Assembly (NCBI RefSeq): GCF_004365705.1 | Contig: NZ_SOBN01000002.1 | Span: 186,001 to 250,000 of the forward strand | Source: Streptomyces sp. 846.5 | GTDB taxonomy: Bacteria > Actinomycetota > Actinomycetes > Streptomycetales > Streptomycetaceae | DNA length: 64,000 nucleotides | Direction of reading: 5' to 3' | Shown here: piece after piece, positions 1-64,000 of the stretch | How positions within the stretch are numbered: position 1 is the first letter of the stretch | Layout of the letters: each line of letters starts with the position of its first letter | Notes under the pieces: generated by a model | The model's database searches: none | The model's input: the letters and a program-made list of their open reading frames with translations, nothing else | What the model was told of the DNA's origin: nothing | Position numbers and translations under genes: made by a program

Positions 1-770
1 TCCCCGGCCTGACCACCGCAGTGGTACTGCCACTGGCCATCGCCGCCATCGCCCTGTCTGCGGGTCTGGCGGCAGCCGCCTTCGTCAAGGCGCTCGGGGT
101 AGGCTTCTTCGCCCGCCCGCGCAGCCCCCAGGCCGCCGCAGCGAAGGAGGCCCCGCCCCTGATGCTGGTCGGCGCGGGCCTGCTCGCCACCGCCTGCGCA
201 GCACTGGCGCTGGTCCCCGGACTGCTGGCGAACGGGCTGTCACGTGCCGTAGCCGCCTCGGGCCTGACGACGGCCCAGCCGCTGACCGGCGGCGAGTTGC
301 AACTGCGGCTCGCCGACATCTCCACCTCCCTCGCCCCGTTGTGGTCGGTGGCCGCCCTGCTGCTGGCAGTCGTGGCCGTCGCGGCAGCGGTGCGTGCCGT
401 GCGGCCCCGGGCCCGGCGCCGCCAGGCCCGGCTGTGGGACTGCGGCGGCGGCGCGCCCTCGGCACGGATGGCCTACACAGCGACCTCGTTCGCCGAACCC
501 CTGCAGCGCGTCTTCGACGACGTCCTGGCCCCCGAGCAGGACCTGGACATCACCCCGGTGCGCGAGTCCGCCTACCTGGTGGAACGGGTGCGCTACCAGC
601 ACAAGGTCCCCGACCGGATCGAGCACCGCCTGTACCGGCCGGTGCTGGCCGCCCTTGATTTCGTGGGCCGGCGCTCGCGGCCGCTGGCGAGCGGCAGTAT
701 CCATCTCTACCTCGGCTACGGGCTGTTCGGCCTGGTCGCCCTCCTGGGAGTGCTGGCGGTGGCCCGATGA
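1..770 (+). CDS. hyfB: HyfB-like proton-translocating membrane subunit, C-terminal part
   Basis: The reading frame is open to the left edge of the window, so only the C-terminal 250 or so residues are present and the real start lies outside. The visible protein has hydrophobic helices near its start, middle and end, separated by a soluble stretch with a VRYQHKVPDRIEHRLY segment. This is the pattern of the C-terminus of NuoL/HyfB-type antiporter-like subunits, which move protons in complex I and group 4 hydrogenase-like complexes. Its stop codon overlaps the start of the next gene by four bases, which indicates an operon with the HyfC-, HyfE-, HyfF- and HyfG-like genes that follow. The assignment rests mostly on gene order and the final soluble loop. 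Confidence 0.8.
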   Translation, partial: PGLTTAVVLPLAIAAIALSAGLAAAAFVKALGVGFFARPRSPQAAAAKEAPPLMLVGAGLLATACAALALVPGLLANGLSRAVAASGLTTAQPLTGGELQLRLADISTSLAPLWSVAALLLAVVAVAAAVRAVRPRARRRQARLWDCGGGAPSARMAYTATSFAEPLQRVFDDVLAPEQDLDITPVRESAYLVERVRYQHKVPDRIEHRLYRPVLAALDFVGRRSRPLASGSIHLYLGYGLFGLVALLGVLAVAR

Positions 771-1735
771 CCAGCCCGTCCAGCGGCCTCGTCCCCTACC
801 TCGCGGTCACCGCGCAGGTCCTGGTCGTGGTCGGCGGCGCGCCGCTGCTGACCGGGCTGATGCGCCAGGTCCGCGCGCGGATGGAGGGCCGCGCCGGGGC
901 CGGGGTCGCCCAACCCTGGCGGGACGCACGCAAGCTGCTGCGCAAGGAGGCGATCAGCCCGGTCGGCACCGGGCCCGCGTTCCGGCTCACTCCGCTGCTG
1001 CTGGTCGCCAGCACCGCGGTCATCGCCGCCCTGGTGCCGCTGGCCTCGACCGACACCCCGTTCAGCGCCCGCGCCGACCTGATCCTGGTGGTCGCCCTGC
1101 TGGCGCTGGGCACCGTGTCGCTGGCCCTGGCCGGCCTGGACACCGGCACCGCGTTCGGCGGCATGGGCGCCTCGCGGGAGATGACCATCGCCGCCCTGGT
1201 CGAGCCGACGATCCTGCTCTCGGTCCTGGCGTTGTCGATACCGGCCGGGTCCACCAGCCTGCCCGCCATCGTGGCAGGACGGATCCACGACCCGAACCGG
1301 CTGGCCTCGCCCTCCGGGCTGCTGGCGATCGTCGCACTGGCGGTGGTCACCCTGGCCGAGGCCGGACGCCTCCCGGTGGACAACCCCTCCACCCACCTGG
1401 AACTGACCATGGTCCACGAGGCCATGATCCTGGAGTACGCAGGCCCGGACCTGGCCCTGGTCGAACTCGGCTCGCAGATGCGGCTGGCCGTCCTGCTCGG
1501 ACTCCTGGCAACCCTGGCCGCCCCGTGGGGCATCGCCACCACCAGCTCCTGGGCGGCGCTCGCACTCGCGCTGCCGCTGCTGGCGGCCAAGGTCGCCCTG
1601 CTGGGGACGGGACTGGCGGCGGTCGAGGTGTTCTGGGCCAAGCTGCGGCTGTTCCGGGTTCCCGAACTGCTGGCCGGATCCTTCCTGCTGGCGGTCCTCG
1701 CAGTGACCGCCTCCTACTTCCTGACCGGAGCGTGA
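767..1735 (+). CDS. hyfC: HyfC/HycD-like membrane subunit (NuoH family)
   Basis: A 322-residue multi-helix membrane protein of the NuoH/HycD/HyfC family, which forms the membrane anchor linking the soluble arm to the proton-pumping arm. Near residues 200-235 it has the family signature EAGRLPVDNPSTHLELTMVH, followed by EYAGPDLAL. The ATG overlaps the stop of the HyfB-like gene, and the length is normal for the family. Together with its neighbours it belongs to a group 4 hydrogenase-like or Ehr complex; the large subunit downstream argues for Ehr. Confidence 0.88.
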   Translation: MTSPSSGLVPYLAVTAQVLVVVGGAPLLTGLMRQVRARMEGRAGAGVAQPWRDARKLLRKEAISPVGTGPAFRLTPLLLVASTAVIAALVPLASTDTPFSARADLILVVALLALGTVSLALAGLDTGTAFGGMGASREMTIAALVEPTILLSVLALSIPAGSTSLPAIVAGRIHDPNRLASPSGLLAIVALAVVTLAEAGRLPVDNPSTHLELTMVHEAMILEYAGPDLALVELGSQMRLAVLLGLLATLAAPWGIATTSSWAALALALPLLAAKVALLGTGLAAVEVFWAKLRLFRVPELLAGSFLLAVLAVTASYFLTGA

Positions 1736-1742
1736 ACCAGCC

Positions 1743-2402
1743 GTGGGCACCGGCCTCTACACACAACTGCTGGACCTGGCCTGCGGTGTGTTCCTGATCG
1801 CCGCCGTCCTGGTGCTCTGGTACCGCGAACTGTCCGCCATCGTGCGGGTGTTCGCGATGCAAGGGGTGGCCCTGGGGGTGATCGGGCTGCTGCTGGGCCT
1901 GCACGAGCAGCGCTGGGGCCTGGTCGGCATCGCCGTGGGCGTCAGTGTGCTGCGGGCCGGGGTGCTGCCGTATCTGATGCGGCGTTCGCTGACCGCGGCC
2001 GGGCAGACCCGGGAGACCCAGCCCCTGGTCAACGTCGCCGCCTCACTGCTGACCGCAGCCGCGCTGACGCTGCTCGCCTACGCCGCCGCGCAGCCGCTGG
2101 TCCAGCTCGCGCCGTCCCCGGCCACCAGGGCCCTGCCGGTGGGGCTGGCCGTGGTGCTGATCGGTTTCTTCGCGCTGGTCACCCGGCGCCGCGCGATCTC
2201 CCAGATCGTGGGCTTCCTGCTGCTGGACAACGGCATCACCGCCAGCGCGTTCCTGGCCACCTCCGGCGTGCCGTTGATCGTGGAACTCGGGGTGGCCTTC
2301 GACCTGCTGCTCGCCGTCCTGGTCCTGCAACTGCTCACCCTGCGGATGCGGACCGCCTTCGGCGACACCGACCTCGACGACCTGCGGGAGCTCCACGACT
2401 AA
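1743..2402 (+). CDS. hyfE: HyfE-like small membrane subunit
   Basis: A 219-residue protein almost entirely made of transmembrane helices, ending in a short charged tail. Position between HyfC- and HyfF-like genes and the VGFLLLDNGITASAF segment (NuoK-like part of HyfE) identify it as the hydrogenase-4 component E type, a fusion-like relative of NuoK/MrpC. The start is GTG eight bases after the hyfC stop, and the gene ends one base into the start codon of the HyfF-like gene, so translation is probably coupled. Confidence 0.85.
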   Translation: MGTGLYTQLLDLACGVFLIAAVLVLWYRELSAIVRVFAMQGVALGVIGLLLGLHEQRWGLVGIAVGVSVLRAGVLPYLMRRSLTAAGQTRETQPLVNVAASLLTAAALTLLAYAAAQPLVQLAPSPATRALPVGLAVVLIGFFALVTRRRAISQIVGFLLLDNGITASAFLATSGVPLIVELGVAFDLLLAVLVLQLLTLRMRTAFGDTDLDDLRELHD

Positions 2403-3910
2403 TGCTGAACCTATTCGGAGTCGACCTGCTGCTGAGTCTCCCGCTCGCCGTACCCGCCCTGACCGCCGCCTGCTACGCCCTGCCGGGCCGACGCCCCGTC
2501 ACCGGCTGGGCCGGAATGCTCTCCCCGGCCGCGATCCTCACCAGCGCGACCACCCTAGCCGCCACCGTCCCCGGCCACGGGCCCGTCCGCGCTTGGGGCC
2601 ACCTGCTGCGCGCCGACGCGCTGGCCGTGTGGATGCTGCTGGTTGTCGGCGCGATCGCCACCCTGGCCGTCGCCGCCGGACCCGCCTACCTGGCCGGGGA
2701 ACGCGACGCGGGAACAGTCGGCGACATCGCCGCCCGCCGCTACTGCCTGCTGGTGCACGCCTTCCTCACCGCCATGGCCCTTGCGGTCCTGGCCGAGAAC
2801 CTGGGCGTGCTGTGGGTCGCGGTCGAGGCCACCACCGTCGTCACCGCCTTCCTGGTCGGCCACCGCCGCACCCGCGCCAGCGTCGAGGCAGCCTGGAAGT
2901 ACGTGGTCATCTGCTCGGTCGGCATCGCCCTGGCGTTCCTCGGCACCGTCCTGCTCTATTACGCCGCCCGCCAGGCCGGACTGTCCGAGGCCGCCGCCCT
3001 GGACTGGCCCACCCTGGCCGCCCGCGCACACCAACTCGACCCCGACACCACCCGGCTGGGCTTCGGCCTGATCGTGCTCGGCTTCGGCGCCAAGGCAGGG
3101 CTCGTCCCCCTGCACGCCTGGCTGCCCGACGCCCACAGCCAGGCCCCCGCCCCCGTCTCCGCCCTGATGTCCGGAGTCCTCCTCTCGGTCTCCTTCACCG
3201 CCGTACTCCGCTACAAGGTCATCGCCGACGCCGCCCTGGGCACCGGCTTCGCCCGCCTGCTGCTCACCGGCACCTCCCTGCTCACCCTCGCCCTGGCCGC
3301 CGGCCTCCTGCTCGCACAGCGCGATTACAAGCGGATGCTGGCGTACTCCAGCATGGAGCACATGAGCCTGATCGCCCTGGGGGCGGCGGTCGGCAGCCCG
3401 CTGGCGATCGCCGCCGTGCTGCTGCACATCGCGGGCCACGGACTGGCCAAGACCGTCGCGTTCTGCTCCGCCGGACAGATCCTGCAGCTGCGCCGCACCA
3501 CCCGCATCGGCCGGCTGCGCGGCCTGCTCGGCCAGGCGCCGACCCTCGGCGCGGCCTTCGGACTGGCCGTGGTCGCCCTGCTCGGGCTGCCGCCCTTCAG
3601 CCTCTTCGCCTCCGAGGTCGGCATCGCCCGCGCCGGCTTCGCCGCCGGACTCGGAGTCCCGATCTCCGCCGCCCTGTTCCTGGTCCTGGCCGCGTTCGCC
3701 GCCCTCGTCCTGCGCAGCACCCGCATGCTGCTGGGCCCGCCGCCGACCGTCCCGACCGGCACCGGCGCCGTTTCGCCACCCGTACGGATCGGGGCGACAG
3801 CCGCGGCGCCGCTGCTCCTCGGGCTGCTGGCCTGCGCCGCCCTGGGCATCACCACCGGGCCGCTGACCGACCTGCTGCACACCGCCGCCACGGTCATCGG
3901 AGGGCACTGA
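2402..3910 (+). CDS. hyfF: HyfF-like proton-translocating subunit (NuoM/NuoN family)
   Basis: A 502-residue polytopic protein of the antiporter-like family. The conserved family positions are visible: a membrane glutamate near residue 142 (WVAVEATT), a lysine near 166 (AWKYVV) and a lysine at 231 followed by PLHAWLPDAHSQAP. These residues carry protons in NuoM-type subunits, so the pump channel looks intact. It overlaps hyfE by one base and lies five bases before the large-subunit gene. It acts in the cytoplasmic membrane as part of the complex described for the neighbours. Confidence 0.88.
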   Translation: MLNLFGVDLLLSLPLAVPALTAACYALPGRRPVTGWAGMLSPAAILTSATTLAATVPGHGPVRAWGHLLRADALAVWMLLVVGAIATLAVAAGPAYLAGERDAGTVGDIAARRYCLLVHAFLTAMALAVLAENLGVLWVAVEATTVVTAFLVGHRRTRASVEAAWKYVVICSVGIALAFLGTVLLYYAARQAGLSEAAALDWPTLAARAHQLDPDTTRLGFGLIVLGFGAKAGLVPLHAWLPDAHSQAPAPVSALMSGVLLSVSFTAVLRYKVIADAALGTGFARLLLTGTSLLTLALAAGLLLAQRDYKRMLAYSSMEHMSLIALGAAVGSPLAIAAVLLHIAGHGLAKTVAFCSAGQILQLRRTTRIGRLRGLLGQAPTLGAAFGLAVVALLGLPPFSLFASEVGIARAGFAAGLGVPISAALFLVLAAFAALVLRSTRMLLGPPPTVPTGTGAVSPPVRIGATAAAPLLLGLLACAALGITTGPLTDLLHTAATVIGGH

Positions 3911-4779
3911 AGCCATGCGCCACCGCACGATCGAGAACCTCGACCCGGCCGGACTCGCCGACCGCGCCCAGGCGTTGCTGGCCCAGGGCAACCGGCTGGG
4001 CCTGGTCGCCGCCCACCACGACGACGACGCCCTGCGCGTCGTCTATCTCTTCCTCTCCGGTCCCCCGGACACCCGCACCGAACTCCATGTCCGTCTGGAC
4101 CCGGTCAAACCCGAACTCCCCACCCTGGCCCATCTGTCGTTCCCCGCCGGGCGGTTCGAGCGCGAGATGCGCGACCTGCACGGCATCGTCCCTCTCGGCC
4201 ACCCGCTGCCACGCCGCCTGGTGCGCCACTACCACTGGCCACGCGGCTGGTACCCCGGCCGCCCCGACGCCGGACCACCCCCGCCCTTCGCCGAACCCGA
4301 AGGCCCCTACCCCTTCCTGGAGGTCGAGGGCGACGGCGTCTACGAGATCCCCGTCGGCCCCGTCCACGCCGGGCTCATCGAACCCGGACACTTCCGCTTC
4401 TCCGTCGTCGGCGAGACCATCCTCAAACTCAAGATCCGCCTGTGGTTCGTCCACAAGGGCATCGAGAGACTCTTCGAAGGCCGCACCGTCGAGCGCGGCC
4501 TGCCCCTGGCCGAGCGCATCAGCGGCGACACCGCGGTGGGCCACGCCCTCGCCTACTGCCTGGCCGTCGAGGAAGCCACCGCCACCACCGTCCCCGAACC
4601 CGCCCACCAAGCGCGCGCCATGCTGCTGGAGCTGGAGCGGCTGCACAACCACGTCGCCGACCTCGGCGCCCTGTGCAACGACGTCGGCCACGGCATCCTG
4701 CACGCCCACACCCAGCGCATCCGCGAACAACTCCTCCGCCTGATTCGAAAATCCCCCGCTCCGTGACCGTTTCCGCTGT

Positions 4780-6018
4780 TCAGAGCACTCCGATGGGTTG
4801 GAGGTTGACTTGGTAGCCGAGTTGGTTGAGTTGGCTGATGAGCCGTCGGGTCGCTCTGGTCTTGCCGGTGCGTTCGAGGAAGTAGTCGCCGCCGAGGTCG
4901 GCGTACTCGGCATCGTTGGTGAACATGTGCCAGATGGCGACGAGGATGGAGTGCTCCAGAGCGACAAGGGCTCTCTTCTTGCCGCGGCGTCCGACCAGGC
5001 GCCGGTATCGGGAGGCGAGGTAGGTGTCCTTGGTGCGGGAGGCGGCGACGGCAGCCTGTCCGAGGGCGGCCTTGAGCCAGGGGTCGCCGTGCCGGGTCTT
5101 CCCGCTGCTGCTCTTGCCGGCCGATTCGTGGTTGCCGGGGCAGACGCCGGCCCAGGACGCCAGATCGCCGGCGGTGGGGAACCGCTCCATCTGGGCCCCG
5201 ATCTCGGCCAGGATCACCTCGGCGGCGCGGGTGCCCACTCCGGGGATCGTGATCAGCAGGTCGATGCGGCGGCGAAAGGGCCGCACCTGCGCGTCGATCC
5301 GCTCGCTCAGCCGGTTCTCCATCGCCGTGCAGGCGTCGATCCGGTCGAGCATGGCCCGCAGCAAGAACGCGTGGTGGTCGGTGAAGTTGCCGGTCAGTGC
5401 CTCGACGAGGTCGGCGGTCTTGCGGCGCATGCTGCCCAGCGCCAGGTCCGCGAGCCGTCCGGGGTCACGTTCCCCGCCGATCAGGGCCTCCAGCATGGCC
5501 CGGGCCGACTTGCCCGTCAGGTCGGAGACCACGCTGGACAGCTTGATCCCGGAGTCCTCCAGCAGCTTCTCCGTCCGCTGGATCTCGCGGGTGCGCTCCC
5601 GGATGACCTCGGTGCGGTAGCGGGTCAGGTCCCGCAGCTGCCGGATCGGCTCCGGGGGCACGAAGCTGGCGCGGACCAGCCCGTACTCGACCAGCCGGGC
5701 AATCCACTCGGAGTCCTTCACGTCGGTCTTGCGGCCGGGCACCGACTTCATGTGCCGGGCGTTCAGCAGCCAGCACTCGATGTCGTGCTCCAGCAGGTAG
5801 AACACCGGCTTCCAGTACACGCCGGTGGCTTCCATGCCGACCACGGTCACGCCCTCGGCCAGCAGCCAGTCCCGCATCGCCAGCAGTCCGCTGGTGACCG
5901 CGGGGAAGGTGCGGACCTCGCTGCGGCGCCGCTTCCCGGTGCTGGGCGCCCTCACGCACACCTTCACGTCGACCTTGCTGATGTCGATCCCCGCACACCG
6001 TTCGTGGATCACGTCCAT
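4780..6018 (-). CDS. IS110-family transposase (DEDD recombinase)
   Basis: A 412-residue IS110 recombinase. The N-terminal RuvC-like domain shows D12 (GIDISK), E63 (VGMEATG) and D99/D102 (RKTDVKDSEW). The C-terminal Tnp domain has ITIPGVGTRAAE and ASWAGVCPGNHESAG, followed by the serine-rich GKSSSGKTRHGD region that holds the nucleophilic serine in characterised members. The open frame and key residues are intact, so the enzyme looks active. It is encoded antisense to the interrupted hydrogenase-like gene, with its start at the inner edge of the long non-coding end. Confidence 0.95.
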   Translation of the reverse strand: MDVIHERCAGIDISKVDVKVCVRAPSTGKRRRSEVRTFPAVTSGLLAMRDWLLAEGVTVVGMEATGVYWKPVFYLLEHDIECWLLNARHMKSVPGRKTDVKDSEWIARLVEYGLVRASFVPPEPIRQLRDLTRYRTEVIRERTREIQRTEKLLEDSGIKLSSVVSDLTGKSARAMLEALIGGERDPGRLADLALGSMRRKTADLVEALTGNFTDHHAFLLRAMLDRIDACTAMENRLSERIDAQVRPFRRRIDLLITIPGVGTRAAEVILAEIGAQMERFPTAGDLASWAGVCPGNHESAGKSSSGKTRHGDPWLKAALGQAAVAASRTKDTYLASRYRRLVGRRGKKRALVALEHSILVAIWHMFTNDAEYADLGGDYFLERTGKTRATRRLISQLNQLGYQVNLQPIGVL

Positions 6019-6254
6019 CGCCCCGGCACCTCCCTCCCTCGACAGCCGCGAGCGCGTGGCCGTCCAGCGGGGGTCCGCAGGCGTAAGAGTCTGATTCGCG
6101 TGCTCGGAGCAACATTTCCGGGTGCCTGTCGGTGGACCCCCAGCGTCCTACTGAACCGCGGGCTCGGAACGCGCCAAGGCGAAACGACGTCGGCCAGACG
6201 GCCACCAACCAGATTTTCACCCACTCAGGGTCTGCCCGTAAGGGCTTCGGACTA
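6019..6254 (-). ncRNA. Candidate IS110 bridge RNA (seekRNA) region
   Basis: This 236-base non-coding stretch lies directly upstream of the transposase, where IS110-subgroup elements encode their bridge RNA. Read in the element's direction, GGTTCAGTAG (plus-strand 6148-6157) repeats the sequence across the target/element junction at 6252-6261. Further 3', CGAATCAG (plus-strand 6091-6098) repeats the other end of the element across the core (4740-4747). A target-matching segment followed by a donor-matching segment is the order described for bridge RNA loops. RNA boundaries and folding were not computed. Class and position are well supported; exact ends are inference. Confidence 0.65.
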
Positions 6255-6910
6255 CTGAACCAACAAGTGACCGGACACCGGCTGCTGCGCGGCGGGGTCC
6301 TGCCCGGCGGCTCCCGCCTGCTCGCCCTGCCCGACCCCGGGCAGCTACGGGCTGTCGGGGCCGACATCCGCGAGACCGTGCAGCTCGCACTCGGCCACAG
6401 CACCGTGCGCGACCGTTTCACCGGCACCGCCCGCCTCAGCACCGAGGCAGCCCGGGACCTGGGCTGCCTGGGCTACGTCGCCCGCGCCAGCGGCCTGCCC
6501 GGCGACGCCCGCACCGCCCACCCCCACCACGACCACGCCGACGCGCTGACCGTCCCGACCCTCTCCGGCGGCGACGTCCTGGCCCGCTTCCGGATCCGCG
6601 CCCAGGAGATCGAGGTCTCCCTCGCGCTGATCGACCAGCTCCTCGCCGGTGGCCTGGCTCCGGGCGAGGCTCTCGTCCCGCTGAACAGCAGTGCGGGCCC
6701 GGGCTCGGGGGTCGGCATCACCGAGGGCTGGCGCGGCACCGTCACCACCCGCGTCGAGCTCGCCCCCGACGGCACCCTGGCCCGGGTCAAGCCCGTCGAC
6801 CCGTCCTTCTTCAACTGGCCCGCGCTTCCGGTCGCCCTGGCCGACACCATCGTCCCGGACTTCCCGCTGACCAATAAGAGCTTCAACCTCTCCTACGCAG
6901 GCAACGACCT

Positions 6911-7018
6911 ATGACCCGAAACCGGGTCCGCCAGGCCGGGGGCGCCGGTTCACACCCCGGGTCCTTCCAGGCGGCAGACATCCAAGCGATCCCGAAGGGT
7001 GTGTCCAGTGAACATTAG
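6911..7018 (+). other. Short reading frame overlapping the large-subunit stop
   Basis: An ATG overlaps the stop of the large-subunit gene (ATGA) and opens a frame of 35 codons that ends in TAG at 7016. In related operons the HyfI/NuoB-like small subunit starts here, but I cannot recognise that protein in these residues. The frame ends inside an IS-end-like motif at 7013-7030. It may be the first codons of the next operon gene, cut off by a rearrangement. Confidence 0.3.
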
Positions 7019-7030
7019 ATTGACACTCCC
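7013..7030 (+). repeat. IS-end-like motif shared with 56627-56644
   Basis: CATTAGATTGACACTCCC here matches 17 of 18 bases of the motif directly after an ISL3-type transposase remnant at 56627-56644. The shared bases are probably the terminus of a related element. This copy marks the point where the hydrogenase-like operon ends and unrelated gene debris begins. Confidence 0.45.
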
Positions 7031-7044
7031 CCGTGGGTGGCTCT

Positions 7045-7204
7045 GCCGCGCCGGGCGGAAGGGCTGCAGGAAACGGATCCCGTCCTCGATGCTGCTGTCC
7101 ATCAGTTCCGGCAGCTGGGGCACCAGTTCCTGCATGCGGGGTGCGTGGAGGTGGCCGTTGAGGGCGGCGCGGTTCTGCCAGCGCTCGAAGTTGACGAACA
7201 CGCA
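7045..7204 (-). pseudogene. C-terminal fragment of an antibiotic biosynthesis monooxygenase (ABM) protein
   Basis: The minus strand reads CVFVNFERWQNRAALNGHL, then a stretch ending in DGIRFLQPF. This is the C-terminal half of the small ABM ferredoxin-like fold (the W..RAAL..H pattern). The N-terminal half and start codon are missing, and the fragment directly follows the stop of the NTF2-like frame. It is therefore a remnant. Confidence 0.5.
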
Positions 7205-7211
7205 CCCCGGG

Positions 7212-7553
7212 TCAGCCGGTCGCTGCCTGGTAGCGGGCTGCCGCCTGTGCGGGCGCGTCCTGGTTGCCTTCACTCCAGCTCAGATGCTGGACGAGCTTCT
7301 CGATCCGCCATCCGTCGGCAGTCCGGCGCATGTGATTGGTGTAGGAACCGCGCATCAGGAAGAAGTCGCCTCCCTCCGCGCCTTCGAGGTGGTGCTGGGC
7401 GTACATGTAGGAGCGGCAGACGGCACGGTCGGGATCGTGCTCGTCGAACTCGATCTCGTGGTTGGGGCTCAGGTGCTGGCGAGCGGTGAACCCGCCCAGG
7501 CCGGCTCGCGCGAACCCGAGGAAGACCTCGCGTGCGAAGTCGCCCGGCGGCAT
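7212..7553 (-). pseudogene. NTF2/SnoaL-like protein, N-terminally truncated
   Basis: From an ATG at 7553 the frame gives 113 residues, including HEIEFDEHDPDRAVCRSYMY, FFLMRGSYTNHM and DGWRIEKLVQHLSWSEGN. This is the C-terminal half of a SnoaL/nuclear transport factor 2-like fold used by small isomerases, hydroxylases and dehydratases. A full member would be about 140-150 residues, and the N-terminal helix region is not visible. Upstream DNA carries a fragment on the opposite strand, so a breakpoint near 7555 removed the 5' end. The substrate cannot be inferred. Confidence 0.6.
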
Positions 7554-7559
7554 GCCGGC

Positions 7560-7658
7560 CTCGCCATGCTCGATTCCGGGCAGCCGGTCAACGCCGAGAC
7601 CATGAAACCGCTCTGGAAGAACTACGCCACCGAGATCTCGAACGAATACGCCTCGTGA
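7560..7658 (+). pseudogene. C-terminal fragment of an unrecognised protein
   Basis: The plus frame ends in VNAETMKPLWKNYATEISN and stops at 7658, overlapping the GTG of the next gene in GTGA. That stop/start overlap is typical of an operon, which suggests a real gene end whose 5' part is lost. I do not recognise the family. Confidence 0.3.
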
Positions 7659-7974
7659 AGCGCCTTCCATACGACCGCTACGGTGGCCCGGAGGTGATGC
7701 GGCCCGCTGAGTTCGAGCCTCCACGCCCGGGTCCGGATGAGGTTCTCGTCCGCGTCCGAACGGCGGCTTCCAACGCGCTGGACTGGAAGATGCGCAACGG
7801 CGAGATGAAGCTGATGACCGGCCGCTCCTTTCCCCGGGCGATGGGGCACGACTTCGCCGGAGTCGTCGAGGCGGTCGGCGCTGGCGTCACCCGCCTGAAG
7901 GCCGGCGACGCGGTACTCGGCCGGGCTCGGTTCCGGCAGGCCGGGGCGTTCGCCGAGATGGTGACGGCCGTTCG
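7655..7974 (+). pseudogene. N-terminal fragment of a zinc-independent quinone oxidoreductase (MDR family)
   Basis: Starting at GTG 7655 the frame reads VKRLPYDRYGGPEVMR, then DEVLVRVRTAASNALDWKMR and MGHDFAGVVEAVGAGVTRLK, a GroES-like N-terminal domain of medium-chain NAD(P)H:quinone oxidoreductases. Similarity stops near 7974, about a third of the way through a normal 310-330-residue protein, with no nucleotide-binding GxGxxG domain. The gene is truncated where the adjacent DUF1877 region begins. Confidence 0.7.
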
Positions 7975-8017
7975 ACGAAAACCTGGCCAACCGAATCGCT
8001 GCCCCTGCCTGAGCCGA

Positions 8018-8521
8018 TCAGTCCAGCCAGACCAGCACGGCGTCGCCGTCACCAGCAGCGGCGCGGAAGAACAGAACGAGAGCCTGGTAGTGATGTGCGG
8101 CAAACGTCAGCCATGACTTCACTTCATCTTCCGCCAGACGCGGATAGTGGTCGTCGCGGACTAGCTCATCAGCTGTGACACCGGCGACGAGAGAGGCGCC
8201 TGAGAGGACGGACATCGCGTCGGCAGCAGCAAGGACCCGCTCCGGAGTGACATACCGAGGCGGCCCATAGCCCCAGTCTTCCGCGGCCGGGATCTCCGCT
8301 TCGCCATGCGCGATATCGACAGGAAACCCGATCCGGCGCAGAAGGTGCGCGAGGGTATCCCACGCCTTGTCGACATCAAGGCAGCGCGACTCAGCGCCAT
8401 CGACCCCATCTGTCCTCGCGTCCATCATCTGCTCGACGAACTCCAACGCCCAAGCCGGATCACTGATCGCGCGGTCAAGCTCGGCTGGCGTCAGGCGGGC
8501 ATATTCTCCGATCATGCTCAT
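8018..8521 (-). CDS. DUF1877 family protein
   Basis: From the ATG at 8521 the product is 167 residues, beginning MSMIGEYARLTPAELDRAI. It continues with a DVDKAWDTLAHLL segment and an RYVTPERV segment, both typical of DUF1877 (YfbM-like) proteins of unknown function. A longer frame to 8689 exists, but its extra N-terminus looks non-coding and the family starts at MSMIG. The gene is single, with no obvious operon partner. Confidence 0.8.
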   Translation of the reverse strand: MSMIGEYARLTPAELDRAISDPAWALEFVEQMMDARTDGVDGAESRCLDVDKAWDTLAHLLRRIGFPVDIAHGEAEIPAAEDWGYGPPRYVTPERVLAAADAMSVLSGASLVAGVTADELVRDDHYPRLAEDEVKSWLTFAAHHYQALVLFFRAAAGDGDAVLVWLD

Positions 8522-8727
8522 GGGCGGAATCGTAGACGTGAGGTCCGACAGCGAGCTCATCGGCGGACCAAGCGCACGCCTACACCCGCTGTTCGAAGCC
8601 GACCGCAACCTGACCCGTCCCCGACTTGACGGCTTGGCAACGTGAGGTGTCTGCGTCGGATTGGTGCGGTCGGGGTCCACGGAGAGCACCTTCCCGCTGG
8701 GCCGACATGGACCTTCGACGAGTCGGG

Positions 8728-9999
8728 CTATCGCGATGTGCCGCCGGAGCGGCGCTTGGTCCAGACGTCGAAGGCGACGGCGGCGAGGAGGACGAGGCCC
8801 TTGACGAGCATGACGCGCTCGCTGGGGGCGCCGATCAGGGACATGCCGTTGTTGATCACGCCCATGATCAGGCCGCCGGTGATCGCGCCGACGACCTTGC
8901 CGACACCGCCCTGGACCGCGGCGCCGCCGATGAACGCGGCGGCGATGGCGTCCAGTTCGAATTGGTTACCGGCGGTCGGTCCGGCCTGGTTGAGGCGTCC
9001 CGCGAAGATGACTCCGGCGAGTGCTGCGAGGACGCCCATGTTGACGAAGATCCAGAAGGTCACCGCCTTGACCTTGACCCCGGAGAGCGTCGCGGCCTGT
9101 AGGTTGCCTCCGATCGCGTAGATCTGGCGGCCGAAGACGGCCCGGTTGGTCACCAGCGAGTAGCCCAGCACCAGGAAGGCCAGCAGGATGAGCACCCAGG
9201 GCAGGTTGTTGAACCGGGCGAGCTGCACGACGAAGGCCATGACCACGATCGACGCCACGGCGAGCTTCGCTATGAAGAGCGGGAGTAGCTCGACCTCCTG
9301 CTGGTAGCCGATCCGCGCCCGGCGGGTGCGCCACTGGGACGCGGCCATGCCCCCGATGGCGACCAGGCCGACGAGGAGGCTGAACAGGTCCGCGCCGCCG
9401 AGTGCACCGAGACCGATGTTGCCCAGGTACGCGCCGGTGAAGCCGTTCGACAGGGTGCGGACACTGTCGGGGAAGGGGCCGATGCCCTGGTTGCCGAGCA
9501 CGGTCATGGTGAGCGCCCGGAAGATGAGCATGCCGGCCAGGGTGACGATGAAGGCCGGGATGCCGAAGTAGGCGACCCAGTAGCCCTGCCAGGCGCCGAT
9601 CAGGCCGCCGACGATCAGCGTGATCACCAGCGCCAGCGGCCACGGCACGTGGTGGTTGACCATCAGCACGGCGGAGAGCGCGCCGGTCACCGCGACAACG
9701 GAGCCGGCGGATAGGTCGATATGACCGGCGATGATGATCAGAATCATCCCGATGGCAAGGATCAGGATGTAGGAGTTCTGAACGATGATGTTGGAGATGT
9801 TCTCCGGCTGCAGCAGCTGACCATGCGTCAGCACCGCGAAGAGCGCAACGATCAGCGCGAAGGCCACGTAGATGCCGCTCTGGCGGAGGTTGACCGGCAG
9901 GCGCAGCGGCGATGACTTCGCCGCCCGCGGCTGTTCCCCGTCTCCAGGGGCCTTCTGGTCGGCGACGACGCCGGTGGCCTCGGATGCGACTTCACTCAT
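8728..9999 (-). CDS. mmsB: Multiple-sugar ABC transporter permease MmsB/GguB
   Basis: A 423-residue inner-membrane permease of the ribose/xylose/multiple-monosaccharide class. Recognisable parts are [19 protein letters not shown], the [18 protein letters not shown] segment and the C-terminal [17 protein letters not shown] motif that faces the ATPase. Its length and extra central helices match the GguB/MmsB/XylH subgroup, longer than RbsC. The start overlaps the stop of the ATPase gene by four bases. It imports the monosaccharide bound by the ChvE-like lipoprotein of the same operon. Confidence 0.93.
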
Positions 10000-11534
10000 C
10001 GCGGTTGCTCCTGTCCCATGGTCATGTACTGCATGAGGCGCTCCTGCGTCGCTTCTGCGCGGCTCACCTCGCCGGTGATCCGGCCCTCCGAGAGCGCGTA
10101 GATCCGGTCGCAGAGGCCGAGTAGCTCGGGTAGTTCGGACGAGATCACCAACACTGCCTTCCCCTTGTCGGCGAGGTTGTTGATGATCGTGTAGATCTCG
10201 TACTTCGCGCCGACGTCTATGCCGCGGGTCGGTTCGTCGAGTATGAGTACATCGGGATCAGTGAAGATCCACTTGGACAGCACGACCTTCTGCTGGTTGC
10301 CGCCGCTCAGTTTCCCGGTCACGCTGTCGACCGTCGGGGCCTTGATGTTCATGTCGACCCGGAAGCGGTTGGCGACGGCCCGTTCCTCGTTGCCGTTCAC
10401 CCAGCCGCCTCGCGCCAGCTTGCGCAGTCCTGCGGCGGACACGTTGCGCTTGATGTCCTCGATCAGGTTCAGCCCGTACCGTTTGCGGTCCTCGGTGGCA
10501 TAGGCGATGCCGTGCCGGATCGCGTCCCGCACGGTCCGCACGTGGATCTGCTTGCCGTCCTTGACCAGCCGACCGCTGATGTCGACGCCGTAGGAGCGGC
10601 CGAAGACGCTCATCGCCAGCTCGGTCCGCCCGGCACCCATCAGCCCGGCCAGGCCGACGATCTCGCCCCTGCGCAAGGTCAGACTGGCGCCCGAGACGAC
10701 GACCCGCCCCGGCTGGCTCGGACTGTGCACCGTCCAGTCCTCGATGCGCAGCGCCTCCTCGCCGATCTGCGGCTCGTGCGGCGGGAAGCGGTTCTCCAGT
10801 GCGCGACCGACCATTCCGGAGATGATCCGGTTCTCGGTCACCGCGTCCTGGTGCATGTCGAGGGTCTCGACGGTGCGCCCGTCGCGGATGATCGTGGTGG
10901 AGTCCGCGACGGTCGTGATCTCGTTGAGCTTGTGCGAGATGATCACCGAGGTGATGCCGTCCTCGCGCAGCCCGTCGAGCAGCGCGAGGAGGTGGGCCGA
11001 GTCCTCGTCGTTCAGTGCGGCCGTCGGCTCGTCCAGGATGAGCAGCTTGACCTTCTTGGAGAGCGCCTTGGCGATCTCCACCAACTGCTGCTTGCCGACA
11101 CCGATGTCCAGGACACGGGTGACCGGGTTCTCCCGGAGCCCGACCCGGGCCAGCAGCTTGGCGGCCTCGTGGTTGGTGCGGTTCCAGTCGATCAGGCCCC
11201 GGGCGGCCTGCTCGTTGCCGAGGAAGATGTTCTCCGCGATGGAGAGCTGCTGGCAGAGCGCGAGCTCCTGATGGATGATCACAATGCCGTGGTGCTCGCT
11301 GTCCCTGATCCCGGCGAAGCGGCACGGCTCACCGTCGAAGACGATCTCTCCGTCGTAGCTTCCGTGCGGATAGACCCCGGACAGGACCTTCATCAGGGTG
11401 GACTTGCCCGCGCCGTTCTCACCGCAGATCGCGTGGATCTCGCCGCGACGGACCGACAGACTGACATCCTCCAGAGCTTTGACACCGGGGAACGTTTTGG
11501 TGATGTTGCGCATTTCGAGGATGACGTCGGCCAT
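9996..11534 (-). CDS. mmsA: Multiple-sugar ABC transporter ATPase MmsA/GguA
   Basis: A 512-residue protein with two fused ABC domains. The first has Walker [11 protein letters not shown] and Walker [13 protein letters not shown]. The second lacks a canonical Walker A ([10 protein letters not shown]), as is usual in this class, and has LSGGNQQKV and [13 protein letters not shown]. The start chosen is ATG 11534 ([17 protein letters not shown]). The frame stays open much further upstream, but only by overlap with chvE in another frame. It supplies energy for uptake through MmsB. Confidence 0.94.
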
Positions 11535-11557
11535 CTGACTGCACCTTCTCTTCCGTG

Positions 11558-11599
11558 CCCCCGCCGCCGGAGGCGCGCTGCGCACTCCGGCGGCGGGGG
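11558..11599 (-). terminator. Perfect 14-bp stem-loop between chvE and mmsA
   Basis: Arms at 11558-11571 and 11586-11599 are perfect complements around a 14-base loop. The hairpin lies in the 77-base gap after the binding-protein gene. In sugar ABC operons such a structure usually ends part of the transcripts or stabilises the upstream mRNA, giving more binding protein than ATPase and permease. There is no U-tract, so it is probably a partial stop. Confidence 0.7.
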
Positions 11600-11611
11600 G
11601 CCACCGAGGGA

Positions 11612-12745
11612 CTACTTCGACAGCTGGGCTGAGGTGTAGTAGCCGGTGTCGACGAGCTCCTGCTGGACGTTGTCCTTGTAGACGGCCACCGGCTGGAGCA
11701 GGTAGGACGGGACGACGAGGACGCCGTTGTTGTAGTCGGTCGTGTTGTTGACCTCGGGCTTGCCGCCCTTGAGGATCGTGTCGGCCATCGTCGCGGTGAC
11801 GGCGGCGAGCTTGCGGGTGTCCTTGTAGACGGTGGAGTACTGCTCGCCGGCCATGATGGACTTGACCGAGGCGAGTTCCGCGTCCTGACCGGTGACGACC
11901 GGGTAGGGCTGGGCGGCGGTGCCGTAGCCCGCGCTCTTCAGCGCCGAGAGGATGCCGATCGACAGGCCGTCGTACGGCGAGAGCACACCCTGGACCTTGG
12001 TACCGGACGAGTACGTCTTGGTGATCAGGTCCTCCATGCGCTTCTGCGCGGTGGCCGGGTCCCAGCGCAGGATCGCCACCGTCTTGAAGTCGGTCTCGCC
12101 GCTCTTGACGACCAGGGTCTTGTTGTCGATGTACGGCTTGAGCGTCGCCATCGCGCCGTTGAAGAAGAAGGTGGCGTTGTTGTCGTCCGGGGACCCGGCG
12201 AACAGCTCGATGTTGAAGGGGCCCTTGGCGGTGCCCTGGGAGCCGTCCTCCTTCTTCAGACCCAGGCCGACCAGCAGCTCGGTGGCCTGCTCGACGCCCA
12301 CCTTGTAGTTGTCGAAGGTGGCGTAGTAGTTCACTTTGGCGCTGTTGCGGATGAGCCGGTCGTAGGCGATGACCGGGATGTGCTTGTCCCCGGCCTCCTG
12401 CAGCTGGGTGCTGAGCGCGGTGCCGTCGATGGACGCGATGATCAGCAGCTTCGCGCCCTTGGTGATCTGGTTGTCGATCTGGTTGGCCTGAGTCGGGATG
12501 TCGTTCTCCGCATACTGCAGGTCGACCTTGTACCCGAGCTTGATCAGCGCGGCCTTCAGGTTGTCGCCGTCGTGGATCCAGCGCTCGGAGGACTTGGTCG
12601 GCATCGTGATGCCCACCAGCGCACCCGCCGTGGAGCCGGACGAGCTTGACGAGGCGTCGACTGTCTTGGTGCTCGACCCGCAGGCGGCGAGCACCAGTGC
12701 CAGGGTGGTAGAGGCAGCCGCTGCCGCCAGTCTGCGGAATCGCAT
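11612..12745 (-). CDS. chvE: Sugar-binding lipoprotein ChvE
   Basis: A secreted lipoprotein of about 377 residues with signal [19 protein letters not shown] and lipobox LAAC, then a serine-rich linker and a type I periplasmic-binding fold. The sequence resembles ChvE/MmsE proteins, which bind galactose, glucose, arabinose and xylose. The ATG at 12745 is preferred over that at 12757, because AGGAGA lies just before it and overlaps the upstream alternative. It is the first gene of the mmsA-mmsB operon. A LacI-type operator lies about 100 bases upstream, and a divergent alpha-galactosidase gene carries a matching site. Confidence 0.92.
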
Positions 12746-12844
12746 GTTTCTCCTCATGGGTGCACATCGTCGTGCTCGACCTGTCCACAGCAGACGCCCG
12801 AACAGACACTCGACCGGAGTGGAAGGTCCGGTTATATGAAGGGA

Positions 12845-12860
12845 TTGTTAACGCTCACAA
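12845..12860. promoter_or_regulatory. LacI-family operator upstream of chvE
   Basis: TTGTTAACGCTCACAA is an imperfect palindrome with the central CG expected for LacI/GalR-family repressors. It lies about 100 bases before the chvE start. Its core, read on the minus strand (TGTGAGCGTTAACA), matches the site before the alpha-galactosidase gene at 12 of 14 positions. Confidence 0.72.
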
Positions 12861-13669
12861 CCCCGACCACAAGTGGCCAGTGTTTCGATCGCATCACAAC
12901 AGGAAGTCACAGGCCGCCGGATGCCACTGGTGCGGGAGAGGGTCCATGCACATCGCTGAGGAATCTGCCATAGTGGCAGGGGCACGGAAAGTCACAGTCC
13001 ACGACTCTGATCTTGCACACAACAACCCTCTGGGCATGTCCCCCGCGCCAGCGCATGGATCCACCCGTACGCCCCACGGAAACGGGGCGTAGCTCCACCG
13101 ATGACGCGCCGTACCCTCGCCCGACCTCGTCAGCTGCGAGCCGTTTGCGCGAACATTGCCTCGACCGCACCTCACGGCTCAGGTGCCACACCAGCGCTCG
13201 TGCGCCCGCGATCCGGTGACGGTGTGTCACGACGTGACGGATGCGCGTCCCCCGCCGACCACGGCGCCCCGCACCCGAGGTCAGGCAGACGGGCCTGGTG
13301 GCGACGGTCGCCCGCTTCCTCCCAGCAGCAGGACTGGACGGAGCCTCGGATCCGGCCGGGTGACCGCTGCCGTGGCCCTGCAGCCGCACCTCGGTCGCGA
13401 GCAGCGGACGACGCTGCCGTTCGTCGGAGCGCGGGAGCAACGCCCCGCACTTCAGCGCGAGTTGATCACGGACTGCATCAGGTGTCCGGGAACCGTGCCA
13501 ACGAGCCTCCACAGTGCTGCCGCGTCGGCCAGTCGTGTCGGCTCCCCAGCAGACGACGAAGCGGCTGGGGCGGCAGCCCCGCGACGGTGCCGCGTGCGGC
13601 TGTCGCCGAACACCTCGCTGCACAGCCATTGACTGCTGCACGACAACTACACAACAATCACGAAGTCGA
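12861..13669. other. Long intergenic region between chvE and the alpha-galactosidase gene
   Basis: About 0.8 kb between two divergent sugar-use units. Frames on both strands are arginine-rich shadows without family features. A LacI-type regulator gene would be expected here, but I see none. The region may hold decayed coding DNA. Confidence 0.4.
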
Positions 13670-13683
13670 TGTGATCGCTAACA
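13670..13683. promoter_or_regulatory. LacI-family operator upstream of the alpha-galactosidase gene
   Basis: TGTGATCGCTAACA, about 110 bases before the start codon, is a partial palindrome (10 of 14 positions). It matches the chvE operator at 12 of 14 positions. Co-regulation by one LacI-family repressor is likely; the regulator gene is not in this window. Confidence 0.7.
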
Positions 13684-13794
13684 AATCTCCAGTTGGCACC
13701 CCGAGCCGAGCCGCCGCGCGCTTCCCTGCGCCAGGAAGCAGGGGCGCCAACACCAGCACCCCCTTGATCCACGACAAGGGACGAGAGGTCACCC

Positions 13795-15873
13795 ATGAGC
13801 GTTCGCCCGGTTTTTCGGCGTTGGAGAAGGGGGCTGCTGTCGGTACTGGCGACAGTCGCCTTCACGGCCTGCTGTCTGGCCGGAGTCGGTGGGCTGTCCC
13901 CAGCGGTCGCGGCCGTCACCACCAACCAGGTCGGTGTGACGCCGGCGCCCATGGGGTGGGCGTCCTGGAACAGCTTCGCCAGTCAGATCGGCTACAGCAC
14001 CATCAAGGCGCAGGCCGACGCCCTGGTCTCCTCCGGCATGGCCGCGGCCGGCTACGACTACGTCAACATCGACGAGGGGTGGTGGCACGGGACCCGCGAC
14101 TCCAGCGGGAACATCACCGTCGACACCACGAAGTGGCCCGGCGGCATGGCCGCCATGGCCTCGTACATCCACAGTCTGGGCCTCAAGGCCGGCATCTACA
14201 CCGACGCCGGCAAGAACGGCTGCGGCTACTACTACCCGACCCCCAGCACCGTGCCCGCCTACGCGGGCACCGGAAGTGAGGGGCACTACCAGCAGGACAT
14301 GCAGACGTTCCAGAACTGGGGCTTCGACTACGTCAAGGTCGACTGGTGCGGCGGCAACGCCGAGGGCCTCGACCAGAAGACCACCTACCAGGCGATCAGC
14401 GCGGCCAACGTCGCCGCGACCGCGGTCACCGGCCGCAAGCTGGTCCTCTCGCTCTGCGAGTGGGGCACCGGCCGCCCATGGAACTGGGGCGCAGGCACCG
14501 CCAGCCTGTGGCGGACCAGTACGGACATCATCTACTACGGCAGCAGCCCGTCGATGTCCAACATGCTGAGCAACTTCGACCAGACGCTGCACCCCTCCTC
14601 CCAGCACACCGGCTACTACAACGACCCGGACATGCTGATGGTCGGTATGACCGGGCTGAGCTATGCCCAGGACCGTACCCACCTGGGCCTGTGGGCGATT
14701 TCCGGAGCGCCACTGATCGCCGGTAACAACCTCGCCACCATGGACTCCACCACCGCCTCGATCCTCACCAACCGCGAGCTCATCGCCATCGACCAAGACC
14801 CGCGCGGCCTGCAGGGCGTCAAGGTCGCCGAGGACACCACGGGCCTGCAGGTGTACAGCAAGGTCCTGTCCGGCACCGGCAAGCGCGCGGTGCTCCTGCT
14901 CAACCGCACCTCCGCGGCGGCGCCGATCACCGCCCGCTGGGCGGACACGGGCCTGACCACGGCCGCCGCGTCGGTGCGCGACGTCTGGGCCGCCACCGAC
15001 AAGGGCAGCTTCGCCACCGGCTACACCGCCACTGTGCCCGCGGGCGGTTCCGTCCTCCTCACCGTCTCCGGCACCGAGGCGTCGGGCACGACCTACGAGG
15101 CCGAGTCCGCGTCCAACACGCTGGCCGGCACGGCGACCACCGCCGCCTGCTCGGCGTGCTCGGGCGGATCCGAGGTCAACCTCATCGGCAACGGATCGGC
15201 CAACACCCTGACCTTCAACGGCGTCGCCGCCTCCGCGTCCGGCGTCCAGATGGCCACCATCGCCTACATCAACGGTGACAGCACCGCACGCACGGCGACG
15301 CTGCAGGTCAACGGACAGACACCGACAGTCCTCGCCTTCCCGCCGACCGGGTCCTGGTCCACCCCGGGCACCGTCTCCGTCCTGATCGGCCTGGCCAAGG
15401 GCAGCGCCAACACGCTGAAGTTCTCCAACTCCACCGCCTGGGCACCCGACCTCGACGCCGTCTACGTGCAGGGCATCGCGGGCACCGTCGGCAACGAGAT
15501 CGTGGGGACCGGCTCGGGCCGCTGCGCGGACATCAACGACAACACGATCACCAACGGCACGCAGGCCCAACTGTGGGTCTGCAGCGGCGGCCACAACCAG
15601 ACCTTCACCAGAACCTCGCGCGGTGAACTGGTGGTCTACGGGAACAAATGCCTCGACGCCTACAACAACGGCACGACGAACGGGACCGCCGTCGACATCT
15701 GGGACTGCAACTCCGGCAACAACCAGAAGTGGACGGTCGACTCCAACGGCACCATCACCAGCAACCTGTCGGGCCTGTGCCTGGACGCCTACGGCAACGG
15801 CAACGCCAACGGCACCAAGCTCGACCTGTGGACCTGCAACGGAGGCAGCAACCAGAGCTGGGCTCTGAACTGA
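13795..15873 (+). CDS. Secreted GH27 alpha-galactosidase with CBM35-like and ricin-B domains
   Basis: A 692-residue exoenzyme. Residues 1-40 are a signal peptide with twin arginines (RRWRRG), ending near SPAVAA. The GH27 barrel runs from about 45 to 335 and starts APMGWASWNSF. The catalytic nucleophile is D183 in YVKVDWC, and the acid/base lies in YYNDPDML (D277 or D279). A beta-sandwich C domain runs to about 425, then a CBM35-like domain (TYEAESASNTLAG) to about 555. A ricin-B lectin domain follows with Q-W type repeats (NQKW, NQSW). It should remove terminal alpha-galactose from plant oligosaccharides or galactomannan. The divergent ChvE-MmsAB importer with a shared operator is the likely uptake partner. 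Confidence 0.94.
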   Translation: MSVRPVFRRWRRGLLSVLATVAFTACCLAGVGGLSPAVAAVTTNQVGVTPAPMGWASWNSFASQIGYSTIKAQADALVSSGMAAAGYDYVNIDEGWWHGTRDSSGNITVDTTKWPGGMAAMASYIHSLGLKAGIYTDAGKNGCGYYYPTPSTVPAYAGTGSEGHYQQDMQTFQNWGFDYVKVDWCGGNAEGLDQKTTYQAISAANVAATAVTGRKLVLSLCEWGTGRPWNWGAGTASLWRTSTDIIYYGSSPSMSNMLSNFDQTLHPSSQHTGYYNDPDMLMVGMTGLSYAQDRTHLGLWAISGAPLIAGNNLATMDSTTASILTNRELIAIDQDPRGLQGVKVAEDTTGLQVYSKVLSGTGKRAVLLLNRTSAAAPITARWADTGLTTAAASVRDVWAATDKGSFATGYTATVPAGGSVLLTVSGTEASGTTYEAESASNTLAGTATTAACSACSGGSEVNLIGNGSANTLTFNGVAASASGVQMATIAYINGDSTARTATLQVNGQTPTVLAFPPTGSWSTPGTVSVLIGLAKGSANTLKFSNSTAWAPDLDAVYVQGIAGTVGNEIVGTGSGRCADINDNTITNGTQAQLWVCSGGHNQTFTRTSRGELVVYGNKCLDAYNNGTTNGTAVDIWDCNSGNNQKWTVDSNGTITSNLSGLCLDAYGNGNANGTKLDLWTCNGGSNQSWALN

Positions 15874-15885
15874 CCTGACAGCTCC

Positions 15886-15916
15886 GGCGGCCGGCGGGCT
15901 CCTTCCGCCGGCCGCC
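15886..15916 (+). terminator. Terminator hairpin after the alpha-galactosidase gene
   Basis: A perfect 12-bp GC stem (15886-15897 with 15905-15916) around a 7-base loop, starting 12 bases after the stop codon. There is no long U-tract, as is common for Streptomyces terminators. Confidence 0.8.
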
Positions 15917-15960
15917 TCACTGACACCCGAAGGCCAAGGCGACAGGGGCTCTCGCTGACT

Positions 15961-16041
15961 TTGCCCCGGCTCCGGGTGCGGATGGCCGTCCCCGCGACGC
16001 TGGACCAGGTGAGCTGGTTCGGCCTGGGCCCGGGCGAGTCC
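15961..16041 (+). pseudogene. Fragment resembling the C-terminal domain of beta-galactosidase (GH2)
   Basis: The plus frame reads LPRLRVRMAVPATLDQVSWF followed by GLGPGES, closely resembling the LPRLG.R..LP..L..V.WFGRGP.ESY pattern of LacZ domain 5. The similarity covers only about 27 residues and then stops. This may be the scar of a beta-galactosidase gene once next to the alpha-galactosidase. The rest of the gap up to 16443 holds nothing I recognise. Confidence 0.5.
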
Positions 16042-16443
16042 TGCCCACGCAGTTGGTGTAGGCGTTGTTCGATGAGGCGACGGGCAGTGTCCCAGGGCCA
16101 GGAGCCGGCTCGACGCGGAGAACGACCGAAGTGGCACACGCCCCCGACCCTGGGCTGGAGTTGCTCGGTGTTGGGGCTGGATTGAGCGGCTTGCCGGCGG
16201 CATCACGGCAGTCTGGGCGTGGTTCAGTGCCCTCCCGCTGGGAAACCGCCCGGCGAAGTCATCCTCCTGATCTTGGACTACCCGCGGTAGCACCACAGCC
16301 GGCCACCGCCAGCACTGTCGCCGACGGGGACAAGCCGATCCGGTCGTCGGCGGGACGGCTGCTGAGTGAGCGACTCTGTCGGGCGTCACTCGGAATCCCG
16401 GCTGACTGCGCGGGGCCGGCGGCTTCCTCGCCGGAGTGGATTG

Positions 16444-18228
16444 TCAGTCGAAAGCTGCGGCGTGCAGCGCATACAGCTCGGCGTAGAGTCCGTCGGATGT
16501 CACGAGGGCGGCGTGGGTGCCGGACTCGGCGATGCGCCCGTCGGCGACCACCAGGATCTGGTCGGCCATGCTGACGGTGGAGAACCGGTGCGAGATCAGG
16601 ACGGTGACTGCCCCGGTCTGCTGCCCGACGCGCCGGGCGTTGCGGGCGTACTGCTCGAACAGGTGGTGCTCGGCTTCCGCGTCCAGCGCCGAGGTGGGTT
16701 CGTCCAGGACCAGCAGCAGCGGGAGCCGGCGCATCATGGCGCGGCCCAGTGCCAGCCGCTGCCATTGGCCGCCCGACAACTCGGTGCCTTCGGTGTAGCT
16801 GCGCCCCAGTTGGGTGGCCAGGCCTTCGTCGAGCCGGTCCAGTACCGGCGTGGCGTCGGCGCGTTCGAGGGCGGTAAGGACAGCGGCTTCGTCGTCCAGG
16901 CGGGGTAGGTCGCCTACGCCTACGGCGCGCTGGGCGGGCAGTTCGAAGCGGACGAAGTCCTGGAAGCCGGCGGCGATCCGGTCGCGCCACTCCTGCAGTG
17001 GGAAGCGGGTGAGGTCGGTGCCGTCGATGGTGATGGTGCCTTCGGTCACGTCGTAGAACCGGCAGAGCAGCTTGACCAAGGTGGTCTTGCCCGCGCCGTT
17101 CTCCCCGACGATGGCGACGGTCGAGCCTGCGGGAAAGCGCAGGTTGACGCCGCTGAGGACGGGCCGCTCGGTGCCGGGGTAGGTGAAGCCGACGTTGCGC
17201 AGCTCGATGCCGCTGCCGATGGTCTGCGGCAGCGGAGTGTCGGCCGGCGGCGGCTGCTGTGAGGCGATCAGCCGGCGCAACCAGGTGAGGCGGTTCAGCG
17301 CGTCAGCCACCCGCTGTAGTTTCTGCAGCAGATCCAGGCCTGTCGTGACCTGCGTGTTGACTTGGGCGGCCAGGGTGATCACCAGTACCACGTCGCCCAC
17401 CTGGCGATGTCCGTGGACCGCCTGTACCAGTGCCAGCAGGACCGCGGCGATGTAGGCGACCGCGAAGAACAGTTGCCCTGCGGCGCTGATCATGGTCGCC
17501 CGCAGCTGCCCGGCGCGCAGGACGCGGCTCGCATCGTCCCAGTGCCGGGTCTGACGGCCTGTGATCTCGCGCTGCAGCCGCAGCACCCGTAGTTCCTTGG
17601 CGGTGGCGGCGGTGGTCGCCAGCTCGTACAGGTGCTCGGCCTGGCGCAGCTGCGGCGCGGCCGAACTACGCGAGCGGTCGATCAGCCGCTGTGCTCGCCG
17701 CCCGGCCCACACTGGCGGTAGCGCTGCGACCGGGAGCAGCAGAAGCCACGGGTCCACCTGCGCCAGCAGTATCGCAGTCAGTACTGTGCCCACGGCCAGG
17801 GTCATCGCGGTGAGCAGTCCGGTCATGCCCAGCTCGAAGGTGGACAGCTCGCGGCGGAGCACGGTGATTTTGTCGGCGTACTCTGCGCGCTCGTGGTGTT
17901 CGAGTCGGGCTGAGCCGTTGGCCAGGTTCATCAGCTCGGCGTCGTGGTCGATTTCGACCAGCTCGCAGGTCTCGGCGTAGGGCACGTAGGCGAAGTGGTG
18001 CAGCAGCAGTGCGCCGACCGCGCACAGGGCCACCGCCGCGCCGTAGGCCAGGGCCGGGCTGCTGCGGTGGGCGACGGCGGCGTCCACGCCGCCGCGCAGG
18101 CCGAGCGCCAGCACCGGCCAGGCCAAGCCCTCCAGTACGACCAGTAGGGTCGCCAGGGTCATCTTGGCGCGTCTGGTGCGCCAGGCGGTGCTGTACAGCT
18201 GCCAGCACCCGGTCAAGGCGTCCTTCAC
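16444..18228 (-). CDS. ABC exporter, second subunit (membrane domain plus ATPase)
   Basis: A 594-residue half-transporter. An N-terminal six-helix exporter domain (to about 320) is fused to an ATPase with Walker A GENGAGKTTL, signature ELSGGQWQRLALGRAM, Walker B LLLVLDEPTSALD and switch histidine LISHRFS. It overlaps the upstream exporter gene by four bases, so the two probably form a heterodimer. Such pairs are common in actinobacterial lanthipeptide and other peptide or lipid export loci, but I find no precursor or modifying-enzyme gene nearby. The substrate is unknown. Confidence 0.88.
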   Translation of the reverse strand: MKDALTGCWQLYSTAWRTRRAKMTLATLLVVLEGLAWPVLALGLRGGVDAAVAHRSSPALAYGAAVALCAVGALLLHHFAYVPYAETCELVEIDHDAELMNLANGSARLEHHERAEYADKITVLRRELSTFELGMTGLLTAMTLAVGTVLTAILLAQVDPWLLLLPVAALPPVWAGRRAQRLIDRSRSSAAPQLRQAEHLYELATTAATAKELRVLRLQREITGRQTRHWDDASRVLRAGQLRATMISAAGQLFFAVAYIAAVLLALVQAVHGHRQVGDVVLVITLAAQVNTQVTTGLDLLQKLQRVADALNRLTWLRRLIASQQPPPADTPLPQTIGSGIELRNVGFTYPGTERPVLSGVNLRFPAGSTVAIVGENGAGKTTLVKLLCRFYDVTEGTITIDGTDLTRFPLQEWRDRIAAGFQDFVRFELPAQRAVGVGDLPRLDDEAAVLTALERADATPVLDRLDEGLATQLGRSYTEGTELSGGQWQRLALGRAMMRRLPLLLVLDEPTSALDAEAEHHLFEQYARNARRVGQQTGAVTVLISHRFSTVSMADQILVVADGRIAESGTHAALVTSDGLYAELYALHAAAFD

Positions 18229-20183
18229 GACTGCTCCTGCCCTTCCTTGTCGTGGCTGTCGTAGGCGTCGCGCTCATTGCCCTCGGCATCCAGACCGGCT
18301 GCGAAGCGCTCGGCCTGGAGGTGGAACAGCTCCGCGTAGCGCCCCTTGTGTTCGAGGAGGCTCTCGTGAGTGCCGTCCTCGACCACCCGCCCGTGTTCCA
18401 GCACCACGATCCGATCGGCGCGGCGCACGCTGGAGAAGCGGTGCGAGATCAGCAGCGTGGTGAGTCCATGCGTCAACTCCACGAAAGAGTCGAAGAATTC
18501 AGCCTCGGCCCGCACGTCCAGCGCGGCCGTGGGCTCATCCAGCACCAGCACCCGGGCACCGGAGTCCACCGCGTACAGCGCGCGGGCGATGGCGATGCGC
18601 TGCCACTGCCCGCCGGAGAGGTCGGCGCCGTCCTCGTACTGCCGACTGAGCACCGTATCGAAGCCGCGGGGTAGCGCCTCCAGCGTCTCCACCAGCCCGA
18701 CCTTGGCCGCTGCTTCGCGTACTGCCGCCATCTCCACCGGCCGCTCCACCGCGCCCATCGCGATGTTGTCGGTGACCGACAGCTCGAAGCGTGTGAAGTC
18801 CTGGAAGATGACGCCGATCTGACGGCGCCACGCATCGACCTCGAAGGCCCGCGCGTCCTCGCCGTCCAGCCGCACCGCCCCCGACGTCGGCTCGTACAGT
18901 CGCGTCAGCAGCTTGACCAGCGTGGTCTTACCTGCTCCGTTGAGGCCCACGATGGCGGTGCACTCACCGGCATTCAGCGTCAGTTCGAGCCCGTCCAGCA
19001 CCGCACGCTCGGAGCCGGCGTAGTGGAACGAGACCCGGTCGAAGGAGAGTTGACGCTGCGGCAGGCCCGCGGCGCTCGTCAGCTGTCCGTCCACTGGACC
19101 GCTGGTGTCCGCGGCGGCGACCAGCCGCTCGAAGTCACCGAGCGCGGTGGCCGCGCTCATGCCGAACTGTGAGGGGAAGTCCGCCTCGTGGAAGAACGCT
19201 CCCAGCAGAATCGCCGCGACCGCTGCCTGCAGGGCCACCGCAAGCCCGGTCAGGGAGGTGTGGCCCTGCGCCGCATCGCGGATGACGTAGGCCACCGCCA
19301 GAGCGTCCACCACCAGACCGAAGCACGCATACACCAAGAAGTAGTACGTCTGGTGCAGCCGCCGGGACTTCCACAACGGCTCCAGGGAGGCCAGCGCGCT
19401 GGCTCTGAACTCCCCCGTCACCCAATCCGAGAGGCCGAAGACCCGCAGCTCCTTAGCGGTGTCGGCAGACAACCCCAGCGCGCGGAAGTAGTCGCGGCGA
19501 CGCCTGTGCGGACCGATCAGCGGCCACTTGGTGCTCCACAGCCGCAGGCTGGAGCGGTGGCCGTAGCGAAACAGCATGGTCGACGTCAGAAGCGCCGCCG
19601 CCACCCACCAGCCGGCAGCCCAGCCCGCCAGCAGCGCATAGCCCAGCAAGCTGGAGTACCGAGTCACGTACCGCAGCATGCCCGCCGCGGCGTCGCCCGG
19701 CGAGACCCAACCGCTACGCAGCTGTTCCGTCGCCTCGTCCAGGCGATCCAGCGCGGCCGGGTCCTCCAACGGGCCGATACCGGTCGAGCGCAGCGACGCG
19801 GTGATCAACCGCCGGTGGAAGCGACCGTCGACCCGGTGCTTGACGATGTCGCCCAGCGCGGACTGCACTGGCACGCACAGCTGCAGCAGCACGAACGCGC
19901 CCGCCGCCAGCAGGAACGAGCCGACCAGTCCGTCCCACTGCGCCGAGCCGGTCCCGTGCGCCACCGCCCCCGGCACCCTGCCGATCACCCGGCTGGTGAA
20001 CAGCACGAACACCACGGGCAGCAGCCCGGCCAGCAAGTCCACCACGGTGAGCAGGCACAGCAGCGGCCACCCGGTGGCCGGAAGCATCGTGACGACCCGC
20101 CAACGTGCCGTAACCACTTGGTCGTACCAACTGCTCCAACGCCCGCGCACGGCGTCCTCCCCACTCCGGAAGATCCAAACCAT
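18225..20183 (-). CDS. ABC exporter, first subunit (membrane domain plus ATPase)
   Basis: A 652-residue half-transporter with an N-terminal exporter membrane domain and a C-terminal ATPase: Walker A GLNGAGKTTL, signature DLSGGQWQRIAIARAL, Walker [13 protein letters not shown] and LISHRFS. An N-terminal extension of about 30 residues precedes the first helix. The ATG at 20183 (MVWIFRSGEDAVRG) has no strong ribosome site. The downstream gene overlaps it by four bases and is its presumed partner. Both ATP sites look competent. Confidence 0.88.
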   Translation of the reverse strand: MVWIFRSGEDAVRGRWSSWYDQVVTARWRVVTMLPATGWPLLCLLTVVDLLAGLLPVVFVLFTSRVIGRVPGAVAHGTGSAQWDGLVGSFLLAAGAFVLLQLCVPVQSALGDIVKHRVDGRFHRRLITASLRSTGIGPLEDPAALDRLDEATEQLRSGWVSPGDAAAGMLRYVTRYSSLLGYALLAGWAAGWWVAAALLTSTMLFRYGHRSSLRLWSTKWPLIGPHRRRRDYFRALGLSADTAKELRVFGLSDWVTGEFRASALASLEPLWKSRRLHQTYYFLVYACFGLVVDALAVAYVIRDAAQGHTSLTGLAVALQAAVAAILLGAFFHEADFPSQFGMSAATALGDFERLVAAADTSGPVDGQLTSAAGLPQRQLSFDRVSFHYAGSERAVLDGLELTLNAGECTAIVGLNGAGKTTLVKLLTRLYEPTSGAVRLDGEDARAFEVDAWRRQIGVIFQDFTRFELSVTDNIAMGAVERPVEMAAVREAAAKVGLVETLEALPRGFDTVLSRQYEDGADLSGGQWQRIAIARALYAVDSGARVLVLDEPTAALDVRAEAEFFDSFVELTHGLTTLLISHRFSSVRRADRIVVLEHGRVVEDGTHESLLEHKGRYAELFHLQAERFAAGLDAEGNERDAYDSHDKEGQEQS

Positions 20184-20539
20184 TGCCGCCCGAAGGGAGT
20201 TGCGTCAAACGATTTCCCCACCCGGCGGATCATGGGGTGCTGCACGACCAGGCCGAGCCGAAATCGAAACCCCTCAGGCGGGACCTCGGACATGTGCCTT
20301 CGCGGAGTCAGAAGATCGGTGGCCGTGGTCACGAAGCCGCCGCGGTTGACGGCGTAGCGCCGCAGTGCGGATTTTCCTCCAGAAGCGATTTCCAAACCGA
20401 GGGATACGGCTGCTGCTCGAACGTCACTCATCCGGCGATGGCGACGCACCCTCATGCGTTGGGCAATCGACTTCCGACCTCGATATCGATGCCCCGAACA
20501 GCAGCCGATCGACACCGGCCGTGATCGCCCGGACAGCTC
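20184..20539 (-). other. Leader region of the exporter operon, possible small gene
   Basis: On the minus strand a frame from about 20431 (MSDVRAAAVSLGLEIASGG, later VPPEGFRFRLGLVVQHPMI) runs into the exporter gene in another phase. Its codon bias is weaker than in the neighbouring genes, and I recognise no family or peptide-precursor motif. It may be a decayed gene or untranslated leader. Confidence 0.25.
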
Positions 20540-20764
20540 CTAGGAGCGTGTCCCAGTATCCGGCAGGCGGCCGGTTGGCCGTGATCGGTAGGATCGGTCG
20601 TGGCCTCCCCCGTTTGCCAGCGGGAGGTACTTGCTCAGCGAGGGGCACGGGGTGTGGAGCAGCGGGCCAGTGAGGACCCCACCGGGCCTGATATTCGCTG
20701 GCGTCGGCTGGCCCCCCATGCGAGGGTGGTTCGGTCACAAGCCAGGCCGTTCAAGGGGGAACGC

Positions 20765-20986
20765 ATGCCCGCACCGTCCGGGTTCAGTTACGAGCAGCGC
20801 CCCGACGGCTCTGTTGTGGTCACCCATGGCACCCGGGTCGCGGCTCGGCTCCGGGGCTCCCGCGCGGCGGAGTTCCTGGCCGAGGCCGAGAGCGGGGACC
20901 TGCAGCTGGTGATGGCTCGCTGGACCGGCAATTACAAGCGCGGCAACGAGCGCACCGCCAAGCGGCACCCCCGCAACAGTCAGTGA
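20765..20986 (+). CDS. Small conserved actinobacterial protein (73 aa), function unknown
   Basis: Starts at ATG 20765 after a strong AAGGGGGAA ribosome site; MPAPSGFSYEQRPDGSVVV is followed by an AARLRGSRAAEFLAE segment and ends WTGNYKRGNERTAKRHPRN. I recognise this as a small protein family common in Streptomyces genomes, with the conserved TGNYKRGNER tail. No function is known to me. It lies between the inverted ends of a degenerate IS1182-like element, so it may have been captured by it, or the element's left end may have landed upstream by deletion. Confidence 0.75.
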   Translation: MPAPSGFSYEQRPDGSVVVTHGTRVAARLRGSRAAEFLAEAESGDLQLVMARWTGNYKRGNERTAKRHPRNSQ

Positions 20987-21037
20987 TGCATCAGAGCAGG
21001 GCCACCGGAACACCGACCCGCCTGCGTTTCGAAGCTT

Positions 21038-22016
21038 CAGGCCAACGCCTCCAAGCACAAGGCGATGAGCTACGACCGGCTCATCGCCAAGGAGGAACGC
21101 GTCAAGGCCGACATCGCCGAACTGGAAGCGATGGCCGCCGCGTTGCTGGCCGACGCCGAAGCGAGCGACACGACCGAGGATCAGATCTTCGGCGTCGACG
21201 GCAAGGACACCGACCTGCCCACCGGGCTGGACCGCCGCGAGAAGCGCCTGGCCAAGATGCAGGCCGCCCGTGCCCAGATCCAGGCCGAAGCCCGCCAAAA
21301 CACGCACGCCCAGGAGAAGGACCGCGCCGCCAGGAACGCGCCCACGCCCATGACGAGCAGGCCGTCACCGACGCGGGCGACAAGGCCCGCCGCGAAGGCC
21401 CGCCCCAAGCCGAAGGCCCAGGCCAACTTCACCGACCCCGACTCGCGGATCATGAAGAACGGCGCCGGCGCCTACATCCAGGCCTACAACGCCCAAGTCG
21501 TCGACACCGAACAGCAGGTCATCACCGCCGCCGACGTGACCACGAACGCCTCGGACGCGCTGAACTACACCACGATGCTCGACCAGTGCCCGGCGAACAC
21601 CGGCATCCACCCCAGGCAGGCACTGGTCGACGCCGGATACTGCTCCGAGAGGAACCTCGAAGCCGCCAAGGACCGCCAACTCACCTGCGGCACCGATACG
21701 TTCATGGCAACCGGACGCCTGGCCCACGACGAGCAGGTCCCGCCCGCACCAGGCGGACGCATACCGGCGAACGCCACGCTGAAGGAACGCATGGCCCGCA
21801 AACTGCGGACCAAACCCGGCAAGGCCGCCTACCGCCGCCGCAAGGCCATCGTCGAACCCGTCTTCGGCCAGATCACGACCTGCCAGAACGGCCGCCAGCT
21901 CCTCCTGCGAGGCGAGGACGGCGCCCGAGGAGAGCGGCGCCTGCTGGCCGCCTGCCACAACCCTCAAGATCTTCCGACACACCAGAACCGCCGGCCTCAC
22001 CGCGGCGATCGGCTGA
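21038..22016 (+). pseudogene. IS1182-family transposase remnant
   Basis: The frame begins without a start at QANASKHKAMSYDRLIAKEE and continues to PDSRIMKNG, the YNAQVVD segment, DAGYCSERNL and the C-terminal AAYRRRKAIVEPVFGQI with its catalytic glutamate. The N-terminal part with the first catalytic aspartate is missing. Near 21960 a one-base shift moves the end (TLKIFRHTRTAGLTAAIG) into another frame that stops at 22016. The transposase is inactive. Confidence 0.85.
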
Positions 22017-22164
22017 CAGCCCCGGCCACCGGGCCTCCTTCAGACCGCCTCCCGGGCCGACAGGACCCGGCTCCCACCCCAGCAGACACACACCGGGCAA
22101 CCACGACCGACCCCGCCGACCGCGACCGCCCGAACGCTTGCCCGTTACTGACCCACGCTCCTAG

Positions 22165-23607
22165 TAGGGCTTTGTTAGGTACCCCAAGTGCTCTTTGTCG
22201 GGTAGGTTGTGATCTTCTGTCAGGGTGACACCTGAGGAGATGGAAGAGGTCCGTCCGCGCCTGGAGGCGTTCGCGGCGGAGATGCTGGGTTCGCTGGCGC
22301 GCCGCGATCAGCGGGCGAAGGGCGAGCAGTACCTGCGTGGGCTGATGCTGGACGGCAAGCGCAAGTCGATGCAGCCGATGGCCGAGCGCCTGGGCGTGGA
22401 CCACCAGCAGCTCCAGCAGTTCGTCTCCTCGTCAACGTGGGACTATGTCAAAGTCCGTGAGCGGATGGCCCGTTGGGCTGCGGCGCACATCTCCCCGCAG
22501 GCGTACGCCATCGACGACGTGGGCTTCCGCAAGGACGGCTACGACTCCCCGGGGGTCGCCCGGATGTACTGCGGTGCGCTGGGCAAGCGCGGCAACTGCC
22601 AGGTCGGGGTCAGCGTCAACCTGGTCTCCGATCGTGCCTCCTCGGCGTTGAACTGGCGGCTGTTCCTGCCCGAGAGCTGGGACGACACCCTGCAGGGCGG
22701 GGACGTGCTGCTGGCCGACGCGATCGCCCGGCGGCGCGACAGGGCGGGGGTGCCCGACACCGAGCGGCACCGGGAGAAGTGGCGACTGGCCCTGGACATG
22801 CTCGACCAGGCCCGCGGGGACTGGGAGCTGCCTGACCTGCCGGTGGTCGCCGACGCCGGCTACGGCGACACCACCGAGTTCCGCCAGGGCCTGACCGAGC
22901 GCGGCCTGGCCTACGCGGTCGCGGTCAAGGGCACCACCACCGCGTATCCCGGCGACGCGGTTCCCGAGCGAGCGGCCTACAGCGGCCGCAGGCGTCCGCC
23001 CGTCCCCGCCTACCGGCAGCCGCACAGCACGCTGCGCGCACTGGCCCTGGCCGCCGGGCGCGGAGGCGTGCGCACCGTCACCTGGTGCCAGGGCAGCAGG
23101 GCCACCAAACACAACCCCAACGCCGAGATGCGCTCACAGTTCCTGGCCCTGCGGGTCCGGCCCGCCAACCGCACCATCCAGCGCGCTGCCGACGGCTCCC
23201 TGCCCGAGTGCTGGCTGCTGGTGCAGTGGCCGCCCGACTGCGCGGAGCCCACCGACTACTGGCTCTCGACGATGCCCGCCGACACCCCGCTACGCGAGCT
23301 GGTCCGAATCGCCAAGATCCGCTGGCGGGTCGAGCACGACTACCGAGAACTGAAGGACGGCCTGGGGCTGGACCACTTCGAGGGCCGCAACTTCCACGGC
23401 TGGCACCGCCACGTCACCCTCGCCTCCCTCGCACAGGCCTTCTGCACGATGCTCAGGACCGACCCAAAAGCCCCTGCGCCGGCCTGACCCTGTACGCGGT
23501 CCTCCGCGAACTCCAGGCCCTTCTGGCCACCTGGACCGGCGCCTGCACGATATGCGGCCAACCCGCACCGACACCGGAACCACACCACAGAACCTAACAA
23601 AGCCCTA
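22165..23607 (+). mobile_element. IS701-like element, copy 1
   Basis: A 1443-bp element with ends TAGGGCTTTGTTAGGT and its inverted copy ACCTAACAAAGCCCTA. It is flanked by CTAG on both sides (22161-22164 and 23608-23611), fitting the YTAR target duplication of the IS701 family. It sits exactly in the right target duplication of the IS1182-like element. An identical copy lies inverted at 29935-31377. Confidence 0.92.
22225..23487 (+). CDS. IS701-family transposase (copy 1)
   Basis: A 420-residue DDE transposase. The N-terminal region has MQPMAERLGVDHQQLQQFVS. Catalytic-type motifs are YAIDDVGFRKDG, VVADAGYGD and KIRWRVEHDYRELKDGLGLD. The frame is intact and identical to the copy at 30055-31317, so transposition was recent. 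Start GTG at 22225; a short leader separates it from the left terminal repeat. Confidence 0.93.
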   Translation: MTPEEMEEVRPRLEAFAAEMLGSLARRDQRAKGEQYLRGLMLDGKRKSMQPMAERLGVDHQQLQQFVSSSTWDYVKVRERMARWAAAHISPQAYAIDDVGFRKDGYDSPGVARMYCGALGKRGNCQVGVSVNLVSDRASSALNWRLFLPESWDDTLQGGDVLLADAIARRRDRAGVPDTERHREKWRLALDMLDQARGDWELPDLPVVADAGYGDTTEFRQGLTERGLAYAVAVKGTTTAYPGDAVPERAAYSGRRRPPVPAYRQPHSTLRALALAAGRGGVRTVTWCQGSRATKHNPNAEMRSQFLALRVRPANRTIQRAADGSLPECWLLVQWPPDCAEPTDYWLSTMPADTPLRELVRIAKIRWRVEHDYRELKDGLGLDHFEGRNFHGWHRHVTLASLAQAFCTMLRTDPKAPAPA

Positions 23608-23664
23608 CTAGCAGCCGACGCGGGAATCTTGGTGTTCTGCTGCCGGTGATCACGGTGTGACGGA

Positions 23665-25300
23665 TCAGTGTCCGGGGGCGAGCGAGGACAGGAGGGTCCG
23701 AATCCTCACGGCCTCCTCCGGGTCCCAGGACCGCCAGAGCATCTCGGCGTCCGTGAGGTAGCCGCGCGCCTGGTCCGTACGGTCGATCTTGAGCATGATC
23801 TGGCCGAGGTCCGTGAGGACGGTTGCCTCGGTGGGCCGATCGCCCGAGGCATGCGCAAGGGGAAGCGCCGATTGGAGGTACGACAGGGCCTCGTCGAACC
23901 GGCCGTCGCGCTCATGGATCTCACCCAGGTTGAGGAGAGCTGCGGCTTCGTCAGCGGCGTCGCCCAGTTCCCGGCTGATCGCGAGGCACTGCTCCTGATA
24001 GTCGATCGCCTCTTCGACCGCCCCGATGTCGGCAGCGAGGATACCGAGGTTGTTCAATGCGTGAGCCTCAGCACTTCGACGTCCCAGGGCGCGGGCGAGT
24101 GCGAGCGCCCGAAGGGTGTGCTCCTTGGATTCTCCGAGCCTGCGCTGATCCTTGAGCACATTGCCAAGGTTGATGAGCCCCGACAGTTCACCGACGTGGT
24201 CGCCCAGTTCTCGCCTGATCGTCACGGAGGAGGTGAGGTGGGCAGCGGCGGCCTCAAGTTGACGGCTCCGCCCCGTGGCGATGCCGAGACCGTTGAGCAA
24301 ATGGGCTTCGAGGACTCGGTCGCCCCGTGCTCTGGCGCTCGCCAGCCCGGTCTCTCCGCAGAAGATCGCAGTCTGCCAGTGGGCCCCGAGGTTGAGGTAG
24401 CCCTGAATGATCGTGGGGAAGACGGCGGCGATGTCGTGGAACTCCCGGGACGCGGCCATGGCGGTGACGACCGGCAGCGCGCTGCGCTCGGCCTCGAACC
24501 ATTCCAGTGCTTGCGCGTAGCCCTCAAATGCCTGCGCGGGCTGCAGTTCGAGGTTCGCCGTCTCCGGTCGGCGCGTATGCGGGCGAAGCACCTTGTCCGC
24601 GGCAACGGCGTTCGCCAGGTACCAGGAGGCCAGTCTCCTCGTCGCCTGCCGTTGGGCGGCCGAGTCCTCCTGGATGCTCGCGCGTTCGGTCGCGAAGACC
24701 CGCAGCAGATCGTGGAACCGGTAGCGGCCGGGAACAGGGCTGGTCAGCAGGCAGGCGTCCACGAGGAGTTCGAGTGACTCCTCCACACGGTCCGTAGGCG
24801 CCCCGACGAGGGAGACTGCTGCCGACAGGCTGATCTCCGACATCGGGGACAAGCCCAGCAGACGAAACACCCGGGCTGGTGCGATCCCGGACTCGGACGG
24901 CCTGGGCAGGTTGTCGTAGCTCGCGCGGAAGCTGGTTCGGATGGCGATGTCGTCGACGCTCAACTCATCGAGCCTGCGTCGTTCGTCCAGCAAACGGTCT
25001 GCCAGCGTGCTCACGTCCCAAGCCCTGCGGCCCACCAGGCGTGCGGCGGCGATCCGCAGAGCAAGTGGCAGGCCCGCGCAGCACGCGAGCACGTGCGCGG
25101 TGGCCTCGGGCTCGGCGGCGACCCGCGTCGCACCGATCACCGTCTCAAACAGTTCTCTTGCCGTGCTCGCGTCGAGCACGTCGAGATCCACCGCACACGC
25201 CCCAGCAAGACTGGGTAGCCTGCGGCGACTGGTGATCAGCACTCCACAACTGCCCGAGCCGGGGAGCAGCCCCTCTCTGACAGTCTCGACAGAGACGCCC
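23665..25300 (-). pseudogene. AfsR/SARP-family regulator, C-terminal half (NB-ARC end and TPR repeats)
   Basis: Without a start of its own, the frame continues the regulator interrupted by the IS3 element: LLPGSGSCGVLITSRRRLPS (end of the NB-ARC core), CCAGLPLALRIAAARLVGR, a winged-helix part with FHDLLRVFATERA, then several TPR repeats (ALNNLGILAADIGAVEEAID, LNLGEIHERDGRFDEAL). In AfsR-type proteins this half controls the DNA-binding half. An internal GTG or ATG could start a separate protein, but no good ribosome site is evident. Confidence 0.85.
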
Positions 25301-25345
25301 GGAATGTCGGGTTAGTCTAGATGGACGAGACAGGAGCACTTCGGC

Positions 25346-25741
25346 ATGGCCAGTACCACCACCCCCGCGTCCGGCTCCGGGCAGGACCCGGCGCCCCGCC
25401 CGAAGCGGCGCACGTTCACGGCGCAGTACAAGCTGCGGATCGTCGCTGAGTACGACGCGGCCCCGAACGGCGAGAAGGGCGCGATCCTGCGCCGCGAGCG
25501 GCTCTACCACTCGCACATCATCGAGTGGCGGGCCGCGCGCGACGCCGCTGCGGCGGCCACCCTGGTCGACCAGCGCACCTCCGCGGCCCGGCCGAAGAAG
25601 GCCGCCGAACAGGCGGAACTTGAGCGGCTGCGCAAGAAGGTCGCCCGCCTCGAGAAGGACGTGGCGCATCGCGACGCCGCTTTGGAGCTGCTGGGAAAAA
25701 CACACGCGCTCTTGGAGAGGCTCTCCGAGAGCGCGGGCTGA
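25346..25741 (+). CDS. IS3-family transposase OrfA
   Basis: A 131-residue DNA-binding subunit: helix-turn-helix (RRTFTAQYKLRIVAEYDAAP, ILRRERLYHSHIIEW) followed by a leucine-zipper coiled coil (AELERLRKKVARLEKDVAHR). It ends at 25741, downstream of a GGGAAAA slip site where ribosomes can shift back one base to make the OrfAB transposase. Confidence 0.9.
   Translation: MASTTTPASGSGQDPAPRPKRRTFTAQYKLRIVAEYDAAPNGEKGAILRRERLYHSHIIEWRAARDAAAAATLVDQRTSAARPKKAAEQAELERLRKKVARLEKDVAHRDAALELLGKTHALLERLSESAG
25693..25700 (+). other. Programmed -1 frameshift site of the IS3 element
   Basis: GGGAAAAA at 25693-25700, read in the orfA frame as G GGA AAA, fits the X XXY YYZ slippery heptamer. A shift to -1 here continues as ...ELLGKNTRALGEALRERG... 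into OrfB without a stop, keeping the coiled coil. Confidence 0.7.
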
Positions 25742-25794
25742 AGCACGCCGCCGAGCCCCTGCTCGACGAGGCGTTCACCGGCCTGGAACGGGAG

Positions 25795-26766
25795 TTGAAC
25801 ACCACGGCGGCCTGCCGGCTGACCGGACGCTCGCGAGCCACGCACTACCGGCGCCTGCACCCGCCGACGCCGCGCGAGCGCGCACCGCGCCCCTCGCCGG
25901 CTTCCGCGCTTTCCACGACCGAGCGGCAGGCCGTGCTGGACCTGCTCAACCGCCCGCAGTACGCCGACCTCGCCCCGGCCCAGGTCTGGGCCCGGGAACT
26001 GGACGAGGGCCGATACCACTGCTCGGAACGCACCATGTATCGGATCCTGGAGGCCGCCGGGCAGAGCGGGGAACGCCGCAGGCTGGCCTCCCATCCGGCC
26101 AAGACCGTCCCCCAGTTGCGGGCCACAGCCCCGTGCCAGGTACTGACCTGGGACATCACCAAGGTTCAGGGGCCGAACAAGGGCGAGTGGTACCACGCCT
26201 ACGTCATCATCGACATCTACAGCCGCTACATCTGCGGCTGGACCGTGGAACGCGCCGAATCCGCCGACCGCGCCGAGGAGTTGATCCGCGAGACCATCGA
26301 GCGCAACGGCATCGTGCCCGAAACCGTCCACGCGGACCGGGGCACCGCGATGACCTCCAAGAAGGTCTCCCAACTGCTGATCGACCTCGGCGTCACCAGA
26401 AGCCACTCCCGACCCAAGGTCAGCAACGACAACCCCTTCAGCGAGTCGAACTTCAAGACCATGAAGTACATGAGCGACTTCCCAAAATCATTCAACTCAC
26501 TTGAAGAAGCCCGTAGTTGGTTCGACGGGTTCATCTCGTACTACAACCACGAGCACCGCCACTCGGGCATCGGCCTGCACACCCCGGCGTCAGTCCACTT
26601 CGGCACCGCCGAACTGGTCCGCGAACAGCGGGCCACCACCCTTGCCGAAGCTTACGCCCGCCACCCCGAACGCTTCGCCCGTCGACCCCAGCCACCCAAA
26701 CTCCCGGAACAGGTCTGGATCAACGAACCCCAACCAGAGACAGAACCGGCACAACAGTCTTCATAG
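25795..26766 (+). CDS. IS3-family transposase OrfB (catalytic)
   Basis: A 323-residue frame as counted from a GTG/TTG-type or fused start; the open frame extends upstream to the slip site, so it is probably made only as OrfAB. It has an HTH_21-like region (ERTMYRILEAAGQSGER) and an rve integrase core with D (LTWDITKVQG), D (TVHADRGTAM) and E (NPFSESNFKTMKY). The residues are intact, and the product should move the element. Confidence 0.92.
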   Translation: MNTTAACRLTGRSRATHYRRLHPPTPRERAPRPSPASALSTTERQAVLDLLNRPQYADLAPAQVWARELDEGRYHCSERTMYRILEAAGQSGERRRLASHPAKTVPQLRATAPCQVLTWDITKVQGPNKGEWYHAYVIIDIYSRYICGWTVERAESADRAEELIRETIERNGIVPETVHADRGTAMTSKKVSQLLIDLGVTRSHSRPKVSNDNPFSESNFKTMKYMSDFPKSFNSLEEARSWFDGFISYYNHEHRHSGIGLHTPASVHFGTAELVREQRATTLAEAYARHPERFARRPQPPKLPEQVWINEPQPETEPAQQSS

Positions 26767-26799
26767 CATCAAATCGTCTCATTTGACTTGACAAGTTCC

Positions 26800-28035
26800 G
26801 AGCGGCCTGATCTGGGTGATGTCCTTGGCGTTGTCGAGGACGACAAGTGTGCGGCGGCCTGCCAACAGGCTCCGGTAGCGGGTCGCGCGGGCATCCCGGT
26901 CCAGGGGCATGTCGGTCTCCGGCACGCCGAGTTCCCGCAGGAAACCCGCCAGCACTTCATTAGCTTCCGCCGGGGCCGCGTCGACTCCGTGCAGATCCAC
27001 ATACAGTTGACCGTCCGGGAAGTCCGGGACCAGTTGATGGGCGACATGCACGGCGAGTGTCGTCTTGCCGACGCCGCCTGTGCCGGAAACGACTGAGATG
27101 GCCACCGGGCGCGCCTGCCCGGAGACCGCGGCGGAGCTCAGAACCGCACGGATGCGTGCGACGTCCTCCTCCCGGCCGGTGAAGTCAGCGATGTCGGCGG
27201 GTAGCTGCGAGGGGTCGGGCACCGTGGAGGAGTGAAGGACCGTGCGTGGCCGTGGGGCGGTGTACAACAGGGAAGGATCCAGTCCCAGGATCCGCTGGTG
27301 GACCTGTGCGAGGGTTGGGCCCGGCTCAACGCCCAATTCGCGGCTGAGGAGTTCGCGGACGACCCGATAGACCTTCAGCGCGTCGGCCTGCCGGCCGCTC
27401 CGGTACAGGGCAATCATGAGCAGACCCGACAAGTTCTCCCGGAACGGGTTTTCGGCCTGCAACGGTGATACGAGCTCCACCGCCTCGCTGTGCCGCCCCA
27501 GTTCGAGCTCCATCTCCGCCAGGCGTATGCGGGCCTGGAGCCGCCCTTCCAGGAGGCTCGGACGCTCGCTTCGGGTCAGGGGGCCTTCGGCGAGGTCCTC
27601 CAGGGGTTCCCCTCTCCATAGCCCCAGGGCTGCACGCAGTTCCCCGGCCGCAGTGTCCCAGTCCTCACGCGCCGCGGCGGTCTCCGCCCTGTCGCGCAGT
27701 GCGGCGAAGTCAAGCGTGTCCAGCTCACCGTCCTCCCGGATCTCGATGGCATAGCCCGGTGGGCGTGTCAGGATCCGTGCGCCGGGCACGGGCCCGAGCG
27801 AGCGCCGCAGGCGCATGACATAGCTGCGCAAGGTGGCGGCGGTTTCGGTGGAAGGAGACCTGTCCCAGACCTGAGCCGCCAGTTCGTGGGCAGCGACGGT
27901 CCTGTTGGGACGTGTGAGGAGCACGGCCAGCAGTGTTCGCTGACGGCCGGGTGGTACGTGCCTCCCGGTTCCCGCGTGACTCGCCTGTAACGGACCGAGC
28001 AATCCGAACCGGACCTGCTCTGAACTCTCCGGCAC
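26800..28035 (-). pseudogene. AfsR/SARP-family regulator, N-terminal half (SARP DNA-binding, BTAD and start of NB-ARC)
   Basis: GTG at 28035 is preceded by GGAAGGGAGC. The protein begins VPESSEQVRFGLLGPLQ, with an OmpR-type winged helix (TAATLRSYVMRLRRSLG), a bacterial transcriptional activation domain (RSGRQADALKVYRVVRELL) and an NB-ARC Walker A (SGTGGVGKTTLAVHVA), then Walker B-like RTLVVLDNAKDI. It then reads six codons into the IS3 element and stops at 26779 (418 residues). The sensor/TPR half is cut off, but the activator part is whole. It could therefore act as a small SARP, possibly without control by the lost half. Confidence 0.85.
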
Positions 28036-28227
28036 GTTCCAGCTCCCTTCCAACGTCCATGAGCCGCGTCCGGCCCCGTGCCACGCGGATGCCACACGGG
28101 TGCCACGGCGCGGTGCGAGTTTAGTCATGGCGTCGGGGAGTTCCCCGAAGTCTGCTGACTGCGGCAGCCCTTGACTGCGAGAGCGCGGCGGATGCGAACG
28201 CCCGAGGCACAAGGAGAGAAGACAGAC

Positions 28228-28812
28228 ATGCTCAATGCCATACGACCAGGACGGCGGTGCGGCCGCCTGGCCGCGACCACGGCGCTCGTCGGCGCGGCCA
28301 CGCTCGGAGTGGCCGGCAACGCCTTCGCCGGTTCGGTCACCTGGACCAACGTCGCCACCGGCTGGGGACTCCAGTCCGGCGGACTCATCGACCAGGGAGC
28401 CGGCAACAGCCTGTACACGGGCTCGGGCTACCGCTACCCATGCAACATCTACGTCCCCAACCCCTCCTGCACCGGAGACGCGAGCACCGTCTGGCAGGAC
28501 ACCAGGACCTCCGACGGGAGCACGTGGACGGAACTGAGCCTCTACGACAACTTCAACACCGGGACCGGCTGCCTCGACAGCAACGCCAAGTGGGGGAGCT
28601 ACGGCGCGGCCTACACCCACACCTGCAACGGCGGGAACTACCAGCACTGGTACGAGACCCACACCAGCTCCGGCTGGGCCCTGTCGGACCTGGCGACCGG
28701 CCTGTACCTGGACGGCGGCAACGGCCCCGGCGCCAACGGCCAGTTCTCCAGCATCAACGTCTTCACCAACTCCAACTACGGCGACAGCGACCACTACCAG
28801 CGCTGGAGCTGA
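28228..28812 (+). CDS. Secreted ricin-B-like (beta-trefoil) lectin protein
   Basis: A 194-residue exported protein. ATG 28228 follows AAGGAGA. The signal peptide (residues 1 to about 35) ends near NAFAGS. The mature part has paired cysteines and repeats with aromatic ends (YQHWYE, HYQRWS) reminiscent of the Q-x-W repeats of ricin-B trefoils, but no catalytic domain. It resembles a sugar-binding or matrix protein of unknown ligand. A terminator hairpin follows. A fragment of a comparable lectin-like gene lies at 40092-40676. Confidence 0.65.
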   Translation: MLNAIRPGRRCGRLAATTALVGAATLGVAGNAFAGSVTWTNVATGWGLQSGGLIDQGAGNSLYTGSGYRYPCNIYVPNPSCTGDASTVWQDTRTSDGSTWTELSLYDNFNTGTGCLDSNAKWGSYGAAYTHTCNGGNYQHWYETHTSSGWALSDLATGLYLDGGNGPGANGQFSSINVFTNSNYGDSDHYQRWS

Positions 28813-28831
28813 CACCTCGTCGCCGCTGACG

Positions 28832-28866
28832 CCTTGGGCCGGCAGTGCGTCTGTGCCGGCCCAAGG
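28832..28866 (+). terminator. Terminator hairpin after the lectin-like gene
   Basis: A perfect 13-bp stem (28832-28844 with 28854-28866) with a 9-base loop, 20 bases after the stop codon. Confidence 0.8.
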
Positions 28867-28941
28867 CCCGGGCCGCCCTCCGGCGCGCCCGAGCACGGGT
28901 CCACATCCCACCGACATCCCTGCGCGAGAAGGATCGACACG

Positions 28942-29934
28942 ATGAACGCCCAGCCCCCTGCGCCCCGAGCCTCCACCGGCACACGGCTGCCGCGACCACA
29001 GGGCCGGGTGGTTCTCGCGGTCGTCGCCACGACGGCCCTCGCCGTGCTGGGGCTGACCCGCCTGGCCCAGTCCTCCAGCGGATCCGATCCCGGCCTGGCC
29101 GCGCTGACCATCAAGCCACCGACGGGAGTGACCGTGGTCTACCGGAACTCCGGGGCCGAGGTCCTGTCCAACGGCTCGATGATCCTGCCGCTCGACGGCT
29201 ACAACGCCTACAGCGACCCGGCCGAGGAGCGGTTGGTCTTCGAGGCGGCCACCAGGGTGGAGCAAGCATGCATGCGCGCCAAGGGGTTCGCCCTGCCGAC
29301 CGGGTACGGCGGGAAGTACCTCCCCGTCCTGCCGCCGCCCCTGGTCTTCTACGGTGTGGCGAGCATGGCCGACGCCCGGCAGTTCGGCTACCGCGTCCCC
29401 GATCGGGCGACCGCCGCCACCGCCCAGGTCTCCGCCAGCGTCATGGCGGCCTTCGCGGGAGACGCGGCCCACCCCGGCGGCTGCGCCGGGCAGGCCTACT
29501 CGCACCTGGCCGTTGCCCAGGCCGCGGATGCCTATGCGACGCAGCAGGGACTGTTCTCCCAGGCTCTGACCGCCGTGCGCAAGGACGCGGGACTTCGAGC
29601 CGCCGACGCGGCTTGGAGCACCTGCATGAAGCGGTCCGGGTTGACCTACCCGGACCCCCTGGCACCCGCCAACGACATGACTCTCCTGGGACGCGGCCTG
29701 CCCACCCCCAAGGGGGCTGCGCTCCCTCCGCCCTCCACCGCCGAGAAGCACGTCGCGATGACCGATGTCACCTGCAAGGACAAGGTCCACTACCTCGCCA
29801 CCTACGCCGACGTCCTGGCCGCCGCTCAGCGCCGGATCATCAAGGAGAACAGCGCCCTTCTCCACCACGTCCTGGCCGAGTGGAACGATGTCCTCCAACG
29901 CTCGAACAGCGTCCTCTCCACCCGCACCAACTAG
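28942..29934 (+). CDS. Membrane-anchored secreted protein with conserved cysteines, function unknown
   Basis: A 330-residue protein with one N-terminal membrane helix (VVLAVVATTALAVLGL) and an extracytoplasmic domain. The domain has an ordered cysteine pattern: VEQACMRAKGF, GGCAGQAY, WSTCMKRSGL and DVTCKDKVHY. Streptomyces has a broad uncharacterised secreted family with this same pattern. The ATG at 28942 follows GAGAAGGA. The stop TAG coincides with the TA target of the IS630 element and the CTAG of IS701 copy 2, but the reading frame is unchanged, so the gene is complete although its downstream region is displaced. Confidence 0.7.
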   Translation: MNAQPPAPRASTGTRLPRPQGRVVLAVVATTALAVLGLTRLAQSSSGSDPGLAALTIKPPTGVTVVYRNSGAEVLSNGSMILPLDGYNAYSDPAEERLVFEAATRVEQACMRAKGFALPTGYGGKYLPVLPPPLVFYGVASMADARQFGYRVPDRATAATAQVSASVMAAFAGDAAHPGGCAGQAYSHLAVAQAADAYATQQGLFSQALTAVRKDAGLRAADAAWSTCMKRSGLTYPDPLAPANDMTLLGRGLPTPKGAALPPPSTAEKHVAMTDVTCKDKVHYLATYADVLAAAQRRIIKENSALLHHVLAEWNDVLQRSNSVLSTRTN

Positions 29935-31377
29935 TAGGGCTTTGTTAGGTTCTGTGGTGTGGTTCCGGTGTCGGTGCGGGTTGGCCGCATATCGTGCAGG
30001 CGCCGGTCCAGGTGGCCAGAAGGGCCTGGAGTTCGCGGAGGACCGCGTACAGGGTCAGGCCGGCGCAGGGGCTTTTGGGTCGGTCCTGAGCATCGTGCAG
30101 AAGGCCTGTGCGAGGGAGGCGAGGGTGACGTGGCGGTGCCAGCCGTGGAAGTTGCGGCCCTCGAAGTGGTCCAGCCCCAGGCCGTCCTTCAGTTCTCGGT
30201 AGTCGTGCTCGACCCGCCAGCGGATCTTGGCGATTCGGACCAGCTCGCGTAGCGGGGTGTCGGCGGGCATCGTCGAGAGCCAGTAGTCGGTGGGCTCCGC
30301 GCAGTCGGGCGGCCACTGCACCAGCAGCCAGCACTCGGGCAGGGAGCCGTCGGCAGCGCGCTGGATGGTGCGGTTGGCGGGCCGGACCCGCAGGGCCAGG
30401 AACTGTGAGCGCATCTCGGCGTTGGGGTTGTGTTTGGTGGCCCTGCTGCCCTGGCACCAGGTGACGGTGCGCACGCCTCCGCGCCCGGCGGCCAGGGCCA
30501 GTGCGCGCAGCGTGCTGTGCGGCTGCCGGTAGGCGGGGACGGGCGGACGCCTGCGGCCGCTGTAGGCCGCTCGCTCGGGAACCGCGTCGCCGGGATACGC
30601 GGTGGTGGTGCCCTTGACCGCGACCGCGTAGGCCAGGCCGCGCTCGGTCAGGCCCTGGCGGAACTCGGTGGTGTCGCCGTAGCCGGCGTCGGCGACCACC
30701 GGCAGGTCAGGCAGCTCCCAGTCCCCGCGGGCCTGGTCGAGCATGTCCAGGGCCAGTCGCCACTTCTCCCGGTGCCGCTCGGTGTCGGGCACCCCCGCCC
30801 TGTCGCGCCGCCGGGCGATCGCGTCGGCCAGCAGCACGTCCCCGCCCTGCAGGGTGTCGTCCCAGCTCTCGGGCAGGAACAGCCGCCAGTTCAACGCCGA
30901 GGAGGCACGATCGGAGACCAGGTTGACGCTGACCCCGACCTGGCAGTTGCCGCGCTTGCCCAGCGCACCGCAGTACATCCGGGCGACCCCCGGGGAGTCG
31001 TAGCCGTCCTTGCGGAAGCCCACGTCGTCGATGGCGTACGCCTGCGGGGAGATGTGCGCCGCAGCCCAACGGGCCATCCGCTCACGGACTTTGACATAGT
31101 CCCACGTTGACGAGGAGACGAACTGCTGGAGCTGCTGGTGGTCCACGCCCAGGCGCTCGGCCATCGGCTGCATCGACTTGCGCTTGCCGTCCAGCATCAG
31201 CCCACGCAGGTACTGCTCGCCCTTCGCCCGCTGATCGCGGCGCGCCAGCGAACCCAGCATCTCCGCCGCGAACGCCTCCAGGCGCGGACGGACCTCTTCC
31301 ATCTCCTCAGGTGTCACCCTGACAGAAGATCACAACCTACCCGACAAAGAGCACTTGGGGTACCTAACAAAGCCCTA
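29935..31377 (-). mobile_element. IS701-like element, copy 2 (inverted)
   Basis: The same 1443-bp element as at 22165-23607, in opposite orientation, flanked by CTAG at 29931-29934 and 31378-31381. The right CTAG is made from the TA target duplication and first base of the IS630 element, so this insertion came after IS630. Confidence 0.92.
30055..31317 (-). CDS. IS701-family transposase (copy 2)
   Basis: Identical over all 420 residues to the transposase at 22225-23487, with the same DDE motifs (DDVGF, DAGYGD, WRVEHDYRELK). Complete identity of two inverted copies about 6.3 kb apart makes the intervening DNA prone to inversion by homologous recombination. Confidence 0.93.
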   Translation of the reverse strand: MTPEEMEEVRPRLEAFAAEMLGSLARRDQRAKGEQYLRGLMLDGKRKSMQPMAERLGVDHQQLQQFVSSSTWDYVKVRERMARWAAAHISPQAYAIDDVGFRKDGYDSPGVARMYCGALGKRGNCQVGVSVNLVSDRASSALNWRLFLPESWDDTLQGGDVLLADAIARRRDRAGVPDTERHREKWRLALDMLDQARGDWELPDLPVVADAGYGDTTEFRQGLTERGLAYAVAVKGTTTAYPGDAVPERAAYSGRRRPPVPAYRQPHSTLRALALAAGRGGVRTVTWCQGSRATKHNPNAEMRSQFLALRVRPANRTIQRAADGSLPECWLLVQWPPDCAEPTDYWLSTMPADTPLRELVRIAKIRWRVEHDYRELKDGLGLDHFEGRNFHGWHRHVTLASLAQAFCTMLRTDPKAPAPA

Positions 31378-31380
31378 CTA

Positions 31381-32544
31381 GTGTGCCGAGTCTTAGAAAC
31401 AGCATAGAAGTATGCTGGGCCTATGGCGCGTATGGGTCGGCCGACGGTTCGAAGTGGTTCTGACAGATGACGAGCGTGAGACGCTGCTGCGCTGGTCGCG
31501 GCGGCCGTCGTCCGCGCAGGCCCTGGCGATGCGCTGCCGGATCGTCCTCGCGTGTGCTGACGGGTTGTCGAACACTGCGGTGGGCACGGACCTCGGCATC
31601 CATCCGACCACGGTGGCCACGTGGCGCAAGCGGTTCGCGGCCAACCGGCTGGAGGGCCCGGCCGACGAGAAGCGGCCAGGCCCTGCCCGCACGGTGACCG
31701 ACGAGCACGTCGAGGACGTGATCGTGCGGCCCCTGGAGACGACACCGAAAGGCGCCACGCACTGGTCCACCCGCGAGATGGCGAAGCAGAGCGGGCTGAG
31801 CCAGTCGACGGTCTCGCGGATCTGGCGCACCTTCGGCCTCAAGCCGCACCAGGTCGACACCTTCAAGCTGAGCAAGGACCCGCAGTTCATCGACAAGGTC
31901 CGCGACGTGGTCGGCCTGTACCTCGACCCGCCCGAGCGCGCCATCGTGCTCTGCGTCGACGAAAAGTCCCAGATCCAGGCGCTGGACCGCTCAGCCCCGG
32001 TACTGCCGATGATGCCCGGCATGCCCGAACGGCGCACCCACGACTACCTGCGCGGCGGCGTCACCACGCTGTTCGCGGCGCTCAACACCGCCACCGGCGA
32101 GGTCATCGGCTCCCTGCACCGCCGCCACCGCGCCACCGAATTCAAGAAGTTCCTCGCCAAGCTCGATAAGGAAGTCCCCGCCGAGCTCGACGTCCACCTG
32201 GTCTGCGACAACTACGCCACCCACAAGACCCCCGCCATCCAGAAGTGGCTGCTCGCGCACCCGCGCTTCCACATGCACTTCACACCCACCAGCTCCTCAA
32301 GGCTCAACCAAGTCAAGCGCTGGTTCGGCCTGCTGACGGACAAGCAGATACGGCGCGGCGTCCACAAGAACGTCCAGGCACTGGAGAAGGACATCCGCAA
32401 CTGGATCGCCCACTGGAATGAAGACCCCAAGCCGTTCACCTGGACCAAGTCCGCCGACGAGATCTTCGAACGCCTCGCCGGCTACCTCAACCGCCTGCCG
32501 AACCCCAAGCCTTAGTTATAGGCCTTTCCTAAGACTCGGCACAC
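31381..32544 (+). mobile_element. IS630-family element
   Basis: An 1164-bp element with perfect 16-base inverted ends GTGTGCCGAGTCTTAG, flanked by TA duplications (31379-31380 and 32545-32546), the IS630 target. It landed in the TAG stop codon of the secreted-protein gene. Confidence 0.92.
31412..32515 (+). pseudogene. IS630-family transposase with frameshift and mutated catalytic glutamate
   Basis: The frame encodes a helix-turn-helix region ([20 protein letters not shown]) and a DDE domain with D in [12 protein letters not shown] and D in [10 protein letters not shown]. The third acidic residue, normally E in WLNQVERWF, is K here ([11 protein letters not shown]), a single G-to-A change. 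The normal start MARMGRPT lies in another frame at about 31423 and is separated by a one-base insertion near 31447. The protein is therefore probably inactive twice over. Confidence 0.85.
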
Positions 32545-32596
32545 TAGTTGACGGTGCGGTCATGTCGCAGCTTGGATTTCCTTGCCGGGTGCGGCG

Positions 32597-33505
32597 TTAT
32601 GGCACCGCACGAAGCTGTGCGGCCTCGTGGCGGAGCGCCTTCACGGTGGCCGTCACCTCGGGAGAGCGGTTGCGGACCGTGACGGCGACAGTGGCTCGGC
32701 CGAGCCAGGCGGGGTCGTCGACGTGGACGGTGCGGACGCCGGTGGGGACCGCTGCGGCGGCCAGTTCGGGCAGTACGGCAATGCCGAGACCGGCGGCGAC
32801 AAGACCCAGGCGAGTGGGCCATTCGCGGGCGGCGTAGGCGATCTGCGGGTGGTCGAGGGTTGGCCAGGCGCCGAACTGGGGATCGTCGCGGAGGCCCTTG
32901 CCGACGATCCAGGCTTCGTCCCTCAGCTCGGTCACCCGGATGGTTCCGCGGCCGGCGAACCGGTGGTTCGCGGGCACGGCGAGCAGGAGGCTGCCGTCCA
33001 GAAGCAGGTCGCGGGGCAGTCCCTCGAAATCGTAGGCGGGCAGGTCCGGCCCCACACCGATCACTGCGACGTCGATGCGGTGAGCGCGGAGTTGGCGAAG
33101 CTGCGTGGGCGAGGATGCCTCGCCGAACTCGACGATCAGACCCGGGTGGTCTTTTCGGAGGCGGGCCAATGCTCTGGGGACGAGCACAGCGGCGGCCGAG
33201 GGGAACGCGGCGATGACGACTCGTCCGGTGAGGTGGTCCTGCAGCCCGGCGAGGTCTGTGCTGACGGCATCGATCTCGTTGAGGGCCGTCGCAGCTCGGC
33301 GGGCGAGCATCGTGCCCGCCGGGGAGGGAGCAACCCCACGGGCGCCCCGGACGAACAGCGGTGCGCCCGCGGCGGCTTCCATCGCCGCCACCTGACGGGA
33401 CACCGCTGACTGCGTGTATCCGAGCGCGTCGGCGGCGGCGGTAAACGATCCGGTGTCGACTACGGCCTGAATGACGCGCAGACCGGTGAGGGTGAAGTCG
33501 GCCAT
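32597..33505 (-). CDS. LysR-family transcriptional regulator
   Basis: About 302 residues from ATG 33505 (MADFTLTGLRV). It has an N-terminal winged helix (GSFTAAADALGYTQSAVSRQ) and a LysR substrate-binding domain (VVIAAFPSAAAVLVPRALA to the C-terminus). It is divergent from the short-chain dehydrogenase gene at 33631, with a LysR-box-like palindrome between them. The usual reading is that it controls that gene and itself; the ligand is unknown. Confidence 0.9.
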   Translation of the reverse strand: MADFTLTGLRVIQAVVDTGSFTAAADALGYTQSAVSRQVAAMEAAAGAPLFVRGARGVAPSPAGTMLARRAATALNEIDAVSTDLAGLQDHLTGRVVIAAFPSAAAVLVPRALARLRKDHPGLIVEFGEASSPTQLRQLRAHRIDVAVIGVGPDLPAYDFEGLPRDLLLDGSLLLAVPANHRFAGRGTIRVTELRDEAWIVGKGLRDDPQFGAWPTLDHPQIAYAAREWPTRLGLVAAGLGIAVLPELAAAAVPTGVRTVHVDDPAWLGRATVAVTVRNRSPEVTATVKALRHEAAQLRAVP

Positions 33506-33532
33506 GCCGTCATCCTGACACATTCCGAGGAC

Positions 33533-33547
33533 GCATGTCTGCTATGC
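33533..33547. promoter_or_regulatory. LysR-box-like palindrome
   Basis: GCAT-N7-ATGC lies 28 bases upstream of the LysR start and about 85 bases upstream of the dehydrogenase start. Spacing and symmetry fit a LysR T-N11-A type site. Confidence 0.5.
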
Positions 33548-33630
33548 AAGACCCTCGCTGGTGGAATGTCTCGGTCAGCAGCACGATGGAGTGGCAACAG
33601 CAAGCGATCCACCCATAGGGAGCACCAATC

Positions 33631-34434
33631 ATGGCGAAGACGTGGTTCATCACGGGCAGTTCGAGGGGATTCGGCCGCGAGTGGGCGGACGCCGCGCTCG
33701 AACGCGGCGATCACGTCGTGGCGACGGCTCGGGACGTCGGCCAGCTAACCCCTTTGGTCGAGCGGTACGGGGATGCGGTATTGCCGGTCCGGCTCGACGT
33801 CACCGACCGTGCCGCGGTGCATGCGGCCGTGCAGCGTGCCCACTCGCATTTCGGTTCGCTGGACATCGCAGTCAACAATGCCGGCTACGGGCATTTCGGC
33901 ATGGTCGAGGAGATTGACGAGGACGAACTCCGGGCTCAGATGGAGACCAACTTCTTCGGCGCAGTATGGGTCACGCAGGCCGTCCTGCCTCTCATGCGGG
34001 CCCAACGGTCGGGAAGGATCCTGCAGGTGACCAGCGAGGGCGGCGTACGTGCCTTCCCCGGCATCGGTGCGTACCACGCCTCCAAATGGGCGCTCGAGGG
34101 GTTGTCAGAGTCCCTGGCGCAAGAAGTGGCAGCCTTCGGCATCCACATCACCAACATCGAGCCCGGCCCCTACGCCACCGACTGGCTGGCCCGCGGGGCA
34201 CGGCACAGTAAGCGGCATCCGGACTACACCGAAGTACACGCGGCCACTGCACAGGATTTCGAGGTCGGCGACCCGCGCGCCACCCGCGACGCGATCCTTC
34301 GGATCGTCGACGCGGACCAGCCCCCGCTGCGGATCTTCCTCGGCAAGTCCCTCACCGACGTCGCCGTTCTCTACGAGGAGCGTCTGCACACCTGGCGCCA
34401 GTGGCAGCCGGTCTCCCTGGCCGCCTTCGGTTGA
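33631..34434 (+). CDS. Short-chain dehydrogenase/reductase (SDR)
   Basis: A 267-residue classical SDR with coenzyme motif TGSSRGFG near the start, D-V-T at DVTDR, NNAGYG, catalytic serine region (QVTSEGG), YHASK (Tyr and Lys) and the PGPYATDW loop. It resembles actinobacterial SDRs annotated as oxidoreductases of unknown substrate. The divergent LysR gene is its likely regulator. Terminal residues are intact and the length is usual. Confidence 0.9.
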   Translation: MAKTWFITGSSRGFGREWADAALERGDHVVATARDVGQLTPLVERYGDAVLPVRLDVTDRAAVHAAVQRAHSHFGSLDIAVNNAGYGHFGMVEEIDEDELRAQMETNFFGAVWVTQAVLPLMRAQRSGRILQVTSEGGVRAFPGIGAYHASKWALEGLSESLAQEVAAFGIHITNIEPGPYATDWLARGARHSKRHPDYTEVHAATAQDFEVGDPRATRDAILRIVDADQPPLRIFLGKSLTDVAVLYEERLHTWRQWQPVSLAAFG

Positions 34435-34933
34435 GGGGCAACACCGCCGGCACGGAGGTGACCCCGGGCCGAACTGCGCGGTGACCAGGGCCTGCAGAAC
34501 CAGGTCGCCGTACTGCGAGAGCGTCAACGACGACCAGGCCGACGACGAACGCGATGCCGCCGTCGAACGGATGCGCCGCGACCCCGGCGTCCAGGTCTCC
34601 ATCGTCCTCGCCGAGACACTGAATGCCTGGGCCCGTACCGACGCCTCGGGTGCCGGCGGCCGCGGGCACCGCCCGCAGCGTCCTGTCCACTTCGGATGCA
34701 GGCACCCGCCACGCGGCGCCACCGAGCCTGAAGTTCGCCTCACTCGGAACCGCCCCGCTCGCCACGTCAAGATCAACTTAAGCTTCGCGGCATTGGCCCA
34801 GGCCGTCACGCTGCTGAGGCACCGCCCCAGTCCCGTGAGCACGGGTCAGGGTTCAGCAGTACCCGGTGCTCGGGGTGCCCCAGTCGGAGCCGGTTCCCCC
34901 GCGGCCGACGCCTACTACGGCGCGGGACCGAAC
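34435..34933 (+). other. Region with no clear gene
   Basis: About 500 bases after the SDR gene. A plus frame contains NDDQADDERDAAVERMRRDP and AETLNAWARTD without a family I recognise, in poor codon context. It is probably decayed coding DNA leading into an IS110 remnant. Confidence 0.3.
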
Positions 34934-35092
34934 AGCGAGGCCGAGCTGCTGCAACTGCTGGGCGAAGTGCTGGAGCTGGCCAAGCGTGGTCCCGTGACCT
35001 GGGCGGTGGACCTGAACGCCGGCGGTGCCGCGCTGTGGATCGCCCTGCTGGTGGCCCACGGGCAGAAGCTGTTCTACATCCCGGGCCGGAAG
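34934..35092 (+). pseudogene. IS110-family transposase fragment
   Basis: The frame reads SEAELLQLLGEVLELAKRGP, then VTWAVDLNAGGAALWIALLV and HGQKLFYIPGR. This is the N-terminal RuvC-like part of a Streptomyces IS110 transposase of a different subtype from the intact one at 4780-6018. Both ends are missing. The following 360 bases, up to 35453, hold nothing I recognise. Confidence 0.65.
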
Positions 35093-35453
35093 TCCCGGCC
35101 CCGGCCTGGACGCCTGCCGTCGAGCCCGACGGCCAGGTCCGCGACGGCACCCTGAGAGTGGCCGTTCCGGGCTACGGGAACGGTGCAGTTGGCGCATAGT
35201 GGCACCGGGCTTCTCTGTCCTGGCCGCCGACCTGGGCCTCTAGCCTCCGCACGAGATCCGCCAGCGACGCGGACCGCACCCAGCAGGTGAAGGGCGCAAA
35301 ACTACCTACGTCGCGAAGCCGGAGCACATCCTGCAAGGTCAGGAGTGCAGCCAAGCTCACCGCCTGGCAGCAGCCTCCAGTCCTCGTGAAAGCCTGAGGC
35401 TAAGGACGCTGGGCGTGGCGCGCAGCCAACTACCGATGATCAAGGGAAGTTCA

Positions 35454-36377
35454 TCAAGCCGTGTGTGTCGGCAGCATCCCGGCTCCCGCCCTTGTCGCGT
35501 CGGTGCCCCAGCTGGCCAGCAGTCGCAGAGCCTCCGCGGACGGAGAGCCCGGTTCGGCGTGGTACGTCGCCAGCGTCTGTTCGTGGTCGTCGGCCTGGTG
35601 GAACGACTCGAGGCGGAGGTCGAGTTCGCCGACGAGCGGGTGGTGCAGGCGCTGGACGCCGTGGCATTTCTCCTTGACGTCGTGGGTAGCCCACAGTCGC
35701 CTGAATTCCTCGCTCTTCACGGAGAGTTCGCCCACCAGCGCGGACAGCCGGGGGTCGTCCGGATGGGAGCCGGCGTCCATGCGCAGCTGAGCGACGACGT
35801 CGCTGGCTTTGTGCTCCCAGTCCACGAACAGGTCGCGGTACTCGGGCCGCAGGAAGACCAGCCGCGCCCAGTTCTGCTCCTGCGTGGGCAGCTCGGCCCA
35901 GTCGCCGAAGACCGCCGCGGCCATCCGGTTCCAGACGAGTATGTCCGAGCGCCGCCCCACGAGGACCGCCGGGACGCTGTCCATGGTGTCCAGCAGCGTC
36001 CGCAGGGGGCCCCGCACCTGCTGGGCGCGGCCGGCCGGCTTCTTCTTGTGCTGCTTCGGCTTCGCCAGGTGCGTGAGGTGGGCGTGCTCGGCGTCGCTCA
36101 GCCTGAGCGCGCGGGCGATGGCGTCGAGGACCTCCGCCGACACGTTCTGCCCGTTACCCTGTTCCAGGCGCGTGTAGTACGCCACCGAGACGTCCGCCAG
36201 CTGGGCCAGCTCCTCGCGACGCAGCCCCGGCACCCGCCGGTACCGTCCGAAGTCCCGCAGCCCCACGTCCTCCGGCTTCAGCCGGGCCCGCCGGGTGCGC
36301 AGGAACTCACTGAGCTCGGCACGCGGGTCCAGAGCGCCGGCGGCGGGCTCGTGCACCGGTTCAGGGTATTCGTCCAT
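35454..36377 (-). CDS. XRE-family regulator with MmyB-like ligand domain
   Basis: A 307-residue protein. An N-terminal Cro/CI-type helix-turn-helix (VPGLRREELAQLADVSVAYY, TRLEQGNGQNVSAEVL) is followed by the MmyB-like PAS-related domain (AVLVGRRSDILVWNRMAAAV, HHPLVGELDLRLESF) that binds fatty acyl ligands in a studied relative. It is divergent from the aldehyde dehydrogenase gene, the likely target. An Old Yellow Enzyme gene follows that gene. Confidence 0.9.
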   Translation of the reverse strand: MDEYPEPVHEPAAGALDPRAELSEFLRTRRARLKPEDVGLRDFGRYRRVPGLRREELAQLADVSVAYYTRLEQGNGQNVSAEVLDAIARALRLSDAEHAHLTHLAKPKQHKKKPAGRAQQVRGPLRTLLDTMDSVPAVLVGRRSDILVWNRMAAAVFGDWAELPTQEQNWARLVFLRPEYRDLFVDWEHKASDVVAQLRMDAGSHPDDPRLSALVGELSVKSEEFRRLWATHDVKEKCHGVQRLHHPLVGELDLRLESFHQADDHEQTLATYHAEPGSPSAEALRLLASWGTDATRAGAGMLPTHTA

Positions 36378-36550
36378 GCCTCAAGTATCCACGGTCGGAC
36401 GCACAGCATCCTGACCCGGCCAGTGGTAGGCACAGCGCACGTACGCAAAGCCGTGACCTGGGCGGAGACCGGATCGTCCAGCACGCTGGAGACCGTGCCC
36501 GGCTGGAAGGCGGCCGGGGCGTGGTTTGCATCAAGAACGGAGTACATCCC

Positions 36551-37900
36551 ATGACCGCAACACAGGGGATCGAGCCGAGGACGTACCGGACGGAAACGGC
36601 GGCGGAGGTGGTCGGCCGCCTGCGTGCGACGTTCAACACCGGCGTCACCCGCCCACTGGACTGGCGTGTCAGCCAGCTGCAGCGGCTGCGGGCGCTGCTG
36701 GTCGAGAACGAGCAGGAGCTGCTCGATGCGCTCTGGGCGGATCTGCGGAAGAACGCCGCCGAGGCCAAGACGCAGGAGATCGACTTCACCGTCGGTGACA
36801 TCGACGAGACGCTGGCGAATCTCGAGGACTGGCTCAAGCCCCGCCCGGTGGAGGTTCCCGCCCACTTCGGTGGTCCCCACACCACCGCCTACACCACGTA
36901 CGACCCGCTCGGCGTCGTCCTGGTGATCGCCCCGTGGAACTTCCCGCTGCACCTTCTCATCGACCCGATCATCGGCGCGCTGGCCGCCGGGAACACCGTG
37001 GTGGCCAAGCCGAGTGAGATGGCGGTCCACACCTCGGCGGTGGCTTCACGCCTGCTGCGACAGTACTTCGACGCCGACGTGGTCGCCGTGGTCGAGGGAG
37101 GCGCCGAGGAGACGACGGAACTCCTGGCCCAGCGTTTCGACCACATCTTCTACACCGGCAACGGCACGGTGGGCCGGATCGTCATGGCCGCAGCAGCCCA
37201 GAACCTCACCCCGGTCACCCTGGAACTCGGGGGCAAGTCGCCGGTCTTCGTGGCGCCCGACGCCGACGTGGACGAGTCCGCCAAGCGGCTGGTCGGTGCC
37301 AAGTTCGGCAACGCGGGGCAGCAGTGCATAGCCCCGGACTACGTTCTGGCCGATCCTGCCACCGCCGCCGCGCTGGTTCCCGCCCTGCGCGCGGCGGTCC
37401 AAGCCCAGTTCGGTACCACTCCGCAGACCGCAGCCGGCTTCGGCCGGATCATCAACGAGCGGCATTTCGACCGCCTCACCGCTCTGCTGGACTCCGGCCG
37501 GGCAGCGGTGGGCGGCCAGCACGACCGCGACGACCTGTTCATCGCACCGACCGTGCTCACCGATGTCGACCCCGCCTCACCGGTCATGCAGCAGGAGATC
37601 TTCGGTCCGATCCTCGCCGTCGTCGAGGTCGAAGACCTCGATGCCGCGATCGCCTTCATCAACGAGCGCGACAAGCCCCTCGCCCTCTACGCCTTCACCA
37701 CCTCCGAGGACATCAAGTCGCGCCTCGTGAACGAGACCTCCTCCGGCGGCGTCGCCTGGGGCCAGCCCGTGATGCAACTGCTCATGCCGGGCCTGCCTTT
37801 CGGTGGCGTCGGCGAAAGCGGCATGGGCCGCTACCACGGCCGGTACTCCCTCGAGACGTTCAGCCACCTCAAGGGTGTCGCAGACGTCCCGCTCAGCTAG
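36551..37900 (+). CDS. Aldehyde dehydrogenase (class 3-like)
   Basis: A 449-residue NAD(P)-dependent aldehyde dehydrogenase without the N-terminal extension of classical forms. It has APWNFPLHLLIDPIIGALAA, coenzyme-site VVAKPSE, general base E225 (TLELGGKSP) and catalytic cysteine C259 (GNAGQQCIAPDYVL). Start ATG 36551 (MTATQGIEPRTY) is chosen over the upstream ATG at 36521, because family similarity starts there. Divergent from the XRE/MmyB regulator. It would oxidise medium or aromatic aldehydes to acids. Confidence 0.93.
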   Translation: MTATQGIEPRTYRTETAAEVVGRLRATFNTGVTRPLDWRVSQLQRLRALLVENEQELLDALWADLRKNAAEAKTQEIDFTVGDIDETLANLEDWLKPRPVEVPAHFGGPHTTAYTTYDPLGVVLVIAPWNFPLHLLIDPIIGALAAGNTVVAKPSEMAVHTSAVASRLLRQYFDADVVAVVEGGAEETTELLAQRFDHIFYTGNGTVGRIVMAAAAQNLTPVTLELGGKSPVFVAPDADVDESAKRLVGAKFGNAGQQCIAPDYVLADPATAAALVPALRAAVQAQFGTTPQTAAGFGRIINERHFDRLTALLDSGRAAVGGQHDRDDLFIAPTVLTDVDPASPVMQQEIFGPILAVVEVEDLDAAIAFINERDKPLALYAFTTSEDIKSRLVNETSSGGVAWGQPVMQLLMPGLPFGGVGESGMGRYHGRYSLETFSHLKGVADVPLS

Positions 37901-38407
37901 GACCGCGCTTTGGTGAAGCAGGCTGCCCGATGGGCGACCGGCCGGCGGAAGTGCCTCAGGCCGGCGAGAATGAGGATCGCGGAGATCGCTGTTCCCGCCA
38001 CCGCCGCAAGCGCGTTCCAGGTGAAGCCGTGTATCGGTCCTCTTCGCGGGGGCGCGACGAGGGAGCCGGTCGCGGCGCGGCCTGCAGACACCGATCCGTA
38101 CCGACTCCGGCGGCGGCACCCATGACTTCGTCACCTGGCTGACTGCTGATGGTGCGCAGGGAGCGAACGCCCTCACGTTGGCGGGCAGTTGCGCTTGACC
38201 GGCGTCGACGCCGACGGCATGCGGCTCTCACCGCGTTCGCCGCCAGCACCACCCACAACCCCGATCGCGGTCCTGGAACCGCGTCACCGTCAGCGGGCCC
38301 GCGCCTGTCCGAGGACCGCATCCGCGCCTCTGCCGGGACAGCGTCGCCCCCCCTGCGTCGCAGACCTTCATCCCGTTTTCCTCCGTATTGCAGAAAGAAA
38401 GAAACCC
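37901..38407. other. Gap between aldehyde dehydrogenase and Old Yellow Enzyme genes
   Basis: About 500 bases. A minus-strand frame at 37897-38091 includes a hydrophobic stretch (ALAAVAGTAISAILILAGL) that could be a remnant of a small membrane protein, but it overlaps the dehydrogenase end and has no ribosome site. No other gene is supported. Confidence 0.35.
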
Positions 38408-39520
38408 ATGACTGTCAACATTTCAGAGGCTTCGCCCGTCCCATCGCTTTTCTCCCCCGTCTCCCTCGGGAAGATCGAGCTCGCCAACCGCATCGTCATG
38501 GCACCGCTGACGCGGGTCCGGGCCGGTTCCTCCGGCATTCCCGGGGACCTGCTGGTCGAGTACTACCAGCAGCGGGCGAGCGTCGGAATGATCATCACCG
38601 AGGGCACCTACCCCGACCACGCGTCGCAGGGGTATGTCGGTGAGCCGGGCATCGCCACCGACGAGCAGGCGGCCGGCTGGCAGCGGGTGTTCGAGGCGGT
38701 GCACGCCGAGGGCGGCCGCATCGTCCTGCAGATCATGCACGCCGGCCGCGGCACCCACCCCGACATCAACGGCGGCCGCCGGATCCTCGCCCCCAGCGCG
38801 ATCGCCATCGACAACAAGACGTTCACCGAGAAGGGCGAGCAGCCCTACCCCGTACCGGAAGCGATGACCACCGCAGAGATCCGGGCAGCCCTGGAGGACT
38901 TCGTCACCGCGGCCCGCCGGGCCATCAAGGCGGGAGCGGACGGCGTGGAAATCCACGGCGCCAACGGCTACCTGCTCCAGGAGTTCCTCTCCCCGGCGGC
39001 CAACCAGCGCACCGACGAGTACGGCGGCTCGCCGCAGAACCGCGCCCGCTTCGTCGTCGAGGTCGTCACGGCAGTCGCCCAGGCCGTCGGTGCCGAGCGG
39101 GTCGGGCTGCGGATCTCGCCCGAGGTCGCCCTCGGGGACGTCTTCGAGACCGACCGGGACGACGTCCTGGCCACCTACGGCACCCTGCTCGACCAACTGC
39201 GCCCGCTGGGCCTGGCCTACCTCTCCGTACTGCACGCCGAGCCGGGCGGCGACCTTGTACTGGAGCTGCGGCGGCGCTTCGACGGCAAGTTGATCGTCAA
39301 CAGCGGCCCCTTCGGCGGACAGACCACCCGCGAGCAGGCGCTCCAGCACATCGAGGCCGACCACGCCGACGCCGTGGTCGTGGGCCGGGCCCTCATCGCC
39401 AACCCCGACCTGGTCGAGCGCTGGCAGGGCGGCCACCCTGAGAACGAGCCGCGGCCGGAACTGTTCTACGGGCCGGGCGCCGAGGGCTACACCGACTACC
39501 CCTTCCTCGAAACGGCCTGA
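38408..39520 (+). CDS. Old Yellow Enzyme family alkene reductase (NemA-like)
   Basis: A 370-residue FMN enzyme of the NADH:flavin oxidoreductase/12-oxophytodienoate reductase class. The start ATG 38408 follows AGAAAGAAA. Motifs are LFSPVSLGKIELANRIVMAP (FMN site), QIMHAGRGTHP, the substrate-binding pair in EIHGANGYLLQEFL and DEYGGS, and the phosphate-binding VVVGRALIANPDLV. It reduces activated C=C bonds such as enones or maleimides, with electrons from NAD(P)H. With the aldehyde dehydrogenase upstream it suggests an electrophile-detoxification set. Confidence 0.93.
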   Translation: MTVNISEASPVPSLFSPVSLGKIELANRIVMAPLTRVRAGSSGIPGDLLVEYYQQRASVGMIITEGTYPDHASQGYVGEPGIATDEQAAGWQRVFEAVHAEGGRIVLQIMHAGRGTHPDINGGRRILAPSAIAIDNKTFTEKGEQPYPVPEAMTTAEIRAALEDFVTAARRAIKAGADGVEIHGANGYLLQEFLSPAANQRTDEYGGSPQNRARFVVEVVTAVAQAVGAERVGLRISPEVALGDVFETDRDDVLATYGTLLDQLRPLGLAYLSVLHAEPGGDLVLELRRRFDGKLIVNSGPFGGQTTREQALQHIEADHADAVVVGRALIANPDLVERWQGGHPENEPRPELFYGPGAEGYTDYPFLETA

Positions 39521-39532
39521 GGCCCACGGTCA

Positions 39533-39575
39533 CGCCTGTCCATGCGGCAGCCCCACGCACCCACATGGACAGGCG
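39533..39575 (+). terminator. Terminator hairpin after the Old Yellow Enzyme gene
   Basis: A perfect 12-bp stem (39533-39544 with 39564-39575), 12 bases downstream of the stop codon. Confidence 0.72.
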
Positions 39576-39821
39576 CGTCACACCGGCGATCACCGGCTCG
39601 AGGACCGTCGAGTCCGTCAGGGCGTTGACGGCCCGCAGGTTCCTGGTCGGCAGCCTGCGTTCGGTGACCTCGTCGAGCACGTCGCTCTCGTGCGTGGCCA
39701 CCGCGGCAGCCTTCGGCCGCAGCTGACGCCTATGAACGTTTTCCGGCGTCGGCCCACCTACCAGGTCCGCCTTCCGTAAGGGCTTGTCCGGGCGACCATC
39801 TCACCGGCGAGGTTCATGGGC

Positions 39822-39859
39822 AGCCTGCCCCGGAGCGCGAGTGCGGTCCGGGGCAGGCT
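39822..39859. terminator. Hairpin after the glycine betaine-binding protein remnant
   Basis: A perfect 13-bp stem (39822-39834 with 39847-39859) and a 12-base loop, about 20 bases past the stop of the minus-strand fragment. It was probably that gene's terminator. Confidence 0.7.
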
Positions 39860-39879
39860 CAAGGCGTCGCCGGCGGGGA

Positions 39880-40065
39880 TCAGGCCAGTCCCTCGGACTT
39901 CAGCCACTGCTTGGCGACGTCGCTCATGTCGTCGAGCTTGGCGACCTTTCCGTTGAGCACCATCAGTTCCTCGGTGGTCAGGGCGGCGGATACGGCGTCG
40001 AGCGTGCTGCTGACGGTCGGTATGAGCTTCTTGGTGTTGCCGACGGGCAGGATGTTCTCGGCCAT
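39880..40065 (-). pseudogene. C-terminal fragment of a glycine betaine/osmoprotectant-binding protein
   Basis: The 61 residues (AENILPVGNTKKLIPTVSST, LTTEELMVLNGKVA, AKQWLKSEGLA) are the C-terminal end of a ProX/OpuBC-type substrate-binding protein of an osmolyte ABC importer. The N-terminal four-fifths are absent. At about 40070 the DNA changes abruptly to a lectin-like fragment on the other strand, which marks a deletion or inversion breakpoint. Confidence 0.75.
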
Positions 40066-40091
40066 ACCGCATCGGCAGCGCCGGATCGTCC

Positions 40092-40676
40092 GTGGTCGGC
40101 AGCATCCAGAACGCCGCCGACTACATCCTGACGCACGCCACCACCTGGGCCTTCCCCGCCGCGTACACCGGCGGCGGGTCCATCGTGCCCGTCATCGCCG
40201 AGAAGCAGGGCCAGCCGATCGCAGACGGCGTGCAGTTCCGCATCCCCGCCCACGCCTCCGGCTACGACGTGCACGACGACCTGTACTCCGGCAGCTACAA
40301 CACGCCGTACTACAACTGGGACGTCGCCGAGACCCGGCACACCAACAGCGACGGCGCGGTCGGCTACCTGATCGGCCAGGGCGGCAGCTGCCTGACCAAC
40401 ACCACCTACAACGTCGCCCTCACCGCCTGCAACTACAACGACTCCCGCCAGTGGTGGTTCGCCGACGGCGACGAACTGATGTCCTCCAACGGCAAGTGCC
40501 TGGACGAGGACGCCACCCACCAGCAGCGCTGGGCGGTCTCCTGCGACGGGCTCACCTACACGGCAAATCCGAACAACAAGGACGACCAGTTCCTGATCAC
40601 CCCGCCGGGCGGCACCTACATCCCCGACACCGTCTTCAACTGGAAGAGCCACATCTCCGTCTACGAACACGCGTGA
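40092..40676 (+). pseudogene. Lectin-like secreted protein, N-terminally truncated
   Basis: The frame (up to 194 residues from a GTG) lacks a signal peptide. It contains DDLYSGSYNTPYYNWDVAET, QGGSCLTNTTYNVALTACNY, SRQWWFADGDELMSSNGKCL and HQQRWAVSC: cysteine pairs and Q-x-W-like repeats of a ricin-B type trefoil. The 5' end is lost at the 40070 breakpoint. A terminator hairpin follows at 40701. Confidence 0.55.
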
Positions 40677-40700
40677 CGGCATCCACCTGACGCGGTAACA

Positions 40701-40733
40701 CCTGGGCCGGTGACGCGACGTCACCGGCCCAGG
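40701..40733 (+). terminator. Terminator hairpin after the lectin-like fragment
   Basis: A perfect 15-bp stem (40701-40715 with 40719-40733) with a 3-base loop, 24 bases after the stop codon. Confidence 0.82.
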
Positions 40734-40789
40734 CCCCACCGGCACAGATCGTCGCCGCTGACCTCGTCAACGCGGCCCGATCCTGTGCA

Positions 40790-41022
40790 ACAAAGCGCCC
40801 CTCGAAGACACCGGCGTCACGCCACTGCCGGAAGCGGTTGTGGACGGTCGACCAGGCGCCGAACTCCTGGGGCATCTCCCGCCACTGCCCGCCGGTCTTG
40901 AACCGCCGGATCACGCCTTCGAACTGCTGCCGTAGAGGTTCAGGGTAGGGGCCGTACGCGCCGATCGGCAGGTACGGCCCGATGAACTCCCACTCCTCGT
41001 CCGTCAGTTGCAAGCGTGTCAC
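40790..41022 (-). pseudogene. IS5-family transposase N-terminal fragment (DUF4096)
   Basis: Reads MTRLQLTDEEWEFIGPYLPI, GVIRRFKTGGQWREMPQEFG and WSTVHNRFRQWRDAGVFE. This is the N-terminal DUF4096 domain of Streptomyces IS5-type transposases. Similarity ends near 40790 before any catalytic residue. Confidence 0.8.
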
Positions 41023-41107
41023 GCAAGAACATCTGCCGGTCCGGGCCCCGCCGCAAGGGCGACTCCCGCAGATTGATCACGATGCGATCTGCGCCCTGTA
41101 GCCGGTT

Positions 41108-41806
41108 TCAGGACCAGGCGATCTCGCCATGTCGGGAGACGAAGCGTCCGGTGCCGGCGCCGGGCTCCTCGGTGGCAAGGGCGACGATCGCGTCCGTACC
41201 CTCGGTGACGGTTTGGGGGCCGCTGTGACCGTTGAGGTCGGTCGCGGTGTAGCCGGGGTCAGCGGCGTTGACGCGGACACCCTTGAGCCCCTTGGCGTAC
41301 TGCGTGGTCAACATCGTCAGCGCCGCCTTCGAGGAGGTGTACAGCGGCGCGATCACGCGCGACTCGGGCCGGCCGGGGTCGTGGGTGAGGGCGAGGGAGC
41401 CCATGCCGCTGCTGACGTTGACGATCACAGGGTCGTCCGAGCGGCGCAGCAGCGGCAGGAACGCAGTGGTGGTGCGGACGACGCCGATGACGTTGACGTC
41501 GAGGACGGCGCGGGCGTCAGCGGCGTTGAGGTCGCTGGGATCGCCGACGGGGCCGTGCACACCGGCGTTGTTGATCAGGACGTCGATCCTGCCCTCGTGT
41601 GCGGCGACGTTCGCGGCCGCGGCGGCCACGGACGCGTCGTCGGTCACGTCGATCGGGACGTAGCGTGCGCCGAGCGCGGCGGCGGTCTCCTCGCCCTGCT
41701 CGCGGTTGCGGGCTCCGACGAGCACAGTATGGCCGCACTCGATCAGGCGGCGGGCGGTCTCGCGGCCGAGCCCCTTGTTGGCTCCGGTGATGAAGGTGAT
41801 CGTCAT
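41108..41806 (-). CDS. Short-chain dehydrogenase/reductase (SDR)
   Basis: A 232-residue SDR. It has TGANKGLG at the N-terminus, VLINNAGVHG, VNVSSGMGSL (catalytic serine), YTSSKAALTML (Tyr and Lys) and NAADPGYTATDLNG. Start ATG 41806 (MTITFITGANKG) is chosen because upstream residues in the same frame are a shadow of the divergent gene. It pairs divergently with the XRE/MmyB regulator at 41921, its probable controller. Confidence 0.92.
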   Translation of the reverse strand: MTITFITGANKGLGRETARRLIECGHTVLVGARNREQGEETAAALGARYVPIDVTDDASVAAAAANVAAHEGRIDVLINNAGVHGPVGDPSDLNAADARAVLDVNVIGVVRTTTAFLPLLRRSDDPVIVNVSSGMGSLALTHDPGRPESRVIAPLYTSSKAALTMLTTQYAKGLKGVRVNAADPGYTATDLNGHSGPQTVTEGTDAIVALATEEPGAGTGRFVSRHGEIAWS

Positions 41807-41920
41807 GCGTTCGATACTGGCCCCGACGACAGAGGCGGGCCAGGGACGCTTCGACGGTAGGAAGACCAGTACCACCCTCGCGCCCGCGCACACGATCGGG
41901 GATGCCGGAGGATGGAGATC

Positions 41921-42787
41921 ATGTCGACGACACCCGGAACCGGACTGGGCGCGATGATCCGCACGTGGCGGGACCGGCTGCCCCCGTCGGCCGCCGGGCT
42001 GCCGGCGGCCCGCGGGCGCCGGGCGGCCGGGCTGCGGCGCGAAGAACTGGCTGACCTGGCCGGGGTGTCGGTCGACTACGTCGTGCGCCTGGAGCAGGGG
42101 CGGGCCACGACACCCTCTGCCTCGGTGGTGGCGTCTCTGGCGCGCGCCCTGCAGCTGTCCACCGCCGAGCGGGACCACCTGTACCGGCTGGCCCAGCTCG
42201 TACCGCCGGTGGGCGGCGCGATCTCTGACCATCTTCCGCCCGGCGTGCAGCGGGTGCTCGCCCGCCTCGGGGACGTGGCGGTTGCCGTGTTCGCGGCGGA
42301 CTGGCAACTGGTGTGGTGGAACCATGGGTGGGCCGCCCTGCTGGGCGACCCCTCCGCCTCGCCGCCGCGCCTGCGCAACTTCGCCCGCGACAGGTTCCCG
42401 GTGAACGCCGGCCCCGCCCGCCTCGCGTTGTGGCCGGTGACCGAGGCGGACCGCGACGCCACCGACGCCGCCGTCGTTTCCGACCTGCGCCGCGCCACCG
42501 GCCGCTTCCCCCAGGACAATCGCTTGGCCGTGCTGATCCGCGACCTGAACGCGGGCAATAGGAGGTTCGCCGAGCTATGGGCGACCGGAGTGGTGGCCGC
42601 ACACCGCGAGGACCACAAGACGATCGACCACCCGTCGGTGGGCCCGGTCACGGTGGACTGCGACGTCTTGGCCGACGGCGACTCCGAGCTCAAGATCGTC
42701 ATCATGACCGCTGTGCCCGGCAGCGCGGACGAGACCAAGCTCCAGCTCACCGCCATCGCCGACCCACCGGCCACCACCCACATCTGA
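41921..42787 (+). CDS. XRE-family regulator with MmyB-like ligand domain
   Basis: About 288 residues. ATG 41921 has GGAG just upstream; the ATG at 41912 would sit directly on a GGAGG. Domains are an N-terminal helix-turn-helix (RREELADLAGVSVDYVVRLE, ALQLSTAERDHLYRLAQL) and an MmyB-like ligand-binding domain (FAADWQLVWWNHGWAALLGD, HPSVGPVTVDCDVLADGD). The architecture matches the regulator at 35454-36377, and it is likewise divergent from an oxidoreductase gene. Confidence 0.9.
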   Translation: MSTTPGTGLGAMIRTWRDRLPPSAAGLPAARGRRAAGLRREELADLAGVSVDYVVRLEQGRATTPSASVVASLARALQLSTAERDHLYRLAQLVPPVGGAISDHLPPGVQRVLARLGDVAVAVFAADWQLVWWNHGWAALLGDPSASPPRLRNFARDRFPVNAGPARLALWPVTEADRDATDAAVVSDLRRATGRFPQDNRLAVLIRDLNAGNRRFAELWATGVVAAHREDHKTIDHPSVGPVTVDCDVLADGDSELKIVIMTAVPGSADETKLQLTAIADPPATTHI

Positions 42788-42929
42788 TCCGACCTACGCA
42801 TCGATCGACCGGCGGCTGCTGGAGCAGCGCGGATACGGCTCGGAGCGGATCGGCAAGATCATGGGGGCAACTTCCTCGCCTACGCGGACCGGATCCGGCG
42901 CCCCTGACGATCGGGCCCGGGTCGGGCCG

Positions 42930-44351
42930 TCACGGCTGGTCGGCGGTGACCCGGCCGGAGGCGACGGCGTCCAGGAGGGCCTGGTGGTCCCGTTCGTTCT
43001 GGTCCGCGTAGCTCTCCGCGAACCGTGCCAGGGCCTGGTCGAAGACGTCGCTGAGGCCGAGGTAGGCGGCAATGGCGATCCGGTCGCCGGACCGCGCGTG
43101 GGCGCGGGCCAGCGTCGCTCCGCAGAGACGGCCGAACAGTTCCATCCCCTGGGGGACCATCAGCTCGGGTGCGGCGATGCCCTTCCAGTCGCGCAACTGG
43201 CGTACGTAGAAATCGCGTTGGCGACCGTCGATGCCTTCCAGCCGTTCCCAGCCGAGGAAGATGTCGCTGGCGGCCTGCATCAGGCGCTGGCCCGCGACGA
43301 CGCGCTCGCCCTGGGTGGCGTACGCGCTCGCCCCTGCGAACGGGGCCAGGACCGACTCGTCGGCCTCCTTGGCCTGCAGGAACAGCGGGTCCTCGCCGTC
43401 GCGGCCGAGCAGCAGGATGATCCAGCAGCGGGTCCCGACGCTGCCGACGCCCACCACCTTGCGGGCCATGTCGACCACGGCGAACTCCCTGAGCAGGTGC
43501 TGCCGGTCGGACGGCAGGGTGCGTCCGTAGCGCTGGATCAGGTCGCTGATGGCGTCCTGGAGACCGGCTCGGTCGTCTTCGTCCCCGAGCAGTTCGGCCA
43601 GGGGCGTGACCAGGGGCGGGTCGGAGGTGATCCGCCGTTCGCCGTCGACCAGTTCGGTGAGCTTGTCGAATGCCTGCAGGTTGTCCCGGGTGCGGGCCTG
43701 CGCCAGACTCCGGGTCAGGCGCTTGCGTCCGCGCTTCCGCAGTTCGCCGGCGGCCACGGCCTGCAGCACGTCGGCGTCGGCGCGGGCGTACCAGACCTCC
43801 AGGTTGGGCATCCCGGCGAAGGCACGCATCGCTTCGCGGTAGGAGCGGACGGTGGCCAGGACGATGTCGGCGCGCTCACGGTCCGCGTAGCCGTTGGCGC
43901 GGCAGGCGATGACCAGGCTGGTGGCCAGGCGCTTCACGTCCCATTCCCAGGGGCCGGGCAGTGTCTCGTCGAAGTCGTTGATGTCGAAGAGCAGGTTGCG
44001 TTCCGGCGAGGCAAACAGCCGGAAGTTCAGCATGTGGGCGTCGCCGCAGAGTTGGGCGTACAGGCCGGAGCTGGGAGTGGCGGCCAGGTCGCCCGCCATG
44101 ATGGCGGCGGCGCCCCGGTAGAAGCGGAATGGCGACTCCGTCATCCGTGCGTACCGGATCGGCACCAGCTCCTGCACCCGCGTGGCCGACTGCCGCTCGA
44201 TGACGTCGATCGGGTCCGGCCGGTCGTGGGAGGGGTCGAACTCCTCATGGCTCGACCGAGGAGCCCGCTTACGTGCCGCCCTGCCCCGCGCGGCCCGCTC
44301 ATCGGGCGAGAGCCACGGCACGGACTTCCTGGTGTTCAGTGGCTCCTGCAT
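42930..44351 (-). CDS. DUF2252 family protein
   Basis: A 473-residue protein of the DUF2252 family, large cytoplasmic proteins with a kinase-like fold and unknown function, common in actinobacteria. Features are PFRFYRGAAAIMAGDLA, CGDAHMLNFRLFASPE, FDINDFDETLPGPWEWDVKR and the C-terminal ATLARAHARSGD. ATG 44351 follows AAGGAGG. It has no operon partner. Confidence 0.92.
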   Translation of the reverse strand: MQEPLNTRKSVPWLSPDERAARGRAARKRAPRSSHEEFDPSHDRPDPIDVIERQSATRVQELVPIRYARMTESPFRFYRGAAAIMAGDLAATPSSGLYAQLCGDAHMLNFRLFASPERNLLFDINDFDETLPGPWEWDVKRLATSLVIACRANGYADRERADIVLATVRSYREAMRAFAGMPNLEVWYARADADVLQAVAAGELRKRGRKRLTRSLAQARTRDNLQAFDKLTELVDGERRITSDPPLVTPLAELLGDEDDRAGLQDAISDLIQRYGRTLPSDRQHLLREFAVVDMARKVVGVGSVGTRCWIILLLGRDGEDPLFLQAKEADESVLAPFAGASAYATQGERVVAGQRLMQAASDIFLGWERLEGIDGRQRDFYVRQLRDWKGIAAPELMVPQGMELFGRLCGATLARAHARSGDRIAIAAYLGLSDVFDQALARFAESYADQNERDHQALLDAVASGRVTADQP

Positions 44352-44721
44352 GCTCGCGGCGCCTCCTTCTTGTCGGCAGGTGGGAGGTGCGGCTGACGGC
44401 CGCGCCCTCCACTACCGGCCAGGACCGCCGGACCTGCCCGGCCACACAGATCGAGTCTTACGGCCGGAGCGCTCCGGGGCGCTCCGGGTGCGGCATCCGA
44501 GCGCTGGAGGCGCTCGGTCCAGTGCCGGTTTCAGCCGTTGCTCAGGCCGCCCCCTTGGCGTTCAGTCCGGTCGGACGGGGCCAGGCAGGTCAGCGCGGAT
44601 GTGGGGACGGCCCGCCGGCAGGCCGACCCCGATGACTTCACCCGGGCTTGCGACCACGGCAGCGAACCCGAGCGGACGGCCGATGGGATCGCGCTCCGGC
44701 CCGGTTTTCTGGGGGCCCCTG
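44352..44721. other. Intergenic region, nothing recognised
   Basis: About 370 bases between two minus-strand genes. It contains the promoter region of the DUF2252 gene and the 3' flank of the hydrolase gene. No gene or strong hairpin was noticed. Confidence 0.4.
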
Positions 44722-45552
44722 TCAGGACTGCAGGAAGGCGAGGATGTCGGGGTTGAGGACGTCCGGGTGGACCTGCAGCATCCCGTGCGGGTAGTCCTGG
44801 TAGCTCTTGAGGGTTCCGTTCTTCAGGAGCTTCACCGTGAGCGGTGCCGAGTCCTCGTAGGGAACGACCTGATCGCCCGTCCCGTGGCACACCAGAACAG
44901 GAACCTCGATCTGCTTGAGGTCCTCGGTGAAGTCCGTCTCCGAGAATGCCTTGATGCACTCATAGTGCGCGTTGGCGCCGCCCATCATGCCCTGCCGCCA
45001 CCAGTTGTCGATCAGGCCCTGGGAGATCTCCGCGCCGGGCCGGTTGAAGCCGTAGAACGGCCCTGAGGGAACGTCGAGGTAGAACTGCGCGCGATTGGCG
45101 GCGAGCGCCGTGCGGAACCCGTCGAAGACCTCGACGGGCGTGCCTTCCGGGTTCCGCTCGGACTTGACCATGACCGGTGGCACGGCACTGACCAGGACGG
45201 CCTTGGCCACGCGTCCCGGCGTGGCGCGTGCGACGTACCGTGCGACCTCGCCGCCGCCGGTCGAGTGTCCGATATGGCAGGCACCCTGGAGATCGAGGGC
45301 ATCGGTCAACGCGATGACGTCGGCGACGTAGGTGTCCATGTCGTGTCCGGTCGCGGTCTGGCTGGAACGGCCGTGCCCGCGCCGGTCGTGAGCGATCACC
45401 CGGTAGCCGTGCGACAGGAAGAACAGCATCTGGTTGTCCCAGTCGTCGGCGCTCAGCGGCCAGCCGTGGTGGAAGACCACCGGCCGGCCCTCGCGCGGAC
45501 CCCAGTCCTTGTAGAAAATGACCGTGCCGTCGTCGGTGGTGATCGTGCTCAT
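44722..45552 (-). CDS. Alpha/beta hydrolase, non-haem chloroperoxidase-like
   Basis: A 276-residue hydrolase resembling cofactor-free haloperoxidases/esterases. The oxyanion region is VFHHGWPLSADDWDNQM, the nucleophile S97 lies in IGHSTGGGEVARYV, the acid is in CHGTGDQVVPYED and the histidine in YPHGMLQVH. It probably acts as an esterase or perhydrolase. The ATG at 45552 follows GAAGGGTTC. No operon partner is visible. Confidence 0.92.
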   Translation of the reverse strand: MSTITTDDGTVIFYKDWGPREGRPVVFHHGWPLSADDWDNQMLFFLSHGYRVIAHDRRGHGRSSQTATGHDMDTYVADVIALTDALDLQGACHIGHSTGGGEVARYVARATPGRVAKAVLVSAVPPVMVKSERNPEGTPVEVFDGFRTALAANRAQFYLDVPSGPFYGFNRPGAEISQGLIDNWWRQGMMGGANAHYECIKAFSETDFTEDLKQIEVPVLVCHGTGDQVVPYEDSAPLTVKLLKNGTLKSYQDYPHGMLQVHPDVLNPDILAFLQS

Positions 45553-45687
45553 CTTTGAACCCTTCAGCCTCGATCCACCGACCGGTGACCGTGAGAGGCT
45601 GACCCAACGAAGAAGACGTGCCCTGTGACCTGCCAGTATGGGAGTTCTCTACGCTTCCAGCTCGCGGTAAGACAAGGCACGTCCTAA

Positions 45688-47076
45688 ATGAAATCTTCCC
45701 ACACCGCCGCAGCGACCTTCGCGGCGTTCGATGACCCGAATCTCCTGGCGTTCGGTGGCCTGGCTGCGGCGGTGCGGTTGGCCGAGCGGTGCGGCCTGCC
45801 CGCGCTGGCCCGGGAGAAGGTGCAGCTCAAGGATGCCGCGAACGGCGCCGGGGCAGCCGTCGGCGCGAAGGTGATGTCGCTCGTGGCGGGAATGCTCGCC
45901 GGGGCGGACAGCATCGACGACACCGACGTCCTGCGACACGGTGCCATGGCCCGGGCCTTCGCCGGGATCCGCGCGCCGTCCACACTTGGCACTTTCCTGC
46001 GCGCGTTCACCTGGGGCCATGTGCGCCAACTGGAGTCCGCAGCACGGGCGTTCACCTGCAACCTGGCCCGGCACTGCAACCTGCTCGCGGGCGGCGACCA
46101 AGTGGTGTACCTGGACATCGACTCGAAGGTCAAGCAGGTCTACGGGGCCGGCAAGCAGGGCGCGGAATACGGCTACACCAAGGTCCGCGGCCTGCACTTC
46201 CAGATCGTCACCGCCTCCACCCCGCTAGCCGCGCCGGTCATCGTGGCCACCCGCCTGCGCAAAGGCTCGGCCGGCTCCGCCAAGGGCGCCGCCTCCCTGA
46301 TCGCCGAAGCCATCAGGACGGTGCGGGCGACGGGCGCGATCGGCATGATCGTGGTCCGTGCCGACTCCGCGTTCTTCTCCCACAAGGTCGTAGACGTCTG
46401 CCGCCGCAACAAGGTCCGGTTCTCGCTCGCCGTCGCGCAGCGCAAAAAGGTCCGCGAACTGATCGCGACGATCCCCGAGACCGCGTGGACGGCGATCAAG
46501 TACCCGAAGGCGATCTGGGACCGGGACGAGGAACGCTGGGTCTCGGACGCGGAGGTCGCCGAGATCCAGTACACCGCGTTCACCGGCAAGGCCAAGCGCT
46601 ACCGGGCCACCGCCCGACTTCTGGTGCGGCGGGTCAAGCGCCTGAACGAGGCCGGAATCCCGGACGGGCAGGGCGAGTTGTTCACCGTCTGGCGGTTCCA
46701 CGCGGTGTTCACCGACTCGCCGTTGCCGCTGGTCGAGGCCGAGGCGGACCATCGTCGGCACGCCATTGTGGAACAGGTTTTTGCCGATCTTGAGGACTCG
46801 GCGCTGGGGCATCTGCCCTCGGGGAAGTTCACCGCGAACGCCGCGTGGCTGACCCTGGCCGCCGTCGCCCACAACCTGACTCGAGCCCTGGGCACCCTGG
46901 CCTCCGGCTTCCACGCCAGAGCCCGCACCGGCACGATCCGCCGCCAACTCATCAACGTCCCGGCGCGGTTGGCCACCGGAGGCCGGACCCTGACCTGGCA
47001 CATTCCCGAGCACTGGCGCTGGCGGGAGGCGTTCGCCGATCTGTGGACAGCCGTCGGCCACCGACTGCGAACCTGA
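45688..47076 (+). CDS. IS1380-family transposase
   Basis: A 462-residue DDE transposase of the IS1380 type. It has YLDIDSKVKQVYGAGKQGA (first Asp), MIVVRADSAFFSHKVVDVC (second Asp) and RRHAIVEQVFADLEDS (Glu), with the long C-terminal region found in this family. The frame is intact. The element limits are not certain: a 10-bp CTACGCTTCC occurs on both sides (45649-45658 and 47323-47332) and a hairpin lies at 47195-47227, but I could not assign the terminal repeats. Confidence 0.92.
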   Translation: MKSSHTAAATFAAFDDPNLLAFGGLAAAVRLAERCGLPALAREKVQLKDAANGAGAAVGAKVMSLVAGMLAGADSIDDTDVLRHGAMARAFAGIRAPSTLGTFLRAFTWGHVRQLESAARAFTCNLARHCNLLAGGDQVVYLDIDSKVKQVYGAGKQGAEYGYTKVRGLHFQIVTASTPLAAPVIVATRLRKGSAGSAKGAASLIAEAIRTVRATGAIGMIVVRADSAFFSHKVVDVCRRNKVRFSLAVAQRKKVRELIATIPETAWTAIKYPKAIWDRDEERWVSDAEVAEIQYTAFTGKAKRYRATARLLVRRVKRLNEAGIPDGQGELFTVWRFHAVFTDSPLPLVEAEADHRRHAIVEQVFADLEDSALGHLPSGKFTANAAWLTLAAVAHNLTRALGTLASGFHARARTGTIRRQLINVPARLATGGRTLTWHIPEHWRWREAFADLWTAVGHRLRT

Positions 47077-47194
47077 CCGACGAGCCCACCCGACCACCCA
47101 CGACCAAGGACCACGGAGACCCCGCCACCGGGACGGCCACCCGGCAATCACCCATGCCCACCAGCAAGAGGACCGCCGAATCCGCTCCGAAAAT

Positions 47195-47227
47195 CACAGA
47201 GCCGCACTCACCGAATACGGCTCTGTG
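47195..47227. terminator. Hairpin downstream of the IS1380 transposase
   Basis: A perfect 10-bp stem CACAGAGCCG (47195-47204) with CGGCTCTGTG (47218-47227) and a 13-base loop. It may be the transposase terminator or part of the element's right end. Confidence 0.5.
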
Positions 47228-47783
47228 GATCCAGGTTCAGTACGACTGTCAGGAGGGAACGCAGCCACGGGAACAGCGGCCGTCGAACGGCCGGACTGCC
47301 CACGCCATGACCTCCGGAAAGCCTACGCTTCCGGTCGCGCAGCGCCACCTGTGAGCGCGTGCGGCGGTGCACTCCCGGAACAGCACCGGCGACCACGAGG
47401 ACACCGCTCACCAACGGCGCTGCCCACGCCGCCGTGCAGTGCGACGACCCGAGCGGGATCTCGGCGATTTGCTGTGCCCTTCGAGTAGTTGGCCCGGCAG
47501 CGCCGGAAGCCTTCCCGGCGGAGCAGAGCGACAGTCAGGAAGAGTCAAGATCCACTCCGCGCTGGCTGGACAACGGGCGGCCCCTGCCGGTGTGGGACCG
47601 GCTGCCCGCGGTCGCATACTGGCTGCTGCCCGCCGCCGTGGGCGGCCCAGATCATGCGCGGCACGGACGAGTCCGTGGCGAAGATGATGGAGACGCACCA
47701 CCCTTTCTGGACGCCACGCAGGGTGACGTCGCCCAGCTGCGGCACCACCGCGACGCGATACACCATCAGGGCTGCCACTGTTG
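47228..47783. other. Region without a recognisable gene
   Basis: About 550 bases between the IS1380 element and the Lrp-type gene. Short frames on both strands are arginine-rich or broken. This looks like decayed DNA at an element edge. Confidence 0.4.
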
Positions 47784-48770
47784 TCAGTGGCGGATCAGGC
47801 CGGTGCGTTTGACGGTGGCCAGGAGCGGGGTCGTGTCGATGGCGGTGACTCCGTCGAGGGGGCCGACGGTGTCGGTGAGGAAGGTGTAGAGGGCGTCGAG
47901 GTTCGCGGCGGCGACGGCGACGATCAGGTTGGCGGGGCCGGTGGTGGCGGCGCAGAACCGCACGTGCGGGTGGGTGCTCAGGGTCTGTGCGGTCTGCTGC
48001 AGTGCGCCTGGCTGTACAGCGATCCACAGCAGCGCCTCGGTCTGCGCGCCGAGCAGTGCGAGGTCGAGTTCGGTGGCCAGGCGCAGCACCTGACCCTCCA
48101 GGAGGGACTGGAGGCGTCGGCGGGCGGTGAGCGCGGTGGTGCCGGCGAGGCGGGCCAGGTCCGTGTAGGTGGCCCGACCGTCCTCGGTCAGGGCGGGGAT
48201 CAGTGCGGTGTCGAGGTCCAGCTGCGTGTACGACGCTGTCGGCGGCGTCAGTGGTGTCAGTGGTGTCGGCTCTGGGGTGAGTTGGGCCAGTTCCGCGGGT
48301 GAGAGGAGACCGGCGGTCCAGCGGAACGCCGTGGGGAAGACCCGCAGCAGGGTGTGGGTGGTCCAGGAGTCGACGGCGTCGGTGGCGGGCAGATCGCGCA
48401 GCAGCAGGTTATTGCGGGCCTCCGGTCCCTCCAGGAAGAAGACCGCGGAGATCTCGTCGCCGCCGCCGAGGATGTCCACCCAGACGGTGTCGGTGCGGCG
48501 GGCCAGCGCCTGGGCGACCTGTCGGATCTTGTTGGGGCGGCAGCGGATCCGCAGGACGACGGGGGCCAGGTAGGGGAAACGCGCCGGGTTGCGCACCGCG
48601 GTCGCGCGCAGGGTGCCGTCGGCGTAGAGCAGGGCGACGCGGCGGACGACGGTGCGTTCGGACAGGCCCAGACAGCGCGCCACGTCGCGCCAGGAGGCTC
48701 GCGGGGAGGCGACCAGGGCGGCTGCGATCCGCCGATCGGTTTCATCGAGTACCTGTCGCATGATCTGCAT
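47784..48770 (-). CDS. Lrp/AsnC-family regulator with two repeated Lrp units
   Basis: A 328-residue protein, twice the usual Lrp length. It has two AsnC-type helix-turn-helix units (PRASWRDVARCLGLSERTVV and GRATYTDLARLAGTTALTAR), each followed by a ligand-binding domain. A threonine/proline-rich linker (LTPEPTPLTPLTPPT) lies between them. Such duplicated forms are common in Streptomyces. It is divergent from an amidohydrolase gene, the likely target, and the effector is probably an amino acid or amide. Confidence 0.9.
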   Translation of the reverse strand: MQIMRQVLDETDRRIAAALVASPRASWRDVARCLGLSERTVVRRVALLYADGTLRATAVRNPARFPYLAPVVLRIRCRPNKIRQVAQALARRTDTVWVDILGGGDEISAVFFLEGPEARNNLLLRDLPATDAVDSWTTHTLLRVFPTAFRWTAGLLSPAELAQLTPEPTPLTPLTPPTASYTQLDLDTALIPALTEDGRATYTDLARLAGTTALTARRRLQSLLEGQVLRLATELDLALLGAQTEALLWIAVQPGALQQTAQTLSTHPHVRFCAATTGPANLIVAVAAANLDALYTFLTDTVGPLDGVTAIDTTPLLATVKRTGLIRH

Positions 48771-48907
48771 GATAAGCGGAGGTACAGGCGTGTTTCCTGC
48801 GCAGAGGGCTTCGGGATGGCGCGGAATGCCCGAACGGCTCCTACAACAGTCTTGTCACCGAGCGACATGTTCGGGGATTCGGCACCTTGGAGATGAGGGA
48901 GAAGACG

Positions 48908-50527
48908 ATGACTGATCATGGAGCCGACCTACTGATCCGCGCGGGCGCGGTGCACACCCAGGTGCCCGGCCAGGCCCCGCAGCGGGCCGTGGCCGTGCGC
49001 GGCGGCCGTATCGCGGCCGTGTCCGCCGATCCCCACGGCCTGGACTACCTGGTGAGCGCGCACACCCAGGTGCACGACCTGCCCGGTGCCACCGTGCTGC
49101 CCGCGTTCGATGACACCCACACCCACCTGGTCTTCGCGGCGCTGGGTGCCCATGACGTTCCCGTCCACCGGGCCCGGAACATCCCCGAGTTCCTGGACCT
49201 GATCCGGCAGCGGGCCACCGTCACCCCCGAGGGCGAGTGGATCCGCACCACCACCAACTGGCAGGAACTCAACCTGGCCGAGCGCCGCATGCCCACCGCG
49301 GCCGAGCTCGACACGGCCACCGACCGGCACCCGGTCCTGGTCAAGCGCGGCGGCCACAACGACGTCGTCAACAGCTGTGCGCTGCGCCTGGCGGGAATCA
49401 CCGAGGACACCCCCGTACCGCCCGGCGGCACCATCGGCCGCGGCAGCGACGGCAAGCTGGACGGCCGGCTGATCGACAACGCCCTGCACCTGGTGGAACA
49501 CCTGGTCCCGGCCCCGGACCGGTCCGGGCGCATCGACGGACTGCGCCTGGCCAGCCGCGACTACGCCGCCACGGGCATCGGGACCGTGCGCGACTGCGCG
49601 GTCACCCCGGAGGACTACGCGGTGCTCCTGGCCGCCCGTGAGGCGGGGGCGCTCAGCACCCGCGTGCGGGCGCTGATCTCGGCGCTCGGACTGACCAGCG
49701 CGGCCCAGGTGGAGGACCTGCTCGACGTCATGGAGCAGTGGCGTGACAACGGCGACCCGTGGCTGTCGGTGTGGGGTGTGAAGTTCGGTCTCGACGGGGG
49801 GCTGGAGGCCGGCGCCACCGAGGAGCCGTACGCCTGCGACCACTCGTTCTCCGGGATGCTGATCTGGGAGCCGGACGCGATGGTCGAGGCGGTCGAGGCG
49901 GTGGTCCGGCGCGGCTGGCGGGTCGGCACCCACGCTTACGGCGACCGCGCGGTCCGCGTCCTGCTGGACGTCTACGAGCGGGTCCTGGACCGCAACCCCG
50001 GCCTGCCCGCCGGCACGCTGGTGATGGAGCACGGGGGCCTGGCCGGACCCGAACAGCGGGCCCGCGCCGTCGCGTTGGGCATTCCCGTCACCATCCAGCA
50101 GCCCCTGCTGCACGACACCGCCGAGGTGGAGGAGGGCTTCTGGGGCCCGGAGCGCGTCGCGCGACTCTTCCCCGCCCGCGCCTGGCTCGACCAGGGCGCC
50201 CAGGTCAGCGCCGGATCCGACTTCCCCGTCGGCCAGTTCGGGGCCATGCGCTCGGTCTGGGGCATGACCACCCGACAGACCGTCATCGGCGTCAAGGGTC
50301 CCGAGCACGCCATCACCTACGACGAGGCCGTCACCCTGCACACCGCGCACGCCGCTCGGCTGACCGGCGAGGACCACCTGCGCGGCAGCCTCACCCCCGG
50401 CCGCCTGGCCGACCTCACGGTCTGGGACCGCGACCCCGCCCAGTGCTCCGGCAACGCCCTGCGCGACCTGACCCCCACGCACACCTTCGTCGGCGGCCTC
50501 CTGGTCACACCCACCAGCCCCCGGTAA
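48908..50527 (+). CDS. Amidohydrolase family protein (YtcJ-like)
   Basis: A 539-residue metal-dependent amidohydrolase of the YtcJ/N-substituted formamide deformylase type. The metal-site HxH is in FDDTHTHL; other motifs are GRLIDNALHLVEHLV, VWGVKFGLDGGLEAGATEEP, GTHAYGDRAV and SAGSDFPVG. The C-terminal GRLADLTVWDRDP closes the fold. ATG 48908 follows GAGGGAGAAG. The divergent Lrp-type gene suggests induction by a nitrogen compound. The exact substrate (an amide, formamide or similar) cannot be read from the sequence. Confidence 0.9.
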   Translation: MTDHGADLLIRAGAVHTQVPGQAPQRAVAVRGGRIAAVSADPHGLDYLVSAHTQVHDLPGATVLPAFDDTHTHLVFAALGAHDVPVHRARNIPEFLDLIRQRATVTPEGEWIRTTTNWQELNLAERRMPTAAELDTATDRHPVLVKRGGHNDVVNSCALRLAGITEDTPVPPGGTIGRGSDGKLDGRLIDNALHLVEHLVPAPDRSGRIDGLRLASRDYAATGIGTVRDCAVTPEDYAVLLAAREAGALSTRVRALISALGLTSAAQVEDLLDVMEQWRDNGDPWLSVWGVKFGLDGGLEAGATEEPYACDHSFSGMLIWEPDAMVEAVEAVVRRGWRVGTHAYGDRAVRVLLDVYERVLDRNPGLPAGTLVMEHGGLAGPEQRARAVALGIPVTIQQPLLHDTAEVEEGFWGPERVARLFPARAWLDQGAQVSAGSDFPVGQFGAMRSVWGMTTRQTVIGVKGPEHAITYDEAVTLHTAHAARLTGEDHLRGSLTPGRLADLTVWDRDPAQCSGNALRDLTPTHTFVGGLLVTPTSPR

Positions 50528-50560
50528 GCGGGACGGAGGGGGTCCCAGGACCGAACACGC

Positions 50561-50592
50561 GGCTGCCGCGGACGCTCGCGCCGGCGGCAGCC
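50561..50592 (+). terminator. Likely terminator after the amidohydrolase gene
   Basis: A 9-bp stem GGCTGCCGC (50561-50569) with GCGGCAGCC (50584-50592), 34 bases after the stop codon. Confidence 0.55.
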
Positions 50593-50959
50593 GACTGCGA
50601 CCGGGCGTCGCTCATCCGAGTGGTCCCACGCAGCGTCTCTCAGGCAGCGTCCCTTCGCCGGAGCGCCAGGGCGCGGACGGCTCCGCGCCGGTCCGTCAGG
50701 CTCTGCTCACGGGCGGGGCCTTCCATTTTTCGTACGGCAACGAGCGCGTCGGCCTGCCGCAGCGCGACGACCTCGCATTCGAACTGCTGGTCAACGAACT
50801 GGACTGAGCCCCAGCGGCGAACGCGCCGGGGACGGCGAGGTGCTCGACGCCCTCCCCGCGAGGGATCTCGGATGCCAGGTCCGAATTCTACTGGCATCCG
50901 GCGAGCGAGTGCGGTTGGCTCCTCCTTGTGACGTACAGCAGCAAAACAAGGAGACATTG
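50593..50959. other. Intergenic region with a possible gene remnant
   Basis: A plus frame ending at 50808 reads FHFSYGNERVGLPQRDDLAF and ELLVNELD. It looks coding but is not recognised and has no start. The rest is the promoter region of the EamA-type gene. Confidence 0.35.
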
Positions 50960-52033
50960 ATGTCGGGACCCCCTGCGCGGCCCTCCGTCGGTGTCGGAGG
51001 CCCGGACTCCCCCGGCCCGGGCATCCCCTCCGCCGGCTCGCTCGGCACCGACCTCCCCGGCGCCCGGGAGTCTGCCGGACGACTCGGCGGGTTGGCCTGG
51101 ACCGCCCTCGGCCTGGTGTATGTCGTCTGGGGATCCACCTACCTGGCGATCCGCATCGCCGACCGGACCATGCCGCCGTTCCTGTCCGCCGCCGCACGCT
51201 TCCTCGCCGCCGGCCTGCTGCTCGCCGGGGCGATCGGCTGGCGGTCCATGCGCGCCGGGGGCACCCGGCACCCCGGGCCCCGCGAACCCTCCCCGCTGAG
51301 CATCATCCGACGGCAGCTGGCGTCGGTCGTCCTGGTCGGGCTGCTGCTCCTGGTCGGCGGCAACGGGCTGGTCGTCCTCGCCGAGACGGTGATCCCGTCC
51401 GGGCTGGCCGCACTGCTGGTCGCCGCCGTGCCGCTGTGGGTGGTGGTGCTCCGCGCCGGTTTCGGCGACCGGCCGCGCGGCGCCACCGTCGTCGGTGTGC
51501 TGCTGGGCTTCGCCGGCCTGATCGTGCTGACCGTCCCGGGCATCGCGGGAAGCGTGAAGCTCAGCGGCGTGGTCGCCGTGATCGCCGCGTCGGTCCTCTG
51601 GTCCACCGGCTCCTTCGCGTCCTCACGGCTCCCGATGCCGGTGAACCCGTTCGTCGCCAGCGCCTACGAGATGCTCGCGGGCGGCATCGGCGACCTGCTG
51701 ATCGGGCTCGGCCGGGGCGAGCAGCACCGTGTGCACCTCGCCTCCATCAGCACCGGTTCCTGGCTGGCGCTGGCGTACCTGGTGGTCTTCGGCTCGATCG
51801 TCGCATTCACCGCCTACGCCTGGCTGCTGCAGAACGCACCGCTGTCACTGGTCTCCACCTACGCCTACGTCAACCCGGTGGTCGCTGTCGCCCTGGGATG
51901 GCTGATCCTCGCCGAGCCGGTGAGCTGGCCGATCGCACTCGGGGGCGCCATCGTCGTCGCCGGGGTCGGCGTCGTCGTCAGCAACGAGCGCAGGCGCGGC
52001 CCGGCGCAGCCACTCACGGAGGAGGTGCCTTGA
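50960..52033 (+). CDS. EamA/DMT-superfamily permease (YedA/RhaT-like exporter)
   Basis: A 357-residue membrane protein with ten predicted helices in two EamA repeats. The first repeat starts LVYVVWGSTYLAIRIADRTM and ends in VLAETVIPSGLAALLVAAVP. The second ends STYAYVNPVVAVALGWLILA, typical of YedA-like drug/metabolite exporters. ATG 50960 follows AAGGAGA. The soluble N-terminal 45 residues are glycine/proline-rich. The substrate is unknown; amino acids or their analogues are common for the family. Confidence 0.9.
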   Translation: MSGPPARPSVGVGGPDSPGPGIPSAGSLGTDLPGARESAGRLGGLAWTALGLVYVVWGSTYLAIRIADRTMPPFLSAAARFLAAGLLLAGAIGWRSMRAGGTRHPGPREPSPLSIIRRQLASVVLVGLLLLVGGNGLVVLAETVIPSGLAALLVAAVPLWVVVLRAGFGDRPRGATVVGVLLGFAGLIVLTVPGIAGSVKLSGVVAVIAASVLWSTGSFASSRLPMPVNPFVASAYEMLAGGIGDLLIGLGRGEQHRVHLASISTGSWLALAYLVVFGSIVAFTAYAWLLQNAPLSLVSTYAYVNPVVAVALGWLILAEPVSWPIALGGAIVVAGVGVVVSNERRRGPAQPLTEEVP

Positions 52034-52241
52034 CCACGCGTTCCATCCGCGCTCCGCGCGATGCCTTCCGAGCTGTGGGTTGTGCGGCGGTGCTTGCCCC
52101 TGCCCGTGACAGCGCGGAAGCGGAATCTGCTGAGGCGTCAGACTTCGGGGATGTCACGGCCGAAGGCTTCCAGGGTGATGGCGGTGGGTTCGGGGCCGCC
52201 ACGGACGCCGGTGTCGAGGCCGTCGAGGGCCTGGGCAGGAG

Positions 52242-52811
52242 TCGGGCGGCGCGTTGCGGGGTGGTCACCGGGCGGGGTCCCTCGGCGCGGCCCTGGCTCA
52301 GGTAGCGGTAGAGCAGGTTCAGGCCGCCGGTGTAGCCGTGCTCCTTGATTTCGCGGAAGAGCTGGGTGACGGGCACGGCCGGGTCCTGTTCGCGGCGGGT
52401 GCGCAGGTGGTCGCGGTGGGGGTCGACCAGGGTGGGGCGGTAGCGCGGGACGATGCGCTCGGCCGGCGGCTGGGGTCTGCGGGCGTAGCGTTTGACGGTG
52501 TTCAGGGCGAGGTTCAGGCGGCGTGAGCATTCCAGCAGGCCGACGCCTTGGCCCAGGAGGTTGTGGACCTTGTGCCACCGTTCGAGAGTGGTCTGCTCGC
52601 GCACGCCGCCGGGCAGAGCGGGGTTGCAGGTGGCCCAGCAGGGGGCGTGGCCCCTGGTCTCGACCAGGACCTTGTCGCAGAGGTTCTTACACAGGCGCCA
52701 TCGGTCGCTGACCTGGACTGCGTCGGGCAGCGCGGTGCGGATGGCCTCGGCGTAGGTGGTGGAGCCGTCGCGGCACACGGTCTGGATCCCGACCAGCCGG
52801 GACGCCACCAC
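52242..52811 (-). pseudogene. ISL3-family transposase, central fragment
   Basis: The minus frame reads VVASRLVGIQTVCRDGSTTY, AVQVSDRWRLCKNLCDKVLV and, further on, NTVKRYARRPQPPAERI and FREIKEHGYTGGLNLLYRYL. This is the catalytic and central part of an ISL3 transposase. The N-terminal zinc-binding part and the C-terminal end are missing. A C-terminal piece of an ISL3 transposase lies on the opposite strand at 56412-56580. Confidence 0.82.
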
Positions 52812-52949
52812 CAGTGGTCGGCCATGTTCTGAGGATCAGTCATACTCAGCGCCGACCTCCGTGCTCGTGGACAAGTGTTCCCTCCATCGTTGCCTGGCTG
52901 CCGAGGTCGCGAGCGCTGCCTCGCACGGCTTGACGGACGCTGCCTCCGA

Positions 52950-53440
52950 TCAGGCGGACTTGTGGCGGGCGCCGCCCTCGATGTGGATCGTCTCGCCGGA
53001 GACAAAGCCCGCACGCAGGAGCCACATCACCGTGTCGACGACGTCGTCGGCCTCGCCGTGGCGTCCGACGATGCGCCCGAGTCCACGACACCGGGCGAGA
53101 CGGCATTGACCCGTACCGGCGCCAGATCCGCCGCCAGGTGGCGCGCGGCGTACTCGACCGCACCGTTCGTGACGCCCTTGACGAGGGATCCCGGCCCAGG
53201 GCGCCAGCCGACCACACCGGAGAAACAGCACCATCGACCCAGTCGGCCGCAGGACCGACGCGAAGTGCTTGGCCACCAGCATCGGGCCGACCACCTTCGC
53301 CGTGAACGCGGCCAGCAGCTCGTCGCGATCCAGCTCGGTCGCGCGAACGTCGTGCGGCGCCGAACCGGTCGTCACGATGTGGTCGATTCCGTCCTTCAGC
53401 CGTTCCGCCGCGGCCGCGAGCGTCGACTCGTCCCAGGGTG
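52950..53440 (-). pseudogene. Short-chain dehydrogenase pseudogene with frameshifts
   Basis: Pieces in two frames together give IDHIVTTGSAPHDVRATELD, then FTAKVVGPMLVAKHFASVLR, then YAARHLAADLAPVRVNAVSP, then a WLLRAGFVSGETIHIEGGA end, an SDR C-terminal two-thirds. At least two frameshifts break it, and the 5' end is lost where the IS3 remnant begins at 53441. Confidence 0.78.
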
Positions 53441-54054
53441 AGTGGTACCACGCCTACGTCATCATCGACATCTACAGCCGCTACATCTGCGGCTGGACCG
53501 TGGAACGCGCCGAATCGGCCGACCGCGCCGAGGAGCTGATCCGCGAGACCATCGAGCGCAACGGCATCGTGCCCGAAACCGTCCACGCGGACCGAGGCAC
53601 CGCGATGACCTCCAAGAAGGTCTCCCAACTGCTGATCGACCTCGGCGTCACCAGGAGCCACTCCCGGCCCAAGGTCAGCAACGACAACCCCTTCAGCGAG
53701 TCGAACTTCAAGACCATGAAGTACATGAGCGACTTCCCAAAATCATTCAACTCACTTGAAGAGTCCCGCAGTTGGTTCGACGGATTCATCTCCTACTACA
53801 ATCACGAGCACCGCCACTCGGGCATCGGCCTGCACACCCCGGCATCGGTCCACTTCGGCACCGCCGAACTGGTCCGCGAGCAGCGGGCCACCACCCTCGC
53901 CGAGGCCTACGCCCGCCACCCCGAACGCTTCGCCCGTCGACCCCAGCCACCCAAACTCCCGGAACAGGTCTGGATCAACGAACCCCAACCAGAGACAGAA
54001 CCGGCACAACAGACTTCATAGCATCAAATCGTCTCATTTGACTTGACAAGTTCC
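53441..54054 (+). mobile_element. Right end of an IS3-family element (diverged second copy)
   Basis: The catalytic C-terminal part of OrfB (from EWYHAYVIIDIYSRYICGWT, including HADRG and SESNFK) and the same terminal bases ...GACAAGTTCC as the element at 25301-26799. Scattered silent and a few coding changes (for example EESRSW for EEARSW) show the two copies are not recent duplicates. The left half is missing. Confidence 0.88.
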
Positions 54055-54065
54055 GGTGCGGTGGT

Positions 54066-54170
54066 CAGTCGCGGCGCAGGGCAGCGACCATTGCCGGGTA
54101 CCGGTCGCCCCAGGCGGCTTCGAACTCGGCGAACCGGGCCTCGGCGGCGTCCGCGCTGGCGGCGGTGTAT
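54066..54170 (-). pseudogene. Possible IS256-type transposase fragment
   Basis: The minus frame reads YTAASADAAEARFAEFEAAW then GDRYPAMVAALRRD and a stop. The pattern resembles the A..RF.EF...W...YPAM region of IS256-family transposases, but only 35 residues are left. Confidence 0.35.
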
Positions 54171-54400
54171 ACACCTGCGAGCCCTTGTCGACGCCGGACT
54201 CCTTCGCCAGCGACCTGCCCAAGGCCCCCAGTTCATGGCCGACTCCCAGGTGCCCTGGGGCCAGGACGCGCTGAACAGAGCTCAGACCGAACCGGTCTGG
54301 CGCGGCAAGCCCGCCAACTACCTGGTCGCGGGCGAGGACCGGCTCGTCGCACCTCTTCCCGCTCGGCTTCGCGTCAGAGCCCAAAGCCTGTGGGTGCTAT
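54165..54400 (+). pseudogene. Alpha/beta hydrolase C-terminal remnant
   Basis: Two frames give DSFASDLPKA then FMADSQVPWGQDALNRAQTE and PVWRGKPANYLVAGEDRLV, as in the C-terminal part of Streptomyces alpha/beta hydrolases where the ...YLVA..D..I region carries the acid residue. A shift occurs near 54225, and both ends are missing. Confidence 0.6.
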
Positions 54401-54435
54401 GGGATTTGGCAGCACGTTGTGGCTAGGCTGGCTCT

Positions 54436-55368
54436 GTGATCGTCAAGGGAAGCTTCCGTCTCAGCACCACCCTCCCATTCGTCCGGTTCGATCTCGCACT
54501 CGCTGCAGTCAGCAGCACGGCCGCGTACCTGCTGGTCGATCGGGCCGAAATTCGCTGGCTCGCCCTGCCCCCGCTGCTCGCCACCGTGCTGGGAACCGCA
54601 CTGGCCATCCTGCTCGCCTTCCGCGCCAACACCGCCTACCAGCGCTGGTGGGAGGCCAGTGGCATCTGGGCCCAACTGACCGGACAGTCACGGACGCTGG
54701 TCCGGGTCGCCCGCACGGTCACCGACGCCAAACTCGCCGACCCCGCGATCGCCCCCGAAACCGTCCGAGCCTGGCAGCACGACCTCGCCAACCGCCAGGC
54801 CGCCTGGGCGTACAGCCTGGCTCGACAACTGCGCCGACAGGACTCCACTGCCGAACTCACCCGGTTGCTCTCCCCCGAGGAGGCCGAACTGGTACTCGCG
54901 GCGGACAACCGCCCCGCGGTGCTGGCCCGACTGCAGAGCCAGGCCATCTTCCACGGTTACGCCCTTGGCATCCTGACCGGCCTGGACAACTTCCAGATGG
55001 AGACCGCCCTGGCCGGACTGTCCACCCAGCAGGCGCTCGCCGAGCGGATGAGCAACACACCGATCCCGCGCCCGCACGACTTCCTCAGCCGGATGTTCGT
55101 GCACTGCTACGTGGTGGTGTTCCCGTTCACCGCGATCGGCGCACTGACCTCCTACCGCTGGCTGGTCATTCCCTCCGCACTGCTGATCACCCTGTTCTTC
55201 CGGATGGTCGAACGGGTCGGCGCGTCCACCGAGGAGCCTTTCGCCAACCGTACCCAGGACGTCCCCATCGCCGCCCTGGCCGTCAACCTCGAACGGGACC
55301 TGCTCGAACTGGTCAACGTCCACGAGCGTCCTGCCAGGCCCGCGCCCGTGGACGGATACCTCTGGTAG
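54436..55368 (+). CDS. Bestrophin-family (UPF0187) channel protein
   Basis: A 310-residue membrane protein of the bacterial bestrophin/YneE family, pentameric ion channels. It has LAILLAFRANTAYQRWWEAS in the pore-near region and the C-terminal pattern VERVGASTEEPFANRTQDVP followed by AALAVNLERDLLELV. Start GTG at 54436. No partner genes are obvious. In bacteria these channels conduct ions with differing selectivity, so the physiological role here is open. Confidence 0.9.
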   Translation: MIVKGSFRLSTTLPFVRFDLALAAVSSTAAYLLVDRAEIRWLALPPLLATVLGTALAILLAFRANTAYQRWWEASGIWAQLTGQSRTLVRVARTVTDAKLADPAIAPETVRAWQHDLANRQAAWAYSLARQLRRQDSTAELTRLLSPEEAELVLAADNRPAVLARLQSQAIFHGYALGILTGLDNFQMETALAGLSTQQALAERMSNTPIPRPHDFLSRMFVHCYVVVFPFTAIGALTSYRWLVIPSALLITLFFRMVERVGASTEEPFANRTQDVPIAALAVNLERDLLELVNVHERPARPAPVDGYLW

Positions 55369-55627
55369 CGGCTCGGGATCACCGCGGATGCGCGCAGTGC
55401 CGGCCTGGACGGTCCACACGCCACACGATCACGCGCTGCCCCGCGCTCTCGGCCTGGTCTGCGCGGTCACCGCCCCGCCCGGAACCAAGCGGATCGTCGA
55501 GGCGCGCGCCGGGCAGGGCTGACGATGAGGCAGCACGTGCTTCATTACAGTGGATCCAGCACACACGCGGTAGGCCGGTACGCACCTCACCCGACTCGAA
55601 TCGAGCCGGCGACTGATCGGAACCCCC

Positions 55628-56395
55628 ATGCCTGACCTGGATGCCTGGATCTCGGCAGTACGCAGCTCGCAGAACCACTTCACCGCCCTGCTGGCGCCAC
55701 TCGACGCCGAGCAGGTGCAGCACCCCTCCTACGCCGACGACTGGTCCATTGCGCAGGTCGCCTCGCACCTGGGCAGCCAGTCAGAGATCTTCGACCTGGC
55801 CCTGGACGCGGGCCTGAACGGATCTCCGGCCCCGGGCATGGAGCAGTTCCAGCCCCTGTGGGACGCCTGGAACAGCAGGTCCCCGCAGGACCAGGCAGCC
55901 GACAGTGTGAAGGCCAACGAGGCCCTCGTCTCCCGGATCGAGGGCCTGTCCGGCGCCGACCGGGCCCGGTTCCGGGTGTCCCTGTTCGGACGGGACATCG
56001 ACCTGGCCGGCCTGTTGGCCATGCGCCTGGGCGAGCACGCGCTGCACACCTGGGACATCGCCGTGGCCCTGGACTCCTCGGCCGTGGTCTCCCCCGACGC
56101 GGTCCGCCTGCTGATCGACGTACTGCCCGGCACCGCGGCGCGGGCCGGCCGGGCCGCCGCTGAACCCCGTGTCCTCGCGGTCGAGACGGCCGACCCGCAG
56201 CGCCGGTTCACCCTCACCACCGGACCCGACGTCGAACTCGCCGCCGCCTCGGGCGCCGGGCCGGTGGACCTGGTCCTGGCCGCCGAGGAACTGCTTCGGC
56301 TCGTCTACGGGCGCCTGGACCCGGACCGGACCTCGGCGGAACTGCCCGGCCACGAGGTGGTCCCGGAACTCCTGCAGGTGTTCCCGGGCTTCTGA
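55628..56395 (+). CDS. Maleylpyruvate isomerase family mycothiol-dependent protein (DinB fold)
   Basis: A 255-residue protein with an N-terminal MDMPI/DinB-like four-helix bundle. The metal-site histidines are visible in WSIAQVASHLGSQSEIF and MRLGEHALHTWDIAVALD. A C-terminal SCP2-like domain follows. Family members use mycothiol as cofactor for isomerase or transferase reactions; many have no known substrate. The GC-rich 259-base gap before it shows no gene. Confidence 0.88.
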   Translation: MPDLDAWISAVRSSQNHFTALLAPLDAEQVQHPSYADDWSIAQVASHLGSQSEIFDLALDAGLNGSPAPGMEQFQPLWDAWNSRSPQDQAADSVKANEALVSRIEGLSGADRARFRVSLFGRDIDLAGLLAMRLGEHALHTWDIAVALDSSAVVSPDAVRLLIDVLPGTAARAGRAAAEPRVLAVETADPQRRFTLTTGPDVELAAASGAGPVDLVLAAEELLRLVYGRLDPDRTSAELPGHEVVPELLQVFPGF

Positions 56396-56411
56396 CCCCG
56401 CCGCCCGGTCG

Positions 56412-56626
56412 GCTCGTCGCTTCGCCAACAGCCTGACCCGCGACCTCGACGCGGTCCGGACCGGCCTGACCCTCCCCTGGAACTCCGGGGTTGTCGAAGG
56501 ACACGTGAACCGGATCAAACGGATCATGCGTCAGATGCACGGCCGCGCCGGCTTCCCCCTCCTCCGCCACCGCATCCTCCTCCCATACCCGTCACCCAAC
56601 GTCACCACCCGATTACGAGCCAGAGC
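56412..56626 (+). pseudogene. ISL3-family transposase C-terminal fragment
   Basis: Reads RRFANSLTRDLDAVRTGLTL, then PWNSGVVEGHVNRIKRIMRQ and MHGRAGFPLLRHRIL, the very C-terminus of ISL3 transposases, with the catalytic glutamate in VVEGHVNRIK. It starts directly after the mycothiol-type gene and runs to an element-end-like motif at 56627. Confidence 0.85.
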
Positions 56627-56644
56627 CATTAGGTTGACACTCCC
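56627..56644 (+). repeat. ISL3-like element end, shared with 7013-7030
   Basis: CATTAGGTTGACACTCCC directly follows the ISL3 transposase remnant, where the element's terminal repeat is expected. It differs by one base from the motif at 7013-7030. Confidence 0.55.
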
Positions 56645-56677
56645 GCTGGCCGGCGCGGGAGCAGACCCCCGTGCCGG

Positions 56678-57628
56678 TCAGCGGAGGGCGGTCGGGTGGT
56701 CGGCGGCGCGTTGGCCGATGCCTGCGCGGGTGGGCAGGCCTTCCCAGTCGCCGTGGGTGGCGATGGTGCACGCTGCTGTGGTGGCCGCCCAGCGGAGCCG
56801 CTCATGGAGCGGGAGCCCCTTGCAGCGGGCGGCCAGGTATCCGGCGGTGAAGCTGTCGCCGGCGCCGATGACGTCGACCAGCGGAACCGCGGGCGCCGGG
56901 TGTGCGGTCGCGTCTCCCTGGCTTGTTGCTGCCACCGCTCCGTCCGCGCCGCGCTTGACCACGACTTCGTCCGGGCCCTGCCCGGCAAGGGCACGGGCTG
57001 CCCGCTCCGGGTCCGATTCCTCGGTCACCAGGGCGAGTTCGTCGTCCCCCGCGAAGAGGATGGTGAGGTCGGCGAGCAGGGCCCGGGTGAATGCGGCAGT
57101 GTTCTTGCTGTCCGTCAGGGTGCTGCGGTGGTTGATGTCGAAGGAGACCGGGATGTCCGCGCGTTTGGCCAGGGCCACCGCGCAGAGCACTGCCTCGGCG
57201 CAGTCGCCACCCAGTGCGGGTGTGATGCCGGTCAGGTGCAGCAGGTCCGCGCCGGCGGCCAGGGCAGCTTCGACGTCGGCCGGGCGCAGTTGTGATCCGG
57301 CGCTGTTTCGGCGGTAGTAGGTGACCCGGGTGGGGCCGGCGATGGGCAGTTCCCGGAGCATGAAACCGGTGGGGTGGTCAGGATCCGTGCGGACGAAGCG
57401 GGTGTCCACGCCTTCGGCGGCCAGGTCGCGGCGCACCCGGGCACCGAGTTCGTCGTCGCCCACCACACCGGCCCAGGCGGACTCCTGGCCCAGTCGGCGC
57501 ATGCCGATGGCGACGGTGGCCTCCGCGCCGGCGGTCGACAGCCGGAGTTCAGCGGCGGTGCGCAGCGGGTCGCCGGTGCGGGTGGTGGCTACGCCCATCG
57601 TCTCGCCGATGGTCAGCAGTCTGCTCAT
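56678..57628 (-). CDS. PfkB-family sugar kinase, probably 2-keto-3-deoxygalactonate/gluconate kinase
   Basis: A 316-residue ribokinase-type kinase. It has an N-terminal GETMG, substrate-lid region TYYRRNSAGSQL, DINHRSTL and the ATP/catalytic motif VDVIGAGDSFTAGYLAARC (base Asp in GAGDSF, 255-260). The GETM start and YYR..SAG region are typical of KdgK-type kinases. Start ATG 57628 (MSRLLTIGE) is chosen over an upstream in-frame ATG at 57745 that lies inside dgoD. It follows dgoD by 13 bases and would phosphorylate the 2-keto-3-deoxy acid made by DgoD. Confidence 0.87.
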   Translation of the reverse strand: MSRLLTIGETMGVATTRTGDPLRTAAELRLSTAGAEATVAIGMRRLGQESAWAGVVGDDELGARVRRDLAAEGVDTRFVRTDPDHPTGFMLRELPIAGPTRVTYYRRNSAGSQLRPADVEAALAAGADLLHLTGITPALGGDCAEAVLCAVALAKRADIPVSFDINHRSTLTDSKNTAAFTRALLADLTILFAGDDELALVTEESDPERAARALAGQGPDEVVVKRGADGAVAATSQGDATAHPAPAVPLVDVIGAGDSFTAGYLAARCKGLPLHERLRWAATTAACTIATHGDWEGLPTRAGIGQRAADHPTALR

Positions 57629-57641
57629 GGCCTCGTCGTCC

Positions 57642-58802
57642 CTACCATTCGGCCAGGGCGCCGTCCTCGTGGCGCCAGATCGGAGTGCGCCACTCGATGT
57701 CGTGTTCGGCGGCCCACCGTGCGGCCGACTCGACGGCGGCGGCATCGATGTCGATGCCGAGCCCGGGGTCCAGCGGCCGGTCGACCCAGCCGTCGCGGTA
57801 CTGGAACACGGTGCGGTCCAGGAGGTAGTCCAGCAGGTCGGACCCGGGGCCGTTGTAGTGGATGCCCAGGCTCTGCTCCTGGATGAGGAGGTTGGGGATG
57901 GCGAAGTCGAGCTGGAGGCTGGAGGCCAGGGCGATCGGACCGACCGGGCAGTGCGGCGCCATGAAGACGTCGAACGTCTCGGCCTGCGCGGCGATCCGGC
58001 GGATCTCGGAGATCCCCCCGGCGTGGCAGATGTCGGGCTGGGCGACGGCGATGCCCGCGGCCAGGGCGGGGAGGAAGTCCCAGCGGGAGTAGAGCCGTTC
58101 GCCGGTGGCGATCGGGATGGAGGTGCACTCCACGATCGAGGCCAGCTTGGAGGCGTACTCGGGCAGGATCGGCTCCTCGACGAACATCGGCTGCAGCGGT
58201 TCCAGCAGGGGCAGCAGCCGCCGTGCCATGGCGGTGGAGACCCGGCCGTGGAAGTCGACCGCCACGTCGCGGGTCGGGCCGAGCACCTCGCGGACCGCGG
58301 TGACGCGCTGGATGACGTCCTCGACGGCCTGGGGGGTGTCGATGGGGCGCATCTGCGCGGAGGCGTTCATCTTGACGGCGGTGAATCCCTCCTCGACCTT
58401 GCGTGCCGCTTCCTGGGCCACGTCCTGCGCGCGGTCGCCGCCGATCCAGGAGTAGACCCGGACGCGTTCGCGCAGCGGTCCGCCGAGCAACTCGTGCACG
58501 GGGACGCCGCGGACCTTGCCGGCGATGTCCCACAGTGCCTGGTCGATGCCGCCGACGGCGGAGGAGAGGACCGGGCCGCCGCGGTAGAAGCCCGCTTTGG
58601 TCAGCAGTTGCCAGTGCGCCTCGATGCGTAGCGGGTCGGCGCCGATCAGCAGTTCACCGAGTTCCTCGACGGCGGCGGCCACGGTGCGTACCCGGCCTTC
58701 CAGGGCGGGTTCGCCCCATCCGGTGACACCCTCGTCGGTGTCGATCCGCAGGAAGAGCCAGCGGGGGGCCACTGCGTAGGTCGTCAGTCGGGTGATCTTC
58801 AT
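57642..58802 (-). CDS. dgoD: D-galactonate dehydratase DgoD
   Basis: A 386-residue mandelate racemase/enolase-superfamily dehydratase that aligns along its length with E. coli DgoD as I recall it, from MKITRLTTYAVAPRWLFLRI to WRHEDGALAEW. Metal ligands are D183 (VDFHGR), E209 (VEEP) and E235 (ATGER); the acid/base histidines are H185 and H284 (APHCPVGP). It turns D-galactonate into 2-keto-3-deoxygalactonate. The start overlaps the aldolase stop by four bases. Kinase and aldolase genes of the same route flank it. Confidence 0.94.
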   Translation of the reverse strand: MKITRLTTYAVAPRWLFLRIDTDEGVTGWGEPALEGRVRTVAAAVEELGELLIGADPLRIEAHWQLLTKAGFYRGGPVLSSAVGGIDQALWDIAGKVRGVPVHELLGGPLRERVRVYSWIGGDRAQDVAQEAARKVEEGFTAVKMNASAQMRPIDTPQAVEDVIQRVTAVREVLGPTRDVAVDFHGRVSTAMARRLLPLLEPLQPMFVEEPILPEYASKLASIVECTSIPIATGERLYSRWDFLPALAAGIAVAQPDICHAGGISEIRRIAAQAETFDVFMAPHCPVGPIALASSLQLDFAIPNLLIQEQSLGIHYNGPGSDLLDYLLDRTVFQYRDGWVDRPLDPGLGIDIDAAAVESAARWAAEHDIEWRTPIWRHEDGALAEW

Positions 58803-59530
58803 TCTGCGGTGGCCTGTTCGCTGGATACGGTTGCCTGTCGCAGCGCCCTGCGGGCTCGCTGGGCCAGCGCGTGGATCTCCTGGGGCCCGCCGGGTGCGGC
58901 GCGGCCGGCCAGGTCGCTGCCCAGGGCGACGGCGTAGGCGCCTGCGCGCAGCCAGTCGCCGACCTGGTCGGTCCCGATGCCGCCGGTGGGGATGAAGGAC
59001 TCGTCGCCGAAGGGGCCGCGGAGTTGGCTCAGGTAGGGAGTGCCCAGAGCGGCGGCGGGGAAGAGCTTGAAGAACTCGGCACCTGCGCGGCGCGCGGCCA
59101 GTACTTCGGTGCCGGTGGCGATTCCGGGCAGGGCCTCCAGGTCGAGCGCCAGGGCGGCGGCGACCACGGCAGGGCTCAGGCCGGGGCTGACGACGAACCG
59201 TCCGCCGAGGGCCGCGAGCCGTTCGACCTGGGACACCTCGGTGACCGTGCCGGCACCGACCAGCAGCCCGGGGCGGGTGGCGGCGCGCTCGATGGCGGCC
59301 CAGGCACCGGGGGTGTCGACGGTCACTTCCAGGACCCGGATGCCGCCTTCGGCCAGGCCCTCGATCGCCCCGGTGACGTCACCGCCCTGCCGGTAGCGGA
59401 GGATCGCCATGATGCGGTCGTGTCCGAGAGCCTCGCGCAGCGCACTGTCGCGGGTTTGGACCGGGCGCGGGGCCGCAGCGTGCCCGGGGGCTTCAGGCAG
59501 CGGGGCTTCGAGCGGGGGGCGGATTTCCAT
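58799..59530 (-). CDS. 2-keto-3-deoxy-6-phosphogalactonate/gluconate aldolase (KDPG aldolase family)
   Basis: A 243-residue class I aldolase. An unusual 28-residue N-terminal extension precedes the fold (SALREALGHDRIMAILRY). Active-site residues are E68 (VLEVTVDT), the VGAGTV phosphate loop and the Schiff-base lysine K155 (FFKLFPAAALG), then FIPTGGIG. A very strong AAGGAGGT ribosome site supports ATG 59530. It cleaves the phosphorylated keto-deoxy acid to pyruvate and glyceraldehyde-3-phosphate, the last step of the DgoD route. Confidence 0.9.
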   Translation of the reverse strand: MEIRPPLEAPLPEAPGHAAAPRPVQTRDSALREALGHDRIMAILRYRQGGDVTGAIEGLAEGGIRVLEVTVDTPGAWAAIERAATRPGLLVGAGTVTEVSQVERLAALGGRFVVSPGLSPAVVAAALALDLEALPGIATGTEVLAARRAGAEFFKLFPAAALGTPYLSQLRGPFGDESFIPTGGIGTDQVGDWLRAGAYAVALGSDLAGRAAPGGPQEIHALAQRARRALRQATVSSEQATAE

Positions 59531-59558
59531 GGTGTACCTCCTTGTCGGATCGCGGTTT

Positions 59559-60590
59559 TCAGCGCGGTAGTCCGTAGGCGCGCAGTCCCTTGCGGCGTTG
59601 CTGGATGACGACGGCCACCACCAGCAGTGCGCCCTGGGCGATGTCCTGCCAGAAGGAGTTGACGTTGAGGATGGTCAGGCCGTTCTGCAGGACGCCGAGC
59701 AGGAGGACGGCGATGGCGGTGCCGGCGATGCCGCCCTTGCCGCCCTGCAGGGCCACCCCGCCGAGGGCGGCTGCCGTGATGGACTGCAGTTCCAGGCCCT
59801 GGCTTCCGGAGGTGGGCTGGCCGGAGCCGGTGCGGGCGGTCAGCAGGACGCCGGCGATGGCGGCGACGAAGCCGGCCAGGACGTAGCAGCCGACGACGTA
59901 GCGGTTGAGGTTGATGCCTGCCAGGCGGGCGGCGGTGGGGTTGCCGCCGGCCGCGTAGATGTTGCGGCCGATGTCGGTGTAGCGCAGCATCAGGTGGATC
60001 AGTACGGCGACGATGATCAGCACCCAGACCAGGATCGGGATGCCGAGGCCGCTGCCGCGGGCCAGGAAGATGAAGGTGGAGTCGGTCCCGGTGTAGCCCT
60101 GGGCCCGGCCGTCGGAGACCAGGTTGGCCAGGCCGCGCAGGGCCGCGTAGGTGGCCAGGGTGGCGATGACCGCGTTCACCCGGCCGTAGACGATCACCAT
60201 GCCGTTGAGCAGGCCGACGCCGAGGCCCACCAGCAGTGCCGCCAGGATCCCCAGGGCGGCGCTGTTGGCGCTGGTGAAGACCATCGCGGAGACCACGGAG
60301 GTCAGTCCGGCCGCCGAGCCGACCGAGATGTCCAGGCCGCCGAGCAGCATCACCACGGTCTGCACGACCGCCAGGATGCCCACGATGGCGACGGTCGTGC
60401 CGATGGTCCTGATGTTGGAGACCAGGAAGAAGTTGGAGTTCTGCGAGCCGATCGCGCCGCACAGGGCGATCAGCGCGACGATCAGGCTCAGGTTCTGCAC
60501 GCCGACGACGTCCAGGGTCCTGCGCAGGGGGCGCAGTCGCAGGTCCGGGCCGGTGTCTCTGGGCAGGGCGGGGCTGTCGGTCTTGGTCAT
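59559..60590 (-). CDS. Sugar ABC transporter permease (RbsC/AraH class)
   Basis: A 343-residue membrane permease with the class motifs GGLDISVGSAAGLTSVVSA and AAALGGVALQGGKGGIAGT. Start ATG 60590 overlaps the ATPase stop in ATGA. It forms an importer with the next two upstream genes and is part of the galactonate operon, so an aldose or aldonate substrate such as galactose, arabinose or galactonate is likely. Confidence 0.9.
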   Translation of the reverse strand: MTKTDSPALPRDTGPDLRLRPLRRTLDVVGVQNLSLIVALIALCGAIGSQNSNFFLVSNIRTIGTTVAIVGILAVVQTVVMLLGGLDISVGSAAGLTSVVSAMVFTSANSAALGILAALLVGLGVGLLNGMVIVYGRVNAVIATLATYAALRGLANLVSDGRAQGYTGTDSTFIFLARGSGLGIPILVWVLIIVAVLIHLMLRYTDIGRNIYAAGGNPTAARLAGINLNRYVVGCYVLAGFVAAIAGVLLTARTGSGQPTSGSQGLELQSITAAALGGVALQGGKGGIAGTAIAVLLLGVLQNGLTILNVNSFWQDIAQGALLVVAVVIQQRRKGLRAYGLPR

Positions 60591-62140
60591 GGCTGCGGTG
60601 CTCCAGTCACGCTCAGGTCTTCGGCCATGGCCAGCGCCAGGACCCGTTCTTCGGTGGCCTGGGCCCGGGAGACCTCTCCGGTCACCCGTCCGCCCTGCAT
60701 CACCACGATCCGGTCGGACAGGCCGAGCAGTTCGGGCAGCTCCGAGGAGATGACCAGCAGGGCCATGCCCTGCGCGGCGAGGTCGTTGATGATCGAGTAG
60801 ATCTCCGCCTTGGCGCCGACGTCGACGCCGCGGGTCGGCTCGTCCAGGATGAGCAGCTTGGGACGGCGGGCCAGCCACCGGGCCAGGACCACCTTCTGCT
60901 GGTTGCCGCCGGACAGGGTGGCGACTTCCTGTTCGATCGAGGGGGTGCGGATCGAGAGCTGCTCCACATGTCGGCGGGCGATGTCGCGCTCTTCCCCGCG
61001 CCGCACCATGTGCCAACGGCTGAGCCGTGGCAGGACGGCCAGCGAGATGTTGTCGCGGATCGAGCGCCGCAGCAGCAGCGCCTGTGCCTTGCGCTCCTCT
61101 GGGGCCAGGCCGATCCCGGCGCGCAGCGCGTCGCCGGGGCCGCGCAGCCGCAGCGGCTGCCCGGCCATCTCGATGCCGCCCCGGTGGATCGGTACGGCTC
61201 CGGCCAGGGCCAGGGCCAGTTCGGAGCGCCCGGCTCCGATCAGGCCGCCGAGCCCGACCACCTCGCCGGCCCTGACCTGCAGGCTGACGCCGTGCACGTC
61301 GTCGGTGGCCAGGTCGTGTACCGAGAGCACGACCTCGCCGGGCTCGCGCGGCCGACGGACGAACATGTCGGCCAGGTCGCGGCCCACCATCATCCGCACC
61401 AGTTCGGCGTTGTCGGTCTGCGCCACCAGCCGGTCGCCGACGTAGCGCCCGTCGCGCAGCACCGCCACCCGGTCCGCGATGGCGAAGATCTCGGGCATCC
61501 GGTGTGAGACGTAGACGATGGCCACGCCGTCGTCGCGGAGCTGTCGGATCAGCCCGAACAGTGCCTCCACCTCGTGGTCGGCGAGGGAGGAGGTGGGCTC
61601 GTCGAAGGCGATCACCCGGACATCCCCGGCCAGTGCTCGCAGGATTTCGACCAACTGGCGCTGTGCGGGCGACAGTTCGGACCCGAGCATGCCCGGGTCC
61701 AGGACGTCCTGGAAGCCGTAGCGCGCCAGGTCCCGGTTGACCTGTGCGAACAGGGCACGCCGGTCCACCCACCGGGCCCGGCGCGGAAGCGCGCCCAGGT
61801 AGACGTTCTCGGCGACCGAGACGTGGGGCACGATCTCGGGCTCCTGCTGGATCACCCGCAGGCCGGCCCGGTGCGCCTCGCGTGGGGTGTGGAAGGCGAC
61901 GGGGGCGCCGTCCAGCAGCAGCCGTCCCTGGTCCGGCTGGTGGTCCCCGGACAGGACGCGCAGCAGCGTGGACTTGCCCGCGCCGTTCTCGCCCATCAGC
62001 GCGAGCACTTCGCCGGCCCGTACGTCCAGCGAGACCTCGCTGAGTGCGCGCACCGGCCCGAAGGACTTGCTGACCTGCTCGGCCCGGAGCCGGGACGTCG
62101 GGGTGGACGCCCCGGCCTGAGCCGGTCCTGGGTTCGTCAT
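60587..62140 (-). CDS. Sugar ABC transporter ATPase (RbsA/AraG class)
   Basis: A 517-residue double ABC protein. The first domain has [31 protein letters not shown] and VIAFDEPTSSLAD. The second has GLIGAGRSELALAL in place of Walker A, as usual, and [15 protein letters not shown] with [13 protein letters not shown]. It couples ATP use to the permease encoded next. Start ATG 62140 (MTNPGPAQAG) follows the binding-protein gene by 39 bases. Confidence 0.92.
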   Translation of the reverse strand: MTNPGPAQAGASTPTSRLRAEQVSKSFGPVRALSEVSLDVRAGEVLALMGENGAGKSTLLRVLSGDHQPDQGRLLLDGAPVAFHTPREAHRAGLRVIQQEPEIVPHVSVAENVYLGALPRRARWVDRRALFAQVNRDLARYGFQDVLDPGMLGSELSPAQRQLVEILRALAGDVRVIAFDEPTSSLADHEVEALFGLIRQLRDDGVAIVYVSHRMPEIFAIADRVAVLRDGRYVGDRLVAQTDNAELVRMMVGRDLADMFVRRPREPGEVVLSVHDLATDDVHGVSLQVRAGEVVGLGGLIGAGRSELALALAGAVPIHRGGIEMAGQPLRLRGPGDALRAGIGLAPEERKAQALLLRRSIRDNISLAVLPRLSRWHMVRRGEERDIARRHVEQLSIRTPSIEQEVATLSGGNQQKVVLARWLARRPKLLILDEPTRGVDVGAKAEIYSIINDLAAQGMALLVISSELPELLGLSDRIVVMQGGRVTGEVSRAQATEERVLALAMAEDLSVTGAPQP

Positions 62141-62179
62141 GACGATCGAGACTCCTAGATCACGTGTGGCTGAGCCCGT

Positions 62180-63214
62180 TCAGCTGCACTGCACTCCGGC
62201 CTGGGCGAAGCTGGTGGCATCGACCAGGGATGTCTTCGCGATGGTCTTGGGGGGCAGCGGCGTGCCGTTGCGGATCTTGGCGACCAGCGCGTCCACGGCT
62301 GCGGCGCCCACCGAGCGGCCGTCGATGAACAGCGCGGCCTTGTTGCCGCTGTCCTTCTTGGCGGTCCAGTCCTTGCAGGTCAGGTAGGCGCCCAGGCCCA
62401 CGCCGACGATGTCGGCGGGGGCGAAGCCGCCGTTCTGCAGCGCGGTGACCGCGCCGGTCTCGTTCTCGTCGTTGCAGCCCCAGACCACCCAGTGCTTGAC
62501 GCCCTGGTTGGCGGTGATCACGGCACCGGTCTTGTTCTGCGCGTCGACCACCGAGTTGTCGGTGCCGACCTTGATGATCGGCAGGCTTGTTCCGGCGGCT
62601 GTACTGAAGCCCTGCTCCTCGCCCTGTTCACGCTGCTGGCAGTCCGACAGGCCCTGCTGGTAGGCGGCGATGACGCGGGTGTTCGCGGCGGTCCAGCCCG
62701 AGGCCTTGAACAGCTCGCCCGCCTTGGTGCCGACCTTGGTGCCCATCTGGACCGAGTCGAAGCCCACGAACGGGGCCGCGGTGCCGGAGCCGTCGCTGAT
62801 CGGGTCGTCGGAGGAGACCAGCGGGATGGCGCCGGCGGCCTGGATGATCTGCGGGCCGATCTTCTGGTCCGGTACGACGATGGCGATCCCGTCGACCTTC
62901 TGGCCGACCTCGGTGCTCATGTCGCTGATCGCCTTGTTGGAGTCGGTGCCCAGGTTGACGGTGACGATCTTGACGTTGCCGAGCTTGGCGGCCTCGGCCT
63001 TGGCGCCGTTGGCCTCGTCGATGAAGTACTGCTGGTCGCCCTGCTTCTGCAGGTAGGCGATGGTGATCGGTCCGCTCTTGGGGCCCGCCGCGGTGCCGCT
63101 CGCCGAGCTGCCGGGGGTCGTCTGTCCGGTGGAACAGCCGGCCAGGGCCAGCACGGCTGCCATGCCGAATGCGCCGATGCTCACCAGGGTCCTTGTGCTG
63201 CGCAAAGGTCTCAC
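62180..63214 (-). CDS. Sugar-binding lipoprotein, AraF-like
   Basis: A 344-residue lipoprotein: signal with lipobox LALAGC near residue 27, a short linker, then a type I binding fold. The region VKHWVVWGCNDENETGAVTA followed by GFAPADIVGVGLGA closely resembles the hinge region of the arabinose-binding protein AraF. GTG at 63214 follows GGCGGAG. It delivers an aldose or aldonate to the ABC pair downstream. Of the common sugars, L-arabinose, D-galactose and D-fucose fit AraF-type sites best. Confidence 0.88.
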   Translation of the reverse strand: MRPLRSTRTLVSIGAFGMAAVLALAGCSTGQTTPGSSASGTAAGPKSGPITIAYLQKQGDQQYFIDEANGAKAEAAKLGNVKIVTVNLGTDSNKAISDMSTEVGQKVDGIAIVVPDQKIGPQIIQAAGAIPLVSSDDPISDGSGTAAPFVGFDSVQMGTKVGTKAGELFKASGWTAANTRVIAAYQQGLSDCQQREQGEEQGFSTAAGTSLPIIKVGTDNSVVDAQNKTGAVITANQGVKHWVVWGCNDENETGAVTALQNGGFAPADIVGVGLGAYLTCKDWTAKKDSGNKAALFIDGRSVGAAAVDALVAKIRNGTPLPPKTIAKTSLVDATSFAQAGVQCS

Positions 63215-63291
63215 GTCAACTCCGCCTGTCGTGCGCGTTCATGGGGTGGGGGGTGTTGCGCACCGAGTGTCTCGGGGGTTCTGCGGCCAGT

Positions 63292-63318
63292 CAAGATTAA
63301 TGCATAAATAAATATTCG
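63292..63318. promoter_or_regulatory. AT-rich island before the sugar-binding protein gene
   Basis: A run of about 27 bases (containing TTAATGCATAAATAAATATT) is almost free of G and C in otherwise very GC-rich DNA. It lies between the epimerase stop and the lipoprotein start. TTGACT, a possible -35 box in the minus direction, lies just beside it at about 63286-63291. It may be an UP-like element, operator or promoter of the transport genes. Confidence 0.45.
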
Positions 63319-64000
63319 TTACGGACCGGTGGCGCTGCTCAACAGCAGGTCCAGCGCTCGCGCGCCGACGCCCGCTTCGACGACGGTGCGCCAGCCGCGG
63401 CACTCGCCGGGGCCCAGCGGGACGAGCTCCGGGTAGGCGTCGGCGGGCGCGTCCCTGGCCCCGAACGCGGGTTCCACGGCCAGCTGCCGCAGTCCTGGGT
63501 CGCCCCAGCCGCCCAGGTTCACCCACAGTCCCAGGTCGGGAAAGGAGCGCTCGGTGAGGTGCCAGGCCAGCCACTCCTGTCCATGCAGTACCGCGACCAC
63601 GGCCGGCAGCGGCGGCTCGAACCAGAGTTTCGCGGCCCGGCCGGCGGCCCCGCGCAGGCTGATCCCGGTGGTCGGTTCACCGCCGGGGCACAGCCAGTCC
63701 GGGCACCGCCGACCCGTGCCGCCGGACTCGGCCGCTCCGTTCCGGTAGGCGCTGTCGAGCCGCAGGCGCATCGGTGAGGAGGAGAGGATTCTGCTGTGCT
63801 CGTCCCCGGCCAGCAGCATGTGCTGGGCCCAGGCCCAGGGGAGCGGCCGGTCGCCGAGGTTGTCCAGCCAGTACTCCGCACGCAGGACGGGACCCCTGGC
63901 CACCAGCTCGCGCGCGAAGCGGTAGCCGCGGTGCGGCGGTGCCACCGAACCGCTGAGCGTGTCCGGTCCCGTCCGTGCCTGCCAGGGCAGCCGCCAGACG
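63319..64000 (-). CDS. Aldose 1-epimerase-like protein, C-terminal part
   Basis: The frame is open to the right edge of the window, so the N-terminus is missing. The visible 225 or so residues (GYRFARELVARGPVLRAEYW, DNLGDRPLPWAWAQHMLLAG, WVNLGGWGDPGLRQLAVEPA) resemble the galactose mutarotase-like beta-sandwich, with the family's typical P-WA-H and L.VEP elements. It should interconvert sugar anomers or recognise a sugar. It is the first visible gene of the galactonate operon and ends 104 bases before the lipoprotein gene. Confidence 0.7.
   Translation of the reverse strand, partial: VWRLPWQARTGPDTLSGSVAPPHRGYRFARELVARGPVLRAEYWLDNLGDRPLPWAWAQHMLLAGDEHSRILSSSPMRLRLDSAYRNGAAESGGTGRRCPDWLCPGGEPTTGISLRGAAGRAAKLWFEPPLPAVVAVLHGQEWLAWHLTERSFPDLGLWVNLGGWGDPGLRQLAVEPAFGARDAPADAYPELVPLGPGECRGWRTVVEAGVGARALDLLLSSATGP

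Follow-up and report, generated by a model that had tools for sequence, protein, structure and literature searches.

An RNA encoded on the minus strand at positions 6203-6058 of the window, the whole 64,000-nucleotide stretch of Streptomyces sp. 846.5 analysed here, is very probably the bridge RNA of an IS110-family insertion sequence, with guides in swapped order that select the site CGC-CT-GAACC. The guide order is opposite to that of IS621 and of the published ISEc21 and the same as that of the published IS1111 group, although the RNA is located upstream of the gene as in IS110. The ends of the element, its site, the covariation of guides and sites and the conserved RNA structure are direct results. 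Bridge RNAs as a type are already known; swapped guides in an upstream RNA are new within the running texts of the literature searched, and such an order may already appear in PMC11208160, where ISAar29, ISPpu10 and ISHne5 are drawn.

The element, its copies and its insertion site

A search of the host genome (9.03 Mb, 5 contigs) with window positions 4700-6300 revealed seven full copies of the element. All seven are identical over 1,522 bp (4740-6261 in the window); outside the site, no relationship is apparent among their flanks. The element comprises 1,515 bp when the shared CTGA is counted once; the second copy of CTGA is found at 6255-6258. The insertion site is CGCCTGAACC in 7/7 copies and reads CGC-CT-GAACC on the plus strand at every one of them, with CTGA bounding the element on both sides. 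No inverted repeats of at least 8 bases were found between the outer 80 bases of the two ends, and the longest subterminal inverted repeat, GAAAATC, has 7 bases located 43 and 7 from the ends, at places that do not match. Site-specific insertion at a short shared core (CTGA) without long terminal inverted repeats corresponds to the IS110 family in the broad sense.

The recombinase likewise displays the composition of this broad family, with a DEDD RuvC-like domain (PF01548), PF02371 and a conserved serine. Its weak alignment to the IS621 recombinase (8wt6; E 3.1e-11) preserves the catalytic D, E, D, D and S positions, and the motif after the conserved serine is SA in the window's recombinase and SG in IS621. 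The pattern G--P----S was found in 20 of the 22 rows that form the clade; 16 of these have SA, and SG is present in L050, L055, L011 and L135. A partial IS110 RuvC-like match elsewhere in the window (34928-35098, plus strand; G000:C2:220928-221098), whose 27.4 bits fall short of the family cut-off, is perhaps a remnant.

The Pfam domains of the two pieces that border the element (Table 1) imply that the split gene is of the complex I / NiFe hydrogenase type. The region 767-6914 contains complex I / hydrogenase-type membrane subunit genes (PF00146, PF00361) and, after them, the interrupted gene.

Table 1. Features of the element and of the gene it interrupts, in window coordinates (LE, the RNA-side end; RE, the far end)
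Feature	Position	Strand	Basis
Interrupted gene, 5' piece	3915..4739	+	Pfam PF00329 and PF00374; complex I 30 kDa / NiFe hydrogenase type
IS110-family insertion sequence	4740..6254	-	7 identical copies, unrelated flanks
RE terminus CTGATTCG	4740..4747	+	Donor half matched by 3' donor guide
Recombinase (transposase) gene, 412 aa	4780..6018	-	Pfam PF01548 98.5 bits, PF02371 79.7 bits
Bridge-RNA-like structured RNA (closing stem, target loop, donor loop)	6058..6203	-	RNAalifold, 16 RNAs
3' donor guide CGAAUCAG	6091..6098	-	Exact match to RE terminus; covaries with RE end in relatives
Possible 5' donor guide GUUGCU	6108..6113	-	Proposed from the sequence
3' target guide GGUUC-AG	6151..6157	-	Matches flank at LE end; covariation
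5' target guide UUUCGC-CU	6177..6184	-	CGCCU matches site half at RE end; covariation
LE junction CTA-CTGA-ACC	6252..6261	+	CT-GAACC is the target half matched by 3' target guide
Interrupted gene, 3' piece	6258..6914	+	Pfam PF00346; 49 kDa subunit type

The candidate bridge RNA and its covariation with the sites

The original prediction placed a bridge-RNA-like RNA upstream of the intact IS110 recombinase gene, with a target loop preceding a donor loop and a guide still matching the occupied site, and our analysis supports it in these three respects. The repeats from which it started are exact, CTACTGAACC at 6148-6157 and 6252-6261 and CTGATTCG at 6091-6098 and 4740-4747, and both exceed chance. 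Of 2,000 dinucleotide shuffles of the 222-nt non-coding end, none reproduced the complete 9-mer GGTTCAGTA of the RNA-side junction, and 5 reproduced 8 of the 9 bases of the other end. Within the 10-base match, only CTGAACC (6151-6157) represents the guide plus the core, the informative part being GGTTC with the AG of the core. The remaining CTA is part of a linker, read as UAG in the RNA, that is conserved, not invariant, and happens to match the AGTA start of the element. The two guide-like segments correspond to 3' guides, both on the 3' side of their loops; the 5' target guide at 6184-6177 had been overlooked.

The RNAalifold consensus of 16 RNAs consists of a closing stem, a target loop formed by the stem CGUC/GACG, the 5' guide, a hairpin and the 3' guide, and a donor loop. 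The guides are unpaired in this fold, and the target pair flanks the hairpin. Compensatory changes are present in the closing stem and in the donor stem, while the target stem is invariant across the 16 RNAs and is, therefore, uninformative. The consensus scores -87.3 on the minus strand and -76.1 on the plus strand, compared with -64.0 +/- 3.9 (minimum -75.0) when the columns of the minus-strand alignment were shuffled 100 times; both strands thus score better than the shuffled alignments, the minus strand by the wider margin. Single-sequence folds are not more stable than their shuffles (z 0.59 and -0.14) and were dropped as evidence for this reason. As to whether the predicted segments lie in stems, one of these folds pairs GGUUC with GAGCC, but the 16-sequence consensus positions it in an internal loop. 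A covariance model built from the 16 RNAs, the window's own among them, matches 6203-6058 with 155.1 bits, the next best match in the window having 12.0; a search of Rfam with window 4600-6400 gave no match at E up to 1.

Relatives of the element occur in Streptomyces and neighbours, and were sampled from 14 genomes of the genus, 394 of the family, 392 of a related genus and 394 of the class, together with 6 loci from named genomes. The covariation table contains 35 sites of 21 elements, with L049 merged with L050/L068 as a single element. Clades B, C and D were excluded, as were L098 (LE junction the same as in L094), L056 and L057 (duplicates of L050 and L051), L053 and L054 (truncated) and L100 (contig end). 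L094 and L098 are two copies of one relative in head-to-tail arrangement, their genes lying about 340 bases apart. Each test used the elements for which the respective flank or end is known (20, 19 and 19 of the 21).

The 3' target guide shares 5.31 of 7 identities with its own LE flank and 2.66 with permuted ones (n=20). The reverse complement of the 5' target guide shares 3.53 of 6 with the RE flank (permuted 2.02, n=19), and the donor guide 5.53 of 7 with the RE end (permuted 3.80, n=19). None of 20,000 permutations reached the own score in any of the three tests, and the same result was obtained for the close clade alone (16 elements). When the elements were collapsed to distinct guides (13, 16 and 7), 0, 0 and 115 of 50,000 permutations did so. 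The permutation test ignores relatedness, and two wrong pairings gave 332 and 1,121 of 20,000, indicating that a weak background of relatedness exists. The own site was the best or tied for 12/20 elements with the 3' guide, 8/19 with the 5' guide and 19/19 with the donor guide; matches of the 5' guide are poor at L049, L058, L075, L077 and L101.

A scan along the columns of the 16 aligned RNAs, in which the absent LE flank of L052 was replaced by that of its sister L132, located the best peak for the LE flank at column 51 (z 8.6, own 4.85/5), the best peak for the complement of the RE flank at column 21 (z 6.6, 3.23/5) and the donor match at column 113 (z 5.3, 4.94/5). Further peaks at column 138 (RE end, z 5.4, 1.06/5) and column 120 (same-sense RE flank, z 4.0, 1.64/5) are taken as background. 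Two loops whose guides covary with both sides of the target and with the RE side of the donor are the attributes of a bridge RNA.

The same segment is not kept at unrelated targets: the seven identical copies share CGCCTGAACC amid otherwise unrelated flanks, and relatives with different guides occupy different sites, guide and site changing together at 71-82% protein identity. This natural covariation suggests that the recombinase may be programmable, as was originally claimed.

In the proposed mechanism, a hairpin would separate the two target guides of the first loop. On the RE side of the site, the 5' guide CGC-CU would pair with the transposase-sense strand; on the LE side, the 3' guide GGUUC-AG would pair with the other strand. 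Both guides would overlap the CT core, which is not on the strand of the recombinase gene but on its complement. The second loop would read the element's own ends likewise, with the 3' guide CGAAUCAG for RE and a presumed 5' guide for LE; the candidate GUUGCU would pair with the LE terminus AGTAGT, partly through G-U pairs. Together, the loops would select CGC-CT-GAACC and join the circular element there, leaving CTGA at both junctions. We infer that the RNA is transcribed and bound by the recombinase, which would catalyse the joining of a circular intermediate. For a presumed promoter at the circle junction, the best pairs reach 7/12 matches to simple hexamers and none reaches 8/12.

Guide order in known systems and alternative readings

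IS621, as described in the texts of PMC11208160 and PMC11208158, and the element have in common a DEDD plus serine recombinase, an upstream RNA with a target loop followed by a donor loop, two guides per loop around a hairpin (the 5' donor guide of the element being a candidate), a CT core and the absence of long inverted repeats. CT lies on the strand of the gene in IS621, as these texts describe it, and on the strand opposite to the gene in the element, whose recombinase of 412 aa bears weak similarity to the 326 aa of IS621. Two E. coli copies of IS621 carry the 5' guide AUCGGGCCU, the counterpart of ATCAGGC-CT in the LE-side flank. The 5' guide of IS621 thus copies the LE-side flank, whereas that of the window is the complement of the RE-side flank and its 3' guide copies the LE side. 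Because the halves are swapped with respect to IS621, the orientation of the element in its target is opposite relative to the CT core.

The element has the long non-coding region with a candidate guide RNA upstream of the gene that is typical of the IS110 group and, like the upstream region of ISEc21 in the text of PMC11187229, this region matches both target strands. The bottom-strand match comes first and the top-strand match second in the published ISEc21, an order also seen in IS621, whereas the top-strand match comes first in the element. In the IS1111 members tested in the same text (ISEc11, ISKpn4 and ISPa11), the RNA is downstream of the gene and its top-strand match is 5' of the bottom-strand match, an order shared by the element.

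The F family of the same genome (L105-L110) served as a control. Like the element, it has an IS110-type recombinase and an upstream region with target and donor segments. Its six copies, with three different LE flanks, display the usual IS621 order: TCAGGCGGC, a copy of the LE flank, is at 70 of the region, TTGGGAAG, a copy of the RE end, at 138, and CGTAAGGC, the complement of the LE start, at 162 (3, 6 and 2 of 1,000 shuffles, respectively).

Could the element be read in this usual order as well? GGUUCAG and CGAAUCAG would then be the 5' (left) guides of an IS621-like bridge RNA, with the right guides further 3'. Both copy, in the transposase sense, the flank and the end for which IS621 uses its 5' guides, the target loop precedes the donor loop, and GACUCUU after CGAAUCAG resembles, in this one element, part of the complement of the LE start. 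We nevertheless consider this arrangement improbable, and it was rejected because UAGGACGC, which follows the LE-side guide on its 3' side, hardly changes between elements with differing RE flanks and so cannot specify those flanks, whereas covariation with them is seen 5' of the hairpin. The consensus fold also positions GGUUCAG on the 3' side of its loop, and the F family, read in the same way, does give the usual order. A functional RNA from the plus strand is very improbable. The plus strand yields a slightly better single-sequence fold (-62.0 vs -57.5 kcal/mol; z -0.62 vs -0.14) and its consensus, too, beats all 100 column shuffles, but this candidate was rejected because the consensus fold favours the minus strand. 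Guides able to pair with the 3' half of each strand and to overlap at the CT core, the arrangement described in the texts on IS621 (PMC11208160, PMC11208158), come only from the minus strand.

Membership in the IS1111 group, which would account for the top-strand match lying 5' of the bottom-strand match as in the text of PMC11187229, seems less probable still. ISKpn2, the sole IS1111-like row of the recombinase tree, attaches beside this clade (94/88, with a long branch and a midpoint root), and was itself provisionally classed by us as IS1111-like from an 11-base repeat and a downstream non-coding region. The assignment was rejected because the RNA (6203-6058) and the gene (6018-4780) share a strand on which the RNA is upstream, not downstream. 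The text of PMC11187229 describes for IS1111, along with the downstream RNA, subterminal inverted repeats (7-17 bp) close to each end; in the element these are absent at matching places, and 412 aa falls within the 395-455 published there for the IS110 subgroup, not the 330-350 of IS1111. The least probable of the alternatives is a choice of the site by the protein, with the repeats of the leader being relics or recombinase binding sites. A protein reader would produce the same single site common to identical copies, but this reading was rejected because guide and site switch jointly in the relatives. A bridge RNA with swapped guides is the reading that we retain.

Wider relatives and the stop codons at the sites

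The covariance model, searched against 24 sources, locates the RNA 5' of the recombinase gene in L009/L010 of clade B, L011 of clade C, L066 and L063 of clade D, and also in L134, L138 (Mycobacterium avium), L026, L024, L029, L133 (Caballeronia) and L136 (Paenibacillus), with E values from 9e-13 to 7e-5 and in relatives as far as about 44% protein identity. The match in L137 is weak (E 0.069) and that in L135 at noise level only; none was found at E up to 10 in IS621 (L103, L104), F (L107), ISEc32, IS1000A, ISKpn2, L252 or L256. In a tree of 28 recombinases, the rows with this RNA form one group together with L135, L137 and L256 (96/95), apart from IS621, ISEc32, IS1000A, L252, F and ISKpn2; the tree has several long branches and a midpoint root. 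In the IS110 elements L135 (Bradyrhizobium) and L137 (Citrobacter), AAAAAAC is present both close to the left end and within the RNA region that precedes the transposase, and may be their target. At L009 (G000:C2:1944783-1947636), the clade B element adjoins a diverged IS110 piece.

In clade C, CCTGAGTCA is present at the LE junction of 10/10 copies, with 7 different flanks as read by eye, and the RNA carries CCTGAGTC at the position of the 3' guide. Among the 20 loci of clade D examined, the LE junction reads CAGGTCAG, as in the guide, in 12 of the 14 located and CTGGTCAG in the other 2/14. Conservation of the RE flank is not visible in clades C and D. F-family elements (L106, L108, L109, L110) occupy the 3' end of the recombinase gene in four elements of clade C (L012, L013, L018, L019); one IS110 family uses another as a landing site.

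For the distant elements, the donor segment is significant in all four, with 4 (Caballeronia), 20 (L134), 6 (Paenibacillus) and 4 (M. avium) of 2,000 shuffles. The corresponding values for the target segment are 8 for Paenibacillus, the only significant one, 149 for Caballeronia, 201 for M. avium and 1,530 for L134. The homology of the RNA and partial matches of the 5' segment seen by eye are only suggestive of a swapped guide order in these elements.

At 5/7 copies, an in-frame open frame of 300 nt or more, with a clear third-position GC bias, terminates at the site's TGA, and the element's own end (CTGATTCG) restores TGA at these five. The exceptions are the window's own copy, which splits a gene, and L005. 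The GCCTGAACC sites number 107 in the genome, 100 of which were listed; 11 of the 94 unoccupied ones tested conform to the same rule, as do 3/21 of those reading CGCCTGAACC. The one-sided Fisher values for occupied versus unoccupied sites are 0.0009 (GCCTGAACC) and 0.009 (CGCCTGAACC), under a rule that was fixed after the occupied sites had been inspected. A looser stop rule is passed by 13 and 4 unoccupied sites, respectively (Fisher 0.0018 and 0.020). This excess of stop codons may reflect targeting or selection against gene loss. The pattern, with a long in-frame open frame and third-position GC bias, is displayed by 3/22 sites of the relatives (L051, L055 and L102), and in clade D by 1/14 (L096; 20 loci given, 14 with both ends located); stop codons as a rule of the whole branch were rejected on these counts.

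Bridge recombinases are under development as programmable insertion tools, and in the texts of PMC11208160 and PMC11187229 the side with upstream RNA has so far been tested with IS621 and its close orthologues and ISEc21. The families with 7 and 10 natural copies in this genome make guide-target rules readable from nature. A natural multi-copy system with readable guides in swapped order would extend the tool set and need a different design rule for orientation.

The element would also separate RNA position from guide order, traits that are coupled in the IS110/IS1111 comparison in the text of PMC11187229. We see an even chance that three statements hold jointly: that guide order tracks the recombinase lineage and not the position of the RNA, that an IS110 branch with recombinases of about 400-460 aa is swapped, and that the guide of the window's element reads a stop-codon context. 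If true, the swapped branch would span Actinomycetota, Bacillota and Pseudomonadota and lie in its targets in the opposite orientation, and the stop-context guide would leave the gene whole in most insertions.
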